DNA of 53,724 nucleotides from Mucilaginibacter geliditolerans (GTDB taxonomy: Bacteria; Bacteroidota; Bacteroidia; Sphingobacteriales; Sphingobacteriaceae): assembly GCF_014200495.1 (NCBI RefSeq), contig NZ_JACHBY010000017.1, positions 1 through 53,724 of the forward strand, read 5' to 3'. Position numbers and translations under genes: made by a program. Below are positions 1 through 53,724 of the stretch, piece after piece. Each line of letters starts with the position of its first letter. Positions within the stretch are counted from its first letter, which is position 1. The notes beneath the pieces were generated by a model, which had not been told where the DNA came from, ran no database searches, and saw only the letters and a program-made list of their open reading frames with translations.

Positions 1-60
1 CTTTTAAATATAATCATAGAGCTAACAAATCGAATTTTGACCTCCTTCTCAATAGAAGTT

Positions 61-200
61 TAATGCCAACTGTCTTATGATGGGCTATTACTCTCAAGAG
101 GGGAACTCTGGTGGTGACTTTTTGCAGCGCTCAGTTGACTCACCCGGTCTTTGCTTCGCTCGCCCCCCCTCTCTACGCTGCACGCAAAGTGGGTAAGTGC
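61..200. repeat. Interspersed repeat, copy 1
   Basis: This GC-rich stretch contains CTCTCAAGAGGGGAACT and GACTCACCCGGTCTTTGC. Their reverse complements occur at 30990-31090, so the two places hold one repeat family in opposite orientations. It lies in non-coding DNA and no ORF is supported. Confidence 0.6.
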
Positions 201-256
201 CATGATGATATTCTGTATAACGAAAATATTTAAAACGAAGGTTTATTGCATAAAAA

Positions 257-288
257 AGGCCGAAAAGACTCTCGCAGTTTTTCGGCCT
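257..288 (-). terminator. Intrinsic terminator, minus strand
   Basis: AGGCCGAAAA (257-266) pairs with TTTTCGGCCT (279-288). On the minus strand the stem is followed by a run of six T. It lies about 230 nt past the stop of the PyrR-like gene, so it either closes a long 3' UTR of that gene or ends a separate small RNA. Confidence 0.65.
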
Positions 289-514
289 ACATCTACCTAT
301 GAAAACAACCCTTTTTGAGTAAGGGCATTATCGTATAGTCAAAAGCAATGCCAATTGCTGAAACACTATAATTTAAGCTAAAAGTTAACTATTTAAAATT
401 GGGGCATTTTTCGTTTGTGGAACTCATTACCCAAATTACGGGCAAAAATTACACACACGCATGCAATCGATGGAATTTTATTAGGGAAATAGCCTGATTG
501 GGGAAATAAAAAAA
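289..514 (-). other. Gap without a gene; possible small RNA
   Basis: No ORF is supported here. Read on the minus strand, the segment contains complementary GGCATT and AATGCC words and ends in the terminator at 257-288. This would fit a 3' UTR or a small RNA of about 150-200 nt. The promoter-like TAATTTTTGCC near 440-452 deviates from the usual -7 spacing. This is inference only. Confidence 0.2.
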
Positions 515-1024
515 TCAAACCAGATAAACCGCGTCTTCAGCATCATTTTCAATTAACGAAACATCAACGCGCTCCTTTAATACTGTTGACAGGGCTAAAC
601 CTGCATAATCGGTGGTTATTGGGAAGTTTTTGTGGTTGCGGTCGACCAATACAACGGTGCGCAATTTTTTAAGGCGCACATCAATAAAAACACCAAAACC
701 ATAGGCCAGGGTTTTGCCACTGTTCAATACATCATCAACCAAAATAACTACCTTATCGCGGCAGTCGTTTACATCAAAATCAATTTTAGCTTTTAGCGTA
801 CTGCTCTGTTTGTCCAGTCCGATAGTAAGCAGCCTGCTTTTAAAGGGGGCTATCTCATCCAGTATTTTTTTCAGGCGTTGGGCAATATGGTTGCCACGTG
901 GCAATATGCCGGCTATCAGTATTTCTTCCTCATCAAAATTGTCTTCCAGTATCTGGTAGGCAATACGATCAATCTTTTGCTGTATCTGCTGCTGATTTAA
1001 TATAAGGAGTTTTTTTGCTGACAT
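515..1024 (-). CDS. PyrR-like phosphoribosyltransferase
   Basis: A 169-aa type I phosphoribosyltransferase. The PRPP-binding loop VVILVDDVLNSGKT is at residues 92-105, with a LPRG turn near 41-44. Such enzymes transfer phosphoribosyl from PRPP to a base. The closest match in feel is PyrR, the uracil phosphoribosyltransferase and pyrimidine-operon attenuation protein, but no pyr gene is adjacent, so a regulatory role is not shown. The ATG at 1022-1024 starts at the conserved N-terminus. The likely terminator is at 257-288. Alternative: a hypoxanthine or general-purpose phosphoribosyltransferase. Confidence 0.8.
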   Translation of the reverse strand: MSAKKLLILNQQQIQQKIDRIAYQILEDNFDEEEILIAGILPRGNHIAQRLKKILDEIAPFKSRLLTIGLDKQSSTLKAKIDFDVNDCRDKVVILVDDVLNSGKTLAYGFGVFIDVRLKKLRTVVLVDRNHKNFPITTDYAGLALSTVLKERVDVSLIENDAEDAVYLV

Positions 1025-1119
1025 GGTATTCTTTCCTATCGTTTACACCCTCTAAGGTAGAAATTAAATTAAAATTTATGCTTTGCTATATGTTAAATGT
1101 AGAATTGACTTGTATGGCT

Positions 1120-1168
1120 GCTCTGTATAGTCGGGATTGCCACGTCGTTACACTCCTCGCAATGACGA
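1120..1168. repeat. GTCATTGCGAG repeat, half copy
   Basis: The words TATAGTCGGGATTGCCACG and CGCAATGACG match the right half of the element at 51451-51536. Only one arm is present, so it is a decayed or truncated copy. Confidence 0.6.
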
Positions 1169-1181
1169 TGAGGACTAAAAC

Positions 1182-1571
1182 TTAATCCTTTACGTATGGA
1201 AAGAATACGAAGTTGGCGCCTTCGGGTACTATTACAAATACGCACATAAAATCGTGCGGGTTTTTATAGGTATCAATAAAGCGTTGTTTTAGCTCTTTTT
1301 TTATTACGCCGCGCTCAATAAATTCTTCGAGGGTTGAGGCGTGGATTGACCATTCGCTGTTGATATCATGCCTGTCGAGGATCACTTCGCCCAGGGCTAT
1401 CTCATGCTGATGGGCGATGAAGATAGGGTATGACGATAAACCTTCAACCATTATCTCAATAGCTACTTCTTTTATTGATTCATTAAAAAACCTGAGATCA
1501 GTCTCCAGGCTCAGCAGCGGGCTCTGCTTTTTATCGTTATTATTTTCGTTTAATAGTTCTTCGGGTTCCAT
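1182..1571 (-). CDS. Conserved hypothetical protein, 129 aa
   Basis: A soluble, acidic 129-aa protein with no signal peptide or membrane segment and no family I recognise. The N-terminal 20 residues are polar (EELLNENNNDKKQ) and probably disordered; the rest alternates hydrophobic strands and helices and ends FVFFPYVKD. It is on the same strand as rlmD upstream and the PyrR-like gene downstream, with gaps of about 94 and 157 nt. Codon use looks native. The function is unknown. Confidence 0.65.
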   Translation of the reverse strand: MEPEELLNENNNDKKQSPLLSLETDLRFFNESIKEVAIEIMVEGLSSYPIFIAHQHEIALGEVILDRHDINSEWSIHASTLEEFIERGVIKKELKQRFIDTYKNPHDFMCVFVIVPEGANFVFFPYVKD

Positions 1572-1665
1572 TTTCCTTTTTTGATTACACTGATTTTTTG
1601 AGAGATTTCACCGATTATTAAATATGGCGATCATCTTCAAATCATCAAATTTTCAAATTAGCTCA

Positions 1666-3081
1666 TTAATTATTCCGCAATACCAATAGCACCACATTCT
1701 CCACATGCTGGGTGTGGGGGAACATATCAACCGGTTGTATTTTTGCGGTATCGTATTTTTCCTTTAGCACCAGCAAATCGCGGGCCTGGGTGGCGGCGTT
1801 GCAGCTTACATATACAATTTTAGGGGCTTCAATTTCCATTAAACGGGCAACCACATCAGGGTGCATGCCTGCGCGCGGCGGATCGGTAATGATCACATCC
1901 GGCTTACCATGTTCGGCAATAAAATCTGGCACCAGCACATCTTTCATATCACCAGCGTAGAACTTAGTGTTGGTAATGTTGTTAATGGCCGAATTGATCT
2001 TCGCGTCCTCAATCGCCGTAGGCACATACTCTACCCCTACTACTTCTCTAACTTTTCCGGCTACAAAATTAGCTATTGTTCCGGCACCTGTGTACAGGTC
2101 ATAAACCAGTTCATCGCCTTTAAATCCGGCAAAGTCGCGTGTTATTTCATACAGACGTAAGGCTTGTTCGGAGTTGGTTTGATAGAATGATTTCGGGCCA
2201 ATCCGGAAACGGATGCCATTCATCTCTTCATATATGTACTCCGGACCACGGCATGCTACTACATTCTGGTCAAAAATAGTATCGTTCTTCTTTTGATTTA
2301 CGATGTATAGCAGCGAAGTGATCTGCAAAAAGGTATCGCCAATGAAATTCATCATTTTGCTGATCTCTTCTTCGGTTACATAGGCAAACACTACGATCAC
2401 CATCAGCTCACCGGTTGATGAAGTGCGGATGATCAGGTTGCGCAGCGCACCTGCATGCCCTTTCAGGTCGTAATAGCTATAGCCCTCGCGTTTGGCAAAC
2501 TCATCAATGCTGTTACGGATGGCGTTTGACGGGTCGGCTTGCAGGTAGCAATGCTGAATGTCCAGTATTTTATCAAACCTGCCGGGGATGTGAAAGCCAA
2601 GAGCATCCATTTCGGCTGGCTCATCGGTACGGTTCTCGCCGTCCATTAGCCAGCGTTTGTTGCTGAAAGTAAATTCCAGCTTGTTGCGGTAATATCTATC
2701 GGCAGGCGATGCAACTATGGGCATCATGCCCTCTACATCAATCTTGGCTATACGGCCCAGCGCGTCGGTTACTGATTTTTGTTTGAATTTTAGCTGTGCC
2801 TCATAGCTCATGTGCTGCCATTTACAGCCGCCACAAGTACCAAAATGCGCGCAGAAAGCCTCAACCCGGTATTCGGATGGTTTTTTGAGATCGATGATCT
2901 TTGCCTCGCCGAAATTCTTTTTGCTGCGATATACCTGTACATCGGCAATATCGCCGGGGATAGCTTTATCAACAAATAATACAAAATCATCTGTTTTACC
3001 TACACCCTTGCCCTCTTCGGCAATATCGATTATCTCAACGTCCTCAAAAATTTTATTGTAGTTAGCTTTGTTCCTGCTCAT
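1666..3081 (-). CDS. rlmD: 23S rRNA (uracil-5)-methyltransferase RlmD/RumA type
   Basis: A SAM-dependent methyltransferase that makes 5-methyluridine in 23S rRNA. An N-terminal TRAM-like domain comes first, then a CAHFGTCGGCKW cluster (Cys 77, 83 and 86 in this frame) expected to bind 4Fe-4S. After these come the SAM site VYDLYTGAGTIANF, ITDPPRAGMHP, and the nucleophile segment IVYVSCNAAT. I chose the ATG at 3079-3081 (MSRNKANYN). The frame stays open to 3198, but that 39-residue extension is low-quality and a -7 box lies inside it. Which uridine is modified cannot be told from sequence. Confidence 0.85.
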   Translation of the reverse strand: MSRNKANYNKIFEDVEIIDIAEEGKGVGKTDDFVLFVDKAIPGDIADVQVYRSKKNFGEAKIIDLKKPSEYRVEAFCAHFGTCGGCKWQHMSYEAQLKFKQKSVTDALGRIAKIDVEGMMPIVASPADRYYRNKLEFTFSNKRWLMDGENRTDEPAEMDALGFHIPGRFDKILDIQHCYLQADPSNAIRNSIDEFAKREGYSYYDLKGHAGALRNLIIRTSSTGELMVIVVFAYVTEEEISKMMNFIGDTFLQITSLLYIVNQKKNDTIFDQNVVACRGPEYIYEEMNGIRFRIGPKSFYQTNSEQALRLYEITRDFAGFKGDELVYDLYTGAGTIANFVAGKVREVVGVEYVPTAIEDAKINSAINNITNTKFYAGDMKDVLVPDFIAEHGKPDVIITDPPRAGMHPDVVARLMEIEAPKIVYVSCNAATQARDLLVLKEKYDTAKIQPVDMFPHTQHVENVVLLVLRNN

Positions 3082-3090
3082 ATGCGGGTG

Positions 3091-3098
3091 CAAAGGTA
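3091..3098 (-). promoter_or_regulatory. Bacteroidota -7 box before rlmD
   Basis: TACCTTTG on the minus strand matches TAnnTTTG and is followed by CACCCGCAT and then the ATG. With normal spacing, transcription would begin only a few nt before the start codon, giving a very short or absent leader. No clear -33 TTG is visible. Confidence 0.45.
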
Positions 3099-3198
3099 AT
3101 ACTTTGATTTCGGATGTGGGATTTTCGATTTGGGATTTGTTGATGGGTGGTATTGGATGATGACACCGATGTTTAATGGCAGCATTTGTTGAGGCCAA

Positions 3199-3544
3199 AA
3201 AGTAACAATACTATTACACCACTCCGTTCATCGATACATATCTATCATTCGTCGATACATGGCGCATTTAGTTATAACCTACAGGAAAAAATCTCACTCA
3301 AAAGCACTTATTTTACCTTTAACTTAAAAGCTGAATGTGCTTTCAGTAAAACTTATTCTTTAATCCAACATATGAAAAAACCTATAACCTTGCTGGGAGA
3401 TATCTCCCCTCATTATCGACGTGCGTCAAAATCAATATGCCATTTCCGAAATCACCAGGATCTGTTACCGCTGATCATTCAATTTGATTTCTCATTTAAA
3501 AAAGAAAACACAAACCATAAACCCATCCAATAACATTGAATTAA
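3199..3544 (+). other. Gap upstream of the first lectin gene
   Basis: No convincing gene. A 115-codon frame here has unlikely composition. The last 130 bases (about 3410-3544) resemble the segment before the second lectin gene (4640-4766), for example TTACCGCTGATCATTCAAT against TTACCGTTGATTATTCAAT. The regulatory region was therefore duplicated together with the gene. Confidence 0.6.
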
Positions 3545-4624
3545 ATGAAAAAACTTTCCATCTTATTAATTCCAATTATTGCTATTTCGTTTTTTTCCTG
3601 CAATAAGGATCAAAATTCTGAGAACATTAGTGCAACAACTAAAAAAAATTCAGTATCCGGCGCAAAAACGCTTGATGCAATTACTTCAATTACCCCGTTT
3701 GTACTTTTGAGCTACCTGGGAGGAGAAAACCAAATCACACCTACTAATCCCAATGGGTATGCCCTATATAATATAGGGGCTTATAATAATACTGGCGATA
3801 ATAATTATAATGTAGAAACCTGGTTTGTAAATACAGCAATTGGCACAACCTTTGGCGATGAAACTCAACCCAATGGTTCAGGATTGGCATACGCCAACGT
3901 TCCGTTAGCGTCAGGGAATTACGAAGCTTTTTTTAAATATAACTCAGGACCTCTCGCCGGGAGTATTTTAAATACCTATTTCACTGTTTATCCTCAACCG
4001 GGTTTTACAGGAACCGCCACTACATTTCCAAGCAATTACGCAAGTACCAAATTCGAGGCAACTATTGTCCCTCCACAAGGAAATAGCACACAAATATCCA
4101 GAAGCCTCACCCCTATACTAACTGTAGGGCAATCGCTGTATTCGCCCAATGGCCTTACAGAGTTAAAGCTACAGGCCGATGGGAACCTAGTACTATATGT
4201 ACATAATGCAGATGGATCAAAAACTGGCATATGGGCTTCAAACACAGTAGGAAAAGCTTCTGCATCCCTAACTTTTCAACCAGATGGTAACCTTGTAATT
4301 AAAAATTCCAGTGGAACAGGATTATGGGCATCAAATATTAACAGTGATGATGCAGCGTTTAAAACACAAACAAGTAATGCACCATATTATAATTTACAAA
4401 ATGATGGCGGCTTTGTTTTATATTGGCCCGAGCATTATGCCGTTAATGGGCCAGCAGAAGAAAGTTCATGCTATGTAATAACTGCCTCCGCTGACGCAAC
4501 TGTTGGCCATCTTTCTACTCATAGCGGCAACCTAAACCATGTTTTCACATACACAGCTTCGGGCATACCGGAAGTGGCAGCTAATAGCTTTGTTTTAGCT
4601 GGCAGTGGCTTTTTATCTAACTAA
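3545..4624 (+). CDS. Bulb-type lectin (B_lectin) lipoprotein, copy 1
   Basis: A 359-aa surface or periplasmic lipoprotein with an SPII signal and lipobox Cys19 (ISFFSC). Residues 30-145 form an unassigned domain rich in Asn, Thr and Gly. Residues about 195-300 form a monocot-mannose-binding (bulb-type) lectin domain with the three QxDxNxVxY-type sites: QADGNLVLY (210-218, intact), QPDGNLVIK (245-253, last Tyr is Lys) and QNDGGFVLY (285-293, Asn is Gly). A C-terminal domain ends GSGFLSN. The paralogue follows at 4767. Likely roles are glycan binding or, as in lectin-like bacteriocins, antagonism; neither is shown. Confidence 0.85.
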   Translation: MKKLSILLIPIIAISFFSCNKDQNSENISATTKKNSVSGAKTLDAITSITPFVLLSYLGGENQITPTNPNGYALYNIGAYNNTGDNNYNVETWFVNTAIGTTFGDETQPNGSGLAYANVPLASGNYEAFFKYNSGPLAGSILNTYFTVYPQPGFTGTATTFPSNYASTKFEATIVPPQGNSTQISRSLTPILTVGQSLYSPNGLTELKLQADGNLVLYVHNADGSKTGIWASNTVGKASASLTFQPDGNLVIKNSSGTGLWASNINSDDAAFKTQTSNAPYYNLQNDGGFVLYWPEHYAVNGPAEESSCYVITASADATVGHLSTHSGNLNHVFTYTASGIPEVAANSFVLAGSGFLSN

Positions 4625-4766
4625 ATAGTAGTTATAATAATCATTCGGGATTACGCCAAAACCGATACGGTATTATGAATTAATCATAATCTCTTTACCG
4701 TTGATTATTCAATCTGACTTTGCATTTCTACAAAAAAGAAAATACTAACTCCTAAAATTAAATCAC

Positions 4767-5846
4767 ATGAAAAAGCTTTCTATTTTATTAACTGCAATTA
4801 TTGCGCTCTCGTTTTTTTCTTGTAATAAAGATCAAAATTCCGCGAATACTGTTGTACCAACTGCTAAAAAAAACCCATTGAAATCAACAGCATTGGGCGC
4901 TAATCCTAACGCCGTTTATGTATCATTAACCTATCAGGGCAACGGTGTATACAACGTTTCTGCGCAATTAAGCTCTTTTGAAGATGGCTGGTATCACTTT
5001 GAAGTATTTGGACCTGATGGTTTTTCACCAGGTGGTGAAACGTTTATCACGGTAAACAATACGAATACATTTTGGGACAATAATAATGCACATGCGTCCA
5101 GCATTTCTCTTACACCTACAGGAAACTATTTTGTTCAAGCTCAAGTTTATGATAGTTCGAGTTCAGTGGAACAATTGATTAATAACAATTTTACCGTTTA
5201 CCCTCAACCTATTTTCACAGGAACAACAACTACGTTCCCAAGCAATTATGCAAGTACAACTTTTGAAGCTACTATTGTACCGGCACAGGGAAATGGCACA
5301 CAAATATTCAGAAGCCTTACCCCTGCATTAACTGTAGGGCAATCATTGTATTCGCCCAATGGCCTTACAGAGTTAAAATTACAACCCGATGGAAATCTGG
5401 TATTATATGTGCATAATTCAGATGGCTCAAAAACCGGTATATGGGCTTCAAATACTGTAGGAAAAGCTTCAGCATCATTAACCTTTCAGCCGGATGGCAA
5501 CCTGGTTATAAAAGATGCTGCAGGAAATGGTTTATGGGCCTCAAATATAAATAGCGCCGATGTTGCTTTTAAAACCCAAACAAACAATGCACCTTATTAT
5601 AATCTGCAAAACGATGGAAACTTTGTTTTATACTGGCCGGAGCATTATGCAATTACTAATGCTGCAGGAACATCAGCGGGAGAGAATGCATGCTATGTGA
5701 TTGCCGCCGCCGCTGATGCCACTGCAGGTTCTGCTTCTATACATTCCGGCAGTTTAGTACATAATTATAATTATGGCGGTAGTGGCACAAACTACTTACC
5801 TCCTAATAGTTTTAAACTACAGGGCAGCGGTTTTTTATCTAACTAA
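4767..5846 (+). CDS. Bulb-type lectin (B_lectin) lipoprotein, copy 2
   Basis: A paralogue of the preceding gene with the same length (359 aa), the same SPII signal (Cys19) and a near-identical part from FTVYPQP (142-148) through the lectin domain. Its sites are QPDGNLVLY (206-214), QPDGNLVIK (241-249) and QNDGNFVLY (281-289). The third site is intact here, unlike copy 1. Residues about 30-140 bear almost no resemblance to copy 1, so the segment between lipid anchor and lectin has been replaced or has diverged quickly. The shared GSGFLSN terminus suggests a common C-terminal function. Confidence 0.85.
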   Translation: MKKLSILLTAIIALSFFSCNKDQNSANTVVPTAKKNPLKSTALGANPNAVYVSLTYQGNGVYNVSAQLSSFEDGWYHFEVFGPDGFSPGGETFITVNNTNTFWDNNNAHASSISLTPTGNYFVQAQVYDSSSSVEQLINNNFTVYPQPIFTGTTTTFPSNYASTTFEATIVPAQGNGTQIFRSLTPALTVGQSLYSPNGLTELKLQPDGNLVLYVHNSDGSKTGIWASNTVGKASASLTFQPDGNLVIKDAAGNGLWASNINSADVAFKTQTNNAPYYNLQNDGNFVLYWPEHYAITNAAGTSAGENACYVIAAAADATAGSASIHSGSLVHNYNYGGSGTNYLPPNSFKLQGSGFLSN

Positions 5847-5864
5847 TTTAAATACCTGTATAAT

Positions 5865-5892
5865 AATGGAATGGTTCTTCAGCCATTCCGTT
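5865..5892. terminator. Hairpin between convergent genes
   Basis: AATGGAATGG (5865-5874) pairs with CCATTCCGTT (5883-5892), with one wobble pair. It lies 18 nt past the stop of lectin copy 2. There is no strong T-run after it, so termination is only plausible. Confidence 0.4.
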
Positions 5893-6002
5893 ATTATCGA
5901 AACCTTTTCAGCAACCCACACGCTGAGTTAACAGCATGCGGGTTACATATATAGTGAAATCCCGGATCGAGCCGGGACGAGGGGGCGGCCCAGAATGTAT
6001 TG

Positions 6003-7406
6003 CTACATTACCGCCTTTATCTTTATCTGCCCGTCGGACAGGGTGCGTATGATTAGTTTTTCGCTGGTTGGGTATATGGCCTGTATATCCATATCCTTTA
6101 TAGTAACATCCGAGTGTATGTTATTGCCCAGGTCGCGGCTTAATTCGCCTTGCAATTTAGCTTTGTTTTGGGTAATAAATGAAGAGAAGTTATAAACAGC
6201 CTTCTCGCGTATCATCTCGGTTATTTTGGCGTTGAACATCCATTTCGCCGCCTTTAATATCCATGCCTTTGTTTGCAGATCGAAGGTAAGATCGGGGAAC
6301 GACAGCTCGTGCGTGGCAGCATTATAGGTTGGCGTACCTACCAGGTAAACCGTACCAGTGTTTGATCCGGTGAAATCAACCTGCATCACTATTTTTTTGC
6401 CTATACCATAAACTTTGGTAGCAGCAACAACAAAATGCTTACCCTCTGCATCCATTTGCTGCCCTACCACCTGCTGGCTTACTATGGTGCTAAGGTGGTC
6501 GTAATTTTCCAGCAGATCGAGGTAAATATTAAAGCCGTTAGCCGGAGTATAGGCCGATAAATTTGGCAGCGGCTTTGGCGGGGACGGATTACTCACCACG
6601 GTTACCACCGGCTTTGCCGATAAACCCACCGAGAAATTCAGCTGCGAACCATTCAAACTAAAATTGCTCAGGCGCACGCTTTGCGGGTTAATGTTCAGGT
6701 AGCCAATATCGCTTAGTTTAATTTCGGTGGCTATGTTTTTCCATAGCTGGTCAACCATTGGCTTTACGTTATAGGTGGCAATGCGGGCATCTACCTGCTT
6801 GCCCAGATCGTTGAGCGGGCCGCTGATGTATTGGATCAGCCTGTCGGTAATATCAATATTGCCCATCAGCACGTTGCACCTGTCGATAGGGTTTGGAGCC
6901 GGGTATAAAATGGTTTTGGAGCGTAAATGGTAATCGGGCGTTACGTTGATGGTGGATTGGTAGGAGATCTCCATTCTGCGCGGCGGCTCAGCCCCCATAC
7001 CGCATTGCGCCGAAACTACCGGCACAATACATTGCTGTGTACCCAGCAGCGTGGTACACTTGGCACAGTACGATACCGTGAAACCGTAACTGCCGGTAAA
7101 TTTCAGGTTCACCACGTTATTGCTCCCCGTAATGGCGAAGGGTGTGCGGGTAAACACATAGTTATAACGCAGGCCCTCGCAGGGTTGTTGGTTATCCGAA
7201 TATTTATTGGGTACCGAGTTCTCGGCCTGTACAAAATAGCTTTTCAGCTCGGCAGTAACGGGTACCTCCACGTTTGATACGGGCTGAACTATCTTAGGGA
7301 TATCAACACCGGTATCAGTTGGCGCAGGCGGTTTTACTACGGCGCAGGAATAAAAAACCAGGGAAATTGTACAAACGGCGAGGAGTTGGGGTATTTTAAA
7401 TTTCAT
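6003..7406 (-). CDS. DUF4403 family lipoprotein
   Basis: A 467-aa lipoprotein with SPII signal and lipobox LVFYSCAVVKPP (Cys about 21), followed by a Pro-rich linker. The body matches the DUF4403 pattern: an N-terminal strand-rich half, YQSTINVTPDYHLRSKT, then LSDIGYLNINPQSVRLS, and a C-terminal half ending DMDIQAIYPTSEKLIIRTLSDGQ. Architecture suggests two lipid-transfer-like (TULIP or BPI-like) beta-helical halves, but that fold is inference. The role is unknown; probably the periplasm or inner face of the outer membrane. It is monocistronic and convergent with lectin copy 2. Confidence 0.8.
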   Translation of the reverse strand: MKFKIPQLLAVCTISLVFYSCAVVKPPAPTDTGVDIPKIVQPVSNVEVPVTAELKSYFVQAENSVPNKYSDNQQPCEGLRYNYVFTRTPFAITGSNNVVNLKFTGSYGFTVSYCAKCTTLLGTQQCIVPVVSAQCGMGAEPPRRMEISYQSTINVTPDYHLRSKTILYPAPNPIDRCNVLMGNIDITDRLIQYISGPLNDLGKQVDARIATYNVKPMVDQLWKNIATEIKLSDIGYLNINPQSVRLSNFSLNGSQLNFSVGLSAKPVVTVVSNPSPPKPLPNLSAYTPANGFNIYLDLLENYDHLSTIVSQQVVGQQMDAEGKHFVVAATKVYGIGKKIVMQVDFTGSNTGTVYLVGTPTYNAATHELSFPDLTFDLQTKAWILKAAKWMFNAKITEMIREKAVYNFSSFITQNKAKLQGELSRDLGNNIHSDVTIKDMDIQAIYPTSEKLIIRTLSDGQIKIKAVM

Positions 7407-7538
7407 ATAAGGCGGCCACTTTTCGGCCCGTGGATTAGCAATTAATTATGCGGGGTTAATTGGCAGCTAAAATAAGGATTTGAACCGGAATTTAGATGAT
7501 TTTTGGGATTTACAGGATGTAATCATTAAATAAAACCC

Positions 7539-7631
7539 GTCATGCTGAACTTGTTTCAGCATCCCAAGCGTTGAGTAAACCGACATGCTGGACACCCGGC
7601 TTGTGAGATCCCGAAACAAGTTCGGGATGAC
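7539..7631. repeat. GTCATGCTGAAC palindromic repeat
   Basis: The left arm GTCATGCTGAACTTGTTTC and right arm GAAACAAGTTCGGGATGAC form a long imperfect hairpin. Relatives lie at 7666-7700 (left arm only), 11316-11407 and 47504-47595. Confidence 0.75.
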
Positions 7632-7665
7632 GGGGTAGTTTGAGATCATTACTAAATAAAATCTT

Positions 7666-7700
7666 GTCATGCTGAACTTGTTTCAGCATCTCACATGCTG
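7666..7700. repeat. GTCATGCTGAAC repeat, left arm only
   Basis: GTCATGCTGAACTTGTTTC repeats the left arm of the preceding element without a matching right arm. It is a truncated copy. Confidence 0.6.
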
Positions 7701-7737
7701 GGTAGCGGACATATTGATCTACTATATTATGTTAGAC

Positions 7738-8050
7738 ACTTTGAGCGTTTCCCTACGGGCCGCGCTGTACGCTCATACGGCTGCAGGCCTTAGGCGCGGG
7801 CCGGTATCCGCTGCCATCGCTAACGCATTGTCTAAACCATGATTAAATGGATTTGAGGATTTGCTTGATTGGACTTGCATGTTGGCCACAAGCGAGACGC
7901 TTGCGGTAGCGGAGGGCGCGAGGCCGGTATCCGCTGCCATCGCAAAGTCTGAACAATGATTAAATGGATTGAGGATTAGCTTGATTGGACTACATTGATA
8001 CATGAGGCATGCGTGCGTTAGCCGTGGCTTCATTGCGCACGTATGCTAGC
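7738..8050. repeat. Composite GC-rich repeat next to the defence islet
   Basis: Two imperfect direct copies of GGCCGGTATCCGCTGCCATC followed by ATGATTAAATGGATT lie at about 7799-7888 and 7921-8010. The first is preceded by CTCATACGGCTGCAGGCC, also seen in similar form at 31130-31155 and 53560-53580. CCACAAGCGAGACGCTTGCGG (about 7887-7907) resembles, in reverse complement, the words at 10290-10312 and 53671-53691. ORFs here are repeat-derived and not supported. Confidence 0.6.
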
Positions 8051-8055
8051 GATTG

Positions 8056-8898
8056 CTATACATGAATTATACAATGATTTATATCTGCCCAATTCTTTGT
8101 ATCGTTGTACAACTGTGTTTTTAAAAAATATTCATTTCTAAAGTTCATTCTAAATGCACTAGAAATAGTTTCGTGATTACATGCATTTTGTTTGCCATTA
8201 TTCTTTGCAAAATGAGAAAATGCCTTTATAAAATCATGCCCGTTGCACAGTTGGAACGGGTTTGGATTTGTTCTTTTTAAAGAATCAATTTCATTTAATA
8301 TAACAGAAAGATCATTTATTCTAGCATTTGGCGATTTAGATAAAACTCGGGAAAAATACTGATCAAAGTCAATCTCCCGATTTGCAAATGAAATTAAATC
8401 CTGAAACCCCGATTCAAACTTTAGTTCTAAGTTTTGAATATAGTTAAGATATTTTAAATATGATAATTGTTCAAGTATCTTCAGGATGTTATTTCTAGCA
8501 TCAAAATGATGTTGCTTTGGAATATCCGAATACTCAAAAACCAATGCGCTGAATACTTCATCTTCACAAACTAAGCTCATTTCCATATCGTGATTATCAG
8601 TCAAAAACATATTAGTTTTTGAATATGGAATTGTATCAAGTTTAATAAAATCCGAATCTCTAATGCCCAAAACTAAAGGATAAACTTTGATTAATTCTTC
8701 AACACAATCTTCGAGCCTAGGATTCCCTCCAGGAATACATTCAACTTTGCAGTTATCTAAATTAAAAAATTTCCTAAAAAGTCGTATATCACTTTCCCCC
8801 TCGACAAGTATGAAAACCTGATTAGAATTATTTGGATGTGAAATATCAAGTCTTAGTTCATTTAACTTTTCTTGATATGTAATATCTTTTTTTGTCAT
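8056..8898 (-). CDS. DUF4435 / TOPRIM protein, PARIS AriB-like
   Basis: A 280-aa predicted TOPRIM nuclease or effector. FILVEGESDIRLF (29-41) carries the TOPRIM glutamate (Glu33), GIRDSDF (78-84) carries the DxD pair (Asp81, Asp83), and TDNHDMEMSLV (100-110) matches the HD-x-E segment typical of DUF4435. The ATPase gene ends 2 nt upstream on the same strand, so the two are co-transcribed. In PARIS systems AriB is held by AriA and released as a toxic nuclease on sensing a phage anti-restriction protein; that role is transferred from the family. The gene is clearly AT-rich compared with its neighbours, suggesting transfer. Confidence 0.75.
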   Translation of the reverse strand: MTKKDITYQEKLNELRLDISHPNNSNQVFILVEGESDIRLFRKFFNLDNCKVECIPGGNPRLEDCVEELIKVYPLVLGIRDSDFIKLDTIPYSKTNMFLTDNHDMEMSLVCEDEVFSALVFEYSDIPKQHHFDARNNILKILEQLSYLKYLNYIQNLELKFESGFQDLISFANREIDFDQYFSRVLSKSPNARINDLSVILNEIDSLKRTNPNPFQLCNGHDFIKAFSHFAKNNGKQNACNHETISSAFRMNFRNEYFLKTQLYNDTKNWADINHCIIHV

Positions 8899-8900
8899 TA

Positions 8901-10199
8901 TTAATATTCAGTTTTTAAATTATACACCAAATCCCACCTATCGTCAATTATGGATGGTGAATGCGTTGCAATCAATACCTGAATATTTTGTATTTTTATA
9001 ATTTTAAGCAAATCATTTAAGAATTCTTTTTGCCAAGTTATATGAAGAGAAATTTCCGGCTCATCGATTAGAACTAATACATTAGTTCTAACATTAAAAA
9101 TCAGCTCATACAATAGCACCACTTCATGCTGCTCACCTGATGATAATTGATTCAATTCTAACTCTTTTCCTTTTATTGTTTTAAAATAGAATCCATTATT
9201 TCTATTAACAAATATTGATTTAAATGTAAATCTACGTTCATTTAAAATATTTGTAAATAACTCTAGCTTTTCTAGCAATGCATCAAATACACCTAACTTT
9301 AATTCAAAATCCTTCAAATACACAGAAAGTGCTTTCGCATCTTCTTGGCTATATGTTAAAAATTCTTGTTTACTTTCATATAACCCAAATTCTGTGAGCT
9401 TTTTTTGCTTTGACTTTAAAGTATTATATCTACGCTCATACTCATCTTCAGATAATATATTTGTTTCGCTTCTTAATCTATTTGGATAACTACTATCTAA
9501 CTCTTGGGTTTGAAAAAATGATCTTTGAGAAAATTCAGAAATCAGTTGTTTTAATTCTTTAGAATAAGTTTGGATAGTCTCAATCATTATAGCCTCTTCT
9601 TTTTCTGCTCTATAACTCCTATCAGCACTTTGAACTTTCTTAAAAAGGCGTTGTTCCTTAATTAAGTGCACTTGGATTGAATCTAAAATTTTATTTGCTT
9701 TGTCACTTTTTATTCTCCAAACATTTTTGCTTACCTCTTCAGGCAACTGGTCCGCATACTCATTTATTAACTCTTCCATAGACAGAAGTCTACCGCTTCG
9801 ATTGTCAATCCATTTATCTTGATCAACTCGTCTTACAGGTAGATACCTTTGTATGCTTCTTTCTATATCAATTTCTGTTTTATTAGAAAAATGAAATTCT
9901 TCAACTATTTCCCCATCTTGAAAAAAATGAAATTGGGTTGAAGACTTATCATCATTTTCGATAATCTTATCTATTATTATTACAAATTTGTCATCAAGAA
10001 ATATTGTTATTTGGCTAAAAACAAGCTGTTGGAAAAATATAAATCTCCTATTAAATAGACTGTATATTATGTTTAAAACCATTGTTTTCCCGAAACCATT
10101 CGGGCCTGTTATAATTAAAATATTCTCATTGCTGTTAAAAGAAATATCATAATCAAATATTTCAAAAAGCTTATTTATTCTGATTGAGTTAATTCTCAT
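8901..10199 (-). CDS. AAA/ABC-type ATPase, PARIS AriA-like
   Basis: A 432-aa SMC/ABC-like ATPase with Walker A GPNGFGKT (32-39), a long charged central region (about 150-330, coiled-coil-like), ABC signature LSSGEQHE (352-359), Walker B VLVLIDEPE (Asp379, Glu380) and H-loop ATHSPS (His413). ATPase plus an adjacent DUF4435 gene is the PARIS AriA/AriB pair, where AriA senses the trigger and cages AriB. The length is close to known AriA proteins. Other AAA plus TOPRIM pairs, such as OLD-like systems, are possible. It is AT-rich, unlike the flanking genes, and first in its two-gene operon. Confidence 0.75.
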   Translation of the reverse strand: MRINSIRINKLFEIFDYDISFNSNENILIITGPNGFGKTMVLNIIYSLFNRRFIFFQQLVFSQITIFLDDKFVIIIDKIIENDDKSSTQFHFFQDGEIVEEFHFSNKTEIDIERSIQRYLPVRRVDQDKWIDNRSGRLLSMEELINEYADQLPEEVSKNVWRIKSDKANKILDSIQVHLIKEQRLFKKVQSADRSYRAEKEEAIMIETIQTYSKELKQLISEFSQRSFFQTQELDSSYPNRLRSETNILSEDEYERRYNTLKSKQKKLTEFGLYESKQEFLTYSQEDAKALSVYLKDFELKLGVFDALLEKLELFTNILNERRFTFKSIFVNRNNGFYFKTIKGKELELNQLSSGEQHEVVLLYELIFNVRTNVLVLIDEPEISLHITWQKEFLNDLLKIIKIQNIQVLIATHSPSIIDDRWDLVYNLKTEY

Positions 10200-10274
10200 T
10201 GCTTTTATTTTATTTTTCTAAATTAGACAAAATAGTGATAGGTATATATGCAATGTTATGTTAAGCCCATTTTT

Positions 10275-10312
10275 TATGCCGCCCCCCGCTCCCGCAAGCG
10301 TCCCGCTTGTGG
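10275..10312. repeat. GC-rich palindromic repeat on the other side of the islet
   Basis: CCGCAAGCGTCCCGCTTGTGG also occurs at 53671-53691. Its near reverse complement lies at about 7887-7907, on the far side of the ATPase/DUF4435 pair. Confidence 0.55.
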
Positions 10313-10371
10313 TTAATCAAAACAATTTCCCCATAAATATTATTAGGGTATTAAACTAATTATCACCCTAT

Positions 10372-11016
10372 ATGAAAATAATATTTACCATAATGCTGTT
10401 ATGTAGTGGCGTGTGTTTGTTTGCGCAGGGTACTAATGTTGGGCCTAATATCACTAAGGCTTTTATTTCGCATGGTTCGGATAAACCCAAGGCTGGCAAG
10501 GATACGGTTATTGAGTCGGATACCTCTAAAGAGAATAAGGAGCCGCGGTATTTCTACCTATCGGTTAACGCGGATGTGTTTGTGAATGCCAGAGGTGGTG
10601 TGGCAAAAAGGTTGTCGCCGGCGGTGGAGTTCGGCCGCACCTATGGTATTTTTGATATCGGACTGGCTACTGGCCGCACCAATTCGCTCAGTTCGGGTAG
10701 CGACACTACAAGGTATATCGAGTTCAGGCCCACTATAAATATCTTCTCCAAAGGTCGTTTTGCCGAGGCGCTTTGCCTGGGTGGTGGTTACTTGTTTAAA
10801 GCCAAACAAGGTTTAATGACGGAGATCTGTAACAGCATCAACTTTAATATATCCGAAACGGTGGCCGTCGCGGTTACACAGGGCTATTACTTTTTCGATG
10901 GTACAAACAGCAGTCGCAGTACACAGTATATGGGTTTCGCGTTCACTTATAACTTCCTGCATCCGCATAGCGTTAATAAGCAGCGCAAAAAGGCGGCTAT
11001 AGTTAGCGATAATTGA
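10372..11016 (+). CDS. Exported hypothetical protein, beta-barrel-like
   Basis: A 214-aa protein with a Sec signal peptide (MKIIFTIMLLCSGVCLFAQ, cleavage after the Ala-Gln region near residue 19). After a charged linker, residues about 58-200 alternate strands with aromatic ends (YFYLSVNADVFVN, YIEFRPTINIF, VAVAVTQGYYFF, YMGFAFTYNF), resembling a small outer-membrane beta-barrel. No catalytic motif was seen. It is monocistronic. Function unknown. Confidence 0.7.
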   Translation: MKIIFTIMLLCSGVCLFAQGTNVGPNITKAFISHGSDKPKAGKDTVIESDTSKENKEPRYFYLSVNADVFVNARGGVAKRLSPAVEFGRTYGIFDIGLATGRTNSLSSGSDTTRYIEFRPTINIFSKGRFAEALCLGGGYLFKAKQGLMTEICNSINFNISETVAVAVTQGYYFFDGTNSSRSTQYMGFAFTYNFLHPHSVNKQRKKAAIVSDN

Positions 11017-11457
11017 GCCCCCAGCCCCCTAAAGGGGAGCATTTAGCACGATAGAGTTCCCCGCTGTTCGACCCTCCGACTTCGAACCACTATACCAGTA
11101 GTTTACAAAACATTCCACTGGAGCTGTTGCTATATGCGCAAACAGTATGTGTGATAGTCTTGAGCAATTAAACATGATACTCCAGCCAAAAGTATCATTG
11201 GAGGGGATACATTTTTATTAACTGTTAAGGTGTGCCACTTTGTGCCAAGTGTGCCGGGTGTTTCATGCGTTCGGTGGCACAGTGGGCAGTTATTGCGGAA
11301 GATGGCTTACCACCCGTCATCCTGAACTTGTTTCAGGATCTCACAGCACAAGTCGACTGTATGGCGGTTGCTTAGCGCGTGGGGTGCTGAAACAAGTTCA
11401 GCATGACTGTGTGGAATGTATAACGCAACACACCCCTAACCCCGAACTGAAACTTTC
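11017..11457. other. Gap of 441 bases with repeats only
   Basis: It begins with the CCCCCAGCCCCCTAAAGGGG motif shared with 40658-40745 and 50376-50396. The middle is unremarkable apart from the near-palindromic words CCACTTTGTGCCAAGTGTGCC and GGTGGCACAGTGGGC. The palindromic repeat at 11316-11407 follows, and CACCCCTAACCCCGAACTG closes it. A 73-codon frame here is repeat-derived. Confidence 0.6.
11316..11407. repeat. GTCATCCTGAAC palindromic repeat
   Basis: GTCATCCTGAACTTGTTTC and, 55 nt later, TGCTGAAACAAGTTCAGCA form the arms. The centre (CACAAGTCGACTGTATGGCGG, TTAGCGCGTGGGGTG) closely matches the copy at 47504-47595. Confidence 0.75.
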
Positions 11458-12039
11458 TTAAATAGTTATAGCCGCTTTCACCAAATATGGCAGTATTTCT
11501 TTTTGGAATGATACGAAGTTCTTGCGTACATCGGAGTCGCTTACCGAGGTAAAGGCAAAGCTGAATACAATGCTTTTACTGCACTTTACCAAAAAACGCA
11601 GCTTTTGCAGGTAAGCATCATGCTTGCGGATACCGTTCAACTGTGAGAATGCGTATACCAGCAGTTCCTCCAGCTCATTGGATAAATTCTTGAGGAAAGC
11701 CTGTGAATTGGCCGATTCACGTATGAAATCCCAGCCGATAAATTCGTTACAGATGGTATACGACAGGCGGCAGGTTTTCATAATGAGATTATTGAGCTGT
11801 TCCTCTTCGCCCATATCAGGGGTATTGGTGTGGATCAGTTCATCAACACTCACTTTAATATAGTCCATGAGCAAGGCGTGCAAAACGGCTTCCTTACTAT
11901 CAAAATACTTGTAGATGGTTGCTTTGGCTATTTTAGCCTTTTTAGCAATTTCATTAACGCTGGTTTTATGATAACCGAATTTGCGGAATAGTTCCTGTGC
12001 CGCCCGCTTTATACTATCTTTAATTTTATCGGCTTCCAT
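11458..12039 (-). CDS. TetR/AcrR family transcriptional regulator
   Basis: A 193-aa one-component repressor. The N-terminal helix-turn-helix spans residues about 8-55 (AAQELFRKFGYHKTSVNEIAKKAKIAKATIYKYF contains the family pattern). The C-terminal ligand and dimer domain is helical and unassigned. It directly abuts the Rieske-like lipoprotein gene and lies in the pheS strand run (kbl, pheS, lipoprotein, tetR), so it may be transcribed from upstream genes. Its target is not evident. Confidence 0.85.
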   Translation of the reverse strand: MEADKIKDSIKRAAQELFRKFGYHKTSVNEIAKKAKIAKATIYKYFDSKEAVLHALLMDYIKVSVDELIHTNTPDMGEEEQLNNLIMKTCRLSYTICNEFIGWDFIRESANSQAFLKNLSNELEELLVYAFSQLNGIRKHDAYLQKLRFLVKCSKSIVFSFAFTSVSDSDVRKNFVSFQKEILPYLVKAAITI

Positions 12040-12456
12040 TTAATAATTCTGAATAATGATGTTATATCCGGAATCAACAAACACGCTGTATTGCAGCAGT
12101 GATTGTGTAGCCGGCTTTTTTACAGGAGTACCGTCATATAAAGAGAACTTTGCTCCGCTGCAGGGGTCGGTCACGGTCAAATCTCCGCTATCAATAGTTA
12201 CCGCGCATCTCTTTTCAGGCTGATAACTACTGCAACGGTCATAGGCCACATAAGCGCCATCGGCCCTGTGGTATACAACTATACCTGCTACCCCACCACT
12301 AATATTAATGGCAACACCAACACCCCTGAGCGCGCTAAACTGAGGACTCAGTAACGAACCCTGTATATATACGGCAACATTGGGTATAGGATCACTGTTT
12401 TTACCGCATGACAGGCAAACAATGGCCATTAATAGTATAAGGTAGCTCTTTTTCAT
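12040..12456 (-). CDS. Rieske-like lipoprotein lacking the usual His ligands
   Basis: A 138-aa lipoprotein with lipobox IVCLSCGK (Cys17). The C-terminal half has the Rieske layout (AYDRCSSY, then TDPCSGAKFSLYDGTPV, then a hydrophobic strand and YNIIIQNY). Where a Rieske centre needs CxH and CxxH, it has CSS (75-77) and CSGA (99-102), so a 2Fe-2S cluster with normal ligands is not expected. Cys84 is an extra cysteine. Its start overlaps the pheS stop as ATGA (4 nt), indicating coupled translation. Role unknown. Confidence 0.65.
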   Translation of the reverse strand: MKKSYLILLMAIVCLSCGKNSDPIPNVAVYIQGSLLSPQFSALRGVGVAINISGGVAGIVVYHRADGAYVAYDRCSSYQPEKRCAVTIDSGDLTVTDPCSGAKFSLYDGTPVKKPATQSLLQYSVFVDSGYNIIIQNY

Positions 12457-13487
12457 ATGATCTCGGTTTGAAACTGCTTTAAGAAACGAACATCGTTCTC
12501 AGAGAACAAACGCAAATCACGTATAACATATTTTAAGTTGGCAATTCTTTCAATTCCCATACCAAAGGCAAAGCCGGTATATTTCTTACTGTCTATACCG
12601 CAATTTTCCAGCACATTAGGGTCAACCATGCCGCAGCCTAATATTTCAACCCAACCAGTGTATTTACACATGTTACAACCAGCCCCCTTGCAAATGGTGC
12701 AAGAAACATCCATCTCGGCCGATGGCTCGGTGAACGGGAAGTATGACGGCCTGAAACGCACTTTGGTGCCTTCGCCGTACAGCTCCTGCACAAAGTGGTA
12801 AAGCGTTTGTTTAAGATCGGCAAATGATACGTTCTCATCTACATACAAACCCTCAACCTGGTGAAAGAAGCAATGCGCACGGGCCGATATAGCCTCGTTA
12901 CGGTAAACCCTGCCCGGCATTATCGCACGGAACGGTGGTTTGCCGCTCTCCATCATCCTAACCTGTACCGATGAGGTATGCGTACGCAAGGCTATATCGT
13001 CCTTACCGCTATTTTTCTTTATGAAGAAGGTATCCTGCATATCACGTGCAGGATGTTCCTCGGGGAAATTTAGGGCCGAGAAGTTATGCCAGTCGTCCTC
13101 AATCTCCGGGCCTTCAGCCACTACGAAACCTAATCGCTTATAAATATCGATGATTTCGTTACGTACCAGCGAAAGCGGGTGGCGTGAGCCGATGTTGAAG
13201 CCATCACCGGGTAGTGTTAAGTCTTTATCTAAGTCCTGAGCCTGAGGCCCTGAGTCTAAAGTTTCCTTCAGCTCCGCATATTTAGCTTCGGCCAGTTGTT
13301 TAAACTGGTTAAGCACTTTGCCGAATGTGCGTTTCTCTTCCGGACCAACAGTTTTAAACTCTTCGAACAAATCTTTTATGATACCCTTGGTACCTAAAAA
13401 TTTTACACGAAAAGTTTCCAGTTCATCAGCATTAGCCGGTGAAAAGGCGTTGATCTCAGCAGTATATTGGTCTATTTTTTCTTGCAT
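12453..13487 (-). CDS. pheS: Phenylalanine-tRNA ligase alpha subunit
   Basis: The catalytic alpha subunit that charges tRNA-Phe, working as an alpha2-beta2 tetramer with PheT (not in this window). It has an N-terminal coiled coil for tRNA binding (about 1-90) and a class II synthetase core: motif 2 FRAIMPGRVYRNEAISARAH, a zinc-like CTICKGAGCNMCKYTGW segment, and motif 3 FAFGMGIERIANLKY. I chose the ATG at 13485-13487 (MQEKIDQY) over one six codons upstream. Length 344 aa is normal. It lies 19 nt after kbl and overlaps the next gene by ATGA. Confidence 0.95.
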   Translation of the reverse strand: MQEKIDQYTAEINAFSPANADELETFRVKFLGTKGIIKDLFEEFKTVGPEEKRTFGKVLNQFKQLAEAKYAELKETLDSGPQAQDLDKDLTLPGDGFNIGSRHPLSLVRNEIIDIYKRLGFVVAEGPEIEDDWHNFSALNFPEEHPARDMQDTFFIKKNSGKDDIALRTHTSSVQVRMMESGKPPFRAIMPGRVYRNEAISARAHCFFHQVEGLYVDENVSFADLKQTLYHFVQELYGEGTKVRFRPSYFPFTEPSAEMDVSCTICKGAGCNMCKYTGWVEILGCGMVDPNVLENCGIDSKKYTGFAFGMGIERIANLKYVIRDLRLFSENDVRFLKQFQTEII

Positions 13488-13506
13488 TATGTAGCAAATT
13501 AACAAA

Positions 13507-14697
13507 TTATTTCAAAACTCCCAGCTCCTTACCCACCTTGCTGAACGCGGCAATAGCTTTATCCAGGTGAGCGGTTTCATGCGCGGCAGATATCTGTACC
13601 CTTATGCGGGCCTTGCCCTGCGGCACAACCGGGTAATAAAAACCGATAACGTAGATACCTTCATCCAGCATTTTAGCGGCAAACTCTTGGGCCAGCTTGG
13701 CATCATACAGCATAACCGGCACTATAGGGTGTACACCTGGTTTTATGTCGAATCCTGCTTCCGTCATTTTTTGGCGGAAATATTGGGTGTTTTTCTCCAG
13801 CTTATCGCGCAGGTCGGTAGTTTCACTCAGCATGTTCAGCACCGCTATTGATGCACCTGTAATTGCCGGGGCAAGCGTGTTTGAGAACAGATATGGACGT
13901 GAGCGCTGGCGCAGCATATCAATGATCTCTTTACGGCCCGATGTAAAACCACCCGAAGCGCCACCCAAAGCTTTGCCTAATGTACCGGTAATGATATCTA
14001 TCTTACCCATTACATGATGATACTCATGCGTACCACGACCTGTTTTACCCATAAAACCCGAGCAATGGCTCTCATCAATCATCACCAAAGCCTTATATTT
14101 TTCGGCCAGTTCGCAAATTTTATCAAGCTGGGCGATGGTTCCATCCATTGAGAATGCGCCATCGGTAACAATAATACGGTGACGACAGCCGGCAGTTATT
14201 TTTAACTTCTCTTCCAGGTCGGCCATATCATCATGCTTGTAGCGCTGGCGCTGAGCCTTGCACAAACGCACACCATCAATAATTGAGGCATGGTTCAACT
14301 CGTCAGATATTATGGCATCCTGATCATTAAATAGCGGCTCAAATACACCACCATTGGCATCAAATGCGGCGGCATAAAGTATGGTATCCTCCGTGCCTAA
14401 AAACTCGGCTATTTTAGCTTCAAGTTCTTTATGGATATCCTGCGTACCGCAGATGAACCTTACGGATGACAATCCATAACCATGCGTATCCATAACTGCT
14501 TTTGCAGCTTCAATAACTTTTTTATTGCCTGAAAGGCCCAAATAGTTGTTGGCACAAAAGTTTATTACTTCCTTACCACCTTGTACGGTGATGTCAGCAC
14601 CCTGTGCCGAAGTTATAATTCTTTCCTTTTTGTATAAGCCAGCTGCTTCAATATCTGCAAGCTCCTGCTGCAATACCGGTTTTAGTGTATCGTACAT
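13507..14697 (-). CDS. kbl: Glycine C-acetyltransferase (2-amino-3-ketobutyrate CoA ligase)
   Basis: A PLP-dependent alpha-oxoamine synthase that converts 2-amino-3-ketobutyrate plus CoA to glycine and acetyl-CoA, the second step of threonine breakdown through threonine dehydrogenase. Features are the family-type N-terminal NFCANNYLGL (47-56), IDESHCSGF (207-215) with the Asp and His for PLP, and TGTLGKALGGASGG with Lys242 as Schiff-base lysine. Length 396 aa is typical. No tdh is adjacent. It heads the minus-strand run kbl-pheS-lipoprotein-tetR. Alternative within the superfamily: serine palmitoyltransferase or BioF, less likely by motif. Confidence 0.92.
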   Translation of the reverse strand: MYDTLKPVLQQELADIEAAGLYKKERIITSAQGADITVQGGKEVINFCANNYLGLSGNKKVIEAAKAVMDTHGYGLSSVRFICGTQDIHKELEAKIAEFLGTEDTILYAAAFDANGGVFEPLFNDQDAIISDELNHASIIDGVRLCKAQRQRYKHDDMADLEEKLKITAGCRHRIIVTDGAFSMDGTIAQLDKICELAEKYKALVMIDESHCSGFMGKTGRGTHEYHHVMGKIDIITGTLGKALGGASGGFTSGRKEIIDMLRQRSRPYLFSNTLAPAITGASIAVLNMLSETTDLRDKLEKNTQYFRQKMTEAGFDIKPGVHPIVPVMLYDAKLAQEFAAKMLDEGIYVIGFYYPVVPQGKARIRVQISAAHETAHLDKAIAAFSKVGKELGVLK

Positions 14698-14717
14698 GGT
14701 CAGTTAATTTGAGCTGG

Positions 14718-14725
14718 CAAAATTA
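14718..14725 (-). promoter_or_regulatory. Bacteroidota -7 box before kbl
   Basis: TAATTTTG on the minus strand fits TAnnTTTG, about 20 nt before the kbl ATG. A TTTG lies only 12 nt upstream, closer than usual, so the -33 element is uncertain. Confidence 0.4.
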
Positions 14726-14823
14726 AGCATTAACAGGCAAACGGTTAACTTAAATTTCATCATTAAAATATATTGATGCCTGCATGAAACATTTTAGCTG
14801 TAAAAAGTATTTATAAGTATCCT

Positions 14824-17301
14824 ATGTTGAGACACTTACTACTTATTTTCACTCTATTTATTGCTCTTTCAGCTTCAGCCCAGCAATATACTTTATCGGG
14901 ACATATTACCGATCAGCAAAACCATGCTGTTGAGTTTGCATCAATTTATATTAAAAACAGCACCTATGGTACCACTGCCAATGAAAGTGGCCGGTATCAA
15001 TTTAAGCTAAATCCGGGTACTTACAGTGTTATTTATCGCTTTGTGGGATATAAGGAAAGGACAGAATCTGTAACCATTACCGACCACGATGAAGTACGGA
15101 ATGTTAAAATGGAGAATGAGATATTTGAGCTCCCAACCGTACAAATACAGGGCAAACACGCAAGGGATACCGCTGCCGATGATATTATGCGGCAGGTTAT
15201 AGCCAAGCGCGAATTTTATTTGAACGAGGTGAATGAATATTCCTGCGCGGTATATATTAAGGGGGTGCAACGGCTGCTTAGAGCGCCGAAAAAACTAATG
15301 GGCAAAACTGTACAAGAGAAACTTGATCTTGATTCAATGGGCCGCGGAATACTATTCCAGGCTGAATCATTTTCAACATTGAGCTTCCAGCAACCCAACA
15401 AAATAAGGGAAGAGACCATAGCCTCTAAAACTGTGGGGCTAAACCCAACATTCAATTATACCAAGGCATCCGATCTGAATGTGAACTTTTATAAGAATAT
15501 ATTTTCCATACCAGGTTTAAGTAATCATGGCTTTCTTTCGCCCGTGGCAAGTAATGCTTTTAATTTATATAGATACAAACTCGTAGGCCGGACAACTGAA
15601 AATGGCCATGTTATAGATCAGATACAGGTGATACCCCGCCATGATCATACCCCCACCTTTAAAGGCAGCATTTATATACTGGAAGGTGACTGGCGCCTTT
15701 ATAGTATCAACCTCTATCTGACAAAAAAAGACAATGGCCTTAATTTTATTGATACCATGAAAGTTAGCCAGCAATACATCCCCATAAAGGATAATATCTG
15801 GCAATTGGTTTCATCGCAGTATAGTTTTTCAGGCACGGTACTGGGCTTTGTTTTCGGCGGTTATTATAACAGCATTTACAACAACTATAACCTCGACCCT
15901 AAATTCCCCGATGGTTATTTTACCGGCGAAATCTTACGCTTTGATACCGCTGCAACAACCAAAAGTGCGAGTTATTGGGCCAGTAACCGGCCTGTACCGC
16001 TTACCGTACAGGAGGCAAAGGATTTAAATGAAAAGGATAGCCTGGCCAGTATAAAGCGAACAAAAGGCTATCTTGACTCATTACAGCATTCCAACAACAG
16101 GTTCCTGCCTATTCCGTATACAATATTCGGACATACGTCTAGCTATAAAAATGGGGTCGACTCGGTATATCTTTACCCTTTCATCAACACGCTTTATTAT
16201 AATACGGTTGAGGGTTACGGACTAAACCTGCAGGCCAGATATACGCATAAGATCAATGATCTGCAGTCGTATGATTTTACACCCGAGCTGCGCTATGGCT
16301 TTGCCAATAAAATGTTTACCGCCAATGTAAATGGTGAATACAATTATGACCCATTTCACAACGCCAAATTTTTTGGAGGTTTTGGCAGCGCTATACTCGA
16401 CCTGAACAATGTGGGTACACGCTCACTATACTTCAATACATTGAGCACACTCCTTAGTGAACGCAACTTTGTTAAGTATTATAAATCAGAATATGGCGAT
16501 ATTGGCTATCAGCGCGAAATTGCCAACGGGATATTATGGACCGCCAGTTTAACTTACGCCGACCGCATCCAATTGTTTAACACCTCTTTTAATCACGTAA
16601 ATACGTTTAAGGACAGGTCATATACATCGAATAACCCTTTAATGCCTGATGCTCCTGCCGACGATAAATCAATATTGTTTCCCGAGAACAAGGCATTAAC
16701 TTTTAATACATCGTTCAGGCTAACTTTCGATCAGCAATATATTACCCGCCCAACCGGCAGGATCGACCTGCCTTCAAAATACCCGGTTGTAACAGTTGAT
16801 TATCGCCAGGGTATTAATAGCCTGGGATCTGATGTTAAGTATAATTTCGCATCCCTAAATGTAGCCCAAAACCGGATACCAATTGGTTTGATCGGCTATT
16901 CGGCATTCAGTTTAACCGCGGGTGATTTCTTTAATCGCAGTAAGCTGTATTTTATGGATTACAATCACTTTTTAGGTAACCAGGGTACCACTTTCGACCC
17001 TACCTATGTAGGCAGTTTCCACTTTTTACCTTTCTATACTTTTAGCACCGATCAGGCTTTTTTAGAAGCCCATTATCAGCATAATTTCTCGGGCGTACTG
17101 CTTAACAAGTTCGATTTTTTACGCGACCTGAAACTGGAAGAAATTATAGGCGCCAACTATCTTGCAGAAAAGGGCCATCCCGACTATACGGAGTTTTATG
17201 TAGGCCTGCAACGTTTTATCTTCAGGGTTGATTACGGCATTTCCTATGCCGGCGATAAAAAATACATGCAGGGATTCAAGATTTATTACGGGATAAGGTA
17301 G
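14824..17301 (+). CDS. DUF5686 outer-membrane protein with carboxypeptidase-regulatory-like domain
   Basis: An 825-aa protein with a signal peptide ending SASAQ (about residue 19). A CarboxypepD_reg-like Ig-type domain (about 20-105, YTLSGHITDQQNHAVEFASIY type) is followed by the DUF5686 region starting at DTAADDIMRQVIAKREFYLNEV. The last 400 residues are rich in alternating aromatic strands and end in GFKIYYGIR, as expected of a beta-barrel. There is no TonB-dependent plug. Function unknown. It is transcribed alone and divergently from kbl. Confidence 0.82.
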   Translation: MLRHLLLIFTLFIALSASAQQYTLSGHITDQQNHAVEFASIYIKNSTYGTTANESGRYQFKLNPGTYSVIYRFVGYKERTESVTITDHDEVRNVKMENEIFELPTVQIQGKHARDTAADDIMRQVIAKREFYLNEVNEYSCAVYIKGVQRLLRAPKKLMGKTVQEKLDLDSMGRGILFQAESFSTLSFQQPNKIREETIASKTVGLNPTFNYTKASDLNVNFYKNIFSIPGLSNHGFLSPVASNAFNLYRYKLVGRTTENGHVIDQIQVIPRHDHTPTFKGSIYILEGDWRLYSINLYLTKKDNGLNFIDTMKVSQQYIPIKDNIWQLVSSQYSFSGTVLGFVFGGYYNSIYNNYNLDPKFPDGYFTGEILRFDTAATTKSASYWASNRPVPLTVQEAKDLNEKDSLASIKRTKGYLDSLQHSNNRFLPIPYTIFGHTSSYKNGVDSVYLYPFINTLYYNTVEGYGLNLQARYTHKINDLQSYDFTPELRYGFANKMFTANVNGEYNYDPFHNAKFFGGFGSAILDLNNVGTRSLYFNTLSTLLSERNFVKYYKSEYGDIGYQREIANGILWTASLTYADRIQLFNTSFNHVNTFKDRSYTSNNPLMPDAPADDKSILFPENKALTFNTSFRLTFDQQYITRPTGRIDLPSKYPVVTVDYRQGINSLGSDVKYNFASLNVAQNRIPIGLIGYSAFSLTAGDFFNRSKLYFMDYNHFLGNQGTTFDPTYVGSFHFLPFYTFSTDQAFLEAHYQHNFSGVLLNKFDFLRDLKLEEIIGANYLAEKGHPDYTEFYVGLQRFIFRVDYGISYAGDKKYMQGFKIYYGIR

Positions 17302-17309
17302 TCTTTAGT

Positions 17310-17475
17310 CCGGAAGTCAGAAAGTCCGCCTAAGTCCGAAAGCATTTTGTCATTGTGAATATTCGTTAGAGTTATACAGGGCTTTCCGTCTTTTCGGACT
17401 TCCTGGCTTTTCCGTCTTTCGGACTTTTCCAAACTTTCGGACTTCCTGACTTTTCCGTCTTTCGGACTTCTCAAA
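17310..17475. repeat. Short tandem repeats with CTTTCGGACTT core
   Basis: TTTTCCGTCTTTCGGACTT occurs twice, with GGACTTCCTGGCTTTT and GGACTTCCTGACTTTT variants between, plus an inverted relative AAGTCCGAAAG at 17332-17343. A minus-strand ORF over it is repeat-derived. Confidence 0.6.
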
Positions 17476-17483
17476 AAAATCAC

Positions 17484-17491
17484 TAAATTTG
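17484..17491 (+). promoter_or_regulatory. Bacteroidota -7 box before trhO
   Basis: TAAATTTG fits TAnnTTTG about 40 nt before the trhO ATG. No -33 TTG at the normal distance is seen. Confidence 0.4.
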
Positions 17492-17531
17492 CGCCTCATT
17501 TAACACTGTTTGCAGCAGTATCAATGATTGT

Positions 17532-18488
17532 ATGGAAAAGTATAACACACTACTATACTATTGTTATTCAACAATAGCTGATGCGGAGCAATTTGCTGCC
17601 GATCATTTAAAATTTTGTAAATCTCTTGGATTAACAGGCCGCATTATTGTAGCTGAAGAAGGGCTTAACGGCACCGTTTCAGGCACTGCCGAGGCTTGTA
17701 AGCAATACATAGATACCGTACATGCCGACCCGCGTTTTGCCGGCATTGATTTTAAGGTGGATGAGGTTGATACCCCATCATTCGTTAAAATGCATGTGCG
17801 TTATAAATCAGAGATCGTACACTCAGGCCTGCGCAACCCTGAAATCATCGATCCAAAAAGCAAAACCGGCAAGCACCTTAATCCCAAGGAATTTATGGAG
17901 ATGAAGGACCGCGATGATGTGGTGGTGCTTGATGTACGCTCAAATTATGAGCATAACCTGGGTAAATTCAAGAATGCGATAACGCTTGATATCGAGAATT
18001 TCCGCGATTTCCCGGCTATGATCAATGAGCTTGCCCAATACAAGGATAAAAAGATACTTACCTACTGCACCGGCGGCATTAAATGCGAAAAAGCATCAGC
18101 ACTGCTATTGCATGAAGGCTTTCCTGAAGTGTACCAGCTGCACGGCGGCATTATAAAATACGGCAAGGAAGCGGGCGGTAAAGATTTTGAAGGCAAATGT
18201 TATGTGTTTGATGGCCGCTTATCGGTTGATGTAAACTCGGTTAACCCGGTTGTAATATCAAAATGTTTTAATTGTGGTACAGTTACCGATAAAATGATCA
18301 ACTGCGCTAATCCGGAGTGCAATGAGCATTTCACCCAGTGCGATAACTGTGGCGAAGCGATGGAAGGCTGCTGCAGCGATGCTTGTAAAACACATCCGCG
18401 CAAGCGTGTTTATGATGGCACAGGGTATTATGTAAAAGTACCGCAACCGATTAATACCGATAAAAAAGGATTAAAACTGCAATATTAA
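17532..18488 (+). CDS. trhO: tRNA uridine-34 hydroxylase, rhodanese family (TrhO/YceA)
   Basis: A 318-aa cytoplasmic enzyme that makes 5-hydroxyuridine at wobble position 34 using molecular oxygen. It has an N-terminal acylphosphatase-like domain (about 1-95, IIVAEEGLNGTVSG), a rhodanese domain (about 120-220) with active-site loop YCTGGIKCEKAS and its Cys, and a C-terminal Cys-rich part (CFNCGTVTDKMINCANPEC, CDNCGEAMEGCCSDAC) suggestive of metal binding. Length is normal. Its last six codons are copied again about 226 bases downstream (see repeat 18468-18804). Confidence 0.88.
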   Translation: MEKYNTLLYYCYSTIADAEQFAADHLKFCKSLGLTGRIIVAEEGLNGTVSGTAEACKQYIDTVHADPRFAGIDFKVDEVDTPSFVKMHVRYKSEIVHSGLRNPEIIDPKSKTGKHLNPKEFMEMKDRDDVVVLDVRSNYEHNLGKFKNAITLDIENFRDFPAMINELAQYKDKKILTYCTGGIKCEKASALLLHEGFPEVYQLHGGIIKYGKEAGGKDFEGKCYVFDGRLSVDVNSVNPVVISKCFNCGTVTDKMINCANPECNEHFTQCDNCGEAMEGCCSDACKTHPRKRVYDGTGYYVKVPQPINTDKKGLKLQY

Positions 18489-18804
18489 ATTGCTTTAACC
18501 ATCTCAGTTTTCTTGTCACTTCGAGCGGTAGCGAGAAATCTTCTGCTGCAGGCCTAACACGCGCAAAAGATTTCTCCCCTTTTTAGCGCAAGTCTTGTGT
18601 GTTGGGGTAGAGAAATGGCTGACTTGTGCTTCTTAAATTTATATCACAAGTCACCATCACACAAACAGCCGCACAAGACTTGCGCTAAATAAGGGATTAA
18701 AGCTGCAATATTAAATTGCTTTAACCATCTCAGTTTTCTTGTCATTTCGAGCGATAGCGAGAAATCTTCTGCTGCAGGCCTAACACGCGCAAAAGATTTC
18801 TCCC
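18468..18804 (+). repeat. 111-bp direct duplication bracketing a palindromic element
   Basis: Copy 1 is 18468-18578 and copy 2 is 18694-18804, differing at three positions by eye. Copy 1 includes the last trhO codons (GLKLQY and stop), so this is a local duplication and not two insertions of a genomic repeat. Between them lies the nested palindrome 18582-18689. Each copy also contains a GTCA[CT]TTCGAGCG[GA]TAGCG hairpin arm; only copy 2 keeps the far arm (to 18816). Confidence 0.8.
18582..18689. repeat. Nested palindrome element, TTTAGCGCAAG family, copy A
   Basis: The termini TTTAGCGCAAGTCTTGTG and CACAAGACTTGCGCTAAA are perfect inverted repeats. Inside them GACTTGTG and CACAAGTC form a second stem. 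Length 108. It is nearly identical to copy B (20845-20948), with the same termini as copy C (37441-37553). No coding capacity. Together with the flanking duplications it fills the 429-base gap after trhO. Confidence 0.8.
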
Positions 18805-18917
18805 TCCGGTCGAAATGGCATTAGTTTTTTTGGATGTTATCATACAACGCCCTTTATTTAAAATAATATATATTTACTGCATATCAACCGGGATTATTTA
18901 CCGTTAACTCTAGTATT

Positions 18918-19712
18918 ATGCGTAAAAAAATATTATTGCCTTTTCTGCTGTGCTTTTTAAGCGTGGCAATGCCTGTTTTGGCAAAGGCGCAAGCCACGGC
19001 AACCTATGACCGGGGAAACTTCATAGCCAAGGGTGATACCCTGCCCTACCGCATCCTATTTCCGCTAAATTTCGATCCGGCTAAAAAATATCCTGTACTT
19101 TTTGTGCTGCATGGCGCAGGCGAACGCGGCAATGATAACCAGGCACAGCTTATACACGGTGGCGACCTATTTTTAAAGGGCGATGTTCGCCAGCAATTCC
19201 CGGCGATAGTGATCTTCCCGCAATGCCCTAAAGACGGTTTTTGGAGTAATGTAAAGGTAAAAACAGATTCAAGCAGCTTTACATTTACTTTTCAAACTGA
19301 TGCCCCGCCAACAAAAGCCATGCATGCTTTAATGGCTTTTATTGATGACTTTCTGGATAAGCCTTATGCAGATAAGCACCATGTTTATGTTGGTGGCCTA
19401 TCCATGGGTGGCATGGGTACATTTGAGATAATTGGTCGCGAGCCCAAGATATTTGCCGCGGCATTTGCTATTTGCGGCGGCGATAACACACTGAACGCTA
19501 AAAAATATGCTAAGAAAGTCCCGTTATGGATCTTCCATGGCGCTAAGGACAAAACCGTATCACCCGATCATTCGCAGGTAATGGTGGATGCCATTAAAGC
19601 GGCTGGTGGCGATCCTAAATTTACCCTATATCCCAATGATGACCATGATAGCTGGACCGATGCCTTCGCCGAACCGGAGTTATTGCCGTGGTTGTTTTCA
19701 CATAGCAAGTAG
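18918..19712 (+). CDS. Exported alpha/beta-hydrolase esterase
   Basis: A 264-aa protein with a signal peptide (about 1-25, ending LAKAQA). The fold is shown by HGAGERGN (oxyanion region), nucleophile elbow GLSMGGMG with the Ser in GxSxG, the acid in IFHGAKDKTVSPD, and the histidine in PNDDHDSW. It resembles feruloyl-esterase or phospholipase/carboxylesterase enzymes that release acyl groups from sugars or polysaccharides. Substrate unknown. It stands alone, ending 18 nt before a palindromic repeat. Confidence 0.8.
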   Translation: MRKKILLPFLLCFLSVAMPVLAKAQATATYDRGNFIAKGDTLPYRILFPLNFDPAKKYPVLFVLHGAGERGNDNQAQLIHGGDLFLKGDVRQQFPAIVIFPQCPKDGFWSNVKVKTDSSSFTFTFQTDAPPTKAMHALMAFIDDFLDKPYADKHHVYVGGLSMGGMGTFEIIGREPKIFAAAFAICGGDNTLNAKKYAKKVPLWIFHGAKDKTVSPDHSQVMVDAIKAAGGDPKFTLYPNDDHDSWTDAFAEPELLPWLFSHSK

Positions 19713-19730
19713 ATATTAATTATCTCTATT

Positions 19731-19818
19731 GTCATTGCTGTAAGGAGGAACGACGCGGCAACCTCGTCGCTTGCATATCGAACGCGACGAGGTTGCCTCG
19801 CTATCGCTCAGCAATGAC
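19731..19818. repeat. GTCATTGC palindromic repeat
   Basis: GTCATTGCTG ... CAGCAATGAC termini enclose CAACCTCGTCGC and GCGACGAGGTTG, so there is a nested hairpin. The copy at 41473-41557 shares the centre in the opposite arrangement; 51451-51536 and half of 1120-1168 are more distant members. Confidence 0.75.
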
Positions 19819-19904
19819 ATTTTTTTATTCTCTATCATTGAGTCTGTCACAAATGATTTTTCCCCGTGTCTATTGTAGTATAAAAACTGCCTTGGCACAT
19901 AAAT

Positions 19905-20828
19905 ATGAAAAATCTTATCCTTGCCCTATTACTTATTACCATAAGCCTGCAATTACATGCCCAAAACAAGCCCATTGCCACCTTACCATTTGAGCTAAAA
20001 AGCGATAATCGCATCTACATAAAGTGCCGCGTTAACCAGTCGGATACCTTAACTTTTTTATTTGATACCGGTGCAGGTGCCATGGTTATTAACCAATCCA
20101 TTTTAGGCAAGAAGCTAAACCTGGTTTTAGATTCAACAGCAAATAATGTAGGCACCAATGGAGCAGGCAAAGTACAGGAAAGCACGCACAACAAACTCTC
20201 ATTTGGCAATATTGATATAGATAGTGTTACTTATTTAGCTATTCCATATGGTGATGCTCCATTCGATGGCGTATTCGGTAATAACCTGATGAAGAAATAC
20301 GTTATCGAAATCAACTATCATAAAAAGCGCTTATACTTTTATAACATTAAGGATTATGTTTTAAATGCTAAAGCCTATGATAAATTCCAACTGAAATTTA
20401 CCCTGGATGTGCCTACAATAGATGCTTCTTTATTTATCGACAGCGCGCAAATAAAGGGGGCATTTGAAATGGATACAGGCAGCGACAGTGGTTTAATTAT
20501 CTCCGATTATTTTTCAAAAAGCAACCATATCGCTCAAAAACTAAAAGAGGTGGCCAAAGCTGGTTCAGTAGGATCTGACGGGGTAAAAACAGAAACCTCA
20601 ATAGTTATAATGCCCGAAGTTTCACTGGGTACAAAAAGTTTCTACAGGATACCTTCCCTGTTGTCCGGGGCGCAATCGGGTGTATTGGGCAGTCAGCAGC
20701 TGGCGGGTATTTTTGGGAACGCCTTTCTTAAACGCTTCGATGTGATACTGGATTTTCAGCATAACCAGCTCTTCTTAAAACCAAATGATTATCTGTACAC
20801 GCCTTATTATGAGTTCCTGGTCAAATAA
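19905..20828 (+). CDS. Exported retropepsin-like aspartic protease, two domains
   Basis: A 307-aa protein with a signal peptide (about 1-19, ending LQLHAQ). Two pepsin/retropepsin half-sites are present: FLFDTGAGAMVI (about 51-62) and FEMDTGSDSGLI (about 187-198). The chain therefore carries both catalytic aspartates and may act as a monomer. PYGDAPFDGVFGNNLMKKY follows the first site and SGVLGSQQLAGIFGNAFLKRF the second, the usual hydrophobic-hydrophobic-Gly segments. Expected in the periplasm. Substrate unknown. Confidence 0.82.
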   Translation: MKNLILALLLITISLQLHAQNKPIATLPFELKSDNRIYIKCRVNQSDTLTFLFDTGAGAMVINQSILGKKLNLVLDSTANNVGTNGAGKVQESTHNKLSFGNIDIDSVTYLAIPYGDAPFDGVFGNNLMKKYVIEINYHKKRLYFYNIKDYVLNAKAYDKFQLKFTLDVPTIDASLFIDSAQIKGAFEMDTGSDSGLIISDYFSKSNHIAQKLKEVAKAGSVGSDGVKTETSIVIMPEVSLGTKSFYRIPSLLSGAQSGVLGSQQLAGIFGNAFLKRFDVILDFQHNQLFLKPNDYLYTPYYEFLVK

Positions 20829-20844
20829 GCCTAATAAATACACC

Positions 20845-20948
20845 TTTAGCGCAAGTCTTGTGTGTTGGGGTAGAGAAATGGCTGACTTGTGCTTTATCCA
20901 TATCACAAGTCATCATCACACAAACAGCCGCACAAGACTTGCGCTAAA
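20845..20948. repeat. Nested palindrome element, TTTAGCGCAAG family, copy B
   Basis: Termini and inner stem are as in copy A, length 104, differing mainly by a short change in the central loop. It lies 17 nt after the protease gene. No flanking duplication is apparent here. Confidence 0.8.
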
Positions 20949-21012
20949 AACGGGTGTCATGGAGAAAAAGCCCCCTCACTCTCGTTCAGGCTGACAATCT
21001 TTTTTAAAATTC

Positions 21013-21043
21013 TTTGTAAGGTTCTTCCTACCTTTCCGACTAA
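21013..21043 (+). promoter_or_regulatory. Putative ECF sigma promoter, upstream of the sigma gene
   Basis: TTTGTAAGG (21013-21021) and CCGACTAA (21036-21043), with starts 23 nt apart. The same two words with exactly the same spacing lie upstream of the KMS-repeat gene (21933-21963). The pair fits -35 and -10 elements of an autoregulated ECF sigma factor. Confidence 0.6.
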
Positions 21044-21074
21044 CCGTCAGATCAACTTATATATAAGTTTTAAA

Positions 21075-21638
21075 ATGAGCACTGAAAGCTATCAATTAGA
21101 CCCGCACAAATGGGTTAAAGCTTACGCCGATTACCTGTATGCCTACGCCATAAGGCGCATAAGCAATGAGGAGCTGGCAAAGGACCTGGTACAGGAAACG
21201 TTTTTAGCGGCGCTTGAAAAAGCAGCAAATTTTGAAGGCAAAAGCTCCGAGCGTACCTGGCTCACTGCTATTTTAAAAAACAAGATCATTGATGTTTACC
21301 GCAAAAAATCATCTGGCTTAACAAAGGATGTGCAGCAGGCGGAACATGAGCAGCAGGATTTTTTTGAAAGTGACGGGCATTGGAGCCCGGCCCACAGGCC
21401 GTTGGAATTTGGCATTGAAGATAAGGACCACCTGGGCAACAAGGAGTTTAACGCTATTTTACAGAAGTGCCTGCAAAAACTGCCGGCATTGTGGATGTCG
21501 GTTTTTACCATGAAACATATTGATGATGAGGACACCACGCTTATTTGTACTGAGCTGAAGGTTTCGCCATCCAATTTCTGGGTGATCATTCATCGTACTA
21601 AACTCAACCTGCGGGCTTGTTTGCAAAAGAACTGGTAA
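21075..21638 (+). CDS. ECF RNA polymerase sigma factor
   Basis: A 188-aa sigma-70 family ECF factor. Region 2 (about 10-80) has AKDLVQETFLAALEKAANFEGKSS-type sequence and WLTAILKNKIIDVYRKK. Region 4 is near 130-185 (LPALWMSVFTMKHIDDEDTTLICTELKVSPSNFWVIIHRTK). I chose the ATG at 21075 (MSTESYQLD). The frame is open back to 20889, but that extension runs into repeat copy B and contains the putative promoter. Followed after 13 nt by a small zinc-type protein, the likely anti-sigma factor. Confidence 0.88.
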   Translation: MSTESYQLDPHKWVKAYADYLYAYAIRRISNEELAKDLVQETFLAALEKAANFEGKSSERTWLTAILKNKIIDVYRKKSSGLTKDVQQAEHEQQDFFESDGHWSPAHRPLEFGIEDKDHLGNKEFNAILQKCLQKLPALWMSVFTMKHIDDEDTTLICTELKVSPSNFWVIIHRTKLNLRACLQKNW

Positions 21639-21651
21639 TAAAATTTGGATT

Positions 21652-21927
21652 ATGGGTTATTTAAGGAAAATTCAGTACAACTGTAAACAGGCTACTTTTC
21701 TTATCGAAAAGAAAATGATCCGCAGGCTCACCTTTCGCGAGATGATAGAACTGCGCATTCACCTGGCGGGATGTTCGGTATGTGTGTTATACGGTAAGCA
21801 AAGCCGCGTTATTAATCAAATGGTGCAGGAGCTTTTCCGCAGTTCCATGAAACCCGAAATACGGCTTGATGATAACTTTAAAAAAGAGTTACAGGAGCGT
21901 ATTGAAGAGGAGTTGAACAAACATTAA
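21652..21927 (+). CDS. Small anti-sigma-like zinc-motif protein
   Basis: 91 aa, cytoplasmic, no membrane segment. HLAGCSVC (Hxxx-Cxx-C, about residues 38-45) is the core of the ZAS anti-sigma zinc domain, with helices on both sides (TFREMIELRIHL and VINQMVQELF). Placed 13 nt after the ECF gene, so co-translated; the natural reading is a soluble anti-sigma factor for it. It may be redox- or metal-responsive through the Cys/His site, which is inference. Confidence 0.75.
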   Translation: MGYLRKIQYNCKQATFLIEKKMIRRLTFREMIELRIHLAGCSVCVLYGKQSRVINQMVQELFRSSMKPEIRLDDNFKKELQERIEEELNKH

Positions 21928-21932
21928 AATAT

Positions 21933-21963
21933 TTTGTAAGGATTACAAAACCCGCCCGACTAA
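21933..21963 (+). promoter_or_regulatory. Putative ECF sigma promoter, upstream of the KMS-repeat gene
   Basis: TTTGTAAGG (21933-21941) and CCGACTAA (21956-21963), identical in both words and in spacing to 21013-21043. The bases between differ, so this is not just a recent duplication of the region. Confidence 0.6.
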
Positions 21964-21995
21964 ACATGTGATTATTAAAAATTAAAAAGAATCAC

Positions 21996-22322
21996 ATGAA
22001 AACGAACGTAAAAAAATCTATCCTGTCTGCTGCATTTATCGCAGGCATATTTTCTATCTGTTTAACTGTTAATGCTGCCACTACACTTAAAACAGTAAAC
22101 GCTATTGCTGCAAGTGATACCGGTAAAATGAGCAAAAGTAAGATGAGTAAGGACAGCAAAATGAGCAAGGGCAAAATGTCAAGCGATAAAATGGCTTCTG
22201 ACAAAATGAGTAAAAGTAAAATGTCCGCCGATAAGATGAGCAGCGACAAGATGTCGAAAAGCAAAATGTCAACCGGCAAAATGAGCAAAGGCAAAATGTC
22301 AAAAGACTCAAGTAAAATGTAA
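21996..22322 (+). CDS. Exported KMS/MxKDx pentapeptide-repeat protein
   Basis: 108 aa with a signal peptide (about 1-28, ending TVNAA). From residue 44 to the end it is built of imperfect five-residue repeats such as KMSKS, KMSSD, KMSAD, KMSTG and KMSKG, very rich in Lys, Met and Ser. It matches the MxKDx pentapeptide-repeat class of small secreted proteins. Methionine periodicity could mean metal (copper) binding or oxidant scavenging; no Cys or His is in the repeat. Likely in the regulon of the adjacent ECF factor. A terminator follows at 22331. Confidence 0.75.
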   Translation: MKTNVKKSILSAAFIAGIFSICLTVNAATTLKTVNAIAASDTGKMSKSKMSKDSKMSKGKMSSDKMASDKMSKSKMSADKMSSDKMSKSKMSTGKMSKGKMSKDSSKM

Positions 22323-22330
22323 ACCCCTAT

Positions 22331-22380
22331 GCTGCCACGAGTTACGCTACGCTAAACTCGCGGCAGCAATCTAATTTTTA
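22331..22380 (+). terminator. Intrinsic terminator after the KMS-repeat gene
   Basis: GCTGCCACGAGTT (22331-22343) pairs with AACTCGCGGCAGC (22354-22366) with one mismatch, then CTAATTTTTA. It lies between convergent genes; the T-rich tail favours the plus strand. Confidence 0.65.
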
Positions 22381-22381
22381 T

Positions 22382-23008
22382 TTACTCTTCCGCATTTATC
22401 ACCAGTTCCCCGTCAACCACCCCTTCAAGTTCCTGCGGGCTATGACTTACGATCAGTACGGTCATTTTCAATTCAGCAAACAATAATTTCAGCTCAGCAA
22501 TCAGCGCCGATTTCATTTTAGAATCAAGCGCCGAAAAGGGTTCATCCATCAATAATAGCTTGGGCCTAATGGCTATGGCACGCAAAATTGCCAGTCGCTG
22601 TTGCTGCCCGCCGGATAGGTGTTCGGGTTTATGATCGCTTAACGTTTCCAGCTTGCCTATTTTTAACAATCGCTGTATCCATTGCGCATCATTACTGGCA
22701 TATTCCAAATGCTCCTGAACCGTCATATTGGGGAACAGCGCATAATTTTGAAATACAAACCCCACCAGCCGTTTTTGTGGTGATAGAGATATTTTGGATG
22801 AAGTGTCCAACCATGTAGTATTATCAACTGCTATGATACCTTTTTCAGGCATCACCAACCCGGCTATGATCTTTAAAAAAGTAGTTTTACCCGCGCCCGA
22901 CGGGCCGTAGATCTTGGTGATACTGCCATCGGCAAACTGATGATCAATTTTTAACCATTGCTGCCCGCTGTAAGCCTTTAGCTTTTTTTCAATGTTGATA
23001 CTGATCAT
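22382..23008 (-). CDS. modC: Molybdate ABC transporter ATP-binding protein
   Basis: A 208-aa cytoplasmic ATPase with Walker A GPSGAGKTTFLK, Q-loop FVFQNYALFPNMTVQ, signature HLSGGQQQRLAILRA, Walker B LLLMDEPFSALD and H-loop IVSHSP. It powers molybdate (or tungstate) import with ModB and ModA. It lacks the C-terminal MOP (molybdate-binding) domain of longer ModC proteins. Its ATG overlaps the modB stop by 4 nt. Confidence 0.88.
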   Translation of the reverse strand: MISINIEKKLKAYSGQQWLKIDHQFADGSITKIYGPSGAGKTTFLKIIAGLVMPEKGIIAVDNTTWLDTSSKISLSPQKRLVGFVFQNYALFPNMTVQEHLEYASNDAQWIQRLLKIGKLETLSDHKPEHLSGGQQQRLAILRAIAIRPKLLLMDEPFSALDSKMKSALIAELKLLFAELKMTVLIVSHSPQELEGVVDGELVINAEE

Positions 23009-23676
23009 TCCAGCGGACTTTTAGCGTGGGCCTTGTTAAAAATAAATACACCTATCACCATTACAAAAGTAATGATGAACAGGATAAGCGAATAAACATT
23101 AGCGGTGCCATAATCCATATTCTCCACCGAATCGTACACCGCTATAGAGGCCACCCGGGTAACATTGGGGATATTGCCGCCTATCATCAGCACCACGCCA
23201 AATTCGCCCAAGGTATGCGCGAAGGTGAGCACGATGGCGGTTAATAATGATGGTTTTATATTAGGCAGCAGCACCCGCAAAAAAGTTTCCCGCTCGCTTT
23301 TGCCTAAAGTGTATGACGCCTGCGCCAGTGATTGTGGCAATTGCTGCAAGGCTGATTTTATAGGCCCTATCATAAAAGGCATACTGTAAATTACCGATGC
23401 CAATACCAATCCCTGAAAAGAAAATACAAACTGGATGTTAAAGGTATTCAGCAGCCATTTACCCACCCCATGCTGCGGACTAAACGCTATCAGCAAATAA
23501 AAACCCAATACCGATGGCGGTAATACCAACGGCATGGTAATAATAGCCTCCAGAATTATTTTGAATATCGATCGCCCTTTCGATAGCCACCAGGCCAGCG
23601 GCAAACCAACCAGCAGCAATAGCAAAGTGGTAATACTTGCCAGTTTTAAAGTGAGCCAAATGGGTGACAGGTCCAT
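23005..23676 (-). CDS. modB: Molybdate ABC transporter permease
   Basis: A 223-aa inner-membrane protein with about five to six hydrophobic segments. The EAA loop EREtfLRVLLPNIKPSLLTAIVLTFAHTLGEFG lies near residues 135-170 and contacts the ATPase. MPLVLPPSVLGFYLL near 47-61 is the usual ModB segment. It follows modA after 27 nt and overlaps modC by ATGA. It forms the translocation path as a dimer. Confidence 0.9.
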   Translation of the reverse strand: MDLSPIWLTLKLASITTLLLLLVGLPLAWWLSKGRSIFKIILEAIITMPLVLPPSVLGFYLLIAFSPQHGVGKWLLNTFNIQFVFSFQGLVLASVIYSMPFMIGPIKSALQQLPQSLAQASYTLGKSERETFLRVLLPNIKPSLLTAIVLTFAHTLGEFGVVLMIGGNIPNVTRVASIAVYDSVENMDYGTANVYSLILFIITFVMVIGVFIFNKAHAKSPLE

Positions 23677-23703
23677 TAAATATTGATGTTGTTATTCAGC
23701 GTA

Positions 23704-24474
23704 TTACTGCACATAATAGCCATATTCCTTAAATATACGCTTAGCATCGGCGCTTAAAATATATTGGTAAAATTTTTCGGCGTTTGCGTTGCCTTCAGCA
23801 TGTTTTAATATCACTATGCCCTGCTCAATAGGCGAGTATGTTTTAGGGTCGATAACTTTATAGTAAAGGGTGGTTTTTGAGTCCTTTATCAACGCCTGGG
23901 TAGTAAAACCCACATCAACCGAACCTGTAATAATATAAGTATTTACCTGCGATATGCTTTCGCCATAAACGGTTTTGCTCTTTATTTCGCTCAGGATACC
24001 CTTTTGCTGCAATGTCTCTTCAGCTGCTTTGCCATAAGGGGCGATGGTTGGGTTAGCTATGGCAATTTTCTTTATTCTTGAGGTTAGTAACATACGCTCC
24101 CAATTTTCAAAACCCAGGTTTTGCGTACTGCAGATAATTAAACTGCCCGATGCATATACCACCGGCTTTTGTAAGGTAAAGCCATCAGCAAATAAATTTT
24201 TTGGGAAGCTCATATCAGCAGATAAAAAAACATCAAAGGGCGCACCGTTCTTAATTTGTGCCACCAGGTTGCCCGATGAACCTACAATAGGGTCAATCCC
24301 TATACCTGTTTTTTTAGTAAAATCATCACCCAAAACTTTTATAATACCCTGTAGGTTAGCGGCAGTTGCCACTTTTAAATTTTGCGCGAATGATGAGGCA
24401 GAGATCAGCAGCAAAGCTATTAAAACGCTGGCCCGGCTTATAAATTTTTGTTTGAATAATATATTGTTTTTCAT
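23704..24474 (-). CDS. modA: Molybdate-binding periplasmic protein
   Basis: 256 aa with a signal peptide (about 1-30, ending ASSFAQ). It starts the mature part with LKVATAANLQGIIKVL, then IDPIVGSSGNLVAQIKNGAPFDVFLSAD, the ModA pattern of oxyanion-binding Ser residues. GSVDVGFTTQALI comes later. It captures molybdate or tungstate and delivers it to ModBC. First gene of modABC. No ModE gene or known molybdate operator was recognised nearby. Confidence 0.9.
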   Translation of the reverse strand: MKNNILFKQKFISRASVLIALLLISASSFAQNLKVATAANLQGIIKVLGDDFTKKTGIGIDPIVGSSGNLVAQIKNGAPFDVFLSADMSFPKNLFADGFTLQKPVVYASGSLIICSTQNLGFENWERMLLTSRIKKIAIANPTIAPYGKAAEETLQQKGILSEIKSKTVYGESISQVNTYIITGSVDVGFTTQALIKDSKTTLYYKVIDPKTYSPIEQGIVILKHAEGNANAEKFYQYILSADAKRIFKEYGYYVQ

Positions 24475-24486
24475 AGATGCTATTTT

Positions 24487-24600
24487 AGAACCAAGAGTCA
24501 GGAATCAAGAACCAAGATAAGGCAATCTGTGCAAAAAATCATTATTCTATATATTATTCGCCGCTTTTCTTGATTCCTGGCTCTTGATTCCTAACTCTTT
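24487..24600. repeat. AGTCAGGAATCAAGA inverted repeat
   Basis: AAGAGTCAGGAATCAAGAA on the left and TTCTTGATTCCTGGCTCTT on the right pair over about 19 bases with one mismatch. Relatives are at 44410-44480 and 45715-45750. Confidence 0.65.
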
Positions 24601-24690
24601 CCCCAAACTGCAACAATTATGTTACTATTCATTTAATAAACTATTTCTTATGACCTTTGTCTATAATAATATCAGATTGATAAATAATAA

Positions 24691-25059
24691 ATGAAACCCA
24701 TAAATACAGTTAGAATATTTTTTTATTTAGCTGTTTTGCTATTCGTGGCAAAGCCCTTTATGGGCTATAGCATTTTTTATGTCGATCACCAGGTTACACA
24801 ACCCGGTAACATACTGGTTAAAATATTTTCACAACGTAAGCCTGAAGATTTGGAGGACGCTAAAATTGTAGCAGCCGATATCCATCATAAACTGACTAAT
24901 CCACCTGTATTATTATCCATAATGGCATTGCTTGGGCTTCTGTTCCCGGCGTTATATAAACGTGCCATTGATATTAATAACAGCTTTATAAATAATATGA
25001 ACGTCGCTTTAGTGCCCGTTCATCAGCCCTATTTCCTCAGCGGCAAGCTTACTATTTGA
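24691..25059 (+). CDS. Small membrane protein, unknown
   Basis: 122 aa with two hydrophobic segments (IFFYLAVLLFVAKPFMGYSIFYV near 9-31 and PPVLLSIMALLGLLFPALY near 71-89) and a charged stretch between (RKPEDLEDAKIVAADIHHK), so probably two membrane passes. No family recognised. It lies 109 nt before the efflux operon on the same strand, which may or may not mean a link. No catalytic motif. Confidence 0.6.
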   Translation: MKPINTVRIFFYLAVLLFVAKPFMGYSIFYVDHQVTQPGNILVKIFSQRKPEDLEDAKIVAADIHHKLTNPPVLLSIMALLGLLFPALYKRAIDINNSFINNMNVALVPVHQPYFLSGKLTI

Positions 25060-25168
25060 TTTTTCTCTTCTTTTCATCTTCGCTATCGCGATGATATCTG
25101 AATAGCTCGACCCAAGCGGTCTGCTTATTCCCCATTTTTCTATTTCATTTTATTAATTCTTAAATCAA

Positions 25169-26554
25169 ATGTTAAGTTTAAAAAGATGCCTGTGCATTTT
25201 GCTGGTGCTGATAACAGCAGCGGCTCATGCACAGCAATCACCAGCACCTGTTACCTTAAAACAGTTGCTGAACAGCGTTAATCAAAAAGCACCTACATTG
25301 CTTACCGATTCCGCAGCTATCGCTATTCGCCAGGCCCAGGCCGCCGAAGTACGGAACAATTGGCTGCCCGATCTTACCCTTAATTACCAGGCTGATATTG
25401 GTACAGCAAACAATGTCACCGGGCCATATTTTGGTTTCGGCATTGTGCCCTCAAGCTCAGGGGGTATACATACTACCAATGTAACCACCACCATGGCCGA
25501 TAATTTAGGCATTGCGGCTTTTAACTGGGAAGTGTACAACTTTGGTAAATACGGCGCACAAAATAAGGTGGCCAATTCTGATGTGCAGGTACAGCAAAGT
25601 CAGTTTGCTGAGTCTAAATACGACCTGCAGGCTTATACCATCAATTATTATTTACAACTGGTTCGTTTGCAGAATTTCCTGGGTATCCAGCTCCGCAACA
25701 TCCAGCGCACACAGGAGATCAGGCGATCTATTGAATCGCTGGCAAAAAGCGGTGTACGCGCCGGGGTTGATACCAGCATAGCCGAAGCCGAGCTGTCAAA
25801 AGCTAGATTAAACTATATTGAGCTGAACAACCAGTTAAAACATGTGCAATTACAGTTATCAGCTGTAAGCGGTTTTAACTACCAGTCGATAGTACCTGAT
25901 ACCACCGTTGAGCTAACGTTAATAGATGAGCCTACTGCTTATTTATTCCCGGCGGATACGGCCAATCATCCTATCATTAATTACTACAAATCTGTTTATC
26001 AGAACAGCCTGCAAAGGGAGAACCTGGTTAAAAAGTCATATAATCCCAAAATTTCATTACAGGCTGCAGCCTGGGCCCGTGGCTCAAGTGTTGATGCCGA
26101 GGGGAATTACAATGATCTGAGCAGCGGCTATGGGTTCGACAGGGGGAATTACCTGGTTGGTATAGGCATATCCTATAATCTTTTTGACCTGCGGCGTAAG
26201 CAATTAAAGCTGCGTACCCAAAGGGCAAGTACCGATTATGCCATGCAAAAACTGTCGGAGCAAAAAGAACTGCTCGCCGTTAGCGCCACTCAGGCCGATG
26301 TTGAAATGCAAACCGCGTTGGATCGCCTAAAGGAAATTCCGAAACAATTAAAAGCAGCAAATGATGGTTACCGGCAAAAGCTATCCCTCTATAAAAACGG
26401 CTTAACCGATATTATAGAGCTGGATGCCGCGCTTAACATTCTTTATCGCGCCGAAACAGATTATATGCAGGCAAAATATGATTATGCCAACGCGCTGTTC
26501 CAGAAAGCAATAACCGAGAACCAGGTAACTTCTGTTTTAAACTATTTAAAATAA
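25169..26554 (+). CDS. TolC-family outer-membrane efflux channel
   Basis: 461 aa with a signal peptide (about 1-21, ending AAAHAQ). Two long helical halves carry the repeated TolC pattern (RQAQAAEVRNNWLPDLTLNYQ and RENLVKKSYNPKISLQAAAW). It is expected to trimerise as an outer-membrane barrel and periplasmic tunnel. It ends 7 nt before the RND pump, so it heads an outer-channel/pump/adaptor operon, a less usual order than adaptor/pump/channel. Confidence 0.88.
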   Translation: MLSLKRCLCILLVLITAAAHAQQSPAPVTLKQLLNSVNQKAPTLLTDSAAIAIRQAQAAEVRNNWLPDLTLNYQADIGTANNVTGPYFGFGIVPSSSGGIHTTNVTTTMADNLGIAAFNWEVYNFGKYGAQNKVANSDVQVQQSQFAESKYDLQAYTINYYLQLVRLQNFLGIQLRNIQRTQEIRRSIESLAKSGVRAGVDTSIAEAELSKARLNYIELNNQLKHVQLQLSAVSGFNYQSIVPDTTVELTLIDEPTAYLFPADTANHPIINYYKSVYQNSLQRENLVKKSYNPKISLQAAAWARGSSVDAEGNYNDLSSGYGFDRGNYLVGIGISYNLFDLRRKQLKLRTQRASTDYAMQKLSEQKELLAVSATQADVEMQTALDRLKEIPKQLKAANDGYRQKLSLYKNGLTDIIELDAALNILYRAETDYMQAKYDYANALFQKAITENQVTSVLNYLK

Positions 26555-26561
26555 TCAAATT

Positions 26562-29500
26562 ATGTCAATGGTCACATCCGCACTCAAAAGGCCCATCACC
26601 GTTGTGGTGATTACCATGAGCCTTTTAATATTTGCAGTGCTCAGTGCAATAAATATACCGATAGATATATTCCCGAAGCTCAATCTTCCTACAATATATG
26701 TTATCGAATCGTACGGCGGTATGTCGCCGCAGCAAATGGAGGGCTTTTTTGCCACCGGTTTGCAAAACCAGTTTTTGTATGTTGATGGTGTAAAAAACAT
26801 CAGCAGTAAAAGCATACAGGGCTTAACCATAGTAAAAATATCATTTTACGAAAGCACCAATATGGCCGAAGCTTCGGCGCAGGTGGCCCTGCAGGTTAAC
26901 CGGGCGCAGAGTTTCTTCCCTCCCGGCGCGCTGCCTCCGCAGGTTATCCGGTACGATGCTTCATCGTTACCCGTTGGGGAATTGGTGCTGGATAGTAAAT
27001 CAGAAAATCTGAAGGATATTTATGATTTAGCCGCCACCCGCATCAGGCCAATGTTTGCTACTATCCCGGGGCTATCTGCTCCGCCGCCTTTTGGATCCAA
27101 TGCAAGGTCAATCATATTGAGTGTTGATCCCGATAAGCTCCGCAGCTTTAACCTTACGCCCGATGAAGTGGTTGACGCGCTGGCAAAATTCAACGTAATG
27201 TCGCCGTCAGGTAACCTAAGGGTAGGCAGCATGATGTACCTCACTACCATGAACTCGCTGATCACTAACTCGGAGAGCTTTGGTAATATCCCCGTGATAA
27301 CTAAAAACGGTGTACCTATTTATGTAAAGGATATAGCACGCGTTACTGATGCCGCCGATATCACAGTGGATTACGCGCTCATCAACGGCAAACGCTCCGT
27401 TTACATCCCGATAGTAAAAACAGCTTCCGCATCAACCTGGAGTGTGGTGCAGGATTTGAAAAGCAAACTGCCCGAAATGCAGAACCTGTTGCCAAATGAT
27501 GTGAAGATCTCTTATGAGTTCGACCAGTCGGTTTTCGTGGTAAATGCGGTAAAAAGTTTAATGACCGAAGGCAGCTTAGGCGCTTTGCTTACCGGCCTGA
27601 TGGTACTGCTCTTCCTCCGCGACTGGCGCAGCAGTTTAATTGTGGTGATCACTATCCCGGTTTCTATATTAATCGGCGTATTGCTGCTCAGTTTATTCGG
27701 GCAAACCATCAATATCATGACGCTGAGCGGTTTAGCGCTGGCTATCGGTATCCTTGTCGACCAGGCTACGGTAACCATCGAGAACATCCACCAGCATTTG
27801 GAAATGGGTAAATCAAAACGGCTAGCTATCTACGATGCCTGCGAGGAGATCTCATTCCCCCTATTGCTGATATTGCTTTGTATACTGGCCGTGTTCGCGC
27901 CATCATTTATGATGAATGGTGTACCTAAGGCCATGTTTTTGCCGCTATCCATGTCTATCGGTTTAACCATGATCGTGTCTTATGTACTGGCGCAAACTCT
28001 TGTTCCAATTTTAAGCAACTGGATGATAAAAGCCGAGCGTTACCAGCATGGCCATCATGGGCAAATCCACGCACATGCAGGCGAAGCCTTGGATAAGAAC
28101 GAAGAAGACCAGATCAACGAACACAGGCAGGCAGAAACTGAGCATCCGGCGGATAATGATTTCTTTGAGAAAGTAAAATCGCGCTTTATTATCATCATCA
28201 ATGCTTTAATGCCGCGTAAAAAGGTAATTATACTGGTTTACCTGTTTTCAGTAATCATACTTGCCGGTATTGGCTTTGTGGTGATAGGTAAGGACATGAT
28301 GCCGAAACTCAATAACGGGGAATTTCAGATCAGGCTTAAAGAACCTGTAGGCACAAGGCTCGAGGTAACCGAAGATAAATTTAAGCAGGTGCTATCCATC
28401 ATCAATAAAACGGTGAATAACCATGTTAAGATCTCATCAGGCTATATTGGTTTGGTGCCCAGCAGCTTTGGTAGCAGTAACCTGTATGTGTTTAACACCG
28501 GTACCCACGAAGCTGTTTTGCAGGTGAACCTTGATGAGGATTACAAAATAAACATGGATGAGCTGAAGGACGCGCTGCGCAAAAACATAGCGCATGAGCT
28601 TCCTGAAATGACCATCACCTTTGAGCCTATCGATATGACCGAAAAGATCATGAGCCAGGGTGCTAACACCCCGATAGAGGTACAGGTTGCCGGTAAGGAT
28701 ATGCAGCAGATTGAAGGTTATGCCAACAAGGTTTTAGCCAAGCTAAAAACGATCCCTTACCTGCGAGATGTGCAGATAAACCAGCCGCTGAATTATCCTG
28801 TAATTGCTATAACGCTCGACAGGTTGAAAGTTGCACAATTGGGCCTGAACGTAAGCGATGTTGCCCGATCCGTAACAGCCAGTACTTCATCAAGCCGTTT
28901 TACATTAAAAAACTTGTGGCTCGATCAGAACAACTCTTATACCTACCAGGTGCAGGCGCAGATCCCGGAATATATCATGAACTCCATGGATGAGTTAAAG
29001 GAAATACCGCTGGTAAAAGGTCAGAGCAGCCCTACCCTTGCCGATGTTGCAACCTTTAAACAAACAACCGCTCCCGGTGAGTATGACCGTACAGGTCCGC
29101 GTCGTTTTATTACGGTAAGCGCCAACATCTATAAAATGGATTTGGGTACGGCAACCAGCGATGTGCAAAAAGCATTGAAAACAGTGGGCACACCACCTAA
29201 GGGCTTAATCGCGACCATCGGCGGTATGTCAAATTTATTGACCGATACCTTAAACAGTTTACAAAACGGCCTGGGCTTTGCCATCCTGGTGATATTCTTA
29301 TTGCTGGCAGCCAATTACCAGTCGTTTAAACTATCGCTTACCGTATTGGTTACTATACCGGCGGTAATATTAGGATCAATAACAGCCTTATTGTTAACCG
29401 GCTCAACATTAAACCTGCAATCCTACATGGGTATGATCATGTCCACCGGGGTATCTGTTGCTAACGCGATATTGATTGTTACCAATGGCGAAAGTTTGCG

Positions 29501-29816
29501 ATTAGAGTTTAAAGACGCTACCAAGGCGGCAATCACCAGCGCATCAGTAAGGTTAAGGCCGATACTCATGACCAGCTTTGCCATGATAGCGGGTATGATC
29601 CCGATGGCATCGGGCATGGGCGAGGCTGGCGAGCAATCGGCACCACTGGGCCGCGCGGTTATCGGCGGTTTATTTGCCTCAACACTGGCAGCATTATTCA
29701 TACTACCACTGGTATTTGCATGGGTTCAGAACAAGACTACTTATAACGAACCATCATTAATGCCGGAAGAAAAAACATCCATAGAAAATTTAAATACATC
29801 ACATCATGAAATATAG
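26562..29816 (+). CDS. RND-family efflux pump permease
   Basis: A 1084-aa inner-membrane pump with the 12-segment RND plan. Segments include an N-terminal VVVITMSLLIFAVLSAINIPID and the TM4 motif ILVDQATVTIEN. Asp400 is kept, but the second acid of the usual DD pair is Gln401. The TM10 stretch VSVANAILIVTNGES lacks the Lys found in AcrB. A His-rich cytoplasmic insert ERYQHGHHGQIHAHAGEA (about residues 490-507) is unusual. It pumps a hydrophobic or metal-related substrate, which is not determinable. It overlaps the adaptor gene by 11 nt. Confidence 0.88.
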   Translation: MSMVTSALKRPITVVVITMSLLIFAVLSAINIPIDIFPKLNLPTIYVIESYGGMSPQQMEGFFATGLQNQFLYVDGVKNISSKSIQGLTIVKISFYESTNMAEASAQVALQVNRAQSFFPPGALPPQVIRYDASSLPVGELVLDSKSENLKDIYDLAATRIRPMFATIPGLSAPPPFGSNARSIILSVDPDKLRSFNLTPDEVVDALAKFNVMSPSGNLRVGSMMYLTTMNSLITNSESFGNIPVITKNGVPIYVKDIARVTDAADITVDYALINGKRSVYIPIVKTASASTWSVVQDLKSKLPEMQNLLPNDVKISYEFDQSVFVVNAVKSLMTEGSLGALLTGLMVLLFLRDWRSSLIVVITIPVSILIGVLLLSLFGQTINIMTLSGLALAIGILVDQATVTIENIHQHLEMGKSKRLAIYDACEEISFPLLLILLCILAVFAPSFMMNGVPKAMFLPLSMSIGLTMIVSYVLAQTLVPILSNWMIKAERYQHGHHGQIHAHAGEALDKNEEDQINEHRQAETEHPADNDFFEKVKSRFIIIINALMPRKKVIILVYLFSVIILAGIGFVVIGKDMMPKLNNGEFQIRLKEPVGTRLEVTEDKFKQVLSIINKTVNNHVKISSGYIGLVPSSFGSSNLYVFNTGTHEAVLQVNLDEDYKINMDELKDALRKNIAHELPEMTITFEPIDMTEKIMSQGANTPIEVQVAGKDMQQIEGYANKVLAKLKTIPYLRDVQINQPLNYPVIAITLDRLKVAQLGLNVSDVARSVTASTSSSRFTLKNLWLDQNNSYTYQVQAQIPEYIMNSMDELKEIPLVKGQSSPTLADVATFKQTTAPGEYDRTGPRRFITVSANIYKMDLGTATSDVQKALKTVGTPPKGLIATIGGMSNLLTDTLNSLQNGLGFAILVIFLLLAANYQSFKLSLTVLVTIPAVILGSITALLLTGSTLNLQSYMGMIMSTGVSVANAILIVTNGESLRLEFKDATKAAITSASVRLRPILMTSFAMIAGMIPMASGMGEAGEQSAPLGRAVIGGLFASTLAALFILPLVFAWVQNKTTYNEPSLMPEEKTSIENLNTSHHEI

Positions 29817-30888
29817 ATTTTGTCTATTAATAGTTATTTGCTTATTTTTTGCTGCCTGTGGCGGCAATCAAAAGCCCGTTGACCTAAGTGGCGAAAAAAC
29901 GCAGAATGCAACCAAATACCAGTTGGGTACAGTGGCAGAAGAAGCCCTATCAAGCTCGGCAAAATTGCCGGGGCAACTGGTTCCTTTTAACGATGTTAAC
30001 CTTTTCCCGAAAGTAAATGGCTTTGTAAAAGAGCTATTTGTTGACCGTGGTTCCGTTGTAAAACAGGGGCAGCTATTAGCCGTGTTAGAAGCACCCGAAA
30101 TGGAATCTCAATTACAGGCCGCCAATTCACGTTTTTTGCAGGCACAGGAAAACGCCACCGCCAGCAAAGAAAAATATGAACGCCTGAAAGAAGCCGCTAA
30201 AGAACCCGGCTCGGTATCCCCATTAGACCTGGACGATGCCTCATCAAAAATGAAAGCCGACCAGGCCATGGCACAATCTGAACATTCAAACGTGGAATCA
30301 GTAAGGACAATGCAAGGGTACCTGCGCATATACGCCCCTTTTGACGGGATGATCATCGAGCGTAATGTTTCCCCTGGCGCATTAGTATCACCAGGCAAAG
30401 CCACCGACCAACCCATGTTTATTTTGCAGGATATCCACAAAATGCGCCTTACCGTTGATATACCGGAAGATTATGTAGATAAGGTTGATCTGACCCAGCC
30501 GGTAACCTTCACTTTTAATGCGATGCCAGGCACACCTTACACCGCTAAGATCAGCCGCTCGGCAAATGCGCTGGGCAGCATGCGGTCGGAAGCTATTGAA
30601 ATTGATGTGCAGAACAAAGGCGGGCAACTAAAACCCGGCATGTATGCCGAAGTGCAAATACCCATGGTATCGGGCGCGAAATCGTTACTGGTGCCAAACA
30701 ACGCCATCATACGCTCAACCGAACATGAGTATGTAATATCAGTAAACGATGGCAAAGCCAATTTAGTTGATGTGAAGGAAGGATTGGCCAGCAGCGACTC
30801 AACCGAAGTATTCGGCAATTTAAAAGCAGGTGATAAAGTTGTACTCCACGGCAATGATGAGATCAAGCAGGGAGATAGTATAAATTAA
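29806..30888 (+). CDS. RND efflux periplasmic adaptor lipoprotein
   Basis: A 360-aa membrane-fusion protein with lipobox LFFAACGGNQ (Cys about 18). The lipoyl/hairpin/beta-barrel layout is seen as PGQLVPFNDVNLFPKVNGFVKEL, a coiled hairpin (about 100-165), LRIYAPFDGMIIERNVSPGALVSPG, and a membrane-proximal domain ending LKAGDKVVLHGNDEIKQGD. It bridges the pump and the TolC-like channel. Its ATG lies inside the pump gene (11-nt overlap), implying coupled translation. A terminator follows at 30922. Confidence 0.88.
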   Translation: MKYRFCLLIVICLFFAACGGNQKPVDLSGEKTQNATKYQLGTVAEEALSSSAKLPGQLVPFNDVNLFPKVNGFVKELFVDRGSVVKQGQLLAVLEAPEMESQLQAANSRFLQAQENATASKEKYERLKEAAKEPGSVSPLDLDDASSKMKADQAMAQSEHSNVESVRTMQGYLRIYAPFDGMIIERNVSPGALVSPGKATDQPMFILQDIHKMRLTVDIPEDYVDKVDLTQPVTFTFNAMPGTPYTAKISRSANALGSMRSEAIEIDVQNKGGQLKPGMYAEVQIPMVSGAKSLLVPNNAIIRSTEHEYVISVNDGKANLVDVKEGLASSDSTEVFGNLKAGDKVVLHGNDEIKQGDSIN

Positions 30889-30921
30889 AGAGCTGAGTTT
30901 TTATTGTTTTTTGTTTTTACT

Positions 30922-30955
30922 AACCAAGCGGCCCCATAAGGGCCGTTTGGTTTTT
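30922..30955 (+). terminator. Intrinsic terminator of the efflux operon
   Basis: AACCAAGCGGCCC (30922-30934) pairs with GGGCCGTTTGGTT (30940-30952) with one G-T wobble, then TTT. Loop CATAA. Confidence 0.85.
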
Positions 30956-30959
30956 ATGG

Positions 30960-31290
30960 GTGTTGGTGTTTCCCCTCTTTCCGCCGCAGGCGAAGAGAGG
31001 GTGGTCGAGCGAAGCAAAGACCGGGTGAGTCGGCGGAGCGCGAAAGGGTCTGCATCATAGTTCCCCTCTTGAGAGGGGTTAGGGGTGTGTTATACATTTG
31101 CATGGGGCGTTGCCTGCGGCCCGGGCTTTCCACTCATACTGCACAAGGCCTTAGCCACAGGCCTACACTGAGGCCCTCGAAGTGACCGGTATCCGTTTCA
31201 CTCCCTAACGCGGAACTTCGACGCGCTCCGCCAACTCACCCCGACTACGCTTCGCTGGTCGACCCTCTCTGCCGCAAGCGGCAAAGAGGG
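30960..31290. repeat. Composite GC-rich repeat block
   Basis: CGAGCGAAGCAAAGACCGGG and AGTTCCCCTCTTGAGAG are reverse complements of words at 61-180. Next, GGGCGTTGCCTGCGGCCCGG and TCATACTGCACAAGGCC, then GACCGGTATCC, resemble 53521-53620 and 7740-7830. The hairpin CCCTCTCTGCCGCAAGCGGC ... AAAGAGGG ends it. This block accounts for most of the 508-base gap; no gene seen. Confidence 0.6.
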
Positions 31291-31396
31291 TGAATACAAT
31301 ATTTATAAGGCAACTTAGCTCCATTATCATCCGTCTTCACAATAGTTATCAAACAAAAATTAACTTAATATTGTATCTATTCTAACCACACCATCA

Positions 31397-32251
31397 ATGA
31401 AATCGATCATGAAAAAACTATTCCTTTTCGCTTTACTAATTTCATGCGGCGGCTTTGCTTTTAGTCAGAGCAAAATGGCTTGTTGCAAGCAGTCGGCTAC
31501 GGAGCAATTCGCTATGCTGGCATCAAACAAAAAGTTTGTGATGTCGCATCCTAAACCGTTGCCTATACATTTCCAGAGCAGTATTGGCAAAGCCATTACT
31601 TATACTACACCCGATGGCAAAACAGCAGATGCGTATGAGCTAAAGGCAAAAACACCTACCAATAATTACCTGCTGGTAGTTCACGAGTATTTTGGCCTTA
31701 ATGATTATGTTAAGCGCGAATCAGAGCGGATATATAATGCGCTGGGCAATGTAAATATTATCGACCTCGACCTGTATGATGGCAAATCAACAGACGACCG
31801 TGCCGAAGCCGGCAAACTGATGCAGGCTGTTAAAGAGGACCGTGCTATTGCTATTATAAAAGGTGCCATAGCTTATGCTGGCCCTAAAGCGCATATTGCC
31901 ACTTTGGGCTGGTGTTTCGGTGGTGGCTGGAGCTTGCAAACTGCACTGTTAGCAGGCGACCAAACAGTAGCATGTGTAATGTATTATGGTATGCCCGAGC
32001 AGGATGTGAACCGTTTAAAAACCCTGCATAGCGATGTACTGGGCAACTTTGGTAATAAAGACCAGTGGATAAACACAAAGGTAGTTGCCAAATTTGCTGA
32101 CGACATGAAAGCCGCCGGCAAAAAACTTTACCTGCACCAGTATGATGCCGACCATGCGTTCGCTAATCCAAGTGGCCCAAATTCCAATCCCACAGCTACC
32201 GCTGATGCCAATAAAAATACTTTAGCTTATTTAAAGGCAAGGCTGAAGTAG
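31397..32251 (+). CDS. Exported dienelactone hydrolase family protein
   Basis: 284 aa. An internal ATG at 31409 (MKKLFLF) is an equally good start. A signal peptide (to about AFSQ) is followed by CC near residue 30. The alpha/beta hydrolase core has the nucleophile loop LGWCFGGGWS with Cys in place of Ser, as in dienelactone hydrolases, and HQYDADHAFANPSG with the histidine. The acid is probably the Asp in GNFGNKDQWI. It hydrolyses esters or lactones; substrate unknown. Predicted periplasmic. Confidence 0.82.
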   Translation: MKSIMKKLFLFALLISCGGFAFSQSKMACCKQSATEQFAMLASNKKFVMSHPKPLPIHFQSSIGKAITYTTPDGKTADAYELKAKTPTNNYLLVVHEYFGLNDYVKRESERIYNALGNVNIIDLDLYDGKSTDDRAEAGKLMQAVKEDRAIAIIKGAIAYAGPKAHIATLGWCFGGGWSLQTALLAGDQTVACVMYYGMPEQDVNRLKTLHSDVLGNFGNKDQWINTKVVAKFADDMKAAGKKLYLHQYDADHAFANPSGPNSNPTATADANKNTLAYLKARLK

Positions 32252-32254
32252 GTT

Positions 32255-32336
32255 GCTGGTTGATAGTTCATGGTTCATAGCCATATGGAATTTGTTTTGA
32301 CAGTTTGCTATGAACTATCAACCATGAACTATCAAC
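32255..32336. repeat. Inverted repeat around the start of the next gene
   Basis: GTTGATAGTTCATGGTTCATAG on the left and CTATGAACTATCAACCATGAACTATCAAC on the right are largely complementary. The right arm includes the ATG at 32324. Confidence 0.55.
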
Positions 32337-33343
32337 TTTTTCGTAACATTGCACAAAAAACCTACCGTTTGACTGCATCTGCAAAAAAACTCTTTTCATT
32401 TCTGCTTAAAGCCTCCATAGTGGTTTTGGCTTTTGTTTTTATATATCACCAATATTTAGAAAAGGGCGACAAGCTAAAGCAATTTGAAACACTCATAACT
32501 GCTATAGACCATACCGAGGTTGCTATCGTAATGTCGGTAGTTGTGATATTGATGCTGGTGAACTGGTCGTTAGAGTCGTTTAAATGGCAATATTTAACCC
32601 GTAAATTGGTGAAAATATCCGCATGGGAATCCATTGAGGGTGTTTTTTGCGGCTTAACCTGGGCCGTATTTACCCCCAACCGTATCGGCGAATATGCAGG
32701 TCGTGTGCTATTTTTACCTAACCGAAAACGCATACATGGCGTATTTGCCATGGCAGTGGGCGCATTCGCGCAAAATACGGTTACCAATGTAGTGGGGTTG
32801 GGCGCTTTAATGTGGTTTTTGTATACGTTTATACACCTTAACACCTGGTTATATATAGGTATTGTAGTGGCATCGGTGCTGTTTTCTATTTTTATCTGCA
32901 TTTTCTATTTCCATATTAAATGGCTGGTAAATATTCTTGACCATATCCCGTATATCAAAAAGTACCACCGCTTTTTTGACATTATGCAGCGCTACAAAAA
33001 ACAGGAGCTTATTAATATAATGTTCTTTTGCATTACACGATATGCTGTGTTCTCATTTCAGTATTATCTTATTATCCATCTGCTCATACCCGAAATTCCC
33101 GCAGCTGAAATAGCATTACTGATCTCCGTCTTCTTTTTCATCCAGTCGGCCCTGCCCTCGCTCGATCTGCTGGATATTGGTGTGCGCGGTACTGCTGCCA
33201 CCCTGCTTTTTAAGCATGTTACCGATCAGTCCGTTGCCGTAATTGTTACCGTATCATTAATATGGTTCATAAACTTAATTATTCCTGCTATTTTAGGCTC
33301 TTTATTTGTTTTTAATCTTAAATTCTTTGATCGTAATTCATAG
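32324..33343 (+). CDS. Lysylphosphatidylglycerol-synthase-like/UPF0104 membrane protein
   Basis: About 339 aa with six or more hydrophobic segments (for example ASIVVLAFVFIYHQYL, VAIVMSVVVILMLVNWSLE, NLIIPAILGSLFVFNLKF). WAVFTPNRIGEYAGRVLFL is the recognisable core of the flippase-like YbhN/AglD group. The frame extends to 32270, but that part is repeat-derived; I prefer the ATG at 32324 (MNYQLF). The stop overlaps the next gene's start by 38 nt, so the two are coupled, suggesting a lipid or glycan transfer step with the glycosyltransferase. Confidence 0.75.
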   Translation: MNYQLFRNIAQKTYRLTASAKKLFSFLLKASIVVLAFVFIYHQYLEKGDKLKQFETLITAIDHTEVAIVMSVVVILMLVNWSLESFKWQYLTRKLVKISAWESIEGVFCGLTWAVFTPNRIGEYAGRVLFLPNRKRIHGVFAMAVGAFAQNTVTNVVGLGALMWFLYTFIHLNTWLYIGIVVASVLFSIFICIFYFHIKWLVNILDHIPYIKKYHRFFDIMQRYKKQELINIMFFCITRYAVFSFQYYLIIHLLIPEIPAAEIALLISVFFFIQSALPSLDLLDIGVRGTAATLLFKHVTDQSVAVIVTVSLIWFINLIIPAILGSLFVFNLKFFDRNS

Positions 33344-34457
33344 TACTATTTCTTTATTACTTACAGGCTTATACCTGCTGGTACTCATCTACCTTATTCG
33401 TGGCTGGTCTAACTTAAAACGACCGCAGTTAAAGCCCATCAACTTTAAAACCAAGGTTACCATACTCATAGCCGCCCGCGATGAGGAAGAAAAAATAGCG
33501 CTTACCATTAATGATATCTTAGCGCAGGACTACCCAAAAGAGCTGACTGAAATCATCATTGTTGATGATCACTCCACCGATCGCACCGCCGAGATCATCC
33601 TGAGCTATGCAGATCAGGGGGTTAAGTTATTGCAATTGAAAGAGGATAAACCCCTCAACTCCTATAAAAAGAAAGCCATTGCCACCGCCATTGGCCTATC
33701 AACCGGCGACCTGATGGTGGCCACCGATGCTGATTGCCGTATGGGCTCAAAATGGTTATCATCGGTAGTAAATTATTACGAGACAAAGCAGCCGGTCATG
33801 ATTTCATCGCCGGTAACTTATTTTGAGGAAAAGAGTTTATTTGAGCGCCTGCAAACACTGGAGTTTGGTTACCTGGTGGCTATGGGCGCTTCGTTTATAG
33901 GCAATAACCGGGCATCAACCTGTAACGGGGCCAATTTTGCTTACCGCAAGGATGTATTTTACGAAGTCGGCGGTTTTAAAGGTATCGATGACCTGGCATC
34001 GGGCGATGATGAACTTTTACTGCAAAAAGTGGCAGAGCGTTACCCAGGTAAAATTGGCTTCTTAAAACTTAGTGATGCCATAGTTTACACACACGCCAAG
34101 CATACCTTAGGCGAATTTTTAAATCAGCGCCGACGCTGGGCCTCTAAATCAACAAAATATAAAGATAAAAAGGTAGTGGCGCTGGCAGTGGGCATCTGGC
34201 TGTTCAATGTATCGTTATTGGTAAATGCCGGCCTGAGCTTTTACAACATTTGCTTTTTTAAGCTGTTCCTTACCCAATTCTTGTTAAAATTTATTTTTGA
34301 GGCGATATTCCTGCTGCCTGTATTCACTTTCTTTAAACGGCTGCAATTGGTATGGCTGCTTATTTTGCTATCGCCAATACACATTATTTATTTTGTGTAT
34401 GTAGGCCTGATAGGCAACACCCGTAAGTATGTTTGGAAGGGGCGGAGGGTTAGATAA
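33306..34457 (+). CDS. Membrane-anchored glycosyltransferase, family 2
   Basis: A processive-type GT-A glycosyltransferase of 383 aa as called. The N-terminal membrane segment ISLLLTGLYLLVLIYLI is followed by VTILIAARDEEEKIA, IIVDDHSTDRT, ATDADCRMGSKW (DxD) and NQRRRWASKS (QxxRW type). Three or more hydrophobic segments close it. The start is TTG at 33306; a later TTG is possible. It overlaps the preceding flippase-like gene by 38 nt. Probably adds sugars to a lipid or polymer; acceptor unknown. Confidence 0.82.
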   Translation: MFLILNSLIVIHSTISLLLTGLYLLVLIYLIRGWSNLKRPQLKPINFKTKVTILIAARDEEEKIALTINDILAQDYPKELTEIIIVDDHSTDRTAEIILSYADQGVKLLQLKEDKPLNSYKKKAIATAIGLSTGDLMVATDADCRMGSKWLSSVVNYYETKQPVMISSPVTYFEEKSLFERLQTLEFGYLVAMGASFIGNNRASTCNGANFAYRKDVFYEVGGFKGIDDLASGDDELLLQKVAERYPGKIGFLKLSDAIVYTHAKHTLGEFLNQRRRWASKSTKYKDKKVVALAVGIWLFNVSLLVNAGLSFYNICFFKLFLTQFLLKFIFEAIFLLPVFTFFKRLQLVWLLILLSPIHIIYFVYVGLIGNTRKYVWKGRRVR

Positions 34458-34596
34458 TAGTTAACTGTTCATCACCCAAAGTTCTGGAAAATCCCGCTCT
34501 CCCTCTGGGATGGTGCGGCTGGCAGCATATTCCAGGTTTATCTTAAATCCAATTTTTATTTGAATCCTTACATATACCACTGATTTTTTGTTAATA

Positions 34597-34630
34597 ACAA
34601 CTATAAGTAGCATAAATACAACTATAAGTA
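34597..34630 (+). promoter_or_regulatory. Direct repeats, putative operator
   Basis: ACAACTATAAGTA occurs at 34597-34609 and again at 34618-34630. The offset is 21 bp, two helical turns. It lies 10 bp upstream of the -33 element for the XRE regulator gene. A reasonable operator for that regulator or another dimer. Confidence 0.55.
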
Positions 34631-34640
34631 TTTGTATTTT

Positions 34641-34672
34641 TTTGATTCTGGAAATGCAGCCGGATACCTTTG
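34641..34672 (+). promoter_or_regulatory. Bacteroidota promoter of the XRE regulator
   Basis: TTTG (34641-34644), 20 nt, then TACCTTTG (34665-34672). Both elements and spacing fit the Bacteroidota primary-sigma consensus. Transcription would start near 34679, 28 nt before the ATG. Confidence 0.7.
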
Positions 34673-34706
34673 CAGTGTCGAAAGAATAAATAAAAAGACA
34701 GCACCT

Positions 34707-35657
34707 ATGTTAAACACTAAAACCATCGGCAATAAAATTACCGAAGCACGAAAGAAAAAAAATATTTCTCAAGCGCAACTTGCTCAATTTCTATTTATAA
34801 GTCCACAAGCTGTTGGAAAATGGGAGCGTGGAGAATCAAGTCCTGATATCATTACTTTTAACCGGCTCTCGGAAATTCTGGATGTCGACCTGAACTATTT
34901 TTCAGAAAACTTCCAATCCACCCACAATGAAACGGATTCTAAGATGCCCCTTGACAGTACCAGCGACAGTGAGCAAACGGCACAGGAGCTTGCTAACCTT
35001 TCCGGCACACAGGAGCGCCAGGTGCGGATAAACCTCACTGCGGTCAATCTGCAAGAAAGTGACTTCGCGGGCGTTATTTTACACAAAGGAAAATTCAAGA
35101 CGAGCCCGTTGTGGCGTGCCGACTTTGCTGGCGCCGACCTGACCGGTAGCTCCTTTGAGGTCAGCGATGCGCGTGAAGCTAATTTTGACGGGGCAAATCT
35201 AACAGACTGCACCTTTTCCACCACCAACCTTGCGGATGCGAGCTTCCGCAAATCCGCCCTTGTACGTACCGACTTCAACAAGTCGTCGCTGGCCGGAACA
35301 AAATTTACAGATGTAAAACTGACCGACGTGAAGTTGACCATGGTCGACCTTAGAAAAACAATCTTTGAGAACTGTATTTTTAACGGCGTGGATTTCAAAT
35401 ATTCCGACCTGAGAGGGATGCATTTTGACGGGCATACCTTTATTGGTGTCCAGTTTGAAAAGTCTGCACTGAACGACGTTTCGTTTACGGGAGCTACACT
35501 CAGGAACGTATCGTTCCGTCTTCCTTTTTCCGTGACAAATAAATCTTACAGGGCCTTCAAAACCGTCTGTTTTGACGGCGCGATGATGGATAAGCTGACC
35601 TATGCTGCGCTTAAAGGCCTATGGGTTGTCGATTTGTCAAACGTTACCGTTATATAA
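34707..35657 (+). CDS. XRE-family regulator fused to pentapeptide repeats
   Basis: 316 aa. An N-terminal XRE helix-turn-helix (about 5-60: IGNKITEARKKKNISQAQLA, ISPQAVGKWERGESSPD) is followed by a polar linker and pentapeptide repeats from about 110 to 285 (ADFAGADLTGSSF, ANFDGANLTDCTF, ADASFRKSAL type), expected to form a right-handed quadrilateral helix. I chose the ATG at 34707; the promoter excludes the 34632 start. Its stop is followed directly by an ABC-ATPase remnant, suggesting it once controlled a transporter. Confidence 0.82.
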   Translation: MLNTKTIGNKITEARKKKNISQAQLAQFLFISPQAVGKWERGESSPDIITFNRLSEILDVDLNYFSENFQSTHNETDSKMPLDSTSDSEQTAQELANLSGTQERQVRINLTAVNLQESDFAGVILHKGKFKTSPLWRADFAGADLTGSSFEVSDAREANFDGANLTDCTFSTTNLADASFRKSALVRTDFNKSSLAGTKFTDVKLTDVKLTMVDLRKTIFENCIFNGVDFKYSDLRGMHFDGHTFIGVQFEKSALNDVSFTGATLRNVSFRLPFSVTNKSYRAFKTVCFDGAMMDKLTYAALKGLWVVDLSNVTVI

Positions 35658-35658
35658 A

Positions 35659-35841
35659 GAGGAAGGTATAGGCAAGACAACAATTGTAAAAATCCTTACC
35701 TCGCTACTGAAACAAGACAACGGAAAGGCGATGGTGAACAGGTTCGATGTTGCCTTAAAGCCAGACAGCGCGCGGCAGTCGATTAGCGTGACATCCCCCT
35801 CCGTTGATTTGCAAAGTGGCAGGGAGCGGCCTATACGCTAA
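35659..35841 (+). pseudogene. Remnant of a DrrA-type ABC transporter ATPase
   Basis: The frame reads EGIGKTTIVKILTSLLKQDNG, then VNRFDVALKPDSARQSI and SVDLQSGRE. This matches the drug-exporter ATPase pattern from mid Walker A (GAGKTT) through about 60 residues. The start of the domain, the signature and Walker B are missing. It begins within 2 nt of the regulator's stop. No intact ABC gene is nearby; a deletion remnant is the likeliest reading. Confidence 0.65.
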
Positions 35842-36056
35842 AATATCCCTGATTCCTTAAAACAATCTCCACAAACATTGCTTTTACTCCTATAAAGAAT
35901 AAATATTTGGTGTGTTGTAATATATTTTCATGATATTTATACTAACCAAACCTAGTATTATTACAACCACAGGTTTATAATACGCCTTTTATAAAAATCA
36001 AAAAGGACTATTTTTAGAAATAATTTGTTTTATTTTAGGGAACCCTATTAAAAGAA

Positions 36057-37295
36057 ATGCAATTGGATAACGATCGCTCAGGCGAGGCTGAACTCATACG
36101 GCTACTGCTTAAACGGCAGTCTGAATTAAACTCCTTATTGGAAGTGACCCGGGCTATCAATAAAAATACCGCCACCCCGGTATTGATCCAAATGCTTGAA
36201 GTTATTTTACAAAACTACCTGCAGATCGGCAGGTTCCGCTTCCTGATCCAACAAGACGACAGCTTTGTTTGCATCTCAAAATACGGCGGTGCAATTGAAC
36301 CGGTAAGTGCCTTGCACCGGGCCTGTATAAGTTTTAAAAAGATAAAGGTTCCCACGCCGGTATCCAGCCATAGCAATAATGTACTTAAACAGTACGATTA
36401 TTTTATCCCCATATATCATAAAAGCAAAGCCATAGCATTCGCGCTTATAGGCAACTTCAATACCTCGGCCGAAATGGTCAGTAATGATCTCACCTTTATC
36501 CAAACGCTCATAAATGTGATACTGGTAGCATTAGAGAATAAAAAACTCTTTAAAGAGCGCCTGCAATCAGAACGTTTTCAGCGCGAAATGGAACTTGCTG
36601 TTGAGGTACAGAACATGCTGGTGCCTGTGCGCATACATAAAGATAAAGGTGTTGAGATTGATGCCCGCTACCTGCCGCACCAAAACATTGGCGGCGATTA
36701 TTTCGATTTTATCCGCCTTAATGAGCATGAGTTTTTATGGTGCATTGCCGATGTGTCGGGCAAAGGGATTTCGGCGGCGCTGCTGATGGCCAATTTCCAG
36801 GCCAGCCTGCATGCCTGGGCCACGGTAGAAAATGACCTGGTAAACATTGTTGAGCGATTGAACAAAATAGTGCTTAATAACACCAAGGGCGAAAGGTTTA
36901 TCACCCTGTTCCTGGCAAAATACAATGAAAAAACCCGCCTGCTTAATTATATAAATGCGGGCCATAACCCCTCTATCTTATACTCAAAAGGTGAGGCCGT
37001 ACAACTTAAGCTGGGCACTACCATGCTGGGCGTTTTTGAAGAATTGCCTTTTATAAACCAGGGTGAAATAGATATTGACCCCGAAAGTCTGCTCTTTAAT
37101 TATACCGACGGATTAATGGACTACGAATACCAGGGCGCTAAAAGCTGGAATGAAGACAAGCTGTTAAAATTCCTCCTGCAACATGGCGAGCAATCTCCCG
37201 ATCATTTTAACCAGAGCCTGCTTGATCATATAAAAGTGGTTACAAAGGGCAAGGCTATTGATGATATTACTTTGCTGACGTTACGGATATTCTAG
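36057..37295 (+). CDS. PP2C/SpoIIE-type Ser/Thr phosphatase, RsbU-like
   Basis: 412 aa. An N-terminal GAF-like sensor (about 25-180) is followed by a linker helix (RLQSERFQREMELAVEVQNMLVP) typical before SpoIIE domains. The phosphatase then has IGGDYFDF, LWCIADVSGKGISAALLMAN with metal-binding Asp, YINAGHNPSILY, FNYTDGLMDY and KAIDDITLL. Such proteins dephosphorylate an anti-sigma antagonist in partner-switching pathways. No antagonist or kinase gene is adjacent. Confidence 0.85.
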   Translation: MQLDNDRSGEAELIRLLLKRQSELNSLLEVTRAINKNTATPVLIQMLEVILQNYLQIGRFRFLIQQDDSFVCISKYGGAIEPVSALHRACISFKKIKVPTPVSSHSNNVLKQYDYFIPIYHKSKAIAFALIGNFNTSAEMVSNDLTFIQTLINVILVALENKKLFKERLQSERFQREMELAVEVQNMLVPVRIHKDKGVEIDARYLPHQNIGGDYFDFIRLNEHEFLWCIADVSGKGISAALLMANFQASLHAWATVENDLVNIVERLNKIVLNNTKGERFITLFLAKYNEKTRLLNYINAGHNPSILYSKGEAVQLKLGTTMLGVFEELPFINQGEIDIDPESLLFNYTDGLMDYEYQGAKSWNEDKLLKFLLQHGEQSPDHFNQSLLDHIKVVTKGKAIDDITLLTLRIF

Positions 37296-37313
37296 TCTCT
37301 TACTTCCCCCACT

Positions 37314-37397
37314 GTCATCCTGAGCGATAGCGAAGGATCTATTATACAAGCAGCCGGTAACTATGCGGATAGTTCCTTCGCTATCGCTCAGGATGAC
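37314..37397. repeat. GTCATCCTGAGCGATAGCG palindrome
   Basis: A 24-bp inverted repeat with arms at 37314-37337 and 37374-37397, perfectly complementary. It lies 19 nt after the phosphatase stop and could act as its transcript-end hairpin. Part of the right arm with flank is repeated at 37577-37606. Confidence 0.8.
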
Positions 37398-37630
37398 AAG
37401 TAATTTATTCCTATCTTTTCAACACCCTAAAAATCCCGCCTTAGCGCAAGTCTTGTGGGCTTGGTTGCGGGATGGTGACTTGTGATCTAACGATTTACAA
37501 TTAAAGCACAAGTCATCAGCGCTCATTTCCATCAGCACAAGACTTGCGCTAAATATGGGCTTTGTCAGAACGCTGGTAGTTCCTTCGCTATCGCTCAGGA
37601 TGACAAAAATTTCAACACTCCAAAAATCCC
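37370..37630 (+). repeat. Direct duplication bracketing palindrome copy C
   Basis: TAGTTCCTTCGCTATCGCTC through TTTCAACACC and AAAAATCCC (37370-37437) recurs in shorter, diverged form at 37577-37630 (TTTCAACACTCCAAAAATCCC). Element C (37441-37553) sits between them. This fills the 374-base gap after the phosphatase. Confidence 0.65.
37441..37553. repeat. Nested palindrome element, TTTAGCGCAAG family, copy C
   Basis: TTAGCGCAAGTCTTGTG and CAGCACAAGACTTGCGCTAA are the arms, with an inner GACTTGTG and CACAAGTC pair. The loop differs from copies A and B. Confidence 0.78.
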
Positions 37631-37669
37631 ATCCTAAAAAATCAGATATTTGAAAAAAGATCAGCATTA

Positions 37670-38266
37670 ATGTTATTAGCAAGGTATCAACATGAGTTTA
37701 TTGAAGCGGGTTGCGATGAAGCGGGTCGTGGTTGCCTTGCAGGGCCGGTATTTGCCGCTGCCGTAATATTACCTGATGATTTTGACCATCATTTGCTGAA
37801 TGATTCCAAACAGCTTACCGAAGCAGTAAGATATAAACTTAGGGCCGAGATAGAACAAAAAGCCATAGCGCATGCTGTTGCATCGGTTGATAATCATGAA
37901 ATTGATGAGATCAATATCCTCAATGCCTCTTTCCTGGCTATGCACCGGGCTATTGCCAAGTTGCACTTAAAGCCACAGTTTTTGATCATTGATGGTAACC
38001 GCTTTAATAGATACGCGGATACCCCTCACCATTGTATTGTGGAGGGCGACGCCAAGTATTTCAGCATCGCGGCAGCATCCATCCTGGCTAAAACTTACCG
38101 CGATGATTATATGAAGCAAATTGCTACCGAACATCCCGAGTACGATTGGCACAGCAACAAAGGTTATCCAACCATAAAACACCGCGAAATGGTTTTAAAA
38201 ATAGGTTATACGCCCTATCATCGCCGCACTTTTCGCGTAAGCGACCCGCAGTTAAGTATTTTTTAA
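37670..38266 (+). CDS. rnhB: Ribonuclease HII
   Basis: 198 aa. It removes RNA from RNA-DNA hybrids and single ribonucleotides from [24 protein letters not shown] holds the first two acidic residues (DE), LLNDSKQLT the RNase HII signature, [12 protein letters not shown] follows, and IDGNRF plus [21 protein letters not shown] carry the remaining acids. Normal length. The next gene's promoter begins 9 nt past its stop. Confidence 0.94.
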
Positions 38267-38274
38267 CCAGATGT

Positions 38275-38305
38275 TTTGATATAGTGCTTGCGGATGGTAT
38301 TTTTG
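38275..38305 (+). promoter_or_regulatory. Bacteroidota promoter before the GT4 gene
   Basis: TTTG (38275-38278), 19 nt, then TATTTTTG (38298-38305). Transcription would start near 38312. This is strong support for the TTG start at 38326. Confidence 0.65.
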
Positions 38306-38325
38306 TTACAAACCAAATTAACCAA

Positions 38326-39540
38326 TTGAAAATTCTTATACTGGCTTCCCGTGTCCCATTTCCGCAGAATGGCGGATATCAGATTGTGGTATATAATACC
38401 ATTAAAGGTCTGGTCGACTTAGGTCATGAGGTATCTGTAGTGGCGCTTAAAACAAAAAAGCACTATGAAACCAGCGAGCCGGATGATGAGCTGATCAGCA
38501 AAATAAACTACCGGGCCTATAATATCGACATAAATGTTTCGGTATTTGAAGTTGCCATGAACCTGTTCAGCAAAACCTCTTTTAATATCAATAAGTATTA
38601 CGATCCGGGCTTTGAGCGGCTGCTGGCGGTTGAGGTTAGGAACAATGCCTATGATATTATCCAGTTTGATGGACTGATGGTTTCGCTATATCTTTCCGCT
38701 GTACGTAAAAACTCCGGGGCCAAACTGGTTTACCGGGCACATAATATCGAAAACCAGGTATGGCAACGATTGGCCGAGCAAAAGAATGATCCATTTAAAA
38801 AATCGTACTTAAAAATGCACGCCCGGCGCATAAAAAATTATGAGCTGGAGCAACTCAATAAATTTGATGCCATAACCGTATTTACCGAGCAGGATAAAAC
38901 CACCCTGATGGAATACGGCACCAAAATATCCATTGATATTTTGCCTGTAGGTTTAAACATGGATAAGTATCACCCCGATTACAGCAAAACCGAGGTGCCG
39001 AGTTTATTCTTCCTGGGATCATTGGATTGGCTGCCCAACCGCGAGGGAATTGAATGGTTCCTGGATAATTTTTTAAAGGAATTTGTTGAGGGCGAATTAC
39101 CCGTTAAGTTTTACGTAGCGGGAAATGATATCCCCGAGCGTTTTGATGATTACGAGGTAATGGGTAAGATATTTATACAAGGCGAAGTTGATGACGCGCT
39201 TGAATTTGTGAACAGCAAATCCATTATGATAGTGCCACTTTTATCGAGCGGGGGTATGCGGGTAAAAATTGTGGAGGGCATGGCAATGGAAAAATGCATT
39301 ATCTCCACATCGCTGGGTGCTGAGGGCATTAATTATACCAATGGTGCTAATATACTGATAGCTAATGATGGCGAAGAGTTCTTCGAAGCCATGAAACGCT
39401 GCATATCCGACGAGGAATATTGCCGCCAGATAGGCCTGAATGCCCGCAAGCTGATAGAGCAGCAGCACGATGTTGGCGTAGTTACCAGCAGACTGGTCAG
39501 TTTGTATCAAAGATTACTCCCTGCCCTTATGTTGGGCTAA
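38326..39540 (+). CDS. Glycosyltransferase, GT4 type
   Basis: 404 aa from a TTG start (LKILILASRVPFPQNGG). The frame is open back to 38146 inside rnhB, but the promoter between makes that unlikely. A GT-B enzyme: an N-terminal acceptor domain, then LFFLGSLDWLPNREGIEWF, IFIQGEVDD, VPLLSSGGMRVKIVEGMAM and VISTSLGAEGI-like sequence for nucleotide-sugar binding. No membrane segment. The substrate is unknown; its position next to rnhB gives no pathway clue. Confidence 0.8.
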   Translation: MKILILASRVPFPQNGGYQIVVYNTIKGLVDLGHEVSVVALKTKKHYETSEPDDELISKINYRAYNIDINVSVFEVAMNLFSKTSFNINKYYDPGFERLLAVEVRNNAYDIIQFDGLMVSLYLSAVRKNSGAKLVYRAHNIENQVWQRLAEQKNDPFKKSYLKMHARRIKNYELEQLNKFDAITVFTEQDKTTLMEYGTKISIDILPVGLNMDKYHPDYSKTEVPSLFFLGSLDWLPNREGIEWFLDNFLKEFVEGELPVKFYVAGNDIPERFDDYEVMGKIFIQGEVDDALEFVNSKSIMIVPLLSSGGMRVKIVEGMAMEKCIISTSLGAEGINYTNGANILIANDGEEFFEAMKRCISDEEYCRQIGLNARKLIEQQHDVGVVTSRLVSLYQRLLPALMLG

Positions 39541-39546
39541 TTTTAT

Positions 39547-39554
39547 TACTTTTG
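39547..39554 (+). promoter_or_regulatory. Bacteroidota -7 box before gcvT
   Basis: TACTTTTG fits TAnnTTTG, 22 nt before the gcvT ATG. No TTG at 19-20 nt upstream; one lies at 12 nt. Confidence 0.45.
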
Positions 39555-39576
39555 CCGCTTCAATATAACTGATTTT

Positions 39577-40656
39577 ATGAAAAATACCGCTTTAACCGAT
39601 ATACACATTAAAGCAGGCGCCAAAATTGTGCCTTTCGCTGGTTATAACATGCCTGTGCAATATGCAGGCATCAATGCTGAACATGATACCGTACGCAAGT
39701 CGGTAGGTGTGTTTGATGTAAGCCACATGGGCGAGTTTATTTTAAAAAGCGAACACGCTATCGACCTGATACAAAAAGTGAGCAGCAACGATGCCACTAA
39801 ATTATATGACGGTAAAGTACAATACTCATGCCTGCCAAACGAAGATGGTGGTATTGTTGACGATCTGCTGGTTTACCGTATTGACGAAAAAACCTACATG
39901 CTGGTAGTTAATGCCTCTAATATCGATAAGGATTGGGCATGGATATCAAAATACAATACCTGGGGTGTCGATATGAAAAACATATCCGACCGAACTTCAT
40001 TATTAGCCATTCAAGGCCCAAAAGCGGCTGAAGCTTTACAGAGCCTTACTGATATCGACCTGCCATCAATGGAGTATTACACCTTTAAAAAGGGAACATT
40101 TGCCGGCATTGATAATGTAGTGGTATCGGCAACAGGTTATACCGGCGCAGGTGGTTTCGAGGTGTATTTTGATAACGATCATGCTGAACATATCTGGAAC
40201 GCTATTTTTGAAGCAGGCAAGCCATTCGGCATACAGCCAATTGGTTTAGGCGCGCGCGATACCCTGCGCTTAGAGATGGGTTTCTGCCTTTATGGTAATG
40301 ATATTGATGATACCACATCGCCACTAGAAGCAGGTTTAGGCTGGGTAACCAAGTTCACCAAAGATTTTGTTAATGCCGATGCCCTGCAAGCGCAAAAAAC
40401 ACAAGGTGTAAGTCAAAAACTGGTTGGTTTTGAAATGATTGACCGTGGCATCCCCCGCCATGATTATGTGATAGCTGATGCGGAAGGCAATACTATTGGT
40501 AAAGTAACTTCGGGCACACAGTCGCCATCGTTGCAAAAAGCAATAGGCATGGGCTATGTAAAAAACGAGTTCGCCAAAGAAGGTACTGAGATCTACATCA
40601 GTATAAGAGATAATAAAGTTAAGGCAAAGGTGGTTAAACCGCCATTTTATAAATAG
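39577..40656 (+). CDS. gcvT: Glycine cleavage system aminomethyltransferase
   Basis: 359 aa, the T protein. It takes the aminomethyl group from lipoyl-GcvH, forms methylene-tetrahydrofolate and frees ammonia. Recognised by [24 protein letters not shown], the folate-binding [32 protein letters not shown], and the C-terminal [15 protein letters not shown] and [12 protein letters not shown]. Normal length. gcvH and gcvP are not in the window. Confidence 0.94.
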
Positions 40657-40657
40657 G

Positions 40658-40745
40658 CAGCCCCCCAGCCCCCTGAAGGGGGAGTAATTATATAATAATA
40701 TGTCAATAGAAAAAAACACTCCCCCTTTAGGGGGTCGGGGGGCTG
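40658..40745. repeat. 28-bp inverted repeat with the comB start in its loop
   Basis: The left arm (40658-40685, CAGCCCCCCAGCCCCCTGAA...) and right arm (40718-40745, ...GGGGGGCTG) are complementary over 28 bases with two or three mismatches. The arms belong to the CCCCCAGCCCCCTAAAGGGGG family also at 11020-11040 and 50376-50396. The 32-base loop holds the comB ATG at 40700. Confidence 0.8.
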
Positions 40746-41458
40746 GGGCTGAATTAAATGTTTGCCTTAGCCCTTCGCTCATCCCGCTTTTTGAGGTTGA
40801 GGATTATATAGTAGTTATCATAGATATTTTCAGGGCCACATCATCCATTTGCTATGGTATTGATAATGGCGCTGAGGCTATTATCCCTGTATCCGAAGTG
40901 GAGGAATGTGTAGCTTACCAGGGGAAATACTCGCATTATTTACTGGCTGCCGAACGCGATGGCAAAGTAGTTACCGGGTTTGATTTTGGTAATTCGCCAT
41001 TCTCATATACCAAGGAAAAGGTTGCGGGTAAAACAGTGGTGCTTACTACTACAAATGGCACGCACGCGCTGCACTTATCCAGAAATGCAAAAAAAGTGGT
41101 TATCGGCTCTTTTCTAAATTTAACCTCCATTTGCACCTGGTTAAAAACACAGGATGACAACATCCTGCTCGTTTGTGCCGGCTGGAAAAATAATTTTAAC
41201 CTGGAAGACACCCTATTTGCAGGAGCAGTGGTCGACCAGTTAAAAGGTGGTAGCTTTGTATTGGATGATGCCGCCATCGCATCTAATGATCTGTACCAGA
41301 TTGCAAAAGATAATCTGGATACCTATCTTAAAAAAACATCCCACAGCGAGCGTCTTAAAAAATTAGGCATCGAGGCGGATATAGCTTTTTGTTTGCAGGT
41401 TGATATTACTACGGCTATCCCTGTTTTAGAGGGTGAGAAGTTGGTGAAGTTGGTGTAA
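40700..41458 (+). CDS. comB: 2-phosphosulfolactate phosphatase (ComB family)
   Basis: 252 aa. It removes phosphate from 2-phosphosulfolactate. Family segments are VVIIDIFRATSSICYGIDNG, GFDFGNSP, VVLTTTNGTHAL and VCAGWKNNFNLEDTLFAGAVV. Only one in-frame ATG exists before the conserved ELNVCLSPS (residue about 18), so residues 7-15 (TPPLGGRGA) are read from the right arm of an inverted repeat. The same hairpin may hide or expose the start. The pathway here is open: coenzyme M is not expected in this group; sulfolactate or sulfonate metabolism is possible. Confidence 0.85.
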   Translation: MSIEKNTPPLGGRGAGAELNVCLSPSLIPLFEVEDYIVVIIDIFRATSSICYGIDNGAEAIIPVSEVEECVAYQGKYSHYLLAAERDGKVVTGFDFGNSPFSYTKEKVAGKTVVLTTTNGTHALHLSRNAKKVVIGSFLNLTSICTWLKTQDDNILLVCAGWKNNFNLEDTLFAGAVVDQLKGGSFVLDDAAIASNDLYQIAKDNLDTYLKKTSHSERLKKLGIEADIAFCLQVDITTAIPVLEGEKLVKLV

Positions 41459-41472
41459 ACGAATCCTTTAGT

Positions 41473-41557
41473 GTCATTGCGAGCGATAGCGTGGCAACCT
41501 CGTCACTTGTATATCTAAACGCGACGAGGTTGCTTCGTCGTTCCTCCTCGCAATGAC
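41473..41557. repeat. GTCATTGCGAGCGATAGCG palindrome
   Basis: GTCATTGCGAG ... CTCGCAATGAC termini, with CAACCTCGTC and GCGACGAGGTTG inside. It lies between convergent comB and the MazG-like gene and could end both transcripts. Confidence 0.78.
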
Positions 41558-41575
41558 ACAAAGAAGATGATTATC

Positions 41576-41902
41576 TCACTTCAACTTCTCATTATTCCTA
41601 TGCCTGTCAGCGTCCCTGATGCTTTTCTTTTGCATGTTCTTTTCCAAAGCGTCTGTCAGGTCAATACCTGTTTGGTTAGCCAGGCATATCAATACAAAAA
41701 GCACATCAGCCATTTCATCGGCCAGGTTTACTTCTGTATCCGATTTTTTGAAGGATTGCTCGCCATATTGCCGGGCCATAATGCGGGCAACTTCACCAAC
41801 CTCTTCCATTAAAATAGCAGTGTTAGTTAGTTCATTAAAGTAGCGGATGCCCATAGTGTTAATCCACTTATCTACTAAATTCTGTGCTTCTCTAATTTCC
41901 AT
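41576..41902 (-). CDS. MazG-like nucleotide pyrophosphohydrolase
   Basis: 108 aa. An all-alpha NTP pyrophosphatase with the metal-binding pattern EEVGEVAR ... ADEMADVLFVLI. It hydrolyses (d)NTPs to NMP plus pyrophosphate in house-cleaning. I chose the ATG at 41900-41902 (MEIREAQN), five codons inside the longest frame. It is single-domain, as in MazG-like and RS21-C6-type proteins. Substrate unknown. Confidence 0.82.
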   Translation of the reverse strand: MEIREAQNLVDKWINTMGIRYFNELTNTAILMEEVGEVARIMARQYGEQSFKKSDTEVNLADEMADVLFVLICLANQTGIDLTDALEKNMQKKSIRDADRHRNNEKLK

Positions 41903-41904
41903 AA

Positions 41905-41950
41905 CCACTAATGTCACTAATTTGTTCGAATTACACGAATGCGCTTGGAT
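41905..41950. repeat. AATTCGTGAAATTAGTG repeat, left flank of GxxExxY gene
   Basis: CACTAATGTCACTAATTTG and TTCGAATTACACGAATGCG match the words at 42355-42390 and 43020-43140. Confidence 0.55.
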
Positions 41951-41970
41951 AGTAGTTTGTTCTCTAAATA

Positions 41971-42345
41971 TTAAAAGATCACTCTTTGATATTCTAGCGA
42001 TGGTGCACCGAAGTTGATCACCATACCCAACCTGAGACCAGATGCTTTAAGATAGTTTAATGTTTGTTTGATATAGGGTTCTCCAATGTAGCTGCCAATT
42101 TTTATTTCAAGAATGATTGTATCATAAATAACAAAATCAGCAATAAAGAAATGTTTAAGTTTTTGCTCTTTATAAAAAATGGTATAAGGTTTTTCTTTTA
42201 CGAAAAGAATAGCCAATCTATTAAATTCTAATTCCAACGCATCTTTGTAAACCGCCTCCTTAAACCCGTGACCTAATACATTATGAACCTCAAAACATGC
42301 TCCAATGATTTTATAAGGTTCTTCTTTAAATAGTATATCAGCCAT
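41971..42345 (-). CDS. GxxExxY family protein
   Basis: 124 aa. The diagnostic motif is GFKEAVY (about residues 27-33). Later ADFVIYDTIILEIK has the spacing of a PD-(D/E)xK nuclease-like core (D ... ExK), and INFGAPSLEYQRVIF ends it. Function unproven. Both sides are occupied by AATTCGTGAAATTAGTG-type repeats (41905-41950 and 42346-42537), so gene and repeats may travel together. Confidence 0.82.
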   Translation of the reverse strand: MADILFKEEPYKIIGACFEVHNVLGHGFKEAVYKDALELEFNRLAILFVKEKPYTIFYKEQKLKHFFIADFVIYDTIILEIKIGSYIGEPYIKQTLNYLKASGLRLGMVINFGAPSLEYQRVIF

Positions 42346-42537
42346 ATTTATAAGTCACTAATGACACGAATTTGTTCGAATTACACGAACAACAGTAGGT
42401 ACTAATTTCACTATTTAAGTCGAATTGCACGAATGATATATCGAGGATATTAGCGTAATTCGAAATCATCTGTGTTATTAGTGTTATTTTCATTAGTGAA
42501 ATTCGAACAAATTAGTGGAATTAGTGCTAATTTATTT
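42346..42537. repeat. AATTCGTGAAATTAGTG repeat cluster
   Basis: Dense variants on both strands: CACGAATTTGTTCGAATTAC, TAAGTCGAATTGCACGAATG, TTAGTGTTATTTTCATTAGTG and ATTAGTGGAATTAGTGCTAA. No coding region. Confidence 0.65.
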
Positions 42538-42996
42538 TTAGTGATTGTCTTTATCTTTTGTATCCATTATAATAGTAACCGGGCCATCGTTCAGCAGTTC
42601 AATTTTCATATCGGCACCAAAAATTCCGGTTGCTGTTTTTTTACCGGTGATGGCGCTCAGCATTTTTATCATTTGCTCGTATAGCGGTATCGCCTTATCG
42701 GGCCGTGCCGCACGGATAAACGACGGCCGGTTCCCCTTTTTAGTTTGCGCGAACAAGGTGAATTGCGATACCAATAAAATATCACCATTAATATCAGCCA
42801 ATGCTTTGTTCATCAGGCCATTTTCATCGCCAAAAACACGCAGACCGCAGATCTTTTGGGCCAGCCATTGCAGATCGTCCTCGGTATCAGCATCCTCAAT
42901 GCCTAATAAAACCAAAAAACCTGCATCAATTTGCCCGGTAACTTCGCCATCTACGGTGCAGCTGGCCCGGGTAACGCGTTGTATTACTGCTCTCAT
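42538..42996 (-). CDS. dtd: D-aminoacyl-tRNA deacylase
   Basis: 152 aa from the ATG at 42994-42996 (MRAVIQRVTRAS), five codons inside the longest frame. It frees D-amino acids (and glycine mischarged on tRNA-Ala) from tRNA. Shown by the N-terminal MRAVIQRV, SQFTLFAQ (Thr of the active site) and the C-terminal NDGPVTIIMD, the cross-subunit Gly-cisPro motif. Normal length, dimeric enzyme. Confidence 0.94.
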   Translation of the reverse strand: MRAVIQRVTRASCTVDGEVTGQIDAGFLVLLGIEDADTEDDLQWLAQKICGLRVFGDENGLMNKALADINGDILLVSQFTLFAQTKKGNRPSFIRAARPDKAIPLYEQMIKMLSAITGKKTATGIFGADMKIELLNDGPVTIIMDTKDKDNH

Positions 42997-43004
42997 AAAA
43001 ATAA

Positions 43005-43145
43005 TAAACACTAATTAACACTGATTTTATCGAATTTCACGAATCTTATCACTGACAACTTATTGTAAAATTCCTCTTTTTAGTGAAATTCGAAGTAATT
43101 CGTGAAATTAGTGTTACTTCATATCGAAATAAATCGTGAAATTCG
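43005..43145. repeat. AATTCGTGAAATTAGTG repeat cluster
   Basis: CACTAATTAACACTGATTTT, CGAATTTCACGAATCTTATC, TAGTGAAATTCGAAGTAATT and CGTGAAATTAGTGTTAC. Same family as 42346-42537, on the other side of dtd. Confidence 0.65.
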
Positions 43146-43170
43146 TCCCCTTCAATAATACAAGTATATA

Positions 43171-44406
43171 ATGACTGCTAAAAGAGGCTTTACAACCACC
43201 CTATTACACTCTGATCGCCTGGGCAAACCCGAGCATGGCGCTATGCATAAACCCGTTCATACCTCGGTTGCTTATGGTTACGATGATGTGCAGGACCTGG
43301 TGGATGTATTCCAGAATAAAACAAAAGGTTACGCATATTCACGCCAGGGCAACCCTACCGTTACCGCTTTAGAGCAAAAGGTAACGCAAATGGAAAAAGG
43401 CTTATCCACCATCGCTTTTTCAACAGGTATGGCAGCTATATCAGCTACCATTATGGCGCTGATCAGGAAAACAGATCATATTGTGGCCAGCTCTTACTTA
43501 TTCGGTAACTCTCGCAGCATATTCCAAACATTTATTGAATTAGGACTTGATTTTACTTTTGTTGATACAACTTCAGTTGACAACGTTCGCGACGCGATAA
43601 AGGAAAATACTAAAATGGTGTTTCTTGAAACCATTGCCAACCCCGCCACACAAATAGCTGACATGGCAAACATAGGCGACCTATGCGCTGAAAAAGGATT
43701 ACTTTATGTGGTGGATAACACCATGACCTCGCCTTACCTTTTCAACCCAGTTGATGTTAAGGCTACGCATGTGATCAACTCGTTAACAAAATATATTGGC
43801 GGCCACGGTAATGCGCTGGGTGGCAGTGTTACCGATACTGGTTTATTTGATTGGGAAAACTACCCGAACATTTACGATGTATTTAAAAAGGGCGATGTAA
43901 AAGCCTGGGGCATGACCCAGATCCGCAAGAAAGGCTTGCGCGATGCCGGCGGTACATTAGCCCCGGAAGCGGCTCACTCTATATCTGTAGGTTCTGAAAC
44001 ATTAGCCCTGCGTATGGAACGCGCCTGCAATAACGCCCAAAATTTAGCCGAATATTTGGATACGCACCCGCTCATCAAAAAAGTATATTATCCAGGCATA
44101 CAAACCCACCCGCAATATGAATTAGCTACTGAGCTTTTCAAAAAACACGGCAGCTTACTGAGCTTTGAGGTAGACGAAAGTGTTGATTGCTTTGCCTTTT
44201 TAAACAAACTGCAGTTGGTAGTAAAATCAAGTAACCTGGGTGATACCCGCACACTGGCTATCCCTGTTGCGCAAACCATCTTTAACGAACTAGGTCCTGA
44301 AAAACGTGCCGAAATGGGTATCTCTGATTTTATGATCCGCCTTTCGATTGGGATTGAGGATATTGAAGATTTATTAGCAGATTTTAAACAGGCTTTGGAA
44401 GGATAG
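43171..44406 (+). CDS. Cys/Met-metabolism PLP enzyme (cystathionine gamma-synthase family)
   Basis: 411 aa. It has YAYSRQGNPTVTALEQKV, AFSTGMAAISATIMAL, VVDNTMTSPYLFNP and NSLTKYIGGHGNALGG with the PLP lysine in SLTKY. The C-terminal SSNLGDTRTLAIPVAQT and IRLSIGIEDIEDLLADF are family hallmarks. Members include cystathionine gamma-synthase, O-acetylhomoserine sulfhydrylase and methionine gamma-lyase; sequence alone does not decide. No SAM-type riboswitch was recognised upstream, where repeats fill the space. Confidence 0.85.
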   Translation: MTAKRGFTTTLLHSDRLGKPEHGAMHKPVHTSVAYGYDDVQDLVDVFQNKTKGYAYSRQGNPTVTALEQKVTQMEKGLSTIAFSTGMAAISATIMALIRKTDHIVASSYLFGNSRSIFQTFIELGLDFTFVDTTSVDNVRDAIKENTKMVFLETIANPATQIADMANIGDLCAEKGLLYVVDNTMTSPYLFNPVDVKATHVINSLTKYIGGHGNALGGSVTDTGLFDWENYPNIYDVFKKGDVKAWGMTQIRKKGLRDAGGTLAPEAAHSISVGSETLALRMERACNNAQNLAEYLDTHPLIKKVYYPGIQTHPQYELATELFKKHGSLLSFEVDESVDCFAFLNKLQLVVKSSNLGDTRTLAIPVAQTIFNELGPEKRAEMGISDFMIRLSIGIEDIEDLLADFKQALEG

Positions 44407-44409
44407 TTT

Positions 44410-44480
44410 TAAAGAGTCAAGAATTAAGATTCAGGAATCAAGATAGACGATCTATATAATGCTATCTTGACTCCTGGCTA
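44410..44480. repeat. GAGTCAAGAATTAAGATTC repeat
   Basis: AAAGAGTCAAGAATTAAG, ATTCAGGAATCAAGATAG and TATCTTGACTCCTGGCTAT form an inverted repeat, related to 24487-24600. Confidence 0.55.
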
Positions 44481-44617
44481 TACACCCATTCAAACGCCTA
44501 GGCTTGAATGATAATAAATATGAGCGTCCTCGCTCGTTTATAAAACTAGGCATTGCACTGTAGTTTTATATTGTTATTTTAGCATCAATATAAATACGTA
44601 ATAAAACCTTATCCTGA

Positions 44618-45673
44618 ATGCCTTTTAAAAATATCCTACCCCTCCTTATCGTGGTGTGCTTCCTTTCCGCCTGTGGTAAAAAACAAACCCCAAGCCCTGG
44701 TCAACAAAAATCAACTACTCCTGTAGATATATACATGGCTGGTGCGCAATTAACCAGCACAGGTAATTATGTTGCAACCTATTGGAAAAACGGCATTGCT
44801 TTTAGGTTAGCGGATAGCTCGTCAGCATCTTCTGCTGTAGCTATTTCGGTGAGTGGCTCTAACGTTGCTGTAACAGGGGATGCTACAATTAATGGTAAGG
44901 AAACACAGGTTTATTGGAAAAATGGGGTTATGACACCTCTTAGTACTTATGAGGGAGCCATAGCATTTTCAGCTCACAACGTGGCAATTAGTGGCGATGA
45001 TGTTTACGTTGTTGGCGAGTCAAATGAAAATGCTTCTGGTCAGGCATCCTACTGGAAAAATGGAGTTTTTACAACTTTCCCCGTAATCTCTGATCTGAGC
45101 TTCGCTCAATCAATTTATATAAATGGCAGTGATATTTATATAGCAGGAACAACAATTAAGAATTTTGCTAACTATGCTACTATTTGGAAAAATGGTGTTC
45201 CTACCGTTTTTCCAAATATTGATTCGCGGGCGAACGATGTGGTTGTAAGCGGTAATGATGTATATATAGCAGGGTATATAGGAACTTCGGCAGCCTACTG
45301 GAAAAATGGAGTTGCCTACACCGTACAACCAGATAATACCATATCTTCTACCATGGCAAATAGTATTGCTGTAAGCGGAAATAATGTTTATTTAACCGGA
45401 ATCTCCGTACTTCTCAATTCCACCGTCAATACTAACGCTATAGCAACCTGTTGGAAAAACGGCGTTGCTACTTATATTACTCCAAAAATTGCCATTCAAT
45501 CAAATTCCTATGGATCTGAAGGCCAAGCCATTGAGGTGAACAGCGGTGATATATATGTAGCGGGATGGTTTTTGAATAATTATAACTGCTATTGGGAAAA
45601 TGGGAAACTTGTTCCGCTAACAGGAACATCTGCTACAACAACTGTAAACAGTATGACTATTGCTCCTCGTTAA
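44618..45673 (+). CDS. Lipoprotein with seven WKNG repeats
   Basis: 351 aa with lipobox VVCFLSACGKK (Cys about 20). Seven repeats of about 40-50 residues each carry [Y/I/C]W[K/E]NG (TYWKNGIAF, VYWKNGVMT, SYWKNGVFT, TIWKNGVPT, AYWKNGVAY, TCWKNGVAT, CYWENGKLV), each with an AVSG[N/D/S]xVYV-type strand nearby. Seven units suggest a seven-bladed beta-propeller on the cell surface or in the periplasm. No catalytic motif. Function unknown. Confidence 0.75.
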   Translation: MPFKNILPLLIVVCFLSACGKKQTPSPGQQKSTTPVDIYMAGAQLTSTGNYVATYWKNGIAFRLADSSSASSAVAISVSGSNVAVTGDATINGKETQVYWKNGVMTPLSTYEGAIAFSAHNVAISGDDVYVVGESNENASGQASYWKNGVFTTFPVISDLSFAQSIYINGSDIYIAGTTIKNFANYATIWKNGVPTVFPNIDSRANDVVVSGNDVYIAGYIGTSAAYWKNGVAYTVQPDNTISSTMANSIAVSGNNVYLTGISVLLNSTVNTNAIATCWKNGVATYITPKIAIQSNSYGSEGQAIEVNSGDIYVAGWFLNNYNCYWENGKLVPLTGTSATTTVNSMTIAPR

Positions 45674-45714
45674 GGTCTTATATGTTCAAACATGGACGCT
45701 TGAACTAGAGAAGT

Positions 45715-45750
45715 TTTCCTGACCCTTAACTCCTGATTCCTAACTCTGGC
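45715..45750. repeat. CCTGATTCCTAACTC repeat remnant
   Basis: CCTGACCCTTAACTCCTGAT and TCCTAACTCTGG resemble the right arm at 24567-24600. It sits between convergent genes. Confidence 0.5.
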
Positions 45751-46671
45751 CTAACCGCGGGTGTCATTCCCATTATAAATACTCAAATAACTCTCATAGC
45801 GGGATAATTCAATCTCACCATTTTCAACCGCTTCCAGCACGGCGCAGCCCGGCTCATTAATATGGCGGCAGTTATTAAAGCGGCAATCATGCATCCGCTG
45901 GCGCATCTCGGGGAAGAAATGGCTCAGTTCCTGTTTTTCTATGTCGATAACACCCAATTCGCGGATACCGGGGGTATCAATAATGAAACCGCCTTGAGGT
46001 AGTTCAAATGCTTCGGCAAAAGTGGTGGTGTGCATACCTTTATCGCTCCAGTCGGATACTTGGTGAGTGCGCAGTTCGAGATCAGGCAATAAACGGTTTA
46101 TTAAGCTTGATTTTCCAACACCTGAATGGCCCGAGAATAGCGTTACTTTATCCTTTAACAAAGCTTTTACTTCATCAATATTAGTCCCCTGTAATGCTGA
46201 TACCGTATAACATGGATAACCAATATTCTCGTAAACTGCCTGGTATTCAGCTAAAATATCCAAACCCTCCTCGCTAAACAGGTCGAGCTTGTTAAAAACC
46301 AGTCGTGCCGGGATATCATAGGCCTCAGCGGTAACCAGAAACCTGTCGATAAAGCCTAATGACGTACGTGGTGAAGCTAAAGTAACCACCAGTAAAGCCT
46401 GATCAAGATTGGCAGCGATGATCTGCGCCTGTTTGCTCAGGTTGATGGATTTACGGATGATATAATTTTTACGCTGCTGCAGGTTGGTGATCACGCCAGT
46501 TTCCTGTTCGGGTTCCATTTCAAAATCAACAATATCGCCCACGGCAATTGGGTTTGTGGTAACAATGCCCTTGGTACGAAACTTCCCTTTTATACGGCAA
46601 TCTATTATTTGCCCGTCGGGGGTTTGTACCTGGTACCAGCTTCCGGTTGATTTGGTGATGAGTCCCTGCAT
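45751..46671 (-). CDS. rsgA: Ribosome small-subunit-dependent GTPase A
   Basis: 306 aa. A circularly permuted GTPase that checks late 30S maturation. It has an N-terminal OB-fold (about 1-75), then G4 VFNKLDLF, G1 FSGHSGVGKSSLINRL, G2 TTT, and G3 DTPGIREL, in permuted order. The C-terminal zinc knuckle is CRFNNCRHINEPGC. Normal length. Convergent with the WKNG lipoprotein gene. Confidence 0.94.
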   Translation of the reverse strand: MQGLITKSTGSWYQVQTPDGQIIDCRIKGKFRTKGIVTTNPIAVGDIVDFEMEPEQETGVITNLQQRKNYIIRKSINLSKQAQIIAANLDQALLVVTLASPRTSLGFIDRFLVTAEAYDIPARLVFNKLDLFSEEGLDILAEYQAVYENIGYPCYTVSALQGTNIDEVKALLKDKVTLFSGHSGVGKSSLINRLLPDLELRTHQVSDWSDKGMHTTTFAEAFELPQGGFIIDTPGIRELGVIDIEKQELSHFFPEMRQRMHDCRFNNCRHINEPGCAVLEAVENGEIELSRYESYLSIYNGNDTRG

Positions 46672-46694
46672 ATAAGCCTCAAAAGTAATAATAA

Positions 46695-47309
46695 TTATAG
46701 CTTATCGCCTTTCATAGCCTGGTTTAGTGAAGCGATGCTTGCCCTGATCCCATCGTCTGTATTTTTCAGGTATTCGCGTACCTTTTTCCTGCCCATGTTA
46801 ATGGAGTTAGCCATGCCTAAATGTTTCCGTGTATATATGCCAATTAAATACTCAGGGCTATGTTGATAGTAGCTTAGATTCCTGAACAAATCGTTTTTGG
46901 GTACAAAATAGATGTCGAATATTTTATAGGTGTATTTATTATCGGTGCAATTAATTTTTATAGAAAATATAAGGTAAAAGGTGTATTTAACTACCGATAC
47001 CGATGTTGTTGTCATTTTAAAAGTTACCCCAGCCTGGTTTAATATAGCGCTATTGGAATCGCTGTCTTTTGACAAGGTGTCGGGACGGTGATATTTAAAA
47101 TAGCTAAAAAACCATTTCCTTGCCGTCATGTACAATTGGTTTTTGTTGTGATTATTTAATGTAACGGTATCTGCATAAATTAAATGCTCATTCACCATTG
47201 GCATTTGATAAATAAATGCACCCTGGGTATCAACGGAATCTTTCCCGGCTTGCGAAAAGCCCGCTTTAGTTATTAATAAGAGTATAGAGAGAAGTAAGAG
47301 TTTATTCAT
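46695..47309 (-). CDS. Exported hypothetical protein
   Basis: 204 aa from the ATG at 47307-47309 (MNKLLLLSILLLITKAGFSQ, a signal peptide ending near residue 20). The frame runs to 47351, but the internal start gives a proper signal. The rest is a mixed alpha/beta domain with VTFKMTTTSVSVVKYTFYLIF and IFDIYFVPKND. It resembles periplasmic DUF4468-type proteins of Bacteroidota only loosely. It ends 23 nt before rsgA on the same strand and may be co-transcribed. Function unknown. Confidence 0.65.
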   Translation of the reverse strand: MNKLLLLSILLLITKAGFSQAGKDSVDTQGAFIYQMPMVNEHLIYADTVTLNNHNKNQLYMTARKWFFSYFKYHRPDTLSKDSDSNSAILNQAGVTFKMTTTSVSVVKYTFYLIFSIKINCTDNKYTYKIFDIYFVPKNDLFRNLSYYQHSPEYLIGIYTRKHLGMANSINMGRKKVREYLKNTDDGIRASIASLNQAMKGDKL

Positions 47310-47714
47310 ATATACTGTAATTATAAGAATAAGCACTTTTAAAATTATCAAAAGACTTTATAAAAGCGAAATAAATCCGACTAAGTAGTTTAGGGAAGAG
47401 CCTTGCGTTAGTGATGGTAAGGGTTTAGCCCGACGAAGGAGGCCCGGAGCAAAACGCAGCGCTGAACAGCACGGGCCGGAGGCAACGCCCAAATCTACCC
47501 CCCGTCATCCTGAACTTGTTTCAGGACCCCACAGAACAAGTGACCTGCATGGCGGTAGCTAAGCGCGTGAGGTGCCGAAACAAGTTCGGCATGACATATT
47601 GGTAAGATCCTTTCACCCCGACTACGCTTCGCTGGTCGACCCTCTCTACGGCAAGCCGCAAAGAGGGTGAGCTCTTATTTTACCTCCCCAAACAAAAAAT
47701 AAAACACAAACTTC
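47310..47714. other. Gap before the threonine operon, repeats
   Basis: From 47405 it holds GCCCGACGAAGGAGGCCCGG and GGGCCGGAGGCAACGCCC (a GC-rich repeat word), then the palindrome at 47504-47595, then GACCCTCTCTACGGCAAGCC ... AAAGAGGG as at 31252-31290. No gene recognised. Confidence 0.55.
47504..47595. repeat. GTCATCCTGAAC palindromic repeat
   Basis: GTCATCCTGAACTTGTTTC and GAAACAAGTTCGGCATGAC arms, with centre ACAAGTGACCTGCATGGCGG and TAAGCGCGTGAGGTG as in 11316-11407. Confidence 0.75.
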
Positions 47715-47746
47715 TTGCTATTTCAAAAATTAACTGCTTATTTTAC
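47715..47746 (+). promoter_or_regulatory. Putative promoter of the thr operon
   Basis: TTG (47715-47717), 21 nt, then TATTTTAC (47739-47746), an imperfect TAnnTTTG. Transcription would start near 47753, about 20 nt before the leader ORF. The match is degenerate. Confidence 0.4.
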
Positions 47747-47771
47747 GGCGTCTTACAAAAAGACCATAAAA

Positions 47772-47837
47772 ATGATAACAAACGGCACCATTATTACAAC
47801 AATTATTACCACCGGGATAATACCTGGAGGAAGATAA
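47772..47837 (+). CDS. Threonine/isoleucine leader peptide
   Basis: A 21-codon ORF starting MITNGTIITTIITTGIIP and ending GGR with TAA at 47835-47837. Six codons are Thr and seven are Ile, an extreme composition. It precedes a terminator and then thrA, exactly as the thrL leader of enterobacteria does, so it should sense charged tRNA-Thr and tRNA-Ile. When either is short, ribosomes stall before codon 18. The codons GGA GGA AG at its end (47826-47833) form the antiterminator arm. No sequence relation to E. coli ThrL is claimed. Confidence 0.85.
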   Translation: MITNGTIITTIITTGIIPGGR

Positions 47838-47874
47838 TCGTATGGTGTAAAAACATAAAAAAGAAACCAAATGA

Positions 47875-47910
47875 ACGCCTTCCTCCGACAAAGAGGAAGG
47901 CGTTTTTGTT
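47875..47910 (+). terminator. Attenuator terminator upstream of thrA
   Basis: ACGCCTTCCTC (47875-47885) and GAGGAAGGCGT (47893-47903) are perfectly complementary over 11 bp, with a 7-nt loop and TTTTGTTT after. Competing pairing: GGAGGAAG (47826-47833) is perfectly complementary to CTTCCTCC (47879-47886). A stalled ribosome leaves the antiterminator possible; a ribosome at the leader stop covers it and the terminator forms. Confidence 0.85.
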
Positions 47911-47923
47911 TATAACACGTATA

Positions 47924-50371
47924 ATGAAAATTTTAAAATTTGGCGGTACTTCCGTAGGATCAGTAGCAAGCATCCAAACCTTATTAAACATTTTAAAGAA
48001 CGAGGCTAAAGCCGAAAAGCCGGTTGTTGTACTGTCTGCCATGAGCGGGGTAACTAATTTGCTTGTTTCGATGGCTGAGGGTGCCGCTATTGGCAACGAG
48101 TTTACCGCACAATTAGCTGAGCTGGAACGCCGCCACTTTGATGTAATAAAAAGCCTGTTGGATATTCAGCACCAAAACCCGGCCTTTACCCGCCTTAAAA
48201 TTCACTTTAATCATTTAGAGGATCTGTTACAGGGTGTTTTAACCTTAAAGGAACTTACCCCAAAAACACGCGACCTGGTATTAAGCTATGGCGAACGCTG
48301 CTCTACCTTAATGGTAAGCAAAATTGCCGCGCAATACTTCCCGGAAGCTCTTTTTGTTGATGCATCGGAACTGATAAAAACTGACAGCGCCTTTGGTCAG
48401 GCTAAGGTTAATATGGAGCTTACCGAACAACTGATCCGTGGTTTCCAAAAAGAGAACAGCGATAAAATGCTGTTTGTTACCGGCTTTATAGCTGGTAATG
48501 ATGCAGGGCAGATCACTACATTAGGCCGTGGTGGTAGCGATTATACCGCGGCAATATTTGGTTCGGCATTAAATGCACAGGAGATCCAGATCTGGACCGA
48601 CGTTAACGGCATGATGACCGCCGACCCTCGCCTGGTTAAAAAAGCATTCTCGTTACCGGAGCTTACTTACACCGAGGCCATGGAGCTTTCGTACTTCGGC
48701 GCAAAGGTGATTTATCCGCCAACCATGATCCCTGCATTCCTGAAAAAGATCCCTATCGTTATAAAAAACACTTTTGAGCCTGAGTTTGAGGGTACCGTTA
48801 TCCGCCACGATTGTAAGGCATCAACTTTGCCAATCAAGGGTATCTCCACCATCAACAACATCAGCATCCTTAATCTGGAAGGCAGCGGTATGGTAGGCAA
48901 ATCAGGCTTTAGCGGTCGTTTGTTTTCCTTATTGGCGAGGGAGCAGATCAATATCATCCTGATCACCCAATCATCATCAGAGCACAGCATCACCTTCGCG
49001 GTGCAGCCTGATGATGCCGAAAGAGCAAAAACATTAATTGAACAGGAGTTTGAACTTGAACTGCTGGCTAATAAACTGGAAAAACCTGCCATTGAGCGCA
49101 GCCTTGCCGTATTAGCCGTAGTTGGCGAAAACATGAAGCAAACCCCCGGTGTATCCGGTAAATTGTTCCATGCGTTGGGCCGTAATGGTGTAAACGTGAG
49201 GGCGATTGCGCAAGGCTCATCAGAATATAATATTTCGGTGATCATATCAGCGCACGACCTGGCTAAGGCTTTAAATGCGGTACACGATGCATTTTTTGTA
49301 CAGCTTACCAAAACGCTGCATGCCTTTTGCTTAGGTACAGGCAACATCGGTAAAACATTGTTTAAGCAATTGAATGCTCACAGCGATTTTTTACAGGAGC
49401 ATAACGGCATCCAGGTAAAAATTGCCGGCGTAAGCAATACCCGTAAAATGGTTTTTAATGCTGATGGTATCTCATTGGATACCTGGGAAGATGATCTACA
49501 GGCTTCAGATGAAAAAGCTGATCTGAAAGGATTTATCGAGCGCATGAAGAGCATGAACCTGCCGAACTGCGTGTTTATAGATAATACCGCCAGCCCAAAA
49601 CCTATTGAGTTTTACGAGGAAGCATTTAAATCCAACATATCGGTAGTAACCTGTAATAAAATAGGTAACTCGGCTTCCTACAAACAATACACCACTTTCC
49701 GCGATACCGCGAGGCAGCATGGGGTCGATTTCTTTTACGAAACCAATGTTGGCGCGGGCCTGCCTATCATCCGTACCTTAAAGGATCTGATGAACAGCGG
49801 CGACAGGGTGCAGCGCATTGAGGCTATACTTTCGGGTACTATATCATTCATCTTTAATAACTTTAAGGGCGATGCTAATTTCCACGATGTGGTGAAGATG
49901 GCGCAGGAAAAAGGCTATACCGAACCCGATCCGCGTGATGATTTACGTGGCACCGACTTTATGCGTAAAATGCTGATCCTGGCGCGTGATGCCGGTTACG
50001 CTTTAGAGGCATCGGATGTGGAGATAGAAAGCATGTTGCCAAAAGCTTGCCTGGATGCACAATCTGTTGATGATTTCTACGCTGCATTAAAAACTGAGGA
50101 TGCTTTCTTCGCCAACCTGAAAAACTCAGCAGAGCAAGACGGCAAGGTTTTAAGGTACATCGGTAAGCTGGAAGATGGTAAGGTAGCCATCACCCTGCAA
50201 ATGGTTGATGAGAACCACCCGTTCTTTACCCTGTCAGGCAGTGATAATATCATTTCTTTCACTACCGATAGGTATAAAGAACGACCTTTGGTAGTAAAAG
50301 GCCCCGGTGCAGGTGCCGAGGTAACTGCCGCAGGTGTATTTGCTGATTTAATAAATGTGGGTGCTAATTAA
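47924..50371 (+). CDS. thrA: Bifunctional aspartate kinase / homoserine dehydrogenase I
   Basis: 815 aa from the ATG at 47924 (MKILKFGGTSVGS). First and third steps of the aspartate pathway to threonine. The kinase domain (about 1-300) has KFGGTSVGS, TLGRGGSDYTAAIFGSAL and WTDVNGMMTADPR. Two ACT domains (about 305-455) for feedback control follow. The homoserine dehydrogenase domain (about 460-815) has LGTGNIGKTL, VDFFYETNVGAGLPII, LSGTISFIFN and YTEPDPRDDLRGTDFMRKMLILAR. It starts 14 nt after the attenuator's T-run. Confidence 0.95.
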   Translation: MKILKFGGTSVGSVASIQTLLNILKNEAKAEKPVVVLSAMSGVTNLLVSMAEGAAIGNEFTAQLAELERRHFDVIKSLLDIQHQNPAFTRLKIHFNHLEDLLQGVLTLKELTPKTRDLVLSYGERCSTLMVSKIAAQYFPEALFVDASELIKTDSAFGQAKVNMELTEQLIRGFQKENSDKMLFVTGFIAGNDAGQITTLGRGGSDYTAAIFGSALNAQEIQIWTDVNGMMTADPRLVKKAFSLPELTYTEAMELSYFGAKVIYPPTMIPAFLKKIPIVIKNTFEPEFEGTVIRHDCKASTLPIKGISTINNISILNLEGSGMVGKSGFSGRLFSLLAREQINIILITQSSSEHSITFAVQPDDAERAKTLIEQEFELELLANKLEKPAIERSLAVLAVVGENMKQTPGVSGKLFHALGRNGVNVRAIAQGSSEYNISVIISAHDLAKALNAVHDAFFVQLTKTLHAFCLGTGNIGKTLFKQLNAHSDFLQEHNGIQVKIAGVSNTRKMVFNADGISLDTWEDDLQASDEKADLKGFIERMKSMNLPNCVFIDNTASPKPIEFYEEAFKSNISVVTCNKIGNSASYKQYTTFRDTARQHGVDFFYETNVGAGLPIIRTLKDLMNSGDRVQRIEAILSGTISFIFNNFKGDANFHDVVKMAQEKGYTEPDPRDDLRGTDFMRKMLILARDAGYALEASDVEIESMLPKACLDAQSVDDFYAALKTEDAFFANLKNSAEQDGKVLRYIGKLEDGKVAITLQMVDENHPFFTLSGSDNIISFTTDRYKERPLVVKGPGAGAEVTAAGVFADLINVGAN

Positions 50372-50375
50372 TACA

Positions 50376-50396
50376 CCCCCCAACCCCCTAAGGGGG
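50376..50396. repeat. CCCCCAACCCCCTAAGGGGG motif between thrA and thrB
   Basis: Contains a compact hairpin CCCCCT/AGGGGG (50384-50389 with 50391-50396) about 18 nt before the thrB ATG. Same family as 11020-11040 and the comB repeat. Confidence 0.65.
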
Positions 50397-50413
50397 AGCT
50401 TTTGAATAACCAT

Positions 50414-51397
50414 ATGGAAAATAACATAGAAGAAGTGAAAGCCCCAACTATAATATCGGCTGGCCGTCCGTCCGTACAGGTCTTTGCCCCGGCCACGGTG
50501 GCCAATGTTGTGTGCGGCTTTGATGTGCTTGGCTTTGCCGTTAACGAACCCGGCGACGAGGTGATCATGCGCCTCACCAACAAGCCGGGTATCACCATCA
50601 GCAAAATTACCGGTGATGATGGCCGTTTACCGCTCGATCCGGCTAAGAATACCGTGAGCGTAAGCGTGCAGCATTACTTAAAGAGTGTCGACCGTTTGGA
50701 TATTGGTTTGGATATCGAACTCCATAAAAAAATGCCTATCGGCAGCGGATTAGGTTCAAGTTCTGCCAGTACGGTTGCGGGTTTATATGCTATTAAAACT
50801 TTATTGGGCGATGAGTCTGATCCGGCTAAACTATTGCCTTTTGCCATGAAGGGTGAGGAAATGGCTTGCGGTCATGGTCATGCTGATAACGTGGCACCGG
50901 CTTTATTGGGTGGTTTTGTATTGATCCGCAGTTATGAGCCTTTGGATGTGGTGCGATTACCGCATCCGGCAGGTTTATATTGCGCTATTGTTTTCCCTGA
51001 TGTGGATGTGCCCACCCGCGAGGCAAGACAGATCATCCGCAATAAAATATTTATGAAGGATGCCGTTACGCAATGGGGTAATATCGCAGGACTGGTAAGC
51101 GGTTTGTTTATGCAGGATATCGACCTGATAGGTCGTAGCATGACCGATATTTTGGTTGAGCCCGTACGCTCCATGCTCATCCCCGACTTTTACAAAATGC
51201 GCGAAATAGCCATGGGTATGGGTGCGGTGAGCTTCGGTATCTCGGGCTCAGGCCCATCCGTATTCGCCTTTACCCGCGATGAGGAAACAGCAAAGCTCAT
51301 CACCCAAAAATTACAGCAGCACTTAACCAGCATTAAAATAGGGTCGAATATATATGTGTCGACTATTAATGATCAAGGGCCGAGGGTGATAGGGTAA
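50414..51397 (+). CDS. thrB: Homoserine kinase
   Basis: 327 aa from the ATG at 50414 (MENNIEEVK); a TTG four codons upstream is less likely. A GHMP kinase that phosphorylates homoserine. VQVFAPATVANVVCGFDVLG opens it, MPIGSGLGSSSASTVAGL is the ATP loop, and GAVSFGISGSGPSVFAF the C-terminal Gly motif. Normal length. Second gene of the thr operon, 42 nt after thrA. Confidence 0.94.
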   Translation: MENNIEEVKAPTIISAGRPSVQVFAPATVANVVCGFDVLGFAVNEPGDEVIMRLTNKPGITISKITGDDGRLPLDPAKNTVSVSVQHYLKSVDRLDIGLDIELHKKMPIGSGLGSSSASTVAGLYAIKTLLGDESDPAKLLPFAMKGEEMACGHGHADNVAPALLGGFVLIRSYEPLDVVRLPHPAGLYCAIVFPDVDVPTREARQIIRNKIFMKDAVTQWGNIAGLVSGLFMQDIDLIGRSMTDILVEPVRSMLIPDFYKMREIAMGMGAVSFGISGSGPSVFAFTRDEETAKLITQKLQQHLTSIKIGSNIYVSTINDQGPRVIG

Positions 51398-51450
51398 TTG
51401 ATGTGCAGATGTGCGAATATGCAGATGTGCAAATGAAAAAATAAAAAAAG

Positions 51451-51536
51451 CGTCATTGCGAGGAACGAAGCAATCCCAAACTGTACAGGGCGGACTTGCA
51501 TAGTCGGGGATTGCCACGCTAACGCTCGCAATGACG
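51451..51536. repeat. GTCATTGCGAG palindrome inside the thr operon
   Basis: CGTCATTGCGAGGAACGAAG and CTAACGCTCGCAATGACG arms, with CAATCCC and GGGGATTG inside. It lies in the 194-nt spacer between thrB and thrC. Confidence 0.78.
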
Positions 51537-51591
51537 GGCGGAGAAAAAAAATAAATCCGAAATCGAACATCCGAAATCCGAAATCAAAACA

Positions 51592-52902
51592 ATGGAATTA
51601 TACAGTACTAACAACCCCAACACCAGGGTATCATTTAAAGAAGCGGTTTTTAACAGCATGCCGCAGGATAAAGGCTTATACATGCCGGTTGAGATCCCCC
51701 GTTTGGATGATAAATTTATTACGCACCTCGATCAGTATTCCCTGCCCGAGATCGCTTTTCATGTAGCTAATCATTTACTGGGCGATTCTATCCCTGCGGA
51801 TGACCTGAAGGCAATTATTTACGATGCCATCAACTTTTATGCGCCCATTGTAAAGCTGGAAGATAAGGTTTATGTGCTGGAGCTTTTCCATGGCCCGTCG
51901 TTAGCGTTTAAGGATTTTGGCGCACGCTTTATGAGCCGGGTAATGAGCTATTTTCTGGAAGAAGGCGAAAAACAACTGGATGTATTGGTAGCAACCTCCG
52001 GCGATACCGGTGGCGCAGTGGCTCTGGGCTTCCTGGGTGTGCCGAATACCCGTGTTACTATATTATACCCTAAAGGCAAAGTTAGCGATATACAGGAGCT
52101 GCAATTAACCACCAACGGGCAAAACATCCGCGCCCTTGAGATCGACGGTACATTTGATGATTGCCAGGCTTTGGTGAAACAGGCCTTTACTGATAAAGAA
52201 CTGAACGAAAAATTCAGGCTGACTTCAGCAAACTCTATCAATATCGCACGACTCATCCCGCAAACATTCTATTACTTTAATGCCTATGCGCAATTGCTGC
52301 GCAAGGGTAACGATAAAGCCGTATTCGCCGTGCCGAGCGGTAACTTTGGTAATATTGGCGCAGGTTTATTAGCCTGGAAAATGGGCTTGCCGGTTGAGCA
52401 GTTCATCGCCGCTACTAACGTTAATGATACCGTGCCCGAATACCTTAAATCCGGCATTTATGAGCCTAAGCCATCGGTAGCAACACTATCAAACGCTATG
52501 GATGTGGGCAACCCGAGCAACTGGGTACGCATTGCCGATATGTTTAAGGGCGATATCGACCAACTAAAAACCCTCATCACCGGTTACAGCTTTGATGATG
52601 AAGCTACATTAGCCGCTATAAAGGAAGTTGATGCCGAGGATAACTATGTGGTTTGTCCGCATACCGCTATAGCCTGGCAGGCCCTTAAAGACTGGCAACA
52701 ACAGCACTCCGACAGCGAAGCAACCGGTATATTCCTGTCCACCGCCCACCCCTGCAAGTTCCCCGATGTTTTCCCTGATAATATTGCCGAAAAGATTGTT
52801 GTACCCGAGCAGGTTAAAGATCTGGAAGAAAAAACCAAGCATTCCGTTATCCTGGGTAAGGAGTTTGGGGAGTTTAAGGATTATTTGTTGAAGCATAATT
52901 AA
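51592..52902 (+). CDS. thrC: Threonine synthase
   Basis: 436 aa. A PLP enzyme that makes threonine from O-phosphohomoserine. MELYSTNNPNTRVSFKEAV opens it. The PLP lysine is in PSLAFKDFGARF (about residue 108), the phosphate loop is ATSGDTGGAVALGF, and VPSGNFGNIGAG lies later. Normal length. Third gene of the operon, ending 41 nt before the IlvN-like gene. Confidence 0.95.
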   Translation: MELYSTNNPNTRVSFKEAVFNSMPQDKGLYMPVEIPRLDDKFITHLDQYSLPEIAFHVANHLLGDSIPADDLKAIIYDAINFYAPIVKLEDKVYVLELFHGPSLAFKDFGARFMSRVMSYFLEEGEKQLDVLVATSGDTGGAVALGFLGVPNTRVTILYPKGKVSDIQELQLTTNGQNIRALEIDGTFDDCQALVKQAFTDKELNEKFRLTSANSINIARLIPQTFYYFNAYAQLLRKGNDKAVFAVPSGNFGNIGAGLLAWKMGLPVEQFIAATNVNDTVPEYLKSGIYEPKPSVATLSNAMDVGNPSNWVRIADMFKGDIDQLKTLITGYSFDDEATLAAIKEVDAEDNYVVCPHTAIAWQALKDWQQQHSDSEATGIFLSTAHPCKFPDVFPDNIAEKIVVPEQVKDLEEKTKHSVILGKEFGEFKDYLLKHN

Positions 52903-52943
52903 CACACCAAACCCGTTAAGGGCGCACTATATAAGTTTATATC

Positions 52944-53486
52944 ATGAAAATGAATTACCTGCTAAATATCCTGTCGGACGACCGAAAAGGATTGATGAGT
53001 ATAATCACCAGTATGTTAAACCGTAAAGGCATTGAGATTGAAAGCATCAGCGCCGCAAAAACCGATATTCATACCCAGGTGCTTATTAACATACAGGTAA
53101 TTGCCCATGATGCCGATATTAAACTAATGGCCTTTAAAATTGAAAACATTATTGAAGTTTACAAGGTTGAAGTGGAGCTGCTACAGCATGCCGCTTACCA
53201 AAAAGTAGCACTGTACACGTTGCTTAAGCAAGGCTACAGCACCCCAATAAATAACCAGATACAAAAGTACGGCGCCATAATAGTAGGTTATGACAATGAC
53301 GTAATAACCATACAAAAAACCGGCAGAGATGAGGATATACAGCTTTTATACAACGCGATTGAAGGTAAATACCTGAAAAGCTTTAGCAAAAGCGCAGTTA
53401 TATCCCTTAAAGCAATTACTGTGGATGACGACACCGTCATTAGTAAGGCTGCATCGATAACCAATATCAAAAGCCTTTGTTCTTAA
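52944..53486 (+). CDS. IlvN-like ACT-domain protein (acetolactate synthase small subunit type)
   Basis: 180 aa. An N-terminal ACT domain (about 4-78) reads LLNILSDDRKGLMSIITSML, then RKGIEIESISAAKTDIHTQV. The C-terminal half (about 85-165) fits the second domain of acetolactate synthase regulatory subunits. These bind valine-type effectors and activate the catalytic subunit, which is not in this window. Position after thrC suggests regulation of the branch from threonine to isoleucine. It may be an orphan paralogue rather than the main ilvN. Confidence 0.72.
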   Translation: MKMNYLLNILSDDRKGLMSIITSMLNRKGIEIESISAAKTDIHTQVLINIQVIAHDADIKLMAFKIENIIEVYKVEVELLQHAAYQKVALYTLLKQGYSTPINNQIQKYGAIIVGYDNDVITIQKTGRDEDIQLLYNAIEGKYLKSFSKSAVISLKAITVDDDTVISKAASITNIKSLCS

Positions 53487-53506
53487 CGGAGCAGGGCTTT
53501 TGTTTT
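53469..53506 (+). terminator. Probable terminator of the thr operon
   Basis: AAAAGCC (53469-53475) pairs with GGCTTTT (53495-53501), followed by GTTTT. The left arm lies in the last codons of the IlvN-like gene. Confidence 0.5.
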
Positions 53507-53520
53507 AAATATGATTTCCT

Positions 53521-53724
53521 CAGGGCGTTTCCCGCTATGCAGCGGGCCGGGCTGTTCACTCATACGGCTACAGGCATTAAGCTCGGCCGATGCTTGAGAC
53601 CCTCACTTGGCCGGTATCCCTTACCATCCAACGCGAACTTATAAATCAAGCCGTCCTGCTGTCCCCGCTGCCGCAAGCGTCCCGCTTGTGGCCCGCATGC
53701 AATTTAGCCGCATTGCAATAATTA
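53521..53724. repeat. Composite GC-rich repeat at the window end
   Basis: GGGCGTTTCCCGCTATGCAG, CTCATACGGCTACAGGCATT, TTGGCCGGTATCC and CCGCAAGCGTCCCGCTTGTGG are shared in order with 7738-7907, 31098-31230 or 10290-10312. No gene seen. Confidence 0.6.

Follow-up and report, generated by a model that had tools for sequence, protein, structure and literature searches.

The window, by which we mean the whole stretch of 53,724 nucleotides that was analysed, carries on its forward strand the genes thrA, a fused aspartokinase-homoserine dehydrogenase (47924..50371; PF00696, PF00742, PF03447), thrB, a GHMP kinase (50402..51397; PF00288, PF08544), and thrC, threonine synthase (51592..52902; PF14821, PF00291), where the product of thrB is taken as homoserine kinase on the basis of its operon context. 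The stretch analysed here, 47715-47923, lies directly 5' of thrA, with thrB and thrC following (Pfam), and all features described below lie on the same strand. The nearest ORF on its 5' side, 46695-47351, is on the opposite strand. A scan of genome contigs gave 346 loci with relatives of the window's thrA, the best 80 of which form what we call the genus set. The nearest named ones among them are from Mucilaginibacter (Sphingobacteriaceae), a title carried by 72 of the 80, the others being titled just Bacteroidetes or Sphingobacteriaceae bacterium. At the beginning of the stretch a -33-like TTG (47715..47717) and a -7-like TATTTTAC (47739..47746) are arranged as TTG-N21-TATTTTAC. The spacing TTG-N21-TAnnTT, which we take to be the Bacteroidota promoter type, is found in 69 of 79 upstream rows of the genus set, window included, and transcription would presumably start at about 47750. 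The segment 47753-47912 folds with z = -6.45, and none of 200 shuffles is equally stable.

Close to the presumed transcript start lies a short ORF of 21 codons (47772..47837), which reads MITNGTIITTIITTGIIPGGR before its stop codon and for which a recount confirms the six Thr and seven Ile codons given in the preliminary description. Its Thr plus Ile fraction of 0.62 is at the top of the 1883 short ORFs in the whole window (12-40 codons, every start counted), and none of 2000 dinucleotide shuffles of 47701-47924 yields an ATG ORF of 12-40 codons that is equally rich in Thr and Ile. A leader ORF was also expected in relatives, and it is indeed kept across the family and in all 80 genus-set loci, with a length of 20-24 codons, always rich in Thr or Ile, with 4-10 Thr and 0-8 Ile codons, Ile being absent in three of the 80. 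Outside the genus the peptides of the 98 loci introduced below are highly diverse; Thr occurs in all of them (2-11 codons) and Ile is missing from four. The peptide counts inside and outside the genus are biased in that our script preferred Thr/Ile-rich ORFs when choosing the leader. Since Thr is present in every leader and Ile is sometimes absent, we regard Thr as the constant signal and Ile as a frequent second one, so that of the joint Thr/Ile control first proposed the Thr part stands and the Ile part is not universal. In the window the control codons are codons 6-14, TIITTIITT (47787..47813): in the folding model described below a ribosome stalled there leaves region 2 free. Conservation does not extend to Ile codons 2, 16 and 17, the last two of which are located at or past the switch point, and this suggests, as far as the model goes, that codons 6-14 are the ones that can matter for control.

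Between the leader and thrA lies an intrinsic terminator stem-loop (47873..47905) with a T-rich tail (47903..47911). It had been described as a perfect stem of 11 bp with such a tail; the tail is as stated, whereas the stem comprises 12 Watson-Crick pairs (47874-47885 with 47893-47904), or 13 counting the terminal G-T. The 5' arm of the stem contains region 3, CTTCCTCC (47879..47886), which is common to terminator and antiterminator, and which is the exact complement of region 2, the antiterminator 5' arm GGAGGAAG (47826..47833) at the end of the leader, just as the preliminary description had it. Upstream within the leader are two possible protecting segments: region 1a, CACCAT (47786..47791), can pair with 47842-47847, and region 1b, CCACCGGG (47809..47816), pairs with CCTGGAGG at 47823-47830. 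Moreover, folding the transcript as it would be before the terminator 3' arm is made gives an antiterminator longer than first noted, consisting of GGAGGAAG/CTTCCTCC together with a second helix in which TCGT-A-TGGT (47838..47846) faces ACCA-A-ATGA (47866..47874). According to the fold this second helix can coexist with the terminator.

How far are these structures conserved among close relatives? In 77 of 81 rows, the window's among them, a script recovers the terminator plus 8 or more antiterminator pairs; in the remaining four it fails on the terminator, which by eye has one stem mismatch in each. These four rows were removed before we built the alignment A1, which retains 45 of the 81 rows at less than 92% likeness. 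In A1 98.6% of the terminator cells are paired, and 25 cells are changed on both sides, which 0 of 500 shuffles reach. The two-sided changes are located at the base of the stem, which is free of antiterminator duty. The part common to the antiterminator hardly varies, which is what one expects of a segment with two pairing partners, and hence regions 2 and 3 show no covariation within the genus: 99.4% of cells are paired between them, with no two-sided change. The protector pairings are likewise conserved with no covariation in A1, region 1a being paired in 85.2% of cells and region 1b in 97.3%, neither with any two-sided change. In the second helix three pairs have two-sided changes and 0 of 500 shuffles reach its covariation score of 0.084, a value to which a control slid by +1 comes close at 0.077; the outer pairs of the helix are lacking in as many as 15 of the 45 rows. 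As an observation apart, in ten loci of the genus set a long inverted repeat of the type CCTCACCC...CCTCTCC sits between terminator and thrA and sets them farther apart, by about 80-140 nt in all.

The non-coding block TCGTATGGTGTAAA is also strongly conserved in the genus set. Such a block would be expected if the leader were a riboswitch or a protein-binding element that senses threonine directly, the peptide being secondary, and the TAAA part of the block is matched by none of the helices tested. The two helices, however, account for most of TCGTATGGTGTAAA, no Rfam family reaches its cut-off in the window, and the Thr codons are retained in a peptide that otherwise varies, all of which makes direct sensing very improbable in our view.

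Immediately after the leader comes a second ORF of only two codons, start-Val-stop, ATG GTG TAA (47842..47850). At this place 79 of the 81 rows made up of the genus set and the window have a start-NNN-stop, as do 42 of the 98 rows outside the genus, in a further 19 of which the leader itself ends in this way (one row falls in both classes), while shuffles lead us to expect about 17 of 81 and about 13 of 98; the significance rests on these shuffles and the rows are related. Start, middle and stop codons all vary (ATG GAA TAG, GTG GGG TAA, TTG GCT TGA). At eight loci there is an overlap of the new start with the stop of the leader, as TAATG or TAGTG, and in several genera the leader runs in frame into an ending of this type. 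The element is mostly missing in four genera: g16 (2 of 18), g18 (4 of 15, with one more in frame), g19 (0 of 1) and g25 (0 of 1). Part of the conservation, that of the ATGG, is due to the second helix. One might suppose that the two-codon ORF takes over the ribosome after the leader, and that a ribosome parked there covers region 2 and makes termination reliable, but we offer this as a tentative and rather unlikely idea.

To follow the arrangement beyond the genus we use R1, a covariance model built from A1. R1 matches 129 of 151 Sphingobacteriaceae genomes, in 21 of 25 genera, leaving 22 genomes with no match. The window's own genus contributes 19 of the 151 genomes, and outside it R1 matches 110 of 132. 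We examined the best match in 103 of these 110 (seven genomes are excluded and second matches are set aside): 98 lie before thrA, in 17 genera, with the N-terminal motif of thrA at most 330 nt downstream in all 98, and of the five others three precede ilvA, while two stand in front of neither gene. Weaker matches in the family are located before genes that we judge from their N-termini to be ilvE, ilvD, ilvA and pheA, at nine loci, with leaders rich in Ile/Leu/Val or in Tyr/Phe. These other-operon leaders are attenuator-like too, but differ from the thr attenuator in control codons and arms. Among 14 second or extra matches, six resemble attenuators of other operons and the remainder look like chance matches or plain terminators. 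In the window's own genome no leader attenuator is found within 400 nt before ilvD, and a weak second R1 match there, considered as a candidate, proves to be a terminator that follows a His-rich ORF. In one genome (locus L130) the thr attenuator occurs twice, about 0.8 kb from start to start, separated by a 187-aa ORF that presumably resembles an RNA-ligase domain; the upstream copy has kept the RNA arms and lost much of the Thr/Ile run.

Across these genera regions 2 and 3 do change, and they change together. Many loci have GGAGGAAG/CTTCCTCC, while others have CGGGGC/GCCCCG (L222), CGGGAC/GTCCCG (L235), CGGGGC/GTCCCG with a G-U (L151), CGGGAGC/GCTCCCG (L209) or, in several loci of g18, GGAAGG/CCTTCC. 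Within a single genus, g14, one and the same pair is G-C in L222, A-U in L235 and G-U in L151. We also compared the duplex of each locus's own regions 2 and 3 with permuted combinations, for 97 loci made up of 91 of the 98 and six from the genus set. The own duplex averages -16.0 kcal/mol against -13.6 kcal/mol (sd 0.25) for permuted ones; this gap exceeds nine permutation standard deviations, and 0 of 5000 permutations are as strong. With one locus per genus (17 loci) the figures are -17.4 and -16.2 (sd 0.48), and permutations are as strong in 3.3% of cases on average and 41% at worst. Eight loci where the script found no terminator, including all four of g15, were left out of both permutation tests. 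Because related sequences are not independent, the individual compensated cases are better evidence than the permutations. Compensatory changes had been anticipated in both competing stems: the terminator shows them within the genus, and the antiterminator shows cases outside it and none inside.

This co-change also bears on the simplest alternative, namely an incidental short ORF followed by a hairpin that serves as a plain terminator or as a processing signal. Strong terminators are common: the Rfam Thr_leader model has many sub-threshold matches, and the five of these that we inspected are terminators. But the closest ORF on the 5' side runs in the opposite direction, so the terminator before thrA does not belong to that gene, region 2 changes along with region 3, and the Thr/Ile run recurs in all 80 genus-set loci and Thr codons in every one of 98 loci from 17 other genera, with the proviso that Thr/Ile-rich picks were favoured. 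We thus give a plain terminator very little credence.

Could the position of the ribosome decide between the two structures? In our folding model the ribosome footprint is set at each codon of the leader in turn. In the window, region 3 pairs with the leader for any ribosome position up to codon 15, and the pairing is mostly lost from codon 17 on, putting the switch between codons 15 and 17; with the ribosome at codons 21-22 there is a partial return, to about 3.5 of 13 region-3 bases paired. The same drop just past the Thr/Ile run is seen in eight relatives and in E. coli thrL, for which the same script puts the switch where the Thr run ends. At the stop codon of L209 6.3 of 16 region-3 bases are paired again, and in L151, L154 and L164 the pairing is also absent with the ribosome at the first two to three codons. 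This dependence on ribosome position implies that a ribosome stalled in the Thr/Ile run would tip the balance towards antitermination, and that one which finishes the leader would tip it towards termination. In the equilibrium fold with no ribosome the 2:3 pairing forms in the window and does not form in L151, L154 and L164; since it forms in the window, termination of untranslated RNA would there rest on kinetics.

Taken together, we propose that the thrABC leader acts as a ribosome-mediated transcription attenuator, a reading to which we assign a probability of roughly 0.9 on the strength of sequence and modelling. The preliminary description had proposed Thr/Ile leader-peptide attenuation of thrABC, and the conserved leaders, the compensation in the terminator and the compensation in the antiterminator outside the genus support it. 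An ORF rich in codons for the product and an intrinsic terminator 5' of the first gene are recognised in the sequence, and sequence and folding together point to an exclusive antiterminator freed by a stall at the control codons. We favour attenuation because these parts are present and conserved, terminator and second helix covary, regions 2 and 3 compensate outside the genus, and the folding depends on ribosome position. RNA polymerase would start near 47750 and a ribosome would translate the leader. When charged Thr-tRNA (and in most species also Ile-tRNA) is ample, the ribosome would move beyond codon 16 and cover GGAGGAAG, leaving CTTCCTCC free for the terminator, and transcription would end before thrA. 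When the ribosome stalls in codons 6-14, GGAGGAAG would be free and would pair with CTTCCTCC before the terminator 3' arm has been synthesised, and the operon would be transcribed; the TCGT-TGGT/ACCA-ATGA helix probably assists the antiterminator. Translation of the leader, stalling, coupling of transcription to translation and the response to starvation are all what we would predict from this scheme.

A further alternative is that the leader works chiefly on translation or through Rho, for example by reinitiation into thrA. Reinitiation by leaders has been proposed for many bacteria, Bacteroidetes among them (PMC4833913), and Thr-rich ORFs stand before thrA with no clear T-run terminator in some other Bacteroidia. 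Of the 23 genomes of the class outside the family whose ThrA match has an E value of 1e-150 or lower, we read 20 upstream regions. Inspected by eye, nine of them show a short Thr-rich ORF whose end falls in a small hairpin of the type ACCCC/GGGGT or ACGGG/CCCGT; this hairpin includes the stop codon or lies next to it, and a clear T-run terminator is absent. Such small-hairpin leaders may represent a different control mechanism; a search of 296 genomes with one exact hairpin pattern gave two matches, both already known, and says little about their spread. In the window, on the other hand, the leader stop is 86 nt from thrA with a strong terminator in between, and we consider control at the level of translation or Rho most unlikely here compared with the attenuation just described. 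One locus in another family (L176) has an attenuator similar to the window's, at 31.5 bits with R1; its ThrA is 62% identical to that of the window, compared with at most 51% for the other non-family genomes, and its thr operon has perhaps been transferred.

If the leader functions as this anatomy implies, attenuation of the thr operon is a standing regulatory system in one family of Bacteroidota, and the ilv and pheA leaders in some relatives suggest that its use is broader. Ribosomes of Bacteroidota are thought to make little use of Shine-Dalgarno pairing. Were attenuation to operate as proposed, the coupling of transcription to translation in these bacteria would have to be tight enough to let a ribosome guide RNA polymerase. 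Among the papers listed by searches of the open literature on attenuation in Bacteroidota, we saw no thr attenuator described for that phylum; a comparative survey of attenuation from 2010 (doi 10.1134/S0026893310010164, cited in PMC10272879) may contain an earlier prediction.

While in this paper we focus on the thr operon, the leader invites comparison with known families. Bacteroid-trp RNA (RF01692) is a Trp leader. Table 1 of PMC2864571 gives it as a motif of Bacteroidetes that is likely to be cis-regulatory; it belongs to a different operon, and it has no match in the window. RF00506, Thr_leader, scores 32.9 bits in the window against a gathering cut-off of 55, and in none of 61 family genomes does it exceed the cut-off. 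We considered whether such sub-threshold matches indicate descent from thrL and rejected the idea, since a Phe/Tyr leader scores higher, at 36.1 bits; the five inspected sub-threshold sites are terminators at gene ends or between genes, and none has a short Thr/Ile leader ahead of a gene for biosynthesis, although one of them (L267) follows the Thr-rich end of a longer ORF. In the opposite direction, R1 matches thrL end to end with 43.1 bits, compared with 20.3 for hisL, 14.2 for ilvL and none for leuL, while on leaders within the family it reaches up to 43.6 bits before ilvD, 40.4 before pheA (Phe/Tyr) and 52.5-55.4 before ilvA. When codons 2-17 of thrL are permuted, 21 of 400 copies attain the sequence-only part of its score, 11.8; when all inner codons are permuted 4 of 400 do so, and of 400 dinucleotide shuffles none does. 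The layout itself is alike: E. coli K-12 thrL (NC_000913.3 190-255; RF00506) likewise is a Thr/Ile leader of 21 codons with the antiterminator arm in its last codons, a terminator before a fused thrA and a nearly identical switch position. The placement of the arm inside the leader ORF, which had been regarded as a special minimal design, is thus no peculiarity of this locus, the same layout being evident in thrL from its sequence and from the folding control. The two differ in the letters of their arms, which are GGTGCGGGC/GCCCGCACC in thrL, where the last codons GGT GCG GGC face GCCCGCACC, and GGAGGAAG/CTTCCTCC here, and the window's leader, unlike thrL in this comparison, has an additional covarying helix. 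As judged from the sequences, the similarity between R1 and thrL may be read either as common descent or as convergence, the independent origin first proposed.
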